A stretch of DNA of 64,000 nucleotides, taken from NCBI RefSeq assembly GCF_030936135.1, contig NC_082620.1, forward strand, positions 3,534,001 through 3,598,000. The letters run 5' to 3'. This DNA comes from Gavia stellata. Taxonomy: Eukaryota > Chordata > Aves > Gaviiformes > Gaviidae. This document shows, piece by piece, positions 1 to 64,000 of this stretch. The notes under the pieces are model-generated. The model worked only from the letters and a program-made list of their open reading frames with translations. It was not told the DNA's origin and made no database searches. Positions within the stretch are counted from its first letter, which is position 1, and the number at the start of each line of letters is the position of its first letter. Made by a program: the position numbers and the translations under genes.

Positions 1-3000
1 TGTAGGTGCAGAAATGAAGGATCCTGGAGTGAGCTAGCAAGTGAATTAATTTATCAGGTGTTTCACAGAATAGCCACATACACTGTGACCCAGCAGTATC
101 AATAGCAAGTGCCACAGCTCTGTTCTTCACTGAAGGTCAGCAGGCTGAACTTTACAGCAGGGGAAGAGAAGAGGCGCAAGCAGTTACCACAGCATGGGAT
201 GCATTACATGTTCGTGCTCTACCTTACTTTGCAACAACCTGGACTTGTGTTCTTGGTTCAAAGATTCAAAGGACAGTCCTGTTGGCCCATATACATACAC
301 ATCAGGTGCTAACATGACAGCCTTTTATTTCTTCTGCTGCTGCTGTCACTGCAGTGGATTTGCACAGTTGCACATGCTATCCATGAAAGGATGCAGGTAT
401 TACTTTTAACTAGGCCCTGCTCTCTTCCAGCAGTAGAGAGTTCTGCACAGACCCACATCTAAATGTGAGGTAACTTCCTTCAGGTTTGTAGTGCATCCAC
501 CTTCGGTACCTGCAATTTTTGGAAACTAATTCTGGTAGAACTTTTTGGAGGAAAATATGGGATTGGACTGGAGGAGAAACAAGCAGTACCAGACTCTCAC
601 GAGGACATGAACTGAAGATACATTAATCTTCAGTTCTACATTAATTCCTACTAAGTCTTCACACCTATCCAAGACACATCTCAAGTCTTCTAGAGAAACT
701 TCCCCTAGGGGAAGGTAAGGTTGGTGACATGTCAATAATAGCGTAGGAAAAAGGCTAGTGGCCATGCAACCAAACAAGCAGTTCAGAGTTTTGCTTTAGG
801 AACTGTGCTGTGAGTTAGCCCCAAGATAGGAAATCAGTGTAGCTTGTAATTGTAAACACTTCAGAAACAGTCTAACCACAGGATGCGTTTGGGACAAAGC
901 TATCACTGCAAAGCAAGAGCTGGTATCAAAAGCAGCTAATGCAGGTTAGGTTCCAAGCAACTATTCAGCATGGACCATGGGGCAGGGTCCTGAAATCCTG
1001 CCCTCCTCCACCCTGTCAGGCATCAGAGTGCTTTATAAACCTTAATCAACCCCACACAACAGAGCACCTAGGATGCATTCAAGTGCTATCACGCTCATTG
1101 TGCAAAGGAAGAAATATCCCAGTGGGATCAGAGAAGGACCGGGCTAATGTCCTCCACCCAGCTCTAATGACATTTGCCACCTCCTGCAATGCCAGACTTC
1201 ATACTCACGTCCTAATAGCTTCTGACAGTAACCCTGACTGGCAGTGCATAATTCAGCAGCTTGCTTTCCTTTGAACTTTGAAATACAGTAATTATACTAG
1301 CATGCTTCATGCACACTGTAAGGCATGAGCCTCATTTGGAAAGGTGGTCCGGCTGGCGTGGGGTTTTTTTGCAAATTAGATTTGAGGGTTTCCTTCCCCC
1401 TCAGACACTGCACTATCCCTTTCCAGCTTCCCACTAGATGAAATTTTTCACTGAAATCCCAGTCTGTGGGCACGAATGCCAAGAGGAGCTGTCACCACTG
1501 CTTTGTTTCTCTAAGAAATCACATTTGAAGTATAGGGCACACATCCTCTGCTGCTGCAGGGAAGCGTGGAGCTGTGCCAATTTGCATAACAATCTGGCCA
1601 TATCCAGCTTGCTTGATTTACTTTCACTGAAGCTTGGCCCCCAAAGGGCTTTGCTGATTGACATCTGCTTGATAAGTGTGTCCCAGTCATCCTATGCAGC
1701 AACTCTTTACAGACGATAGTACACTGGCACCATGCCCAAAGACAGCGGTTACCAGCAGTACGCTTGTACAGTCCAGAATTTAGCAGAAAGCCTGTTGACA
1801 ACTCTGCCGTGCTGAGAACAGCCTCTCCCCAAGTCTCTCGCATGCGTACCCAGAGGTACAGATCCCATTAGATGGTTGGCACCCAGTTGTCTAATGCTTG
1901 TCTCAATTTTCACACCGAAGAAGGAAGAGTCCAGAGGCATTGCTGAGAGATAAAGGAAGGGGGATCTTTTCTGGTGCTTTTCTCACACCTTTGAGGTGTG
2001 AAACATCTTGAAACAAATGAAGAACATTTCTTGCAGCAGATGTCCCTGTGCTGTCATTCCTTGCTGGAGCTGAACCATTGCCACTCCAGTAACAGCTGCT
2101 ATGGACAAATAACTTTAAAAGGGAATCTTCTGCTAGCTCCAATCCCCAATCCTTTACCAGAGCAAGTAATAGAATGCAGTGGGCTTTGTTCTTTGAATCT
2201 TATTCCTGCCATCATCATAAGTATAAAGAGAAGAGGTCTCAAAATCAGTCTCACAGTGAGGAAAAGGAAAACACCAGAGTGAAACAAAAAGGCAGGAAGT
2301 AACTTTAAGACCACAGGATGGGCTCTTGTGCCTCACTGCTGGCAACCAGAAACAGCTGCTGCCTTTGGTCCTTTTCATTGATTGCTTGCAATATTTCCTG
2401 AGGCCAGCCTTCCCATCATCCCATCTGAACAAAACAAAAGGAATTAGTATGACTGGGGTTCCTAGTTCAAAGAATCCTGAACACATCAGTTCCCCTCTCA
2501 ACAGTACAACGCACCCTTTGTAAACAGAAGGTTATACCATGCCTTGATTTTTTTTTCCTAGCAGCAGATTCTATCCCTGAGTGATATACTTCCACAAAAA
2601 AAGACAAATATAAGGCTTACAATTGTAATCACAGTTTGGGGTCTTTTATGTGGCAAGGAAGGGAGGAAAGAAGGAGGATTTGTAAGACCTTCCCCCTACC
2701 TTCCCATCTCCTGAATGCTCTCTTGGAAAATCAGCAGAATCCTGTATAGAAAGAGAAGTAGAGTTGGGAGAAGGGGAAGTTTTAAGAAAACAGAAGGTAG
2801 TGAGAAGGCAGCTAGGGTCAGGCCTGCTATGCTGGGAATTGGGAAGAAGCAAAAGAAAGATAGAATCAATGTGTAAAGCTGGCCATTCCATTCTCTAGTA
2901 TAAGCATCAAGGAGCTACTGGGGGAGTCAGCAAGGGTCTCAGGGTTGTCCTGTCTTTTCTGTTAAGAGTCACGAGTTCTTCAACACAATATTGTTTTGTA

Positions 3001-4979
3001 TGTTCATCTATTCAAACTGGTATATATGGGTTCCAGTCTCTTACTCCTAGATGCTTAAATACCACCAAAACGTGTGTTAAACCACACATGGCCCATACAG
3101 TGCCTCATGCTTTTATTTCTGCAGTTTTGAAACAGCCTGGAGAAAGGGATGACCTGCTTACTTTTAAACAGTGATCCCAACGTCTAAACCTCATAAACTG
3201 ATACCCTTCCCAGACAGTGGTGGAACTCACTGCCCTCTCATTCCAACTATGAACAAGCTTTTTCCACACACTACATTTGAAAAGCTACAGTGGATGCTGA
3301 AAGGCTGAGTGTATCCCACTGCCGCCGAGAAGTGCTTCAGCACCCTGGACAAGAAGAGCAGCTTCGTTCTTTCATCTTATATCCAAGCACAGCCAAAGCT
3401 CAGGGTGGCCATCCTCTTTCTTCCTGTGTGCACTGTATGATACACACCTGTATGTGTATACACACATAGTAAAGTATGCAGCTGGTATTCTGCCAGCAAA
3501 GCAAAGCAAAAATAATAATAAAAAAATCTCACTGAAAACCACTAAATTCTTCTGCACAGTTTACAGGTACAGGATCATGACACATAGTTGGATTTAATGA
3601 GTCTATAAACCTCGGTAGAAAGGGATTTTAATCTAAACATGAAGTTGGTTGCTTTAAGCATAAAGGTGTTACACAGCTTTTCTAGTAACCACCTCTATCA
3701 CCCATGATAAAATGCAAGACAAACCACCACTTGTGACTGTTTTTGATGCCTCCTTCTTCAGGCAAGAAACTTTACTGCTTTTATTCTCTGCAACAGGAAG
3801 CAACTCGCACCCAAAGCAGCTCTAAAGCTGACAAAGGCTCTAAGCAAGTGTCTGGTATCTGCATCAGTCCAGCTGGCTGCTTTAGTAGGTTTGGCTGCAA
3901 GGAAGTTGCCATTACACCAAATTGTCAAGCTGTGGCTGTAAGCATGGACAGACACACCTCTCCTACCCCTTTTTTTTAGGGGGCAGGAGGTGAGAAAGTA
4001 GACAAAAGACAGATAGTCTGTTTCCTCCTTTACTGTTATGCTGAAGTGGCAGTTGATGTACCTCAGTTTTAGGAAGGAAATGCTTCTCTCATTCCCTCCT
4101 ACATTACTGCATTTATGACTGAAGGCAGTAGCAGAGCTGAAGCAGAGTTCCCCCTGCTCTTTTCTCCTGATGACTCTCTTCTATCTGATTCCTTGCTAGG
4201 AGCACAGCTTTATTAGGACCACCACAGCACTTCTTATTTAGCTCCCAAACACAGATTTTCCACCATCCCCTCCCAACAGATGCTTTTACCTATTTCACGC
4301 TCTCCCTGTCATTACATACACACCAAGTGAGAGACTGAGGGCAGGAGCCAGACGAGCTGCTGGCTAACTTTCTGTTAGAGTGCATCAGAGAGCTACTACA
4401 TGCACCCTGTACAACACAGCTACCTGATCCAGAAACACAGCACAAACCTGGAAAGGCAGTGAGCTTTTGGGTCAGATACTTCTACGGTGCTGTGTATACT
4501 TACATTTTTGGCCTGTAAGCATGTGATTAAAGATCAAAAATTGTCAAAAGTTCTTTTCTGTAAGGTAGACAGCAGGACAAAGCAGGAAAAATAGCCACAA
4601 GCTAAATAAAAGCTAAAGATGAAATTAAGATTTTTCACATCCTGGAGAAGCAACCTGTAAAACAAGAGGTGCAACACTGCACTTCAAATGTCTTTCATTA
4701 ACTTACTGGGAGGAAGGTGGAAAGCAAGAGTTCTCAGGTAAGAAAAGCGGCAGTTGCCTCTAACACAATGTGCGCAGTTCAGCTCCTTATCAAACATTTG
4801 GTAATTCCCTCCTTTTAAACAGCTGTTGTGAGAGAACACAGGACTACGGTGGTAGCAACCTAAAGGATTACACTAATTCCTATCTTTGCCCAGCCTCAGA
4901 GCACCTTCTGCACGAACTGTTAGATCCAGACAGCTCATAAAGGTACTCATCTACCTCTAATCATGTTCTTGGATATTGC
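1..4979. other. Intergenic sequence with no gene recognised
   Basis: No exon-like open frame flanked by splice signals and no RNA gene could be supported here. In many vertebrates this side of CLCN6 carries natriuretic peptide genes. I looked for the conserved Cys-Phe-Gly ... Asp-Arg-Ile ring motif on both strands among the open frames and did not find it, so those genes, if present, should lie beyond the left edge. The sequence is unremarkable, moderately AT-rich and free of recognisable CR1 copies. Confidence 0.5.
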
Positions 4980-7900
4980 CATGTTCTACTAGTTTTATTA
5001 TAATAAAAGGCAAAAATAAGACAACGCTAGAAACATCAAAAGGCCTTGAAAGTGCTGAAGGAGACACACAAACATTTTACTCTCAGACATGTTATGGTTA
5101 CATGAATACTTCCCAAGTGCCATAGTTCAAATAAAAATATATTCATACAAATTTAAAAAAAATACAATTTATATACACTGTGGAATTAGCTTACATCATT
5201 TCATAACAAAAAACAGTGCAAAAAACCAAATGGAAAGGTAAGTTGCTACCATTGGAATGGCTCACAGTAAGTTAACAATTCAAAACGGCATAATTAACAC
5301 TGCACAGGAAACCATGAGGCAGGGGAGAATTCCCCATACTACCCGCTAACTTTTGCCATCAATACTAATCCAGTTCTTGGTTACTATTCCTTTAGTGTTG
5401 CTCCGAGTAAAAGGTTACAGGCACCTATGTTAGAAGTAAGTTTCTTGGTAAATCACTAAGCAACCAGAGCCAGAGTAGAAGCAGTTAGTGTGTTATAAGA
5501 AGGGAATTAAGTGACGAAAGTGTGAGAACAAGACTGATTCAATACAAGCCCCTTTGCACCAGTCCTTAGCAGAAGGGAAATGCTGCATCTCCAAACTTTA
5601 GATGAACTTGTAATTCCCTTTCTGCAGGCTACATAACAGTGATTGCACACTGAGATTTCCCTTTAAAGCAGCTGACAGGGTCACCCACCATCATCATTTA
5701 AAACTTATTTACTGAAGGAGTGAAAGGGGTGTGTTTTTCAGCTGAAACGTTTGAATAAGATAGATGCATAGGCAGAGCAGACAGTGCTGACAGCAGGCTG
5801 AAGGCAAGTGGCCTTCTCATGGGGAAGCGCAGCTGGTGCTCAGGCAAACCTTGACAAGATTTTTCAGCCTGTCTTGTCTGGATTGCCTAACTCCAGGCCT
5901 CAGCAGCGATGACAAGACATCCCGCAGCAAAATATACTGCTGCAGTTTGTGTATAAAAATAAAACAGGACATGATCAGCTCAAGGCAAACAATCTAAGGA
6001 GCCCTATTCATGTGCAGGAAGAGAAAGAACCTTCCACACACTATCACTCAACATGAGCAAGAGGAAAAAGATTTGTCATGGAGAGACACAGGGCATTCTT
6101 GACAGGTGCACTGACAGTATGGGATTGCTAATTCCACATCAGAGTGATCTGAAATCCCATCAGAATAGGATCCCTGTGATTTGCAACTGCTCATGAGCAC
6201 AAATCCTTTGAATGAAAGGTAGGTTAACAGAAGCATATTTCAAACCTACAGTCCAGCTTCAGGGAGCACAGAAGGGTGTTGGAAGTTTCTTGGGATAGCT
6301 CAGCACAAGGCCAGAGCTCAGGGAACACAGGCATTTTAGAAATCATCTGCAGAGACTATCCAGAGAGAACAAACATCCTTACTCTACTTACAGGGAAAGA
6401 ACTTGTAAGTCAAGAGCAGTAGCTGATGCCAACTCATACGCTTTAAGGAACACGCCACACCTGTCCAGCTAAGCAGTCCAGGTTGAAGGCACAAGATGGA
6501 TACTGGCTGTAGGAAAACACCTTCGCTTTGCTCTTGGAAGTTTAAGAGCTTGCATGCCTTATTTGAAATGGAGATAGGATATTCAGAAGCCAGCAAAACT
6601 ATTTTGGTGGAGGAGACGAGCTGTTGCTGCAGGTTCCACAGTAAGAAAGGGAAAAGAACAAATGTATTCCCTGCTCTTTAGATAGGTCACTTCCCAAGCA
6701 GCCCTGGGGAGTGGCCATAGTTAACAAAGGGTCCTGGGACACAAAGAGCTTCCTTCGCAACAACTGCCATTGCACGTACCACAGCCCACCCTTTCCTTTG
6801 TGGAAATGGTATAAATCCATTCTTGAAAACAAAGATCTGTCCCTCCTCTCTTAATAAGGCAGCAGGTGGGAAAAAACAGTAAGTGAAAAAAAAGCCTCCA
6901 GATGTTCATGGAGAGGAATCAAAATTAAAATCGAAGTGCTTACAAACAGTTTCGCTAAAACCAAACTTTCCAGCTGAGCCATGCCATGCACTGTATAACA
7001 AGAACAAATTCTACCCTAAAACTCAGCCTCAGGAACCACTTGTAAGACCAAGTTTTCTCTCATCTGCTGGACAAAGTTCAAGAGCGTCCCATGACTCAGC
7101 TGTCTTTATTGCAAGCACAGACAGAGAATACATCTGCCTACCAACCACCCAGACTGCAAAGACTCCATGAACTTTTATGAGTTCAGTGACTTAAAGAGCC
7201 CTACATCAAGAGCATGGCTGGTGACCTGGGCACAAAACCTCCTCCTAACCCTAACTGGAGTAGGGCTCAGCAGCCCGCAGTTTGCAGAGCAGTGCCCTGG
7301 AACAACCAGCTTCCACAAAGTCAGTCAAAGAGGCTGTTCTAACAGATTTAGTGTTTTGACACACATAAGGAAAGGGCACAACTTCTTCAGGCTTAGTTGG
7401 GAAAATCTTCAGCATAGATGAGTTCCTGAATTCAGAAAATACAGTAACATCCGATTTCCTTCTGCCACAACTCTCATCTAGGTAGCTCCTTATGGCAGAC
7501 AACAGGTTAACTGGAGTGCTCAGAGGCTGTGTAGAAGCTTTTCTGGGATGCATTCCCCATGTTACTTGGACCAGTCTCTTGGCTGAGAGAATGCTCTGTG
7601 CTCTATCAAGCCAATCAGCTCTGCAGCCCCTGGAGGCACAATGCTGGCTTCCCACTGAGGGTTATCTGTATGCAAAACTCAGGAGGGCAGGTGCCTGCTG
7701 GAACAATACAGGTGCTGGCCAGGATGGTACCTGCTAAAGCAGTGAACTGGCTGCAACTGGCTTCTAAGTGCTGATTTTACCCTTACAGATATTCAGCTGT
7801 TGCAGTTGCAAACATTATCCCAGGCATTTTTAGAGCACAGACAGTCCGACTTATCACCCTGCAGCAGATCCTGCCTGTTAGTCACCTCCTGTACGGCAGC

Positions 7901-9014
7901 CTGAAGTTACAGCAGCTCCTCTCATGACACAGAGATAGTTCAACCAAGCCCAGAGACAGAGCATCAGTTCTATTTGCCTCCAGAAAGCAACACTTCACCA
8001 TGCTCTGAAGACGTGGGGTTCCCTGGTCTCTAACCCTAGCTGGAAAGGTGTCCCAGGCTCTCACTGTTGGATCAGTACAAGGACAGAGGGCCTACAAATG
8101 CCAAGAAATGCATAAGTGTCAGGGAAGTGACAAAGCAGAGTGCCAAAAAGCGCCTTAGAAGAGTCTCTTACAGAGAGATAATAGCAACAGCTAACAGGGA
8201 AAGAGAGATCTCCCTTCTCCAAGATGCTCTGCAAGTGTATTAAATATTTATAATCCCAAACAGTAACTGGAATTGAACTGTTTTGAACTCCTGATTTACT
8301 GAGCTGCTCTCAGAAGTCAGCTGCTGTCAAAAACATCACAGCAGGGATGCTTCCCCATGAAAGAAGGAGAGAAATTAGGAACAAATGAAGCCAGAGTGGA
8401 GAAATATGGGCAACTGGGAGCACCCGACAAAACATGTGTATTTCCAAAGAGTTGGGTTTTTTAATACTGCTTTTGAGAAAAGCCATCTTCCAGAGCAGCT
8501 ATTTGATAACTGCAAACTTTAGTATCTCCTTTCAGCCTTGACAGCGATGCCCTTCTCACACAAATAAGGCAACAGTTGCAGGAACAAGTGAGGAAGAGGG
8601 AGACATACAGGAGGACAGGGAAAAGATGCTGCAGTTCTCTGCACAGGACACAGTGGAGCTAGATGGTTCTTTTTCCCAACCCTTAAAAAAACCCAAACCA
8701 AAACAAAATAGCAGAACACACAGTGTCAGGACAACATCTGATGAAAAGAAATAACTGGGGCACAGGAAAAGAAAAAACCTGGATCAAGAGTGGTCAAACC
8801 AAGTGCCTGAGACCAATCAACAACTCTGGGCTCAGACAGCTCCTCTAATTCTCTGGCTAGCAAGATGTTTTCCAGCTCCCCAGGCTTGATATGCATGTGA
8901 GAAGCCAAACGGCAAGTCTTGGGCCTTGTGGGGTCCAAGCAGAATGCGAGCGCGTGTGCAGGCTTGGAAGAGGGAGGTAGCCACACCGACAGTGGGGCAG
9001 GGTGGGCAGGGGCA
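4980..9014 (-). other. CLCN6: CLCN6 3' untranslated region (extent inferred)
   Basis: This stretch follows the CLCN6 stop codon at 9015-9017 on the minus strand and contains no other gene. On the minus strand the part from about 5300 down to 5000 becomes very A/T-rich with long T runs, as is typical near the end of a vertebrate 3' UTR. A canonical AATAAA lies at 4994-4999 and a TATAAA variant at 5168-5173. A nearer AATAAA-type hexamer at about 7113-7118 could give a shorter mRNA. A UTR of roughly 3.8-4 kb is long; where it ends is inference. Confidence 0.45.
4994..4999 (-). terminator. CLCN6: Candidate CLCN6 poly(A) signal AATAAA
   Basis: TTTATT on the plus strand reads AATAAA on the minus strand, downstream of the CLCN6 stop and at the end of a T-rich, UTR-like stretch. 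A weaker TATAAA hexamer lies at 5168-5173. Which one is used cannot be decided from sequence. Confidence 0.4.
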
Positions 9015-12000
9015 TCAAATGGTCTGATAGTGTTGTCTCAGTCTTGCCTGCAGAAATTCGTGGGTCAGGTTGTGCCGAGTGATTATCCCAACAATCTTAA
9101 AGAGGAAGAAAAGAGGAAAAAAGATACAAGTCAGTATCACAGATGTGCCACTAAGAGACGTGCATGGTAGAGCTGTTGTTCTTTCCAACCCCCAGAAAAG
9201 AGGGAACCTGCAAGCAGTTCTTGACCAATGCTGAATTAGAGTGGGTTCAAGTTCAAGTCTCACCAAAACAACATCCCTCCCTCTCCCAGCACTTATCTAC
9301 AGGCAAGACACTGTTTTAACTACACCCAAACAGACAACTTAACTGCTGCTATCGTGGCTGGACACAGCAGTAGTTAGCCCTGCCTCGGAAGGGAAATCCT
9401 GTCCACGGTAGCATACAGATGTAACTAAATCCTTTGGAAAGTGAAAACTGTAATTGGAAATAACAAAGCTGTCTCTTATGGCTTCATTAGAGACATTTCT
9501 GGTATGCCACATGATATGACTGCAGATCACTTGTATCAGATACATTCTAGGAAGCTCTAAAGATCAAAACAGAGAAATGGTAAAGCTAGCTAAGTGGTGA
9601 CTGCACAGTGGCCATCACTAGCTGGCAGGTCACAAAAGGAACCCTCTCCCAGCCTGCTGGGGAAACAGTCAAACCACACATTTCAGCTGATGAAACACCT
9701 CAGTGATTTTACACGTTGAAAGAGTTTAGAACTAGGCTGCTCTCTAGTACTGCAAGAGCATCTTGTACTAAACGTGGAACGAGTCAACACCTCTTGTTTT
9801 CAACCAACAGGCTCTGCAGAGTGGCTATCAGGAACCTCAAGAGGCAGAAAAAGCACCACTGTCTCATAGGGACAGACCAGTTCAGGCTTAAGGGAAACAG
9901 TTTCTCATTATGTTTATAGGAAGTTACTGACACCTACTGACTATTCCTTAGCATTGTAGATGGCAAAGAGACAAGTACAGTGAATCAAGCACAAACCATT
10001 CAAAGACTCCTTTATTTTGCTGCTCCTTTGAGTAGGAACAGAATGCAAGTTCCCCTCCAGCAGAAAAACCTCCTACCCCAACACACAGGAAATTCTGCTC
10101 TTGGCCTTGAATAAAGCTGTCAAAGAGGAAGCCAAGTTAGTGGCCTCTGACGAGCTCAAGGCCTCTCAGCAGCTACAAGACAGTAAGAGCTTCCACATGC
10201 TGCCAACCTGAGACAGGGGAGAGACTGCATGTCTTGCCCTTTGCAGGGAAAGCAGGAAGCAGGCTTCGACACAAAAGATGGTAACAAAGTGACAGTAATC
10301 AACAATGCTTCAGGGCCTTAAGAAGATCACATCTGATCTCTTTAAAGCATTTCTGTTTGATGTTAAGAGAGATCTTAATTCTCCCAAAAGTGGAAAGCAT
10401 TGCAAAAAACACAGTGGCTTCCTTGCTCAGCCAAGGCAAAATGGAGATAAGGACTCACCTCTCCAACTGCATTCACAACTGGTAAATGTCTGAGTCCCAT
10501 TGTCCTAAACAGGTTGAAGACTTGTGACACATGAGTGTTTGGAGAGACAGCAAAGGGTGATGGGTTCATGTATGGGGTGACATCCTAAGAAAGAAAAACA
10601 ATTATATTATTTACAAGAGGCATTTTCACTGTCTCTGAGAATCACTAACAAGCAATTCCTACAACTCCTCCAATGCACTGATCTCTGGACAGGGTATTGG
10701 ACTGCGGGCATCTTCTATTTCTCCACAAATCCAAAATTATTTCAGGAACCTGAATTTGTCACAGTTTGTTCGAACACTGTAACCCATGATCTTAAGAGCC
10801 CAATGCTGCAGAAAGCCTCTGAGCGGGATAAATGCAGGTCCATAAAAATAAGAATGCATATTAAAAAAAGCACTTTGGCCTACACAGCAACCTTCCTGTC
10901 ACAAAGATAATGACAGGCCTGCCACTGACTGAGCTGCCAGCACACAGAGTTCCTAACACGTATCAGCAGTTTGCCGGTCCAATCTCACTCTGGCAGGAGT
11001 CTAATCTAGAAGGAAGTTAAACTAGACAGGCAGCGTCTTATTCTGAAAGTAAAGCACCTGTGTGCGATGTTACCTCATAGCAGGTATCAGGACTGATTTC
11101 CACATGCAGACAAGACTGACTGAACACATCAGAAGTATAGAATGTTGGTCACTGCACCCAAGGGTGGACTTAAATGTGCTCTCAGTGTTTTTTAAAGGCT
11201 TGGGACCTAAAGATGTATCAGGAAACACTATCACACTGCAGTGCATCTCTTACCACTATCATGCGAGGGTTCAGCAACGTGAGGTCCAGGTCATGGATAT
11301 CTGGATAGCGGGGGTAATCCTCTGACATCTCTGCATGGGACAGACGAGGCTGACTTGCACTCTATAAGTAAACAAATGCCACTGAACCGATGTGTCACCA
11401 TCCCAGATAGTACATGAGCTGCAATCAACACACCAAATGATGCCTCCCAATTGCTCACCCAGTTCTCCTTATCCTCCCATGCCCACACATACAACTTCTA
11501 CAGAGGTACCGCTAGCAGCTCATCTCAGAATGCAGCAGTGCAAGCCCAAACCTACAGAGGCATTTAGCTGAGAGAGCAACAGATCTGCTCTCCAACCTCT
11601 GATAGATCTACGCTCAACACTGGAGGGCAGCAACAAATCAGCCTTGTGGAAGACGGGCCTCAAACACAAATGCTCATACAAATGCTCATCCTGATCTCAG
11701 CAATACAGCTGACACTCTCCTGGTAAGACCTTCGCATGCAGCACTAAACACACAGTATACGCTGCTGGTTGCTCTGCCCTCCATTCCCCAGTTCTGACAG
11801 GATTGCACCTTTATGCAACAAATGTGTCTGTTGGTTTATTTTTTAAACAGTAGCTGTCCTCTTTTCCTGGGGGTGCTTAAACTGAAATGAAATTCTTTTT
11901 ATTCTAGAGCTGCAAGGGAGAATTCACATTATCCATCTGCAGCTTTTAAAATACAGATGCATTCCTTAAAGTGTAAGAAAAGGTAAATTCTTTTTGGCAG

Positions 12001-14055
12001 CCTATAAATATTGTTCCCAATCTTCTCAACTGAGAGGGTAGGGATGTCTCTGCTACAATTCCTGATTAGGAAGACTCACTGACTGGCTCTCGGAGTAACA
12101 AACACCCCTGACAAGGAGGGTGACGAGCTGTGAGCGCAAGATCAAGCCATGGAAGGTCAAAGGTCTGAAGCGTTCCTCCATGGTCCACTCTTCACTGGGA
12201 GACTGGTCAGGGTACAGGTTGGGGTAGGGAGTATATCTGTGAACAGATTGAACATATTATAAGTTGCATGAAGTTAAGGAGAGACACATACTCCCGCCTC
12301 CAAAACAACAACAGCTATTTCAGCTCTTTGCAACCTTTTCCTGAACATTTCAGGGACACTTGTTAGAGTCAAGCAAGTCTTTTCTCCACCGAACAAAATA
12401 GCAGAGAGGGGTCAAGAGTCATTACCATGGGCAGAGTATGACAACAGCAGAAGAACAGAGACAGCCTCCTAACCCTCAATTTCAAATCACTTGCTACGAA
12501 AGCAGTTTTCAGTGCCAAATTATTCAGATTCTAATAAAAGCTGAAGCATCTGGCAAAATGTCAGGGTCATGACTCCACCCATAAGAGTCACAATCACTAG
12601 GTTAGAAACTGATTCACTAGACTGGGCTTCTGCTTGGAAGCAATTGCAATACAAGCCTGGTGACTCAGCCCAGTTAGCGGAAAGGTGGTATCAGTATTAT
12701 GGCACCAAGTCATTAGCTCCTCTCTTGGGAGAAATGAACTTTGCAGGTTTTTGCAGACAAGAGGGCATTGATTTCTACAGACAAGATATTTCCCCAGGTA
12801 TTCCACCGTCTCCAAGAAATATTTCTGGATAGGTGGTTGAAGAAAATTTAAGTTAACAGGTTGGACACCATCAAGCCATTAGCCTAGGACTCAGTCACAT
12901 GTGTGAGTCCCAGCACTGGCTGATGAGACGTGACAAGTCACTTCTCCTAAAACATGGATACCAGCACTGTTTCCTCTGACATATGGAATGACAGGGACCG
13001 TATGAAGCATCAGAACACATCTCAACATATGGGAACACCCTGTTTCCATACGTTTGTGCCTACCAGGATCTCACCTTCTCTCTAGCATCTGTTGCAGCAG
13101 ATCCTCCTTTTCTGGTGGCTCCTCTGTTGCTATGTGCTCATCACACATGTTACGCAATTCACTTGAAGGATAGGATTTCATGGACTGACTACGCTTGCGC
13201 TGCTCTCCAGCTCGGGTGAGGATGCTAGATTTCTGGATACAACAAACAATTTTCAGATACCCCCCTAAGCAGATCAACAGTTATCCAAGAACGACTATGA
13301 ACTATTTGATCATAGCTTTATATCACGAGATAAGGTGTTCCTTAGTCAGTGCTGCCGCAGTACTTGTAAGTATAGCTAATAGGACTGTACTCTCCTTGGA
13401 CAGAGAACCTGGAGTTTAGGAACTCAGGCACTCTTTTTTGCTAGAGCATGAGTATGCCACAAGCACGTTCATTATTCATTCTGACCTTAAAATTTAAGTT
13501 TCCCAAGAGACTAAAGCATCTGCCCCACTACCCCTCCTACAAAGGAAAGAAGGATTTAGGCACCTACTAGTGATCTCAATGGCGGGTTCAGTTCTTCAGT
13601 GCCAAATCCAACCTTTTTCCATGTCTATCCTAAACAGGTTACTTCATCCTCTTAACTTCTGCCTCTAGGAATGCAGCCCACTCTTCTGCCTTTACCATGA
13701 CCCAGAGAATGGAATGAAATTGAGTCCTTGAAAATTTTGTATTGCAGTAGGTGCTTATGTCTGACCTGAATTCTGCACTGACAAAAGCCTAAATAACAAA
13801 AGAAAGGGCCTTCTGCCTGCAAAACAAAGCTCTTTACCCTTCAACCTATCAAACAAGCAACTTCTTACCTTGAATTTGATGTTGTTACTTATCAGTTGAT
13901 TTCCCTTCATGAACTCCCTCTCATTGCCCCGGTTCTCAGTCACTACAGGGAAGGCATGATGGACAGTTGTGCGCAGGATGCTAACAAGGGACTGGATCCT
14001 GGTGTGCGGGTAGACATATGTCAAGTTGGGTTCCATGATGTCGCTGGCTCGTAGT
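9015..14055 (-). other. CLCN6: CLCN6 exons encoding the cytosolic CBS-domain tail
   Basis: The last six coding exons (14055-13869, 13232-13075, 12236-12080, 11361-11254, 10584-10459, 9095-9015) encode the cytosolic region. CBS1 begins around [20 protein letters not shown]. It is followed by a linker rich in Ser and charged residues containing [20 protein letters not shown]2 includes [20 protein letters not shown] and closes with GIITRHNL. In the CLC family these domains bind adenine nucleotides and tune transport. The last intron splits CBS2 after VNAVGE. Confidence 0.9.
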
Positions 14056-17000
14056 CTGAGGAAACAGAATTCCAAGATTGCTGCATGCATCACTTCAGCG
14101 ACAGAAGGCTGGTGATGGACAAACAAGGAAACAAACCAGTCCCAAAACAAGATCCTGAAGGAGTTTGCTGAAGTTTAGTTCTGCCAGTTCCTTGTACCCG
14201 TGTGCTCACCTTCACTGTGTTATTAGCCATGCCGGCACAATTGATCTTTTTTGTTTTTTTTTTTTTTAACATAACATTGCATCAATGATGCACTATAGGC
14301 AAGGAAAAAGATTCCAACTTAAAACATAGAAAGTATTTAAACACTACTGGGAAAAGACGACAGGTGGGAAGAAGATGAAATTCTGCAAGAAGCGGAGTCC
14401 TGTGGAACATTTTCACAGACTTCTTGCTGAATCTCACAAATCTGCTCCTCAGATCTCCACCTGTCTACCCTTCCTCAGAAAGGGCTCCAGCACCTCTTCC
14501 CTGCCACAGGCCTGATGCACAACTCCCAATTCCTCTCACAGCAGTCCTGCTCACAGCTGCTCCTCCCAGAGCAGCCAGATTCGTTGGAGATGAGGCATCA
14601 TCCCCCTCGTATTACAGCATTCCTTTCTGAGCAAGAATCCTACCACACTCTAACCCACAGCCCTGCCAAGAAGAGCAGCCTTACTTATCCATTTCCACCT
14701 CTGTTTCCCACTCCAGAAGAGGAACTCCTCGCAAGTTCACATGGATGTCATAGATGCCTTTGTTGAAAAAGTCTCCTGTCCATTTGGCTACCTGCAGAGC
14801 AAATGGAAAGTCTACTGAGTTGTTGCTCCAAGTACAAGACCCCTTGGCTTATCATAGCCCTGGAAGGAACAGAGATTCAGGGCCAGCACATGTTCAAGCA
14901 GTCTGCAAGAAGCCAGAGCTAAGACCCTGCACTCACCATGAGGGTGATCATTATTGGGAGCCCATAGGTGATCTCGTTGGTGGATTCAATTAGGATGACG
15001 GTCAGGCTAATTGTCATGCGGACCACTCCTCCCAGGAATGCTGCTGCCCCAATCAGTGCAAAGGTTCCCGAGTAGATGTGATCCAGGCCAATGTAGCTAG
15101 GGTGAAACACAGAGCCCGGAGATTAGAATAACCTGACTGAGAGCTCGGCGTGCGTCTGCAGCACATCTCTCGCACACATACACACACTCAATGCACCTTT
15201 TGAGGAGGTTGGCGACCAGGCGTCCAAAGGCAGCCCCACAAAGCAGTGATGGCACAAAAAGACCACTGGGCACAGAGATCCCGTATGTCCAGCAGGAGAG
15301 TAAGAAATAGAGAAGGAAGAACAAGGACAGTGTGACTGGGCTGAAAGTACCTGCAACACAAAAAGAATCATGACTAAAGGGGCACAGGTCTGTCAGACAA
15401 AGACAGTAGTCTTGCACCATCCACCCCTCCGTTCACAGCAGGCTCATCTCACAACAGCTACTTAGTCTCCCAGTCCAAACACACATGAAGACAATGAATA
15501 AGTGAAAAAGAGAGGAAAAGCAGGCCTTTCTTCCCATGGAGGAGGCTTTCACCTGTTGTACTAGAAGTCCTCTTAGCCTTGTGGTTCTTATGACAAGGCT
15601 GATTCAAGCAAGATGAAGCTCTGAAGCCTAAGCATGGGATGGGGCAGTGTCTCTTAGCTACTCACCATCCTGGTGGAAGAGCTGCAAGATAGCTGACTCC
15701 TGAGGGTTGAAGAAGAGTGTGGCCATGTCATTGTAAGTTTCATTTGGGCAGAAAAAAGTTTTGATGCTTGAGTTCACATCCTCTGACATACCCTAATGCA
15801 GGACACAAAAGACACAAACAGTTAAAATCCACTCTCTCCTACATTAGTCTTTGTGCAGAATGGGAGTAACCCTTCTGTATAGGGCTGCCAGCTCACACTT
15901 GGGAAGTTCAGACCAAACATCAATAGCAGAGATGGGGCCTGCAAGATCAGTGGGGTCGCTAATTCACAGTTTGAGCTGCTTCAAAGTATGAAAGCAGAAA
16001 AGGCAGCTTTCATTATTACCCTAAGCTCCTGCAACTGTCTGTAGGCTTTCACTGAAGTTCTGTTACATACTGCATGCTGTCAAAAGCTCATTATGTGCCT
16101 GTGCTTCTCTGGAGGGTGAACAATATGATGGGGACATATAATGTTCACATAAGATTCCTCACCTGCAGGCTCAGAGTGTCATTGCCACTATGACTGGTAG
16201 AAGACATCTGCCGACACTCCCCCAGAACCATGGAGGCTACAAAGACCACAACTGTGGTAGTCAACGACACCAGCAGGCTCTCCAAGACCCTGCAAGTACA
16301 CAACAGAAACCATACATTGAAGCCACACTCAGCCCTGTAACCCAGTCCCAGCTCCACACACAACTTTGATAAGGTTGCAAGAAGACACAGTCACCATAGC
16401 TTAACATCAGAAGCAGGGAGACTCTGCAAGTCAAGCTGAATTATGACTTGGTTGCCAGGGATTGCATTAACTCCCCTTTTTAATTGCCTGCCCCAAAAAG
16501 GAGCTATTTCTGCCCAGGGAACACATAGTAGTCATGCATAAAAAGCCACACGGAAGGGTTCAGGGATGAGGCTGTTCACATGGGAATAATGTTCTGTAGA
16601 CCCTTACAGGGTAACAGTCTAGACAGGACTGGACAGGTTGATGCATAGTCTCTCATAATATCTTTTCTAACTGCTGAAGTACTATTTTTTTTTTTAACCT
16701 GGGCTTCTTATTTAGGAATTGTCTAGAGCAAACAAACATCTATTTTCCAGAATTATATAGCAATTCCCTCTAAATAGCACAGATATTAGCTCAGTTGTGG
16801 ATTTAATTAACCAAGATAATGAAAAAAAAAAATAGTGTGGAATCAGCTATTCCTTTCACATCTGTTTGGACAAGAATAAAAAAATACTGCATGGAGACAA
16901 AGCTCTGGTTTGTTCAGCTATAGCCTTTATAATAAAGAGCTCCCTTCATAGCCCTTGTTAAGGGGGGTTGCAGCTCTCTCTGTACCACCAGAGTAATTAC

Positions 17001-20000
17001 TAAAAGCAGAGGGACTGTAACATCTGGTTTCTGGTGTTCATTTTTAAGTTCTGTGGAGAACTTCATTTTGTGATTTCAAAAATAATAGGTCTAGGATTTC
17101 CTCCAATTCCTCTCATGGGGTCTTCTAGATTGATGCTTTTGTTTTGGGACACTGAACACAGATCAGAGATCCCTGCACAAACTCAAGAGAGCACAAGTAC
17201 CTGACCAGCTTTGGCTTGGGATGCACGTTCCGCATGCGGTACTTCGCAAGTCTCTTGTTCAGGCAGTTGAAGGTGGCTCCGAGAAGGCCTCCTACAATCC
17301 CCATCAGAATGAAGAAGCCCAAGTCCACAGCTGTCCAGAGGTGGCATTTCTTATCAGACTCAGAGCACTACATGTAGAAAAGCATTTAAAAAAAAAGCAT
17401 TAGAGTAGTTGCTGCAGTTTCCTACCAACGCTTCTGTTTCCACAGCAAGAGACTTTCAGCAGCTATGACCACAGGGAAAAAATTCTGTCTTAGGGTATCA
17501 ATATATTGCAGCTAAGTATCAACTGCCCTTAACTGAAATACAAGCATGTGTCAAAAAAAAAAAAAAAAGAAACACTGAACTGACAAGCAACTGGAATAGG
17601 GGGAAAATAACAGCACTAAATCTTACCTTAAATTCCCCAAAGTTCAGCAGCCCAGGGAGCTGGAAAGACCCCCAACTTCCAAACTGAATCCCAGAGCGGA
17701 AAAAATTCAGGGTGAAGGTGGCAGCCATGGAACAGAAAAGCTGAGGAAGTTAAAAAAAAAGAAGAACTAAACACTCCCAAAATTAAGACTGGCACAGTCA
17801 GTTCTTCCTTGAGACTTATGCCTGGGGATGGAAATCTCAGAGCCTTCTCAAGCTTTAGGAGAATAGTCCTACTGAAGTTTAACACCCATTGCCTGCTGCA
17901 AAAGACAGCAGGGCTAGAATGGACTACTATAATTATCTGATTTGGTTTCCCACACAAGAAGTTAAGAATTTCACCTAGTAATTCTTGCAGCAAAAGCTCC
18001 TTTTTTTTTTTTTGTCAAAGATGCTAATTTGCAGTTGCAAATCAATTATAACGCACTAACACAGCTTGCTTAGAGTTGGAATTGAGGTCTTCATTGGCTC
18101 TGAAAGAGTTGCTATCTTGGCAAATCCCCTGGCTCCTTTTATCCCCACTGAGAAAGAGCAAAGTAACTGAATCCCATCAACAGGACATTTGGCATAAGAA
18201 ATGCAAAAAACATCCTGAAATCAATACATTTTTAAAATACTGTCAACTTCATGAAAGTAGGCGCTAGAAGCAGAGAAATCGACAACCTGAAGGCACATGG
18301 CATTGCTGCAACACAGCTCCCCAAGGAGCCCTTTCTCCCAGGTACACTAAATCTGCTGCCTACAGAGATGCCCCATAGTCCCAGATACTACCAGACTTGT
18401 CTCTGCTCTTGATCTGTAGTAATTCTGGAGGACTCAGAGCAGGCAATCTCTCTCCTGCCAGGAGAGCTCAGGAGGAGACATAGGATAATCTGAATGCCCT
18501 CATGGACAAGCCCTCCCAAAGGTCCAGCTCAAGGAAGAGACACACAGAAAGAGACAGAGTCATTACTCACCACTTTCCATGTAAGTCCCTGGTTCCAGAA
18601 GGAGGAACCTTCTTCCAAGCTGAAAAGAGTGCCCCCAATTGGGGCTCCAAAGGCAGCCGCAACCCCTGCAGCAGCTCCAGCAGATACAAAATCCCTTTTA
18701 TCCCTGAAATGAAGAGGAAAACAATCTCAGTCTATCAAAGTAGAGCTCTGGAGGTGCTTAGGTTCTGCAAAGAGACCATTCCTATTCATGGATATATCCC
18801 AGGGATACAGGAGTCACGGCTGGGAGAAATGTTGGCCATTGCAGGCAACACCATTTATTCAGTAAGTCATTGCAGCATCATGCTCTTTCTCTAGAGCACC
18901 AATACAGAGCAAAACTCTGGCACTACACCACTGCCCAGTATGAAGAACTATCCCAAACTGCGGTGCTCCAGCATCACTTGAAGGAACTACAGAGAGGGAA
19001 GGGCAAGATTTTGTTCACATTCAGGTGGACCAGCCTTCTCTGTAGTATATCTTGGTCATAAGGGGTGAGTAACTGAGCTTGTTCCCAACAATGAAGCCAC
19101 TGAACCATTCACATTAAAGGTTTTAAATGGGTAGAGATTTGCTGAGTAGTACAAGAGAACATCAATGAACATGGAGACCACAGCAGAGCAGCATGGAAGA
19201 GTTAAGCCCTGGTGCTGTCTTGCTGCAGAATGAAATTGCAGGACACTAAAGAGAAAATGAAAAAAACAGCAGACTGATTCATCCCAGCCCACCACCCTTC
19301 TCCCAAGGAAGTCTGCTCACCCATTTTCCCCTCCTCCACATCCTGGGTACAGTACCTGTCACTGCGGAAATAGGGAAAGTTAAATTGGATCTTCCTCAAA
19401 GAGATGCTCTGGAACTACAAACAAAGTAAAGATTTAGAAACATAGGACATGGAAACTTACTCCTCACAGTACTCTTACAAAGCAGTGGTGTGACCAGGCC
19501 AGCGACCCAGGCCAGCACTAACCTGTGGCAAACCCGCACCTACGACAGCACCACTGTGAATCATTGGACCCTCCTTCCCAACAAAAAGACCTGGAAAAAC
19601 AAAACTGATGAGGCAACATGCTCCCCTGCCTTTCCCTTGCTGACAATGCCAGGAGAGATCAGCTCACCACTCCCATGCCATGGCACAGTCACCTGTGCCA
19701 AGCCTGCAGCTCCTCCCTATGCCCTCAAGGTGAAGGAAGGTGCTGACCCTTGTCTCCTCAACCCCCCAAATGTTTGTGAAGACTTTCACAGACTTGGCAC
19801 TCCAAGTGGGTGGAACCATTCAAAGACAGCTGTTAAAAGGACTCTGAACTCTCCAGGTTACTCTGCCCTGCAGCCTAGAACACAGACTCCTTCAGGCTGC
19901 TCTAGACAATGTGTTCTGGAGAATTGTCAGGTCTCCCTCTTGGATTGAGGCACAAAGAGCCACTTCTGACTAGCCTACCCAGAAAAAGATCTGTTCCCCC

Positions 20001-23000
20001 AATAGTCCTCATCCTTCTGTCTATTTTCTACTCTATACATGCATTCCGGGCTCATCACTCTGCTCCAGCCCATCAAAATCATTTTACTGGAAAGGTAGAA
20101 GCCTTTTGTACCCTACATACAGCAGAGACAGCATTTTTCCCCCTTTAGTGATTCCTTACCCCAACAAGATCAAGACTCCACAGTCCTTCTTACCTCCTGC
20201 CACACTGAAGAGCACTCCTATGGCTTTGCACACCACCGTCCGGAGACGCACAACCCCTGGAACCTTTACCCCGTTGAGGTAGCACTTAATTTCAGGGATT
20301 CCTGATCCAGCTGCTACAGGCTGCAGAAAAGAAACACTGATGCTGTGCTGCATCGATTCCATAACTGACCAACAGTATCTCATCAGAGAGCACAAGGGAC
20401 CAAGAGACCCTGCTTAGCTAAATCAATTAGCACTGTGATGCTAGTTTGATGTTTTGGGGCAGAAAGTGCTTCTGGCAAGAAGGAAACTTCTTACCCAGGA
20501 CCTGTGTGAGAGCAAAGGGAGGCTAGGTAAGGAGCAGCAGTGGACCAAAGCCTTACTTGGATCAGGACCAGAAGACTGGCAAAAAAAACAAAGGTCAGGT
20601 TGAACCCCAGCAGCTCCAGCAAGGACAAGGCAAGACAGCCTTTCTCAGTGCATTCTTCCACCGCTGCAGGGACGGTCAAGGAAAACAACATTCCTACCAC
20701 CACCACACAATCATTCGGTACTGTCTGGGGGTCCCACTGGCATCAGAAGTCAAGCCTGTGCTTCCTAATCCAGCCAGGGCAGCCAACACAACCTATCAGG
20801 AAGCCAGGCTTTCTTTTCAGAGCTCAAGATGGAGCTACAAGAAGAGAAACCACATATTCTTTCAGGGATTAACCTTTGCCTACGTACATGATACTGGTTT
20901 CTACGTACATTTCTTGATTTCATGGACTGAATTACATAGGCAAGTTGAAAACTTGATTAATCATCAACAACATGACTGACGGCAGAAGTCTGAGAGTCAG
21001 CTGTTCTGCGCAAAACACAGCAACAGAAAGGAAAAGGTCACTTGAGTCTAACAGGAATCCACACACTAGATAAAAGATACAGCTTTGTACCACCCGGAAC
21101 TTGAGCTGGGTAAAGAGCCGTACGAAGAAATCCACAAAGAGGCCCACCTATGAAAAAGAAGACAGATCTGCCATCAGAAATTACTACATACAAGTAACAA
21201 AGACCAGCCTCTAGTAAGTCCTACCAGAAGTATGCACACATGGGAGGACAGAGGATGAAGAAGGCACAAGCACTGTTCAGAGTAAAGTAACTTCAGAAGA
21301 TCAGATTTGATGCCTCCCTCGTTCTCACTAGGACAGATCCATCTTAGAATTATTCCTGAAGAGACGCATTTCAGAGTACTAATCTGGTAGCATTTTTTAA
21401 CACCCACAACATACTTCAGGGGACAGAAGAAAGCTGGTGTTTAATGGAGGCATACAGTCAGCAAAGCTAATTTTCAAATACTCTAGAAAACACATGCAGT
21501 AAAGTTAGTACCACCAAACATTAAAAAAAATACAACTCAACTGTAAATTAGCATCCTTTTTTATTAAGTGCTCACTTTGGACAAATTTTCCTGTATGCAG
21601 AATTAAAGGATTTGCCAGAATACTTTGCAAAGAAAGCACAGCAAGATCTGAAAGAAAAAAAGGCTTCCTGCAAAATAATCTAGCAACAATGTGCTACAAT
21701 TCCCAAAAGACAACTCCAGCTACTAAGCTCTCCACTTCATGAAAGAGAATGTTTCCTCCTCTATACTCCTTGGCCATTGACTTCTAAACTATTCCTGCTT
21801 AGTCTCCTGATTTTCCTCATTCCCCAAACAGCATGACCCTTACCAGTCCTGTGCAGACTCCAATAGCAAAAACCATCACCCACTTCACTGCTTCATATCT
21901 CTGGGCTTTCTGTTTAGGAAGAGGATTAAAAAAAAAAAAGCCAAGTCAAAGCAACATAGAAATGGGGATCGGAAAAAGGCGGTTTTGGGCTCCACAGCTC
22001 AATTACAGCTAGAGTAATAAATCAACAGAAGATGGTGACAACAGCAAACTGAAAATAGGGAACTGAAAGTGCTGAACATCTCACTCACTTTAAACCTAAG
22101 GATAAGAACAGATGCTGGGAGCTATAATCGCCACCCATATTTTTATTCTTTTCATAGAGAAACAAAGAGAACACATAGAATTTCTTTCATAAAGAAGAAA
22201 AAAACCCCACAAAACTTCCCGCAGTGGAGAGTATTTAGAATCATAGAATGGTTTGGGTTGGAAGGGACCTTTAAAGATCATCTAGTCCAATCCCCCCGCC
22301 ATGGTCAGTGACATCTTTCACTAGATTGGGTTGCTCAAATCCCCATTCAACCTGACCTTGAACATTTCCAATGATGGGGCATCCACAACTTCTCTGTGCA
22401 AATTTTCCTGGGCAATTTCCACAGTTTTAGCTCTCAAGCTAATGAAAAAGAAAGAACAAGGTCCTACCTTGTTGTCCATGCTCTCCAAAACTTCCAAGTA
22501 TGGGTCATTGATACAGCGATCATAATCCAAGCTCTGAAAGAATGCCAAAACACCAATTTAAGAGAATCAGCTGCAACAGATTGTGCAAAAAACTATGGAT
22601 CGAAGACCTTGTTAAAGACTACAGAGTCATTACTACCCCCACAGCAGATTTTGCAAACAACAGTAGGAGCAAAAACTCCTGGAAATAACTTCATTTAAAT
22701 ATTTCCAGCAGAGCCAGACCCTGAAAATCAGGAAGTGAAAGAACAGACCTATTTCACCGCCCAAGCTGAGAGAGATAGGGAACCAAACAGGAGCACGACC
22801 AATTAATACAACTTTAAATTAAAGAAGTCACGTTGTACAGATTTAGACTTGACTTCTTTAAGTGCCTCCAATTTGACAGTACAGGGGATAACATTAGATA
22901 TGTATATTTAATCTCTCACTACAACAGGAACACTAAATAGGAATTCCTCTCCAGATGAACAGCATCAATTCTTAAGCTTATCACAGCAGGGAATTAAAAG

Positions 23001-24696
23001 CAATATAGAGTTGCCCAGTCGTACTCACAAAGTACCAGTACCTTCTATGTACATCAGCTTCACCTTTTCAAGCCAGTAACAGGCTGAGCTGGTGACACCC
23101 ATGCTGACAGCAACTGCTCTAAATAGCTCAGGGCTACCACATAGGCATGCAAAAAGCAAAAATCTACTGTAAGAAGGAGGATTTGATAGATGAGAAGATC
23201 TGCTGTGAGCCAGCATGACAAAAGAGGCAGCAGTAAGGCAACAGTGACCAAGTAGCTACAGATACTTTCTACAGTCATGAGGAAACAAGACCACTAGAGC
23301 CTGTAAATCTCACATTAAAAAAGTGGAACAACACAGCAGACCCTGAAAATGAATTTTCTCAACGACAGTCTGACTTGAGCAGCAGATGTTCAAGCTCCAC
23401 TCACAGGGCTTTAACCCAGAAACGTATAATGGTGAGGAACAGTTCTTTGCAAGGGCAGCAACTCTTGGTATTTCTGCTGATGCCAATGCAATCTAATTTG
23501 TAATGCATTTTGACTACCTGCCCCTTTACAAACTCAAACAGATAGCAACCTGCCTACAGTTCTTTTCACGTTAATTTCACAAGCTCTTATCAGTTAATTT
23601 CCCACCTCATAGTCTTTGCGTGGAAGGATCTCATCCTCCTCTTCATGAGTTTCTCCTAGGATTGTCTGCAAAACAAACACGGGAAACGAAAATCATCAAG
23701 GGAATGAACACATGTAAAAGTGCTCACGAACATTGGTAGTGAAGTCAAAATTAGGGAAGGCTTATGCCACTATTGTTTATAAAGCCAGAGTATGGATTAC
23801 CAGACCACCACTTACTTTGGGGTAACTGTATAGGGTCTTACCATAAAGCTTGCCCCTCAGCAAGAATAGACTACATTACTTCTATATGGGAGCTCCCCAC
23901 AGCATAGTAAAGCTGAGTTCTAAACCCACATCCCAGCTTCCTTCACAGCAACAGGTTACAGGGAAGCACAGGGCAAGAAACTTGCACAGACAGCATTCTC
24001 CTACGCTGCAGCTGGAAAGAACCCCTGCCAGAGCCACTCCTTTCTAATGGTTGCAAGGGGTGCTGTACCCGGGAGGAGCTGCAGCACAGGCTGAGGCACC
24101 AGCCCAGAGGCTGGGATACCAGACCCAGCCAAAGCAAACGTTGTCTGGGGTACCGGGACAGCGCGGGCCGAGGCACTGGCAACAGAGGCTGAGGTACTGG
24201 GCGCAACACGGGGCAAAAGAACGGGAACGGGCCGAGGCGTCGGCCCGAGCATCGGCTGAGCTACTGGGCCCTTCCGCGCCAGCTGAGGTACCGCGCCCTG
24301 CGGCGCCGGGCCGAGGGCCGCCTGAGGTACCGCACCCTGAGGCGGAGGTACCGCACCCTGAGGCGCAGGCACCGGGGACGGAGGTACCGGGCCCTGAGGC
24401 GCCGGGCCGAGCGTGGGCTGAGGCGCCGGCACCTGGGGCGGAGGCACTGGGCCCAGCCCCATAGCAACACTCAACGCCCCCCACAGCCGCCCGCCCTCAG
24501 GCGCTCCCCAGAGCCGACGCGGCGGCGGGGCCAGGCCGCGGCCCGGTGTCGGGGCACCGCCAGCAGGCACGAGGCCGGAGGCGGCCGGGGGCGCGCGGGG
24601 CCGCGGCCGTACCAGCTCCTCGGGGGTGCGGCTCTCCCGCTCGCCGCAGCAGCGCGGGCAGCAGCAGCAGCAGAGCCCGGACCCGCACCCCGCCAT
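9015..24696 (-). CDS. CLCN6: CLCN6, chloride/proton exchanger ClC-6 (23 coding exons)
   Basis: ClC-6 is a late-endosomal 2Cl-/H+ exchanger of the CLC family. Exons, 5' to 3': 24696-24613, 23665-23606, 22533-22468, 21909-21844, 21147-21081, 20663-20557, 20320-20194, 19590-19523, 19414-19356, 18703-18571, 17740-17627, 17367-17201, 16289-16163, 15792-15666, 15350-15197, 15096-14937, 14791-14685, 14055-13869, 13232-13075, 12236-12080, 11361-11254, 10584-10459, 9095-9015. All introns are GT-AG, all phases close, and the total is 2610 nt, or 869 residues, the human length. The start ATG opens [13 protein letters not shown], a Cys-rich N-terminus like the human one. The selectivity motif GSGIPE (about residue 155), the gating motif GKEGP (Glu199) and [10 protein letters not shown] (proton Glu, about 266) are present, followed by two C-terminal CBS domains. 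The protein ends LRQHYQTI. Residue 150, Glu in human ClC-6, reads as Gln. It shares a promoter region with MTHFR. Confidence 0.97.
19523..19590 (-). other. CLCN6: CLCN6 exon carrying the gating glutamate
   Basis: This 68-nt exon encodes [20 protein letters not shown]. The Glu of GKEGP is the gating glutamate of CLC proteins (human ClC-6 Glu200, residue 199 in this model). The start is phase 1 and the end phase 0, both matching the adjoining exons. Keeping both this Glu and the later proton glutamate in LEEGSSFW supports exchanger, not channel, function. Confidence 0.93.
22237..22440 (-). mobile_element. CR1 LINE 3'-end fragment
   Basis: The plus strand reads AATCATAGAATGGTTTGGGT, continues into the GGAAGGGACC and ATCATCTAGTCCAA blocks, and later contains GATGGGGCATCCACAAC. 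This is the reverse complement of the end of chicken repeat 1 (CR1), so the element is in minus orientation, the same sense as CLCN6. Only about 200 nt are recognisable, a typical 5'-truncated copy, and it is clearly diverged. It lies in the intron after CLCN6 exon 3, and its homology fades within about 30 nt of that exon's donor site. This repeat is the best single pointer to a bird or other sauropsid. Confidence 0.9.
24051..24470. repeat. GC-rich degenerate minisatellite in CLCN6 intron 1
   Basis: The stretch is built from short imperfect units around a core like CTGAGGTACCGCGCCCTG or CTGAGGCGCCGGGCC, roughly 15-21 nt each, repeated many times with drift. Units are most regular between about 24250 and 24440. 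Reading frames stay open on both strands because the unit is GC-rich and stop-poor, giving Pro/Gly/Ala-rich hypothetical peptides. I take these to be artefacts of composition. The tract lies wholly within the first CLCN6 intron (23666-24612). Confidence 0.8.
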
Positions 24697-24699
24697 CTT
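24690..24699 (-). promoter_or_regulatory. YY1-type motif over the CLCN6 start codon
   Basis: On the minus strand the sequence around the CLCN6 initiator is AAGATGGCGG, a match to the classic YY1 element. The ATG of this element is the start codon itself (24696-24694). YY1 sites in this position are a known feature of TATA-less CpG-island promoters with short 5' UTRs. This suggests the CLCN6 transcript starts only a short way upstream, near 24700-24800. Confidence 0.6.
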
Positions 24700-24729
24700 C
24701 CGCCGCCGCCGCCACCGCCCCTTCCCGGC

Positions 24730-24933
24730 CCCACCCACCGCGCCGCGCGTGACCCCGCCGCGGCCGCCGCCTAGCCCCGCCCCCTTGAGCGCGGCGCGGG
24801 GGAGCTGAGGTCACGGCGCCATGTCGGAGAAGGGAAAGCGCGGGGCACCACGTGACCCGCCCCGCCCCGCCCGGCCTTAAAGCGCCGCGGGGTGCGGCCG
24901 CCCGCGATGCGCAGCGCTCGGCACCGCTGGCAG
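24730..24933. promoter_or_regulatory. Divergent CpG-island promoter of CLCN6 and MTHFR
   Basis: About 210 nt separate the CLCN6 start codon from the probable MTHFR first exon. The stretch is very GC- and CpG-rich. It contains an E-box with flank CACGTGAC at 24849-24856, directly followed by a run of CCGCCCCGCCCCGCCC GC boxes (about 24857-24873) and a TATA-like CTTAAAG near 24875. The head-to-head arrangement of the two genes in one CpG island implies shared control. The E-box flank resembles the CLEAR-type sites of lysosomal genes, but that reading is inference. Confidence 0.65.
24890..24933 (+). other. MTHFR: Probable MTHFR non-coding exon 1 with donor site
   Basis: GCTGGCAG followed by GTGAGC gives a strong donor with the exon end at 24933, in the CpG island and correctly oriented for MTHFR. 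The next acceptor used is at 27579-27580, just before the MTHFR start codon. The exon's 5' edge is not defined by sequence. An ATG at 24907 lies in it and would open a short upstream frame (see findings). Confidence 0.5.
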
Positions 24934-27590
24934 GTGAGCGGGGCGGGGGGGGGGGGCCCGATCACTGACCCCGCCGCCTGGGGAGCCCCCGCGGCGGGCC
25001 GAGCCGCGATGCCGGGCCAGGCCACCGCTGCGCCGCGGCCCTGTCTGCCCGCCGGCTACTTCGGGCCGAGCCGCGCAGCCAGCGGGTTCAGCTGAGGTGA
25101 AGGAGCGATCGCGCTGCAGCTGGATCCCGGCCTGGCCCCGAGCCCGGCTGCGGCGCAGGGACCCCCCGGCACCAGGGACGCTGCTGGCGCCCCTTCTCCC
25201 CCGGCAGCCCGCGGGGGTACGGGGCTCCCGGCCCTTTCCCCTCGGCCTTTCCGTGGCCGTGCCGCTGCCCCACTGGCCAGGCGGTAGATGCAGCCGCGGG
25301 CCCCTTGGCTGCCCCGTAGGGCTGTCAGCACGATGCCACGGCCCAGGACAGCAATGCCCTGGACAAGTCCCTTGCGGGACTGCACACCCCGTGTGAAGCG
25401 TAGATCTGTGCAGCCGAGTTAGCTTGGGTGGTAAAAATAAGCTTAGGGGGATGCAGACCTCCACGCTGTGTGTGGGTGTCAGCTCGGGCCTGGAAGCAGT
25501 AAAAATACCCTCCAGCAAAGCAAATAGGCACCAGCAACATCACAGAAACACAGCCGGCACATCCACGCTGATCAGCATCAATGTGCTGAGCCACACATCT
25601 TTGCTCTGAACTCTGCAGCATGATAGAGACAGAGGAGCAGGAGTGCTGACCCGACAGAGCTGATTGGTGTTTAAGATTGTCTTATTTCACAACTGTTTTT
25701 GTGGTTTAGAAATTCTTTTTTCTCTTTGCAATAACTGCAAGCTGCCAGCAGATCTGTGATGCATGTGATGGTAAGGAAACTGCTCCAAATGCTGCATGTA
25801 GACAACATTTAAGTGGGGCCTATCTCCTGTCTTTGTAGTTCTACATTGCTAGTAAGATAAGGACCTTTCCTCAAGAGTAAGTCTCATCCTATAAAGACAT
25901 TAATACATGAACCCTTCCCTTGTGAAGGGTGTTAAATCTCAAGTGGGAAAACAGAGGTCCTTTGATTTGCGTATGGTGATCTGGCATGCTTGCTAGGAGT
26001 GAGATAGTGGGAGTTGACTGCACATGATTTTGCGCTGCTAGCTTGATCACTAACATACGCTTTGGGATAATTCTCCCAGATTAGTGCCATGTGGATGTCA
26101 GGCAAAGTCCTTTGGGAGAGCTTGGTCAGGGCTGTTACTGTGGGCCCTGTTACTTTTGCTTTTGCTTCACTTGTCTATAGGTCTGTGCTGCAGATTTTTA
26201 TCATGGCCCGCTATGTTGGTACACAAGAGATTTAAGACTCCCAGTTCCTCTTGGCAGCAGAAGGCCTGCATTCCTTTCTCATACCTCCTGCCAGCTGGAG
26301 AGGTCCCCGGGTGGTAAAAGTTGACTTTCTCCCAAAGAGTTTTGCTTGATTGGCAACTCAGTGTAAACAGTAGAAGATGAGTTCAAAGTCTTTGTGGATA
26401 ACCGAAACCCACAGCGCTTACGGTAAGGACAGAGCGTCCACTAGCTCGCACAACTATTTCCTCCAAAACAGGCTCTGATGTTATATAATGCTCAAACAAC
26501 ATGCTGCTTCCCAGTGACAATTTTAAGTTTTGGCAGGGATGTAAGCAAATAACACAGATGCAAATTTTATGGTAGCTCTTCTCTAATTATCTGTAATCAC
26601 TACCTAATTTTAAAGGCATAGGGTGAAACACTTTTGGGAGCTAAGTGGAGTCGGGCATCCTAGACTCACTCGTATCACTAACTTGCAGTGCTGTTTTCCT
26701 TTCTTTGAAGCCAAGCAAGCACAGCTGATCATGCTGCAAGGCAGGGAAAAGGGAACAGTCTCTGCTGACCTTGTTTCCAAGCAGCCTCAATGGGTGAGGA
26801 AAGGGACACGAACAGCGTTTCTGGTAAAGGAAAGAGCTGAGTGTGTGCAGTGGTATTGGTGCAGGGGACAGTTATCTGCGGAGATGGTGTGTCTTGCGGA
26901 AGAAGGCTAATGATTAGAAATGCAACTGTCTAATGCCAGCAAAGACAAAACAAAGGATGGTATTTGTGGGGACGGCCTGATCAGAGGGGATTCTTCACTT
27001 TTTTTCTGACATCAAGTAGTTTGTGCATTCTTGTGTACCTGCCCCATTAGCGCTTGCTCTCCTACCTACACTCTAAAGCAGCACTGGCTTTTGGGAACAA
27101 ACAGAAGGGAAACTCTGAAGATGGATACAGTCTAAGAAGCAGCTGCTGTAGGGGAAAAAAAAGAATCTGCTGGCATGTCCAGCCCAAGGCCACAAGATCA
27201 AAGAGGCCCTCACTTGATGCATGTGGGTATCATGGCTTGCTAAGTTACAGTCAGGGCAAAAGTGATGCTGACCTGACTCTTCCGAGAGCCAAATTTGACC
27301 CAGCAGGCACAGACGAGCTGCATCAAAGTGGCATAAAGCCATCTACTGTATTATTTCTCTCAGCACTATCTAAACACATGCTTTTTATTGTGTTTTCACC
27401 AGATCCCCCCACTACAGCTTATAGCGAGGGCTGGCAAAAGGGACTGCTTGATGATTATTTATGTTGGGTCTTGGCACAGGCTTCTTTTTTATCTGCTGCC
27501 CACCCTAGCTATGACTGCTTCTTGCTGAGATCTGTGTCGTGTCTTGTACCCACTGTGTTCCTTCTGTTCCCCTCCTCCAGAGAGCTCACC

Positions 27591-35323
<7,733 letters not shown>

Positions 35324-36000
35324 AAATTCCTCTTCTAATCCCTTACTTCCTCTGTCCATCCACTGACTGCAGGCAGAGAAAAAGCAGCTCCTGTGCTGAT
35401 GGTGGACCACACACACTCCTAAAGCCAGTGACCAGGCTAGCTCTCTGATCTACCTACACTACATGCTCTTCTATCCCCAACACAAAGGCTCCCTGACCCC
35501 TTTTCACTGAACAATAGCCAGAACTACCTGAACCTCTGAGCTGAGGCTCTAGACTGAGCTTGAAGGCCAGCTCTGCAGGATGAAGAGGTGCTAATCATGG
35601 CTATGTTGATTACACTAACAGGACAATTCTTGTGCATCAATGCGATAAAGCTCAGTGGGATTCTGGTAACTTCCTCATGCCAGAAATGCTGCCTTGGGGG
35701 CAAAACCACTCCTGTCAGCAGTGCCTATGCAAGAAGACTATTTCTTTCAGCAGTTACCAACCCTGAAAAGAAGCTCAAGTTGCTTTTACATTGCACTCCT
35801 AAGATACATTTCTGCATAACTGATCATATCAGGCTCTTTTGCACTCACTCCAGAAGAAGGTTCAAGTTTTCTCCCTAACTTTTCTCTTTTTATTATATTC
35901 CCTGTTTTCTTTTTAATAGGAATGTGTGAATTTCACTTCTGGATGAGAATGAATAGGAATCACACTATTTCTTAAATAAAATACAGTAAAATACACGAAT
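35324..36000 (+). other. MTHFR: MTHFR 3' UTR
   Basis: This is non-coding sequence after the TGA at 35321-35323, ending just past the AATAAA at 35975-35980. It becomes T-rich and A-rich toward its end. On the opposite strand an AATAAA also occurs near 35889 (TTTATT on plus), which could serve rare C1orf167 read-through transcripts. Confidence 0.75.
35975..35980 (+). terminator. MTHFR: MTHFR poly(A) signal AATAAA
   Basis: A canonical hexamer in CTTAAATAAAATACAG sits about 650 nt after the MTHFR stop codon. A second plus-strand AATAAA occurs at 36839-36844 but lies in intergenic DNA and would need an unusually long UTR. Confidence 0.75.
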
Positions 36001-37029
36001 ACAAATGTCTCTAGTGCTAGGCCATACTCTTGTAAGTAGCAAAGACTCGTGTTGTTTGCAAACTAATCAGCTTGGCCCAAGGGAAAGTTTTAAAAAAACC
36101 AATTGTTTATGGGGCAGTTCTGCCTTCACTTTCAACACATGCCCTAAGTAAAGTATGGGCAAAGCTCCATGGTAGAACAAAGAAAGCTTAAATCCTAAAA
36201 TTTACCAAAAGCAACCAGCTACAACCTTTGCCTCTGTTCTGCAAAGTCACAGGAGTTGGGGTGGTCCTTTTCCAATGCCTGTAGGGAAAGATAGCCTATT
36301 TTTCCCGACCTAATGACTCTTTAACAGCCTTAGGCCCCACAGCATTGAAATAAGGGGTGGGGGGAGCTATGGAGGCTGCTTTGTGTACTTAACAATTCTG
36401 CAAAGCTACCACAGGCTAGGAAAACAAGACCTCGGGGCAGTTCCCAGTGGGATTTAGAGATCCCTGCCATACTGTGAGCATCTCTTTCAAACAAGCAAGG
36501 AAGAAAAGCCTTTTCCAGATTCTTCAGACCTTCTCATTACAGCTGTCTGAGACTGGGCTCATATATCCAGGGTAATTACAGGGCATCAATCACAGAAGTA
36601 AGTAATGGGAAGGTTGAGGGTCAGACACGCCTGTCTTGCCTCAGCAAAGCTTTTGGTGCTCAGCTGTTCTCAGCAGGTTTCTTCAGCCCTAGCCCATTCA
36701 GCACAGAAAGGGACCAGCAGGAAGCAGTCAAGAGGTTGGCCACCCACTGAAAGGCTTAATGAAGAGCTGATGGACCTAGACAGGGGAAGGAGGTGGGAGC
36801 CATGTGGGAATACCCCCCAGGGGAAGAGCCAAATCTAAAATAAAGACCTGTGTTCACACCTACCAAAGACAGTCCAGACTTTGGAATCAACAGGAGGTAG
36901 CGTTTGCACAGGCAGACTCCTGCGCATCTCTTTAAGACTGATGTATTTGCTTACTCCCCTGCACGACACTGAACTCCTGTCCAGGAAAAAACACTGAGTA
37001 AAGGGAGCCTATAAGGTGTTTTTTTGACC
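36001..37029. other. Intergenic spacer between convergent MTHFR and C1orf167
   Basis: About 1 kb lies between the MTHFR poly(A) signal and the likely C1orf167 poly(A) signal. I see no exon, RNA gene or repeat in it apart from a stray plus-strand AATAAA at 36839-36844. Confidence 0.6.
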
Positions 37030-37035
37030 TTTAAT
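37030..37035 (-). terminator. Candidate C1orf167 poly(A) signal ATTAAA
   Basis: TTTAAT on the plus strand reads ATTAAA, the commonest variant poly(A) signal, on the minus strand. It lies about 310 nt after the C1orf167 stop codon at 37344-37346. It is the nearest good hexamer on that strand. Confidence 0.45.
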
Positions 37036-37343
37036 CAGAACTCCAGCAAAATCAGGGACCAGAGGAGAAGGGAACACAACCTCAGAAGAAAAGGGAATAA
37101 CTTCTCAAATTTGTGCCTCTAGGGAGGTAGGATATCAGTCCTTTAAAGAGGACCTTTCACTAGGTACCATCTCTTCCTGGTTGTCCTTTGGCTATGGTGC
37201 TTCTGGCCTGCAGCACTGTTTCTACCAAGTGAGCAGAGCGTTCACTTTCTTGATTGCGGCAGGACCAGCTCTTTGTTGTGACAGCCAGCTGTATCCTCCA
37301 CGTGTCCTGAAATGAGCAGCAGCTGCAGGCAGGCCCCCACCAT

Positions 37344-40300
37344 TCAGCAGTGTCCTTTGTCCTTGAGCTGGAATGCTGTTAGCTGGCGCCACCTTCCAAA
37401 GGCCTTAAATAGTAAAGAGGACAAATCAAATGCTCAGGTTATCCCAGAGGGATTGCAGCCACCCTCACAGTACCAGTAAACAAAGCTTTTCCTCTAGCAA
37501 TGGCTATGCCAACTGCCTCACCATTCACTCAGAACCCTTCCCCATAAGTGAAGTGCAGAGTACAAATCAATGTGAGAAAAGGAAGACCAATGCCTTCTCC
37601 GCCCTCTAAATTCAGTACTTGCTCTCAGATTGTTAAAGGAGGATCTAATGCTGCGTGGATCTTTGGGAGGCAGGCAGAGGAGTGAACCAGCTATTTGAGC
37701 TCTAAGGCTTTGCCTGCTCACTCAAACTTATAGCGATTTGCCTGCCCCGGGTGCAAGTCAGCACAGTCCTCCCGCACCAATGTGGAGCCTGTTTCTTCCC
37801 TGAGTGGGCTCTTGAGAGGCGGGGGATTAGTGGATTAACATCTCTGGTAACAGTGGGGAAGGGGGCACACAGGGAAATTAACTGCTGACACAGAGCTTTG
37901 AAAAACACCCAGAGGTGAACCCATATAAAGCTGGAAGCTATTTCCCTTTGTTATGGGCAAGTCCCATTCCCTTCTCCCTAAGCAAGTGCTTTGTGCAAGG
38001 AGAGAGATACAGGGAACACCAGTTGTCCCTTTGGGGTGCTTTTTGGTCCACTGAATTAAAGCAGTGATAAACTCTTACCTGAGATAGTAGGCTCCTGGCT
38101 TCCTCCTCCAAAAAATTCTGCACAACACGGCTTTGCAAATGTCGTCGTCTCCACACCCTCCAGGCCTTTTCTATAAGCCGCTGCTGGTCCTGCCAGGAAA
38201 AGAGGCAGTGCACAGATTAGTTGGGCTCTGGCAGGCAAACTACCTCACTTCCCTCTTGTCCCACCTTGCTTCCAGTTGGTTTCCCAGGTCACTCTTGAAT
38301 GACTTTGCATTGGTAACGAACAAAGCTGACCACTAACAAAACTCTTGCTGATCTACTGCCTCCTGCAAATATTGTGGCTAATTAAGTCACAGTACCCTGG
38401 GGGACAGGACAGTGCCCCTCAGTGCTCTGGCACAGCTCCTCAGTGACTATGGATGCACTCACTATACGTGCGTCATCTTATCCCATGGGAAGGCCAGAGC
38501 ACATCTCAGACACCTCATGCTCATGCTCAGGAAGCCAGACAGAACATGGGTTTGTCCATAGATGGCTAGGGCCTGAGCAGAAGGGGAGGCCAAATGACAG
38601 GCTGTGGACACCAGAGGGATGCATCAGGAACACATATGAGGACACAGATTGTAGTACTTGCTGTGAACTTTTTGCACAGGCTACAGACAATCTAAATAAA
38701 TCACCCTGCCTCAGCTTCCCATCTGTAAGATGGGGCAAAGCACAACTAAATAATGTGGATATGCTAGTTTGCCATGCTGGCATTGCAAAGAGAAAGATGG
38801 AAAAAGTAGCCACAGCAGCAAACTAGGATTTCTGACACACTCTGGAACTTGTTAAATCCCCAGGACTCATCTCCCAGGATGTATGTGAGGCTGCAAGCAG
38901 AGCAGGCTTGCCCAGTAACACCCATCACTGCCACCCTGATGGCAGCACCAGACACTCACCAACACCTGAGCCACCATTACCACCCTGCTGGCTTCTTTCC
39001 ACTGATGCCATCCCCTTGCCAGGCAGCGCAGTCTCCTGTCATGCTGGCACCGGCGAAGTATCACCATGTGATGCCACCACCTCAGATACTTCCTTCTATA
39101 GGCAAGACAGGAAAATAAGCTTTACCAGCCTAACAGCCCTACAAGGGAGTCCTTCCCTGATGGCAGCAGCAAGAGGAAGCCCAAAGCCCTCCGCCCCACC
39201 TACCCAAGCCACTTCTCATCCCGCTCCTTCAAGTCCACCTCTGCTTTGTTCTCCTGGATCCTTGTGTGTGCGGGAGAGGGTCCTACCACACCAGGTCTCT
39301 CTACCAGGTGAGGGAGCAGCAGCCTTTCAGGCCTGTTTTGGTTTCTGTAGATCACCAGCCAGCGGCGAATGGCACTGGGAAAAAGCCCAAGAGGGGCAGG
39401 TGGTGCTGAACCCTTTTCTCTGCCTCTTCCACTTTCTAGGAAAGAAAAGAGGAATCACACAGGAGCTAACCTTGGAGCTAGAGAGGGAGAGATCAGAGCT
39501 TCCATGGGCCCTTAGTCCTTTGGCTCCTGAACACAGAAGCAACCCACAGTCAGAGTTGAACTGCCATGAGCACCTACTCCACAGGGAAATCCCAGTTATC
39601 TGGCTAGCAAACACTACTCCCCTTCCCTCCTCACTCACACTCCCCACATGGCCCCATGAAAGGAAGAGAGGAGGGGGCATCTTCTTACTCATGGACCAAG
39701 ACAGAGACATCTTCCTGCTCTTCCTAGCACCTATCAGGGTACTGCACTGCCGTGAGCACTGGGAAAAGGCAGCTGCTTTTGTCCAGTAGTTGCAGGCCTG
39801 CAAACAGAAAGAACACAGCTGCAGCCACAACACGCACAGACAGCACACACACAAATTAGCCTTAGAGATACATTTATGTTCATATCCCTGCAGGTAGTTT
39901 AATGTGCTAGACCCCAGGCTGGAAACCGCACAGATGAGATCCCAGCAGGACTGACTCAGCCCTTCCAAATCAATCGACCTCTTTGTGGTCTGCTAGCTGC
40001 GAGTCTTTTGAAAAAAGCTGCAACCCTGACAGCTTGCTCTGCTCTGCAGGGACAGTGATTATCCCATCTCATCTTTGAGCAGAGAGAAAGGAGTGCTCTC
40101 GTCTCTCTGGTCAGAATGTCCCCATTCCTTATTGCTCTGCTCCATATGGTTGCTGCAATCAATGCCAGATTATGGTGATGAAGTTGCATGCACAGTCTGC
40201 AAAGAATTTCAAGGCAGGGACTAAGCAATCACCACAAGTCAAACCAGGTTTTTATACAAGCTTTGTCACTGTATCTCAGTGCCTAGTGACCCAACGGAGG

Positions 40301-43300
40301 TCTTCACGAGAGAACAGACAGTTAAGAATGACTGACTCATAGGGACCTTCATCTTTTCTTACCTGTTTTACAGTAGCAACAGATCCTAGGCGCAGGGCTT
40401 GCTGTCCTCTTGAGGCCAATCGCCAGCGGTGACAGGCTTTACCCTGAGAGGGTCCCTGCCACTTGCGGTTTCTCTCTCTCAGCACCCGCTGTTCAGCTGT
40501 CAAGAATTTCACCCTCCACTCAGTAAAGCTCACAACTAGGAGATGGTGCTCTCTGACCCTTTTAAAACAAGAGAGGGCTTCATGCTGCCTCAGTCTACAA
40601 GCAGTGACCTGGGCCCAGGTGACTAGGCACCTGAAAAACAATACAAGCACAGAAAAGCGGCAGATGCCTGAAGTCACATTTCCATGTCAGCACTGAACAG
40701 GCTATAGACCAAATTCCACCTTCTCACCCCACCCTGCAGTGTCACACGTAAGTGGTCAAAGCAAGCAAAAGAGCATTCAACAAGAAAAAAAGCTGTTCCT
40801 ATTATTCCTTCCGCAACTGACATTTATGTATCTTTCTCTGTGTTACTTATTTTTCCAGTGCCTCATCCTTGGGAGGTGTGAATTCAGACTCCTCACTAAA
40901 GTTTCTTTCTGCTAAAAACTTCCCCTTGTTTTACTTCAGATTCCCAGCACTGTTACCTCTCAACTCCTCAAAGCCCAGAAGTATATCTGCTTCCTTCTGA
41001 CCATTTTAGCATTTCCTCCTCTTCAAAGGCCTCTGCAAACTGAATGCAATGCTATACTACATTTTTCCTTTGCCTACAAAGCAAATGCTTTTCCTAGGCT
41101 ACCCTGCCACTACACATAGTGGATCTCTCTCTCTCAAAAAAAAAAAGGAATTAGTCAGTCTTCAATCTCTCTCTGTGCCAGCAGCTGACCTTTAGGATGA
41201 TGCCTGAGGAAGGCTCTTTCTTTATGGGATTAGAATAAAACTGCTAAAATCTCCTTCAGCACAGAACCCAGCAGACTCTGCTTGCTGCAGAATGAGGCTG
41301 GATTTAAGACAGCAGCTTCTGTCAAGATTAGATTTTAATTTTTTCTTGGCTGTCACAAACTAAGGGCCTGCATACATGGGATGTACAACTAGAATAATAC
41401 AGCATCTTTATGGAGACAATTTTATTCCAAAAAAAAAAAATCAATGTCTACAGGAGTTACTATTAACAGCACTGTAAATCTGCACCCACATTAATCTCTC
41501 TGTATCTTGCAGGCTGATGCAGAGGATACTAGTCTTCCCCTGCAACCCCAGAAGCCAATCTGCTTTTAACTCCTGGCTTATCCTTTTGGTTCCTTGTTCC
41601 ACTTGGACTTTCATTATGCAAATCACCCCACTGCACCACAGGGCAGAGGTGTAAATATCCTCTGCCTGGCAGGCTACTCTGAAGATCAAGAGAATCTATT
41701 GCAGGTTATCCTAGCAGGAAAAATGTCCCGCTCAGAAGAGACAGGGCTCAGCCTGTACCATATCCAGGTGAGAAATTAGAAGCGCTCTCTCATCAAAGGA
41801 GAACTCAGAAGGAAGATTAATGGTGGAGACACACTCTACAGGAAGGAGCAACATTAAGGACTTCTCTGAAACACACTTCCCACTAGGGTGCCACCACACA
41901 GACTGATTTGCAGAAGAAAATGCAACTGGGTGGGCTAAGTGCAGAGTCTAAGCATCACAGCCACTAAGGCTTTATTGGGTTTTTAGTTGCTCCTCTGCAG
42001 ATCTTGATATTCTCTCAGCCTGAACCTGCAATTCAAAAGGAAAACTGCTAGGGCCAAACCTGCACTTCTCATGCCTTAAATGAATCCTTGGCATAAATCA
42101 TCTTACTCAATCTTATCCTCCCGAGTTACCTCAAAGAGAACCACCTGAACAATTCCTGGTTCACTGCAGCTGGACAGTTCACTGCATTTCAGGCAGACAG
42201 TAGCCTCACAAAACATAAACCACAAACAAAACAGATTTCAGTGAGAAAGGTACTGAACAACAGCTAAGAGAGAAAAGAAGTTGTTAATGATTGGCAGCAG
42301 ACACCTTGCTCTTCAGATTAAATTCTTGTGTTTTCAGGATCTGCACCATAACATAAGACTCCAAAACATACTACAGCTTCACATATATTGTAACTAAGAC
42401 AGAAATTAATTGAATATCATGGTTCTCCCTTCATAGGCTTTACTGAACATTGCTTTTCTGCAAGAATATATTGAACTCAATTTTTCACATTAGTTTAAAT
42501 GAAAATCAACACGCTGCGTCCAGAATCTAAAAGATACAGAGATCTGATGTTTACAAACCTGAAAGACCTCTGCCCAGTATTTCTTTTGGCAAATACTGAA
42601 TAATTCCAGTGGAAATGGGGCTTTCACTTTTTTAAACTATAGAAAATTGTTTGCATCTCCCTTGCTTAGTTTACAAATACCACACTGCATAACTGAGAGT
42701 GAACAGAAGTTCTAGAAAGAAAAGAGGTTTTGAATGAGAAGAACAAGAGTTCTGTTAGCTGTACTTTCAAACCCCAGCTCTGGTCTGAATACACTGGATT
42801 CTCTGCTACATAAATTGCTCTTCACTCAAAGCTTCCCTCGGAAATGCTTTGAGGGCAGAAAACAAACCTGTGCAGGAGAAGACGTTCCCAGAATAAAGCA
42901 GCATATTTCTGCTTCCTTGCTTGGCAATACCATGTCTGCAGGACCAGCCTCTTCTTCTCCTGGCAGCTATGCTGAGCCCATTGCTGCTGCAGCTCTCTCA
43001 CAGCACGCTTCCCTGTGAGAGAACACAAGAGCTTGCTAAGCTGAGCCCAACAATTTTTTTTTCCATCGCAGAGTCCAGACAAGAGCAGAGAATACCTCTG
43101 CTGCAAATACCAAATGGGACCAGACTTTCTAAGATTTCCTGTCCTCTCTCTTCAGCAGCTGAAGAGAGTTGTAGTTTTTTTGTCTGCAAGGCAGTCAGAC
43201 CTTTTTTTTTTCCCCCCGTCCTTCAACAAGCAAGGGATCACAGATCACTTTCATTCTCATCTGCAAGGCAGTTTTCCATCAAAAATTGGGAGTGTTCCTT

Positions 43301-46300
43301 TCCTGGCACAGTGTAAGTACTTAGCATTTAAAGCACCTGGAATCCCTTGAGGGACAGAATCAGGACTGTTAAGCAGCCCCAAAAGATACACCCTGCTCCC
43401 ACCAAAGCAAAGCCTGACTGTTGGGTCTGAGGAGACATGTTCAAGCTCGGAATGCTGCATCTGAACTCCATTTAACTCCCCAGCTGCTCAAATGCACTGC
43501 TTGAACACTCCTTTGGTAGTGCAGGTAAAGTGAGATCAACCCCTTTTCCAATCAGCTGCCAAAGGAGCATCTTCCCTAGCATAAAGCACCACAAAACAGC
43601 AGGGCTTGTAACCCCAAGGCAGCAGTGACACAGGCACTTACTGACCCCTGGACTAGGCCATTCCAGAGGAGCAGTGCACAGAGTTACAACCAGAAGCGGG
43701 ACTTTCTCCACCCCAACCATTCCCACATCATCCCTCTCCTACAGACAAGTGCTGCTGTAGGATGGGGTAACTCACTTTGCCAGCAGGAATGCCAATGCCA
43801 CAGAGCATCAGCAGTCATCTGGTGAATGTGACACCTGAATCTCTGGTCAGCTTCCACTTTCTGGGCCAGTCTCTTCTTCCACAGGCTGAAAGCCATCTGG
43901 CAGCAATGAACTCGATGTTTTAGGGCTGCTGCTGCTTTTCGGTTCTTATTTTCCACTACCCAGTGGTGCCAGCTGAGAAAGGCTCTGAGAAAGACAAAGG
44001 TCGTTGGACCAACTGTAGGAACAACTCACACCAATTCACACCCTCGTAACTGAAACTTTTAACAATAAACATACACGTGAGGGAGTTTAGAAAACATATC
44101 TGATCTGTTAACATCCTTTCCCTATTAAAAGTCAGGGGAAACAATGGACAGAGCAAGTTGTTGGGAGTAAGGAGTTCTGTCCTGGCTCTGCCAAGCCTGT
44201 TGTTCTCTTCAACTTCTGAATGAGTAGAGAGCAAGGCCAGTTCAGTGGATAGGAAGTTACCAGGGCTTGCTCTGATTTGTGAGGCATCCCATCAAACCAG
44301 ACATTATTGTGTTCAGATATAATAATTTTGAAGCAGGAAAAAAATAATGGGCTGTAAAACTCCCACTGAAGACTAAAAAAGATAGCTAGAGGAAGATTTT
44401 TGTTTTAAAAGCAAGTGTAGAGCTCTCAAAACAGACAGCTTTAGCAAACTTCTGCAAAGCACAATACCTACCGAGACAGCTGAACGAGCCTGCAGTACTG
44501 CTGGGCCTTTACAAGTTGCTGAGTCCGAGCTGACCAGGCAATGAAGTACCTCTGCAGGCAGCATTTCTCTGCTTGGTGCCAGCAACTCTTCACCTCCTTG
44601 TCAGAACTGCAGTCCTGTAATGCAGGAAAGCAAAAAAAGGGCCTTGAACTGCTGCTGTAACACAGTCACTCCACGCAACTCAGCCCTTTCTCCTTGCCAC
44701 TGCGACTTTTGTGATTGCCTAACAACCTGTTACTAACCCACACACACACACCACATGAACACCCAGACACGAGGGTCTAACACATCCCTTTTAAATCCTT
44801 GACACACAGCCAATTGCCAACTCAGCTGGTAAATGGTAGGGAAGAGTTACCCTGAGAAATGCCTCAATCTCCCAAACCTTCTGTCTGAGAGAGAAGAGAG
44901 AAGAACAAAGAGAGAACAGCAGTGAGACCTTCCATATGCTGATATTGAAACCCAAAGGCTCTTCGCTAAATTGGGCTACGCAGAGAACACTTGCACATTT
45001 ACATGCATTGCACCACTTTTTAGCCTCACCTCTTCCCATGTAGAGTAACTGGTGAGAGGCTGGGCATTATTGTCTGGACTCTGCAGTGCCAAAGACTGGA
45101 ACTGACCTCCCACAAACCAATTTCTTCTGCAAGACAAAAGTGTCGGGAGAAAAGGGAAAGAAAGAAGATGATAAAGTATCCGGAAGGATGCTGTGAGATG
45201 ACATGAGGGACTACCCAGAAGGAAGGAATTCAGCCAGACCAAACAAGGGGCCACACTGCTACTGGCATCCCAAGAAACCAGTATCCAACTCACCCAGATC
45301 CAGTACTCCGTCGAGGAAAGGAGGCCTGCAAGTACAGATCCCCACCCAGCTCAGAAGGCAGCTCTGCGCATTGGTGTAGTTGCAGGAAAGAACTGTAATA
45401 CGGCATGTGTGTGACATCCTCAGCAGTCAGAACAGAGGAGAAGCTCTGCTGGCTGCTGTCACTAAAACTGTATTCCTGCAGGTATGGAGGGAAGAACATG
45501 CTGTGAGGTAAGCGTCCTCGCAATGGAATCATTCAGCTAACAGTTCTGACCATGCCATTTACTCCTCTTTTTGGCAAGGATTCAGGGAAATTCAAGATGC
45601 ATCCAAAGGAACTGCAGGCTAGGAAGGACAGCTCTGGAGTGCACGCACATACATGATGGGAAAGGTATTTCTATACTAGTCTGGGAATGGTTAAACCCAA
45701 AACAACCAGTAATCAAACACAGCAAACCATCACTGAGACAGTGCATATGCCCATTTTCCCTTTTCTCAGTGATGAAGTTCTTTGTACCTCATCCCCTCCA
45801 CCTTGCAGCCACAAACAGGAGCAAGTGCACAACAGAACTTCACTAGCTAAGCACCTCCCCATATGATGAACAAGGAAGGGCACAGAGAGAAGTGACTTCA
45901 TGATTTCCAATCATATTTAAACTCCAGGACCCTACAGACTCAGTGCTCTTCAGGCCTAAATACTAAGCACAGTTTGCTGATGACAGTATCTTGCACGTTG
46001 AACAAGAAATTTTGCCCTGAAAAATCCCAGCAATTTAATACCTCAGAGCAGTCTGGATGTATCAAGACCTCCTCACCTTTTCCAATGAGCTTTGAGAGCC
46101 CAGAGTAGCTGGAGCACTGCTGTCAAAGCCGGAAGATGTTGAGAGGTCCTCAGGAAACATCATAGCAAGAGGTTCTTCATAGACAGTCCTGTGCAAGTGC
46201 TTAGGACTTTGTTCAATTGCCTTCAGCATGAGACACTTTTGGTGCCATAATTTCAGAGCTTTTCTGAGTCTACACTGCTCCAAAGCCTGAGAGAAAGAAC

Positions 46301-49300
46301 TGAGACAGAATATATTGAGACAGCAAAGTGACTGAAAAGGGATACCAGAGGGGGACACTAGTACAGACATGACAGATGATAGATGGTAAAAGGGGTTCTT
46401 CCAGAAGGACCAGAAAGTCAAGTGGGCACTACTAATGAGGGCAGGGCTCCAGGAACTGGCTCTTCTTCACTCACTCAGCTCTGTGATGCTCGCACAGCCT
46501 TGCTTTCCACAGCAGATATACTCTCTGGAGCTTCACCTTTTGGCAGAAGTCATCAAGAGAGCAGCCTGTTTTCTCAGGAAAACATCTCTCTACAGTCCAC
46601 AATGGCTGATCTTCATGCCTCTTTGTCGCAGTCTTGTCAGCTCCAGAGTTTATAACGGGTCCTTAACCAGTTTCAGAGAGTGACAAGAGACAACGTTTGT
46701 CAAAAGGCATTCCTAAGAAACTCAGCCCAGCCCTCACACTGCTTTCCTATCAGCAAGGTTTAAGACTTTCTGCTAGGTTTATGAAGCAGAGCAACAAATC
46801 TCCCTGTAGCTTCACTGACACATCCAGAACAACTAATCCTCTACCCACTCTGGTTTGTTAATACTATGCATCACCTGAGCGTCTCTGTTACCAGGCTGTT
46901 TTCAGCTGTTTTTCACCATTCAAGAAGATGAGGAAGGAGCCTAAACACCTCCAAATCTTAGATTCTGCACAGGCCCCAAGCTGCTCACCATAATGCTGCC
47001 TCCATCGTAGGAGGAAGAAGTTCACCATTGCCTGCTTATCACCTTCTCTGACATGCAGCATCTGAACCCACTGCTGGAAGTATTTCCTCAGTGATACTGC
47101 TCTGAGATGGGCCATGTTGCGCCTGTAAAGCGCCTTCTGCTCAACAGCCTCCTTCCATGCACTGAAGCACCTGAGAAAACCAAAGGAAAATAAATCCACA
47201 TAGAAAACCATGTGAAGAGCATACAAGCTTGTGTCTCCTCCTGAGACTGGGTTTAGTTCAGGAAGGACAGACAGAAGCTGTCATCTTCTGAGCTTCTACT
47301 CATTTATTTCATTAAAAAGCCACTGTCCTGCTTAGAGCACAGCAGCACAGGGGGTGCTCTCAGGTTTGGTCTTTTAGGACATCAAAGGTCAGGACCAAAA
47401 AGCTTTGGCAGTGCACAGGAGGCAAGTCATAATGTCTCTGGCCACAGTAGTTCCTTTTCAAGTTTTTATCTCTACTTTCATCTTTATTAACTCCTAAAAC
47501 AAAAGAATAGATGGCTTTAAGATGGAACAACACATCACTGTCTGGGTTGGCTCTGTCATTCCTTGGACTTTCACAGTGAACAGACTTTTCACATGAAAAA
47601 GAGACCTCATCAACTTACCGAGAGACCAAGTTTCTTTGGATCCGAGTTGTCAGTGCTAAAATCTGCTCCATTTCCAAGCATCGGGAACGCCACATCCAGA
47701 AAATGCTTCTTAGCCGCTTCTTTTCCAGCAGAGCACGGACTTCAGAAAGTCTGGCTTCCTCTTTGCTCAGCAACTCCTTCTGCAGGCGCCACAGTCTGAA
47801 AGCTGCTGTGTTGCAGGGCAGGAAGAGATTGACAGGAAGAAAAATAACTTAGAAGAACTTCAAACAACTTAGTGTCACATAGCAAACATTCCCTGGCTGA
47901 ACTCCAGCTGTCTGAGAAAGGGCACTTAAGGGAGACAGCTCACATTGCTGGAGCAAGGGCATCTGCTGCACCTGAATTAATACAAGGAACAAGGCAAAAG
48001 GTGCATGACACCGCAAGTGGGCCACCCTCCACCATCACAGACACTGGCTCAGCTATTTGCAGGATCAGGTTCTGAAAGAGTCTGGTCAAAACAACTAGTC
48101 ACAAACCAAGAAACATGGTGAAACAGTGACTACCTCCAAGCTGTTCCAAAGCTACGGAACGTGTGCTTACCAGCTAGCCGTCTCATATCTCTGATTGCTT
48201 GAGCTCTCCAGCAGAACTCATCTCCTTTCTGCCTACGATGAAGCTGTGTCCACAGTCCTCCCTCCACCCTGAAAGAGTCACAAAATGATGCTTTTAACAT
48301 CCATCTGTCCAAAGAGGCACTCAGAGAACAGAATCCAGAGCCTTCCTTGTCCCTAGGTAGCTCTCGCATTTTGCCTGGACTTGTTCTTCTGCCTTCAGAA
48401 TCAGAAGGCACAACAAAAGTTTTTTCTTTTGACACCTCTACCGTCCTGCTAGAGACTGTAGTATTGCCTCATTCCAATCTCAGTTATGCCTGCATCACAT
48501 ATGCAGGTGACAGGTGAACTCAAGAAATGGTACAGGAGTATTTCTGTCAGACAGTCAAATCAGACTGAAAACACTAGTGCACAGAAGCTCTGGAAAAGGA
48601 TCGTTTAGTTCTTAAAACTAAGTTACTAATTCTTGCAGTGCTTATCTGCAGCAATACATCCAAGGACCTGGAAACAAGTTTCCCACCATTTGAGAAAAAT
48701 TTCTCCCTGTGTTTGTAAACTTCCACTTGTCCAAGATAACAGAAAAAGAATGCTCTCAGCTTACCTACAAGCCTGCTCAGCTTCCTTTGAGTATCCTACT
48801 GTAAGCTGGTGCTGAGCTGAGGTTGTCACAGTTGCTAATCTTCCTACGCCAAAAAACCCCGTTGATGAACTTTGGTTATAAAAACATGGCTCAGACTGTT
48901 GAGCTTCCTTCTTGCTTCGTTTTGCCACAGCTTCCTTCCACTGAAGGAGAAACCACATGATTAGAACAAACTGCAGGCAGAGTATCAGTATCAGGGTCCA
49001 CATCACTGAATTTCACACAGGGTACCCCTTCCTCTTCCCTGTCCAAATAGGATTTCTGCCTTCTCTGACTGCACAACAGTAAACTCATGGCACCACTTCT
49101 ACTGTCCCTAGCCCATCCTCACCCTGTAGAAGCTGACAGCTAGCAGAGCTTCGGCATGTCTCTGCTGGGCTACCTCCAGCTGCATCCTCCTCTGGTGCAC
49201 AGCCCACTGCAAAGTACCAAGGCCCTTCCGAAGCAGTTGCTGTCTGTAAAGCTGCCTGGCTGCAGCCCTTTTCTGGAGGACGTGTCCCCTCCAGGCTTGG

Positions 49301-51800
49301 AAGCACTTAGTTAGCATTTGTCTGTCACACAAGTGCTGGAAACTTAAAGAGAAAAAACAAAAGTGAGCTCCAGTTAACAGAAAGGGAAGTTAAACACAGC
49401 CAGGAGGTGGCAATCAGAGTTCAGCCATCAAGCTGAAAAGAGGTATTTCAAATCATTCTCTCTGAAGAGTGAAAAACGTGCAGTCTCACACCAGATTAAG
49501 GTATTACTGTTGCTAAATTGGTAGCAATCTCACACACATCTTATTCACAGGTCACAAATCTGAATTGCATCTCAGGGATAAGCCCACTTCTCGATCTTCG
49601 CTAACTATGCGGTGAGCATGCTGGAATTTGCGGCACTGAAAAGTAGCATACATAGTACCAATGCTTCTTCATTGCTAGCAACAACCAAGGTTGAATTTAG
49701 AAGCTAGATTTTAAAAGATACAGAAATTATTTTTTGGGCATGCTCCATTCTAGATGGCAACCCTTTGAAAAGAAATGGATGCGGCCCCTGAGCCAGCCAT
49801 AGCAGAATAATGTAGGTTAAGTCCTAAAACCAAATGTTCCCAGGAACATGGCTCCTTAGCCACTTTCCAGCAGTTCTCCTCCCCTGTTAACTACAAGCGT
49901 ACTCACACATAAACACAGAGTCTTTTTACCTTTGCTCATTCATCTTCAACGACCAGAAACTGTTCTCCGAGACCTGCAAACAGACAAAAAACAGTAACTC
50001 AGGTGATTATTCACACTACTCTGTTGAAGAATTTGTCTGTGCCCAGCATGGCAAGTCATTTTGGATGGAGATCAGAACAGTGCTGCCTCAGGGCAGTGTA
50101 TTATGTCAGATGCCTTTGACACTGCCCCCACCATCGCTCTGTGAATACTCTTACATACTTCAGACATGGAAAAGCACAACAAAACTGAAATCTCAGGGCC
50201 CTGCAACTACACACAGAGTAAAAAGCAGTTTAATGCTTTCCCTCTGCATGTAGATCCAGAGAATATAAACAGGTGTTTACGTTCCCAAGAACAACCAAGT
50301 TAACAAGCTGGTCAGAAAGATGCCTATGTTGGGATGGAGCAGGACCATAAGAGAGAAGATTCTGGCCATTCAGTGCCAGAAAAAAACTATAGGACAAGCA
50401 CCCCCATCACTGTTGTACTTCAACTCTGCACCTCTAGCAAGAAGCAGAAACAAGCACAAGTAGTATCTGTGAACAGGGATGCTACACAGCGAGCACACCC
50501 TCACCTCTCTGGACACAGTTTCCTGTGTCTGGCTCCCTTCTTCACAGCACCATGGTTCTTTGGCACTCCTCTCCACAGAAGGTTCTTCAGACTGGTCAAG
50601 ATTGGTATCAGCTTCCCAATTCCTCCAGCTGCTTCGCTGGGAGTATTTGTTTCTCTTTCCTTCTCTGCTCACATTCATACAATCTATGTCAGAATATTCA
50701 CCAAAGCCTTCTTCAACCTGAATACCGAAAGGGCTGGACTGGCTGCTGCCCACCACAGCCATTCTTCTGCCTGCTCGTGATCTAGAGTCACATATTTCTT
50801 CTGATTCTTTGCTGGACTTAACATGAGGTTCAGAGTTTTTGACTTCTACAGATTTAATACTAAGCTGCTGGACTGGTCTAAACTCTTTACCTGCAGGAGA
50901 AGTGACTCTCATGCACACTTCCCTTGGAGTCCCATACATGGCTACACCAACATTCATCTGAGCCCCCAACAAATCTGTCTCCAATGACACCTGCAGACCC
51001 TGTGGATACAGACTGGCTGGAGGGTCTTTCTTCCAAGATACAGCACATGGGGATGCCCCATTAGATGTCTCTTCTCCTTTAAAAACCTTTTCAGGGGAAT
51101 GACTTTCTATGTCAATATAAAGACTACCAGTTTCCAGAGTTGGCTTTGCCTGGGACTGGCATCTGAAATAAGGGGAGCAATTGTAGGAGGAATCTGCTGC
51201 TGTATCTACCAGCCTGCCAGCGCCCACCCCAGAAGAGAGGGTTTCTGGCTGGGTGTCACCTGAAATTTTGGTTCTCCATGTGTTCAAGTCAATGTATCCA
51301 TGTCTGTGAGAGACAGAGAGAGGTTCTGCACGACTGAAGTCCATTGTCGCTGCACCAAGGCTCCAGTCTTTAGCAAATGGGACACCCCATTTCAATCTTG
51401 CCTGAGCAGCACTGGTCTTTACTCCAGCTAGCTGTTCTCCTGTGCTCAGCATAGTAGGTGATGAATCATCAGGAGCAAAGCACAAACTGCCACTGACTGG
51501 AGAAGACTTGGGCTCCAGAGGGAGGGAGCCCCATATCCCCATCAAAGCAGTTTCCTGCTTAAGCCTCTGGATTGAATAGCACAAGCTAGCAGAAATCCGT
51601 GAGGATTGCAAAAGAGACTGAAGGGACTCCAAGCTAGATGGATCAAGATCCCCCAAGGTCAGAGCTGAACTACAACAAGCGTTCACACTTTCACTTGAGC
51701 TCCTTGAAGAAGGACACACCACCAATTCGTGCTTAAGAGGGGAATCCACAGTACGAGATGACAAACGTGCATTGACCAGTGAAGCGTTCATAGGATCCAT
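37344..51800 (-). CDS. C1orf167: C1orf167 orthologue, SFI1-like Trp-repeat protein
   Basis: Named by position between MTHFR and AGTRAP; function unknown. Exons, 5' to 3': 51800-50505, 49973-49930, 49342-49123, 48940-48765, 48268-48171, 47805-47619, 47170-46989, 46661-46537, 46286-46077, 45475-45294, 45126-45030, 44880-44851, 44614-44472, 43984-43776, 43012-42868, 40630-40363, 39797-39689, 39374-39305, 39095-38960, 38189-38079, 37403-37344. GT-AG sites and phases close throughout, totalling 4098 nt (1365 codons plus stop). The first exon (432 residues) is Ser-rich and probably disordered. From 49342 on, nearly every exon carries Trp-centred units like those of SFI1 centrin-binding repeats: KCFQAWRGHVLQKR, CFSAWKEAVEQK, KALKLWHQKCLML, MAFSLWKKRLAQK, RVWRRRHLQSR, AFGRWRQLTAFQ. 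The ATG at 51800 is chosen because an in-frame TAG lies 24 nt upstream. Exons 46661-46537 and 44880-44851 are less certain. Within 39374-39305 the imposed frame meets a TGA, so the gene could be disrupted. Confidence 0.75.
38690..38765 (+). mobile_element. MIR-like SINE fragment
   Basis: The segment CTGCCTCAGCTTCCCATCTG, continuing as TAAGATGGGG, matches the conserved region of the old tRNA-derived SINE MIR, in forward orientation. It is short and diverged. It lies in a C1orf167 intron between 38189 and 38960. Confidence 0.5.
50505..51800 (-). other. C1orf167: C1orf167 large Ser-rich exon, main open part
   Basis: This single open frame of 432 codons runs from MDPMNASLVNARLSSRTVDS to TVSRE, ending at a good donor (GAG then GTGAGG). 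It is rich in Ser, Glu and Pro with no predicted fold. It contains short acidic and Ser clusters such as SSRSSSESVNACCSS. The large-exon-then-small-repeat-exons layout suggests a disordered head on a helical repeat tail. The exon continues upstream at DNA level to an acceptor at 52363, where two in-frame stops interrupt it. Confidence 0.7.
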
Positions 51801-51824
51801 ACAAGCAGCAGCAGGAAGCTGATG

Positions 51825-52363
51825 CTATTGTTTTTCCACTGGATAATCACTATTCTTGTTCCTACTTTCTAAACAGCGATGGCAAGCAGTGTGTATGGAG
51901 CAGCTACCAGCTGCCTTTGCTTTCTGATGATGTAGTTGAGAAAAGTGAATACTCTCACTCCTTCTCCCTTCTAAACTACAAGCCTCAAGGCATGAGTGTC
52001 TCTGAGGGAGATTCACAGCAGGGAGCACTGACAAAGCAAGATGGGGAATCCTATGAGCCACACACTTAGAGCTGTGCTGGTGCAGCCTGGAGCAGAGATT
52101 ATTCTGCTGCAGGACACAGGAACTGGAGAACTGACTGCTGGTGTCCCAGAACGGCTGAGAAGGGCAGGAGGGATTAGTCTGTCTCAGCCTGGGATCTCTC
52201 TTCCCAGCTGACCGAGGTGCGGTACACAGCCGGCCTCATTCTGCTGTCTGGCTGGGAGTTACACTGAATGCCACAGCCTCAAGACAGTGATGGGAAATGT
52301 CTACTCGACTTCTAGTGCCCAAATACAGATCAACATTCACGTTCTTCTGAATGTTTCTTTGCT
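51825..52363 (-). pseudogene. Upstream part of the C1orf167 large exon, interrupted by stops
   Basis: After a convincing acceptor (TTTTTCTTCAG, exon edge 52363) the frame that joins the upstream exon is protein-like: NVNVDLYLGTRSRVDISHHC, then on to TPSQTAE. It meets a TGA at 52236-52238, then stays open for another 136 codons, including LPQRHSCLEACSLEGRRSES, to a TAG at 51825-51827. It then continues straight into MDPMNASL in the same frame. Either translation now starts at 51800, or this allele or assembly carries two nonsense changes, or the splicing differs from my model. No good internal intron signals remove both stops. Confidence 0.5.
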
Positions 52364-52449
52364 CTGAAGAAAAACAAGAAGAAATATAAACAAAGGAGCA
52401 TGCATATTTCTCATAACATATTGCCTAGTTTGCCAAAGGCTTTGGGTAC

Positions 52450-52596
52450 TTTCCTTATGAATTTCTTGTATCCAATCCGCCAGCTTCAGTCCTGAAAGTA
52501 TTACGGACACTACTCTCTTCCTGTTTCTCAGCAGACAGTCATGTCTGGCAAAGCCGGAATAACTGAAGGGGACAGACTTAGTTCTCAACAGAAAAC
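52450..52596 (-). other. C1orf167: Upstream C1orf167 coding-like exon
   Basis: Acceptor TTTGTTTTCCAG precedes an open frame reading FLLRTKSVPFSYSGFARHDC and later LSGLKLADWIQEIHKE. It ends at a weak donor (GAAA then GTACCC). The phase-1 end joins the 52363 exon in its protein-like frame, and the phase-1 start joins the exon at 52826. The three exons therefore form a consistent coding chain upstream of the present probable start. No family is recognised. Confidence 0.5.
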
Positions 52597-52825
52597 CTGG
52601 AAAACAAAGACTTCCAGCATTATGCATGCACCTGCAGCCTCAAAAAGAACTTGTTGCTAGCAAGGATGGACTATCCTCCTGCCAAGACAAGGTAGTCCGT
52701 AGCTGCTTTTCCAGAATGCTTTACATCTAACCACATCTATGTAACACCAAACAAGAACTGGTCTAAAAGAATATGTTTTTACAGAAGTCAGAGCAACATG
52801 GTTTCAGCCAGAGTACAATGCTTAC

Positions 52826-52925
52826 CCCTCTTCATTGGTTGGAAATCCAGCTCAGGTCTCTTCCACACTTGTATTTTCTCCAGGGCTGATGGAAAGGTAG
52901 TGCCTCGACTTAAGGTACTGTTTAA
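52826..52925 (-). other. C1orf167: Upstream C1orf167 coding-like exon, possible first coding part
   Basis: The open frame contains LSRGTTFPSALEKIQVWKRP and ELDFQPMKR, and ends AGGG before GTAAGC, a good donor at phase 1. The upstream edge is taken at GTTAAGCAG (52925), but the frame remains open to a TAG at 52962-52964. The only Met in frame is near the end (MKRG), so the true start may lie in an earlier exon that I could not identify. Confidence 0.45.
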
Positions 52926-52964
52926 CTGCTTAACAAGTGGAAAAATTGTCAACGTATCATACTA

Positions 52965-54849
52965 CAGCCCTGCAAAGGTTCAAGGCTATGCAGGCCAATT
53001 TCTTCTCGTCCACACTAAAGGATGAAACCATGTTTACACATCCAGAGAATCTACATTGTCCCCTAACCTGGAACAGTTACAGCATAGATGGGAGATCTAA
53101 TTTGCAGTCTAGCCACTAAGTCAAATGGTTACGCATACAACAGTCACGCTGAGCACAGATTCGTAAGTTGCTGGTAACAGGTAAGTGCAATTCGAGGGGA
53201 CTGTGCTTTCATTCCCTCAAATTTTAAAAGCAAGTTGTCAATCACTTTGTCATTCTAACTACCATTCTTTTTCACCCCCCTTTTAAAACATGAAAATGGT
53301 CTTGTGAAAAGACACACACACCTTTATCATCTTTAAAAACCCCTAGTCAATCTGAAAAGAAAGAGACAGCATGGCCTATGAAATCAATGCCCATTCTCTT
53401 TTTCAAACATACTCAAATACCAGAAAGCCTCCTGCGAAATTGCACTGTTTCCAAACTATGTTTATCTCATTCTCTTCTAAGAAAGCATCTGAGCCTCAGC
53501 CATCCCTGTTTGCAAACAGCCCCCTTACCCTTCTCACATGCAAACTCTTTCGGTAATCACTGCAAACTGGGGAGTAAACCTCGATCACTAAAGCAACAGC
53601 AGACAGTCATGCCATGTTGCAATTATCCTTGGGAACTGCTAATAACTCCTTTCATACATCACCAAGAGTACCATGAACAGAAAGATCCCATTACTTTTTC
53701 CAGACAAGTAGAAGTTGGCAACTACAGAGTGAATAGACAAAGCATGGCTGCCTTCTTGAGGGTTCCTATCACTGCATGAAGTATAACCACAAAATGCAGC
53801 AGACTGGTGTTCCGTAGAAGCACTCCTTGCATCCCAGGAAAATCCAGCCAACTAGTAATGTATCACAAAAAGGTGTTATAAAGGATGTGAATTGTGAAAG
53901 GACATGAAACCATCATGTTTATTACTGCTGTTTTGCTTCATTAACACCTGGAACCTGGCACTGGACTACTTTTACACTCAAGAACCTAGACATAATCTAT
54001 TTTCTTGATGACTTGTGATTTTTTTTAGTTCTCCATTTCAGTTCTTTCCGTCAGGTACCAGGTTCTCAACACATTGTCATGATTATTTTAGGTGGTGTTC
54101 TTCATCTCACTCATTCCTAATTTCCGTCTCATTGAGACCAGGAAGAGATAGCGTCCTTTAAAAATCATGTTTGTCTGCCTCCCCAAAATTGCCATTCAGG
54201 ACTTTAATGGAACCACTTTTAAGCAGCAGTTAATCTTAATAAAAACTTGTTGCCTTTTGAGTAAGTGCTTTTTTAAAACTTCTTCTAAGGCCAAAAGATA
54301 TACTCAAGGCAAGCAGAACATTTTGCGAACTGCAAAATCCATGACCAATGGATTTCATATTAGCTTTGATGTTTCCAACCAAAACATTTAATGCATGCTT
54401 ACTATATACACTTTGCAGCAACGCACTAATGCATTAAAACCTGAAACAAATCCAATTAAGCAAACAAAAATTAAGCTGATCAACATACTTCTGTTGTTAT
54501 AAGCAAAAGGAAGTAAATAGCACAGTTCATGAAAAGTAAAACAAGCTCTTTCAAGTGAATGCTGTTTTAGCATTACGATGACAATGACAGACCCAAAAAT
54601 AAACACATAAGCACTGCACAGACAATGCTAATTTTCCCATCCCTGCAGACCAAGGCTGATCCATTTCACGTTGCAAGTTGGGACTGGTGATTGGTCCAAG
54701 ACCATGCTTCACATGCCTTAGAAACAAGGCTTTTCCCCCACTGCTCAGTCTTACAGACCGAACCATCGCTGCCTTCGCATGAGCCTCTCATTGCCACTTC
54801 GAGATCAACAGGCACAAACAACTGCTCCTCCCTCAACCAGGGAGAGGGC
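52965..54849. other. Probable C1orf167 5' intron; nothing else recognised
   Basis: This AT-richer stretch lies between the first coding-like C1orf167 exon and the CpG island that probably holds its promoter. No exon with matched splice phases, no RNA gene and no interspersed repeat could be supported. Confidence 0.4.
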
Positions 54850-55720
54850 AGTTACTGCTCCAGCCCTTCGCGTGCTGCCATCCAAGAACCAGCCGGTGTC
54901 CCGGGATGCGGTGGTGGGAGCGGGAGGGCCACCACCCACAGCCCCAGCCCGGGGGAGCCATTTCAGGCCTGTTCTCAGCTGGCACGGCCGGGGCGCACGC
55001 CCCAGGCCCCCGCTCAGCATCCCCGACGGCTCCCAGCGCTCTGCACCGGCGCGGATGCACCTCTCCTCATAACACTTACTCTGATAGCCACCGCCGGACA
55101 TGCCGCTGCGCCTTGCCAGAACCTCAGGGACGGGACACACGCCTCTTTGTGCCCGTGCCTCCGAGCGCAGGGGCAAACCTGCAGCTTTGTCCCCCCTTAA
55201 TGCCCAAACCTCAGCAGCGACCGCGCTCCAGCTGGGTCGCTGTAAGCAGCTTATCCCCCGCGATTAGCAACGCAGCCAGTCACCGGGGCTGCAGATGGCC
55301 ACGGGAAAGCCGCTCTCGCCCACGGCTAATTAAAGCTGCGTCCTGAAGGCTGCCCAGACCAGGCGGGGCCTGGCAGGCCGGGGCAGCTCACCGCGGGGAG
55401 GTGAGGCCTACCTGCAAGAGGCTCACCTGCCGCGCGGCAGCGCCTCAGGAGAGGGGGCACCTTCTCCTCCTCCTTACACCCCGAACCCACTGTCCCGGCT
55501 CCTGTCAGCAGCGCCGGGCCCCGCGGCCACCCCCAAGAGAGCGTGGGCAAGGCCGGCCCGGGCGGGCAGCGGTGCGAGGCTGGGCGGGCGGGCAGGGCCG
55601 CCCCGTCGATGAAGGCCGGCCGTTAGCCCCGCGGGCAGACCCGCCACCCCCTCAGGCCACCGGAGAGACGCTGCCGCTGAGGGAGGCACCTGCACTGGGC
55701 GGGTTGTGGTTAATCCGAGA
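54850..55720 (-). promoter_or_regulatory. CpG island, probable C1orf167 promoter and first exon
   Basis: GC and CpG content rise sharply here against AT-richer flanks. The island sits just upstream of the minus-strand C1orf167 exons and downstream of AGTRAP, so it most likely drives C1orf167. Two strong minus-strand donors fit a first exon: GCGGCAG then GTGAGC (exon edge 55427), and CTATCAGA then GTAAGTG near 55076. The latter would end a frame beginning ATGTCCGGCGGTGGC (Met-Ser-Gly-Gly-Gly), but its phase does not match the next identified exon. Transcript data are needed to choose between them. Confidence 0.5.
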
Positions 55721-55730
55721 GAGCTGTTAG

Positions 55731-56979
55731 CTCATCGCCAAAAAAAAAAACCCGGCACATCAGGACCCAAGGACTTAAAAACACCAAACAAAGCAAGAAA
55801 ACCTGTGCGGAGTAACACACCTGCTGCACGCCTGGCTGAGGAGACCCCGCCGACAAGCTACGAGGAGCCCGGCGGTGAAGCCAGGCTGCCGGGATCAGCA
55901 AGGCCGTGCTCCAGCACAACAGGCTGGATGAATCCCCACACGCCCTACTAAACCAGGTATTGATCCAAGAGCGCGTTGGTGCTCGCTGTAAGCACTGCCA
56001 AAACGAACACCCTCCTCCTCAGAAGCCAGGAGAGGGGCCTTGTTTTTACCATCACCTCTCTGATTTACTGCCCAAAATTGGTATCACAGCCAGCCTAGTT
56101 AACTCCTGCCTTGCTCTGCTCCCCTGAGCTCCCAGATGTGCTGAATTCTCCACAGAAAAGAGCACAGCAGGTCAGCCAGATGGGTATTGATAGATTCTGT
56201 GGCATCTTTCGCAGTGGAGAATGGCTGGGAAGGCCTCACTAGATGTAACTCTGTTCGTGCAAATACACAAAAAGCATGGCATTTAAAATAGCTCTTTTCA
56301 GTCTGTGCTTCACAGGTCTAGGGAAGAAAACACCTGAGCATTGAAATGTGTTAGTCAGGGATCCGTGCTGTCACTGTACAGTTCTCAAGAGCTGAAAAAA
56401 CCATTCACTGAATATAAAGGCCTACCTATTCTTCTTTCTTCCCCATCTGATCACAAGAGCAGACTGATTCCTATTCCTATGCTCTATTGTGTGGCAGCCT
56501 GCAAAATGAATGCACAACACTCACCTTGAGAGAGTAAACCAGATTATTGCACTTTTATGGCATTTACCATGTGCTTGGTCCAAGCATAAATTATGATGGA
56601 CCAGGTACAGCAGCAGGTCGCTGTGGTGCTTGTGCAGCATAGTGGAGGAAGCATCTGCTTACGTTTAAATTGACCACACTTGGGAAAAAATTGCTTGGTT
56701 TTAAAAATACAAATGGCATGGTTCTAGAGGTTACAGCAAAGTTAACAGGGCTCTTGGTCACTGAAGAATCAATGCAGCAGCAGGTCTTGTCAAGAGAAAT
56801 GCAATTGTAGAGTAACAGATGTAAACTTTGAAAATGAAACTGCTTCAGAAAAACACACATCTTCCTAGCACTAGTATTTTCATTCTGCCAAAGCTGACAT
56901 ACTCTTTTTCTTCTGAAAAAGAATCCTGTTGAACTTTTTTTTTTTTTAGGATTTTACCTGAAAGCCACAGCAGGGCAGA
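55731..56979. other. Spacer between AGTRAP 3' end and CpG island
   Basis: I see nothing beyond short A-runs. It begins with an A10 tract and contains no exon or repeat that I recognise. Confidence 0.45.
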
Positions 56980-56985
56980 TTTATT
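56980..56985 (-). terminator. AGTRAP: Candidate AGTRAP poly(A) signal AATAAA
   Basis: TTTATT on plus reads AATAAA on minus, 1.06 kb after the AGTRAP stop codon. It is the first canonical hexamer in that direction. A TATAAA variant near 57299 is a possible nearer site. Confidence 0.4.
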
Positions 56986-58043
56986 GTGTATAAGATTAGA
57001 GTTTAGTTTGTGACACCCCACAGAGCTCACCACTGCAGCGCAAATAAACCCATCTTTTCCTTTCCCCAATCCTCATTTGACTAGCCCACCTTCCCACCCA
57101 CACATTTACAAGCAGTACCCTCTACTTGTCTGAGTAAAGCTTAGACTAAAAGCCATCAAAGCCCTGTAGACCTTCCCCCCACAATGACTCTCCCAGATTG
57201 CCTGGCTGCAGTCCCAAACCCTCAGGAATACCTACATTTTCAAATGAGACATAGGTGATCAGTGTAACTTTTTCTAACACAGAAAAACTGTGTTCATTTT
57301 ATAGTTTTCTTAGAAAAATGTAACATTTCAAGTTCTATTAAGATATGCAGCTGAAGGCAAAAGGACATTTCAAGGCACAGAGTATCTATAACCTACATTC
57401 AACAGCCATTTTAAGGATCCTAAAGGACATTCCAACTTGCATAAAAGCATCAGTGAATAAAACCCAAGACTATATACTGGGAGTACAACCAGCTCCCTGG
57501 CCCAGTAAGAGCATTTATACCAACCCCAGCTTTGTGCAAACCACCACAGCTAGCATAGGGCATTATGGTCATAAATCTTAGTTCAATAACAGCATCAAAA
57601 ACAACCCCCAGGAACACCCAGATGTTTCCTGGAAATGTATCTGCATAAAAGCAGGCTAAACTGTATTGTTTAAGGGCAGTCCATAAGCCTTTTAAAGATA
57701 GCTTGTCCAGGAATATTTTGAGTGGTTCCCTTACAATAGAGGGGATGCACAATACAAGACTTGGAAGACTGCAGAAGGTGCATCCACTCACACATACAGA
57801 GGAGGGAGGAAAGGAGAGTACTGGGATTACAAAGAGTCACAGTGCTTAACATGACATCTCCGAGATCTTCTGGACTTACTGCAGGAACCCATCTGCCTAA
57901 CCTTCAGTGAGGCAAGAGAAATGAAAAATCAGATCCTCTCCTGTTTGCTTAGTAGCAGGTCTTGCTCCATCAGAACAGACATGGGAAGAGTGGAAGGCTA
58001 GACTGGGCGAGGGAAGCTTCCGTTCTCTGTTGCAGAGAGGGCC
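56986..58043 (-). other. AGTRAP: AGTRAP 3' UTR (extent inferred)
   Basis: Non-coding sequence follows the stop codon at 58044-58046 and runs to the first canonical poly(A) signal. No open frame of interest or repeat lies inside. The end point is inferred from the hexamer alone. Confidence 0.4.
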
Positions 58044-61000
58044 TCAGTACGGCTGCTGGGCTGTCTTGCTTGAGTCAGGCCACTGTGGAGGGGCATCCTG
58101 CTGATCAATTGGCTCGTAGGTGCTGCGATCCTGGCCTGCACGGGTGACACCTGAATGGAGATGGAAGAGAACAAGCTTGGGAAAAAAACAAACGCAGAAG
58201 AACCGAATCCCCTAGAAGAAAACAACAGCTCAGGAGCATACCACATTAGCTGCTCTACCAGCTCCCCAGTGCTTGTGTTCTGTCATCCTCACTCCACAGG
58301 CAGGAGGTAAGAAAACTCATCCTGCCAGCAAAGGCAAAATAACTGAGATGCATTTGAACATGCGTCTTCATTCCCTGAGAACTGCTCTCTTAGCCACATG
58401 GCTGTGTGGTAAACAAGACCCACAATACTACATAGCAGCATAACAGGCTCCTGTAATAGCATATTTCAGCAAGATCAAGTTTATGAGATCTAGTGGAAAA
58501 ATGAACAGACAAAAACAGAAGCAGCAGGAACCATGGCTGGCTGACAGCATAGATTTAAGAGCATGAGTCATCTATGAACCACTGTTCCCAACAACGCAGC
58601 TATGCCTCAAGTGTGCCACACCATGGCACTAAATTTGAATCCAGCGGTGCTCCCAACTGCGCTACGAACAATTTGCCTGCGGTACAAGAATGGTACAAAA
58701 TCATGTTACTGTCCAGGGGATGAGCAGGGATAGGAGAGAGACAGACAGAGAATGCATGGAGAGCTCTTTATTTATAGGCCAGGCATCTGCCGTGGCTAGA
58801 AAGCAACCTGAATCAAAGGTGGGCACCAAACCATATCAGAGGCTTGTTCTATGCAGCAAGGATGCTGCCAAGCAACAAAAAGGGATTTTGTGTGGAAAGA
58901 AAATGAGACTGAGAAGACCAGGAAAAATGCAACACTGTTAGGTTCAAAAGGAAAATGCCAGACAGCAGGAAAATGAGAGAGGAAAGTTGCCAACCACATT
59001 CGACAAAACAACAGCACACAGTTTGTAATGAAAATCTTGTGAGAAAGACAGTTCAGGAGAGGATATGAAACTACAAAGTGTCTGAATTCCAACCTGGCCT
59101 AAGAGGACACTCTCAGACAGTATCATGCCTGTGTTGGGATAGTATGGTTGAAAAGAAAGAGTGCTCCCAAATTCCAAGCAAAGGGATGAACTCCTCAATG
59201 ATACCTACCCTTTTCATGGGATACAAATGTCAAATCCCAGTCACAAACGCAGTGAGCAGCTAATAAAAATTGGCACAAACGTGGCCCACAGCAAGGCACT
59301 GCAGTTGACTCACAGGCCTTCTGACCCAGTTAAGACAGATTTGCACAAGCAGCTGATGGAGAAGACATCCACATTCACCTAGCAGAGAGATGCAAATAGC
59401 ACATAGCACCCCAAGCCATGGTTTCCTTCCATGGCCTCTCCTCCTCTGCAGGTATCCACTTCTTTTCACAGGAAGTGTAACCTTCTTTGCTAGCACCAAA
59501 GCAGCACAAGTGACAGCCTTCAAACACTGTAATGCAGCTATACCATCCTTTGTTCTGCACAGCCTTCCTAGGATGGCAAAAAGATAACTGTGCCAGGCTG
59601 CTGGTTTTGCCAGGGTGAACTCCCACACAGCAAACAATCCCTGGCAGCTGCCCCAGCATAAACTAGCACCAGGCATGCTTGGCAAAGAAGCTGACTGAGA
59701 CCCAGAACATCCAGCCACAGCCCCTTCTGTCTGGCAAGGCTGCCACATTATCCTTAGCAAGTACAAACAGGAGAAAAATGAGAGCCTCCAGGCAAAGTCC
59801 CATGAGGTAAACATCAGTCCCATTTTCCAGGTGAGGAAATGGAGGTCCAAAGCAATCAAGGACATGTGAGGCCCAGAGAAAGCGTGGAGTTAGAAATCCA
59901 GCTTCTTTCCCTCTCGTGCATAATCCAGCTAGAGGGGATGCTGCCTCTACTTTCCCCCAGAAGGAAAAGAAAGGGTTGACAAAGAGAGGAGGACACCCAA
60001 AGGCTTCCAACAAGCACACACAAATGCAGGAGGAAGAGAGGAAAAGCCTCTCAGTTATATTGAATAAGAGAGACAGCAGTGGTAGCAATACCATTGTGGG
60101 CAAAATGGCTGTCAGACGAGGACTCCAGGTCTGCAAGGGAAGAGAGGAAGAACGTAAATTTAAGGCCTAAGACACACCAAAACCACAAAATGGGAGAACA
60201 GACATGAGCAAGAGAGAGCAAGCACCCCCCCCTCCCTGGAAAGGGAGGCAGAATCCAGCTGCACAGAGCTCAGGCTGAAGGGTCCAAAGTGTAAGGCAGT
60301 CTCCCTAACACTGGAGGAGGTGGCCCACACTGATGTGGAGGCAGAGGAAGCATCCTACCTATGTTAAAGGTGTACTCTCCTCCACGCTCCCGATACATTC
60401 GATACCCCAAATAGCAGGACACAGGTTTGAGGAGGAGGCTGAAGATGGCCATGCCTATACTGAAACGCTTCACATCAGTGAGATAGTTGTTTGGAGGGTA
60501 GAAGACAGAGATGTGAATGATGTCTGTGAGGACTGTGAGCAGCAGGCCAGTCAGGAACTGGAAACAAAGAGAGAATGGGACATGAACTGAATAGGGGATT
60601 AACCACTAAGAGTAACAGTCATTACAGTGTCTATTTCCTGCGAGATTTGCGTTTACATAATCACGCCTTCACCCCAGTATCACACATTGCTAAGCCTTGA
60701 CAATGCCCCAGGTAGACAGAGACTCCTAAATGAATGATCTGTTATTTTGTGCATTTTCTTCACATCTGTCAGACATCTTCTCATGATATGCTCCAGGATT
60801 GTTTATTTTTGCTTGCCAATCTCTTTAATGTTCAGAGAAGGGTTTTATAAAGCCCCTCCAACTCAAGCACATTAAATGCTTTAAGTCCTCCTCTGGCATT
60901 ACAAGTCACAACAGCAGGTAAAAAAGTAAGAATCAAGTATGCCTCACCTCTGAGAAGCAAAATAAGTGATAGTGAATGCTTCTCACCATGGTTTACAGTG

Positions 61001-61560
61001 CTTATAGTTTTATACCCTCTCTTAAAAAAAAAACCCATCATCAAACCACAACTCAAACAGGGAATTTGACTTGTTCACTGCTGTATTGCGAATAGCTGAA
61101 AATCATCAGTGTCCCCAAGAAGTTGTCTCTGCCCTCCACCCTCTCCCTGAGCAGCCTGGTGGAAGCAAATACCCTCACACTCACCATCATGATGGCATCA
61201 AGGGAATCTCGCTGCACAATGGCCCAGATCCCCACTGCAAGGACACTGAAATTCCCCCAGGCATAGGAAGCTGGCAACATGTAATTCATGCATCCCCTGC
61301 CAAACAAGACAAAAAAAAAAAACCCAGCCCACATGCACAATAAGCCTGCAACAGTTTGTTTGCTTTCATCCCTGTTCCCATACAAACACCTCACTCTTAG
61401 ATTTAGGATGTTCTTGCATGCAGACAGGCACAAACAGGGAGTGCCGATTCCCTGAGAATGTCCCATTCCTAGTTTGAAGGAATACCCTCTTCTCACCCAG
61501 GCCAGGCCAGTTACCAATCACTCACCACACTGTGAGCAGCCAGTGTACCAGAATGATGGC
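58044..61560 (-). CDS. AGTRAP: AGTRAP, angiotensin II receptor-associated protein (exons 2-5, partial)
   Basis: AGTRAP is a small membrane protein that binds the type 1 angiotensin II receptor tail and promotes its internalisation. Exons found: 61560-61526, 61296-61185, 60557-60359, 58150-58044. Splice sites are GT-AG and phases close, giving 150 residues. A short first exon of about nine residues (human MELPAVNLK) must lie beyond 64000. Visible segments are VHWLLTVWGC; SYAWGNFSVLAVGIWAIVQR; then RDSLDAIMMFLTGLLLTVLT continuing to DIIHISVFYP; and FSIGMAIFSLLLKPVSCYLG. Together they give the family's three membrane spans. The cytosolic tail begins YRMYRERGGEYTF and ends QDRSTYEPIDQQ ... QQPY. 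Total length would be near the human 159. It lies upstream of C1orf167 on the same strand, as in mammals. Confidence 0.93.
59815..59932 (-). mobile_element. MIR-like SINE fragment
   Basis: The plus strand reads CCCATTTTCCAGGTGAGGAA followed by ATGGAGGTCCAAAG, then a diverged CCCAGAGAA ... GAGTTAGAAATCCAGC. This matches the reverse complement of the ancient SINE MIR through its core, so the element is in minus orientation. It lies in the last AGTRAP intron. Divergence is high, as expected for a very old copy. Confidence 0.5.
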
Positions 61561-64000
61561 CTATGAAAGAAAACAGAGAGGAAGACAGGTCAGCAAGTTG
61601 GGAGAACTGTGGGAGGATGGACATGAAATGACACCGTCTTGTTTCGGAGGGATGGGTGGAAGAGTGCGCTGGACCTGTGAACCAGTGCAGAAAGCTGGCA
61701 TAGCAACCGGGACAGTGAAGACACAAAACCATTTTTCTCTGCTTCTGCTGCTGAGTATTTCCTGTGGTGCTACGCTGTAGTCATTCATTATTGTTGTCAT
61801 CTCTGTCAACAGTTGATTCAGGGCCCACTTAGTCTTTTCTAAATGGGTTATTGATTTTGGAACTCCAGAAGAGTTTGTACAAAAAGGCAGGCAATCTGAT
61901 TCACACTATGCTAGCACGGTTTATTCATGACCAATCTGGCTTCCCATCACCAAGAAGTCCATGGAAAGTCATGCCTGCAGTTCCCAGCAATTTCACTCCA
62001 GTCCTCAGTAAATCCTCCTTTTATCTCCTTCCAGTCTGTTCAGAGCAGTGGTTCAACCTCGCTGCGATGTTAACAGACCTGAAGGCATCTTCTAGGAACC
62101 TGAAAACCTGATCCTGCCATAGTACACAGCTCTTTTCATTCCCAGTGAAGCCATCAGGGCCCAAATGCCAGCAGTGCCCTAAGTAACAATAAGATAACTC
62201 TGTCACAGGTTCTGTACTTTGCAAATGTCCTTGATGATCCTGATCCCTGTGCTCAAGGGGACAAATCCAAGAAGAAAGCATCTTACTGTAACAAGTGACA
62301 CAAAGATTCTCTTCACCAGCACTTGTCATTTCTGTAACCAAGGAGACATACTCTACATGTTTATTAAGACAGCAAATGGGAACAAGAATATACCACTTCA
62401 GTCTTTTCTGTACCTATAACCATGTGCTCACTTGCTTTTGAGCCTGCTGGCCAATCTCAACAAAGGGCTATCACTCATACTCAACTCTCTAAACATTTGT
62501 GAAAAACAGGAATATGGAAGACAGGCTCTATTAGCAGCCTCATAAAAGAAAGGTTGAAGCCTGGACATATCAAAGGATTCGTGGGAAATGGCACTCTTCC
62601 ATTTTTTTCTAGCTGGGAGAAAGGCTCCAACTGGCATTTATAATGACCTCAGTATAAAAAAAAAACCACCACCAAAACCCCTCTGAAGCACACCCTCCCC
62701 ACATACTCCCACAAAAAAAAAAAAAAAAAAATTGGGCAATGAGTAAGCAGCAAAAGGCTAAATTACTTCGTTGACACAGGAAAGCTGTATGCAGATAGGA
62801 ACATTAAGACACTAAAAAAAAAATTAAGATCTACGGACATCCTGCTACATTCATTGACTTAAAATGTCTATCTATGCTCTAACAATACAAAACTAGTTGC
62901 TCGAGAAGAGAGTTAATAACCAATGAAGCCATGACATGAGCGAATCGCAGCCAGGAAATCAAGAGGAATGACGCATCAGCTGTGGCTCACACCGCTCTGC
63001 CAAGGTACCACAATGTAGATGTCTTATCATAAGACAGAGCTCTTGCTTCACTGCAGTACCCTAGCACATCTGCTGAGCATTCACCCTGAGTAGCCTAGAC
63101 TTCGTCGTAACTTCAAACACTGCTTAAACAGATTTTTATTAATGATTTTTTTTAATTGTTCATGAAAGCCTACAAAACGCTTCACCACCACCCCCACTTT
63201 CCCTTCTCCCAAACTGTACCACTGAGACCAGGCAGAAACTGCTAATCAGTAAAATACAAGATGTTCCTGGATAAGAATGGAGACATGCAAATAGCATTTA
63301 CTCAAGAGACTATCAAAATATCAGGGAAATTCTTAATTAGGTAGTATTTAATTGTATGTTACATACCCGCAAGACCCCTCAAGGCTCACCAGTTAACATA
63401 ATTAGGCAGGGTGGCTTTTTTTTTTGTAAAGCTGTCTAGATCAATATTGCAGTTATTAAATTATGAAGCATACTGAGTCATCAGCATAAAGTCAGGTAAA
63501 CTAGGGCTGATAGTATGAGGGACTGCTGAAACAAAACCAAGGCATTCCCTTCCTGGTTATTAGTCCAATTTACCTGACAGTTCTTCAGGGCACTATGGAA
63601 TTAGCTGGTGGTCATGGTATGCTTTAACATAGAAAATGTAGTGTTAATGAAAAACATTCTTTAAAGCTACAGTCACTATGTGAGATTAGATAATTTGCAG
63701 GCAGTCTCCTGATGAGACAGCAGAAGAATTTAATTTTTTTCCATCTGTTCAAGGACTTAAGTCTGTACCTTAGAAAGGCATACGTTTCTTCTTTTGAGAA
63801 AATGACTCCTAAGACTTTAACTAGTGCTGAGAGCAGAAAATATGAAAGGTGGGAACCTTTGTCCCCATCCCTTCTGGGTGGAAGGATGACCATGTGATTA
63901 AAAGCATCCCATTGGAAACTGGGGAGAGCTAAGGGGAATTCGTAGCTCCTCTGCAAATCCCAGCATGTGATGGAACTAATTGTGAAGCATAAAAAGAGCT
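61561..64000 (-). other. AGTRAP: AGTRAP intron 1 (partial)
   Basis: Sequence upstream of AGTRAP exon 2 to the window edge. It holds an A19 tract at about 62713-62731 and several other A/T runs. No exon 1 candidate with the expected short N-terminal frame and no CpG island is visible, so the AGTRAP promoter lies outside the window. Confidence 0.6.

Follow-up and report, generated by a model that had tools for sequence, protein, structure and literature searches.

What kind of protein is encoded by the tryptophan-rich gene that lies beside MTHFR in the genome of Gavia stellata? The window analyzed here, a stretch of 64,000 nucleotides, has Pfam matches to MTHFR, the voltage-gated CLC family and AGTRAP on either side of this gene. 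Human C1orf167 occupies the same setting, beside MTHFR and between MTHFR and AGTRAP, and by this position the repeat gene appears to be the C1orf167 orthologue. A sequence-only reading of the window had given it that name, and the flanking MTHFR, CLC-channel and AGTRAP exons bear the name out. To judge from its sequence, the gene most likely encodes a further SFI1-type scaffold, a putative binder of centrin.

The gene runs on the minus strand from 51800 to 37344 and comprises 20 coding exons, which 19 GT-AG introns join into a protein of 1434 aa. We defined a repeat unit as a Trp whose −7 and −3 positions are both hydrophobic, which gives 16 units. Exon 1 (50505..51800), with an in-frame TAG just upstream and an uncertain start codon, encodes a Ser-rich N-terminal part of 432 aa that has no repeats; it is spliced to exon 2 (49930..49973). 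Exon 3 (49123..49342) carries unit W464 and the first part of an exact-consensus unit that ends at W521, the codon with which exon 4 (48765..48940) starts. After exon 5 (48171..48268) come exon 6 (47619..47805; units W617 and W650), exon 7 (46989..47170; W679, W708 and W730) and exon 8 (46475..46661; W786). Exon 9 (46077..46299), for which the acceptor at 46299 was selected as preserving the frame, holds unit W815 and then a Ser-rich linker. Exons 10 (45294..45475) and 11 (45030..45126) are also linker, the former having no Trp and the latter no unit as defined above. Units resume in exon 12 (44472..44614; W991) and exon 13 (43776..43984; W1017 and the looser W1047), and, past exon 14 (42868..43012), in exon 15 (40363..40630; W1135 and W1168). 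Exon 16 (39689..39797) precedes exon 17 (39204..39435), where a weak unit, W1281, sits in a Pro/Gly-rich linker. The remaining exons are exon 18 (38960..39095; W1339), exon 19 (38079..38189; the looser W1391) and exon 20 (37344..37403), with unit W1420 and the stop codon. Thus, the span 37344..49342, for which about 19 exons had been proposed, holds 18 of them (exons 3 to 20), and two more lie upstream. The expectation that these exons share a reading frame held: the joined frame stays open through all 19 introns, and in the repeat part the two alternative frames contain 51 and 45 stops.

All 10 of the peptides that had been quoted as examples of Trp-centered units are present in the spliced protein. 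Residues 433–1434 contain 43 Trp, and we compared their surroundings with 5000 shuffles in which the Trp positions were fixed. Leu occurs at −7 of 18 of the 43 (shuffle mean 4.85; reached in 0/5000), Phe or Leu at −3 of 17 (mean 6.17; 1/5000), and Lys or Arg at +1 of 15 (mean 7.46; 18/5000). Neither Ala at −16 (7 of 43; mean 3.82; 377/5000) nor Leu at −8 (8 of 43; mean 4.75; 443/5000) is clearly enriched, and the same enrichment was sought in the 432-aa N-terminal part, which has 8 Trp, and not found. This positional pattern fits the centrin-binding motif Ax7LLx3F/Lx2WK/R, as published in PMC5112337, and the 8-4-1 triad of section 3 of PMC8622359. A single unit, beginning at residue 505, matches Ax7LLx3FxxWK exactly; the L-x3-F/L-x2-W-K/R core, a feature of membership among SFI1-type proteins, is present in many copies.

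The array contains about 16 repeats, or 18 with the two looser ones, which we divide into four blocks at residues 447–540, 580–830, 976–1235 and 1331–1434. Its regularity had been put rather strongly. Units were said to lie in nearly every exon and about 25–40 residues apart; they occur in 12 of the 18 exons of the span, and of the 15 gaps between the 16 units, 7 measure 22–33 residues and 8 measure 56–176. These long gaps, some of them occupied by linkers rich in Ser or Pro/Gly (residues 831–975 and 1236–1330), break up the array. Yeast SFI1 repeats have a period of 33 residues in the text of PMC5112337 and are separated by gaps of 0–12 residues in that of PMC8622359.

Is the likeness to SFI1 more than a shared core motif? 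A profile built from the 16 repeats was searched against 177,635 PDB sequences, and the SFI1 peptide of 2K2I ranked first of two matches, with a modest score (17.3 bits, E 0.035). That peptide was also the only PDB match (17.9 bits) of a profile from the SFI1 array of the same genome. Two column-shuffled control profiles (A3 and A4) did not list it, and none of 100 further column-shuffled controls reached the score of the real profile on it. Plain phmmer with the repeat part gave one PDB match, unrelated and at E 0.3, which we set aside. A Pfam scan of the spliced protein returned no Sfi1 (PF08457) and one sub-threshold match that we take as chance, and the Sfi1 model had no match over the whole genome of this bird or in 14 control genomes. 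It also misses the SFI1 array of the same genome, tested as a 547-aa sequence from which residues at split codons and the final predicted exon were missing.

That SFI1 gene (C21:4924151-4940368) is our own partial model. Strict gene-finder settings gave 9 exons and looser ones 20, of which the first three were dropped as unlike the array; for codon scoring the finder was trained on the coding sequence of C1orf167, with a score of zero for the Trp codon, and its splice weights were general ones. Profile matches at 4923667 and 4931713 fall outside the model, which is therefore incomplete. When the profile of each array was scored on the other protein, summed positive domain bits came to 72.0 on C1orf167 (best of 1000 Trp-fixed shuffles, 11.9) and 58.2 on SFI1 (best of 1000, 14.4). 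An unselected profile of 42 Trp segments scored 30.8 summed bits on SFI1, a value reached in 0/500 shuffles, and in the 30 columns unused in selection the two profiles agreed beyond 2000/2000 shuffles. Aligned by hhalign, the two sets of repeats were matched with 94% probability. The proposed resemblance to SFI1 is thus borne out in both directions and by the PDB ranking with its two negative shuffled controls, and the profile similarity of the C1orf167 repeats to real SFI1 repeats appears well supported.

Whole-sequence HMMER scores depend on how composition is treated. Uncorrected, they were 118.6 (shuffle maximum 24.9) and 118.8 (46.1), reached in 0/1000 shuffles each; corrected, they fell to 3.5 and −17.1 bits, which 35 and 62 of 1000 shuffles reached and which are not significant. 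The low corrected scores would suit a chance pattern in a protein that is Trp-rich, helix-prone or decaying, as would the place of human C1orf167 among the balancing-selection candidates of PMC9162324, since such candidacy could also mean relaxed constraint. We nonetheless regard chance as very improbable, given a frame intact across 19 introns, a Leu(−7) count that no shuffle equaled, and summed domain and uncorrected scores beyond all 1000 shuffles.

The two genes are alike in further ways. Both have many small exons and repeats of the form L(−7), F/L(−3), W, K/R(+1), and in both, introns often lie 12–16 nt short of the Trp codon that follows: this holds for 8 of the 19 C1orf167 introns and for 5 of 16 introns in the SFI1 model, against an expectation of about 6%. 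They differ in that C1orf167 spacing is irregular, whereas 9 of 13 gaps between SFI1 units of this genome are exactly 33. C1orf167 also stands apart by its weak A(−16), the linkers that separate its blocks and its long N-terminal part, which is rich in Ser. At −13, 1 of 16 C1orf167 units has His, versus 8 of 14 SFI1 units.

Which partner might such repeats have? The C1orf167 profile was scored on 14 published centrin-binding peptides, with 500 shuffles. It favored HsSFI1 R17 (17.3 bits), POC5-3 (10.4), HsSFI1 R18 (9.5) and ScSFI1 R19 (6.9), each reached in at most 3/500 shuffles; the other ten gave no clear forward score. The XPC peptide scored 10.1 bits reversed versus 1.0 forward, in keeping with the opposite orientation of this peptide. 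The KAR1 peptide, in which Trp also comes first, does not score when reversed (3.4 bits). Likeness to POC5 repeats, which had been put forward as a check, holds for one of the three centrin-binding sites listed for that protein in Table 2 of PMC8622359: the third scores, and of the other two, one had no match and one reached 1.2 bits.

Many EF-hand proteins have targets anchored by a Trp. An array descended from, or converged on, SFI1-type repeats could therefore now bind another member of that class, calmodulin or a ciliary protein, and the irregular spacing and the lack of clear retention of A(−16) would agree with this. However, the best-scoring peptides are SFI1 and POC5 sites, within a set that is all centrin targets, and a search of the 1434 aa for the IQxxxR feature of calmodulin binders, as [ILV]Q...[RK], gave 0 matches. 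We consider a different EF-hand partner unlikely.

A purely structural role was also weighed, in which the Trp repeats form a helical repeat that serves self-association or packing on microtubules or in the axoneme with no EF-hand partner. The literature searched yielded no binding data for C1orf167, which leaves room for this, but conservation falls on the positions of the centrin-contact triad, and agreement with SFI1 extends to columns beyond it, so we hold a purely structural role to be quite improbable. As for a putative long continuous helix, Pro and Gly make up 1.6–4.3% of the repeat blocks as we chose them versus 12.5% of the N-terminal part; the hydrophobic moment at 100 degrees is not significant (202/2000 shuffles reach the value).

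Because its Trp repeats resemble the centrin-docking repeats of SFI1, C1orf167 is probably another centrin scaffold. Its Ser-rich N-terminal part is followed by the four repeat blocks, and each repeat would most likely form a helical stretch that offers Leu(−7), Phe/Leu(−3) and Trp(0) as the 8-4-1 triad. This triad may enter the hydrophobic pocket of the centrin C-terminal lobe, so that C1orf167 would string several centrins along a filament. The site is probably the centriole or basal body, and the tissue most likely testis, where one sentence in PMC9162324 places high expression of the gene. Taken as a whole, from repeats to helix to a string of centrins at the centriole or basal body in testis, we think this explanation probable.

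Centrins belong to the core proteins of the centriole, and the vertebrate centriole targets for which Table 2 of PMC8622359 lists centrin sites are SFI1 and POC5; C1orf167 would be a further centrin carrier and would offer a tangible way into the architecture of the sperm centriole. POC5 has just three sites in that table. Tetrahymena Sfr1 and other ciliate SFR proteins, as described in PMC5112337, carry SFI1 repeats at basal bodies and so, by that description, resemble C1orf167 as read here in extending such repeats beyond a single SFI1; Sfr1 has three repeats versus about 16. The much-studied MTHFR locus includes C1orf167, and if the scaffold reading is right, one may ask whether some other gene mediates the effect of coding variants credited to the MTHFR-CLCN6 region. 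C1orf167 itself is a little-studied vertebrate gene: no paper in the literature searched joined its name with "centrin", and nothing found there under guessed names of its orthologues could be tied to the gene.

A more specific variant is that C1orf167 is an ancient SFI1 paralogue, a second vertebrate SFI1-type centrin filament specialized for male germ cells. It could then carry sperm-centriole centrin once round spermatids have lost SFI1 and distal-tip centrin, a loss reported in PMC12674131. We rate this as rather unlikely. Counting against the SFI1-type reading as a whole, the SFI1 gene was absent among the matches listed when the repeat part was searched against the whole genome (E up to 10), a search that scores best candidates only. 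The one match outside C1orf167, at C13:4469360 (E 1.33), was rejected as a second copy and taken as chance, as each of its three forward frames is interrupted by stops and the repeat profile lends it no support. The other 18 of the 19 listed matches are the gene's own exons, and C1orf167 is thus apparently single copy at the sensitivity of this search.

Residues 433-1434 of C1orf167 contain 43 Trp, and the sequence around them follows the pattern of SFI1 repeats. Counting from Trp as position 0, L(-7) (18/43), F/L(-3) (17/43) and K/R(+1) (15/43) are enriched relative to 5000 shuffles in which Trp positions were fixed; A(-16) (7/43) and L(-8) (8/43) are not clearly above these shuffles. Three or more of these five consensus positions are matched at 11 Trp, with 0.7 expected, and none of the 5000 shuffles reached this number. 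PMC8622359 describes the triad L-x3-F/L-x2-W as the 8-4-1 centrin motif. One unit, which closes at W521 and whose coding sequence an intron divides between exon 3 and exon 4, reproduces exactly Ax7LLx3FxxWK, as quoted for the SFI1-repeat consensus in PMC5112337. The N-terminal 432 aa showed no such Trp-position enrichment in the same shuffle test, and a hydrophobic-moment test on C1orf167 did not reach significance. A Ser-rich, repeat-free linker interrupts the array midway (46299-45030, minus strand, exons 9-11, residues 831-975).

These repeats are read from an intact vertebrate gene. Joined at splice sites, its 20 coding exons run from 51800 to 37344 on the minus strand, and all 19 introns are GT-AG. 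The spliced product is a single unbroken frame of 1434 aa with a stop at its end, the frame itself having been used to place two boundaries, the exon 3 donor at 49123 and the exon 9 acceptor at 46299. In the spliced repeat part the chosen frame has no stops, versus 51 and 45 in the other two; this speaks against exons read in other frames, a case that the sequence-only reading named as refuting it. Placement of the start codon is uncertain because an in-frame TAG precedes the frame. This lone TAG closes 136 open codons (51825-52235, minus strand) that sit immediately upstream of exon 1 in the same frame. They may belong to the 5' UTR, may be spliced out, or may encode N-terminal residues, with the TAG as an interruption in this individual or species.

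A profile of 16 C1orf167 repeats (A1) was run against 177,635 distinct PDB sequences and gave two matches, first the 2K2I peptide of SFI1 at 17.3 bits (E 0.035) and then Sarcospan (E 0.087). Table 2 of PMC8622359 gives the 2K2I peptide as human SFI1 R17 with centrin 2. It was absent from the searches with two column-shuffled controls, in which Trp, -3 and -7 were kept and the remaining columns permuted. Among 14 published centrin-binding peptides, A1 gave clear scores for HsSFI1 R17, HsSFI1 R18, ScSFI1 R19 and POC5-3 (each equalled by at most 3 of 500 shuffles) and none for the other ten. The XPC peptide scored 10.1 bits reversed versus 1.0 forward, which fits the opposite orientation of XPC in centrin; KAR1, with Trp first as in XPC, failed to score when reversed (3.4 bits).

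Since SFI1 presumably lies tail to tail with PISD, as in human, PISD (located by Pfam) served as the entry point to SFI1 in the same genome. In the 90 kb around it, A1 gave four matches with E < 1, all on the plus strand of C21 (4,923,667-4,938,976); the best background values were 1.1 in 47 kb of the window outside C1orf167 and 2.6 in 20 kb of C13. A gene finder blind to the repeat motif, with codon scores trained on C1orf167 and Trp set to zero, recovered Trp-repeat exons at this locus. A profile of 14 of its units had the 2K2I SFI1 peptide as its sole PDB match at E <= 10 (17.9 bits, E 0.022), which supports the locus (C21:4924151-4940368) as SFI1. The Pfam Sfi1 model matched neither C1orf167 nor this SFI1 array.

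The two arrays recognize each other. The SFI1 profile gave 72.0 summed positive domain bits on C1orf167, where 1000 shuffles peaked at 11.9; in the reverse direction, the C1orf167 profile gave 58.2 on the SFI1 array (shuffle peak 14.4). Whole-sequence HMMER scores depended on the composition correction: with it they were 3.5 and -17.1 bits, values that 35 and 62 of 1000 shuffles equalled or exceeded; without it they were 118.6 and 118.8 bits, and 0 of 1000 did so (maxima 24.9 and 46.1). None of 100 additional column-shuffled controls equalled A1 on the 2K2I peptide or on the SFI1 array. The profile-profile comparison with SFI1 that had been proposed came out in favor of a relationship, hhalign giving 94% probability for unit sets that were both picked mostly by the same triad. 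In the 30 columns outside unit selection, C1orf167/SFI1 similarity exceeded all 2000 shuffles, and a profile of 42 unselected C1orf167 Trp segments scored on SFI1 above all 500. In C1orf167, 8 of 19 introns lie 12-16 nt ahead of the next Trp codon, as do 5 of 16 in the SFI1 model (6% of positions expected); the interval was taken from C1orf167, so only the SFI1 value, from an incomplete model, is a test (binomial p 0.002). These intron positions hint at common descent. The arrays also differ: His(-13) occurs in 8 of 14 SFI1 units versus 1 of 16 in C1orf167, and SFI1 spacing is exactly 33 residues in 9 of 13 gaps, whereas C1orf167 is irregular (22-33 residues in 7 of 15 gaps, longer in 8).

The leading PDB rank of the 2K2I peptide, the negative shuffled controls and the SFI1 array matches bear out the suggested relation to SFI1-type repeats, which the C1orf167 product very probably carries. 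Its sequence further makes a centrin-binding scaffold the most likely prediction for the protein. The open-access literature searched yielded no centrin binding, location or loss-of-function data for C1orf167 and no mention of "centrin" in the 38 papers that name C1orf167; an earlier SFI1-like annotation may exist in subscription papers or protein databases, which lie outside that literature. One paper names C1orf167 and SFI1, in the part concerned as separate entries at different loci. PMC10784340, on hypogonadism, varicocele and azoospermia, tabulates C1orf167 as one of the genes with mutations in three groups of patients; the table passages give no functional data on it.

C1orf167 appears to be single copy. 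When its repeat part was searched against the whole genome (1.32 Gb, 1185 contigs), 18 of 19 matches were its own exons, and SFI1 was not among the matches listed; the 19th, outside the gene, looks like chance and was dismissed. Pfam places MTHFR and the MTHFR C-terminal domain (plus strand) and a voltage-gated CLC channel and AGTRAP (both minus strand) at its flanks, which, from gene order and gene name, we take to be the human C1orf167 neighborhood. Between the CLC-channel gene (minus) and MTHFR (plus), both strands of 24000-25500 carry long open frames that overlap, and the stretch is GC-rich by eye, features that would be expected of a promoter shared by these head-to-head genes.
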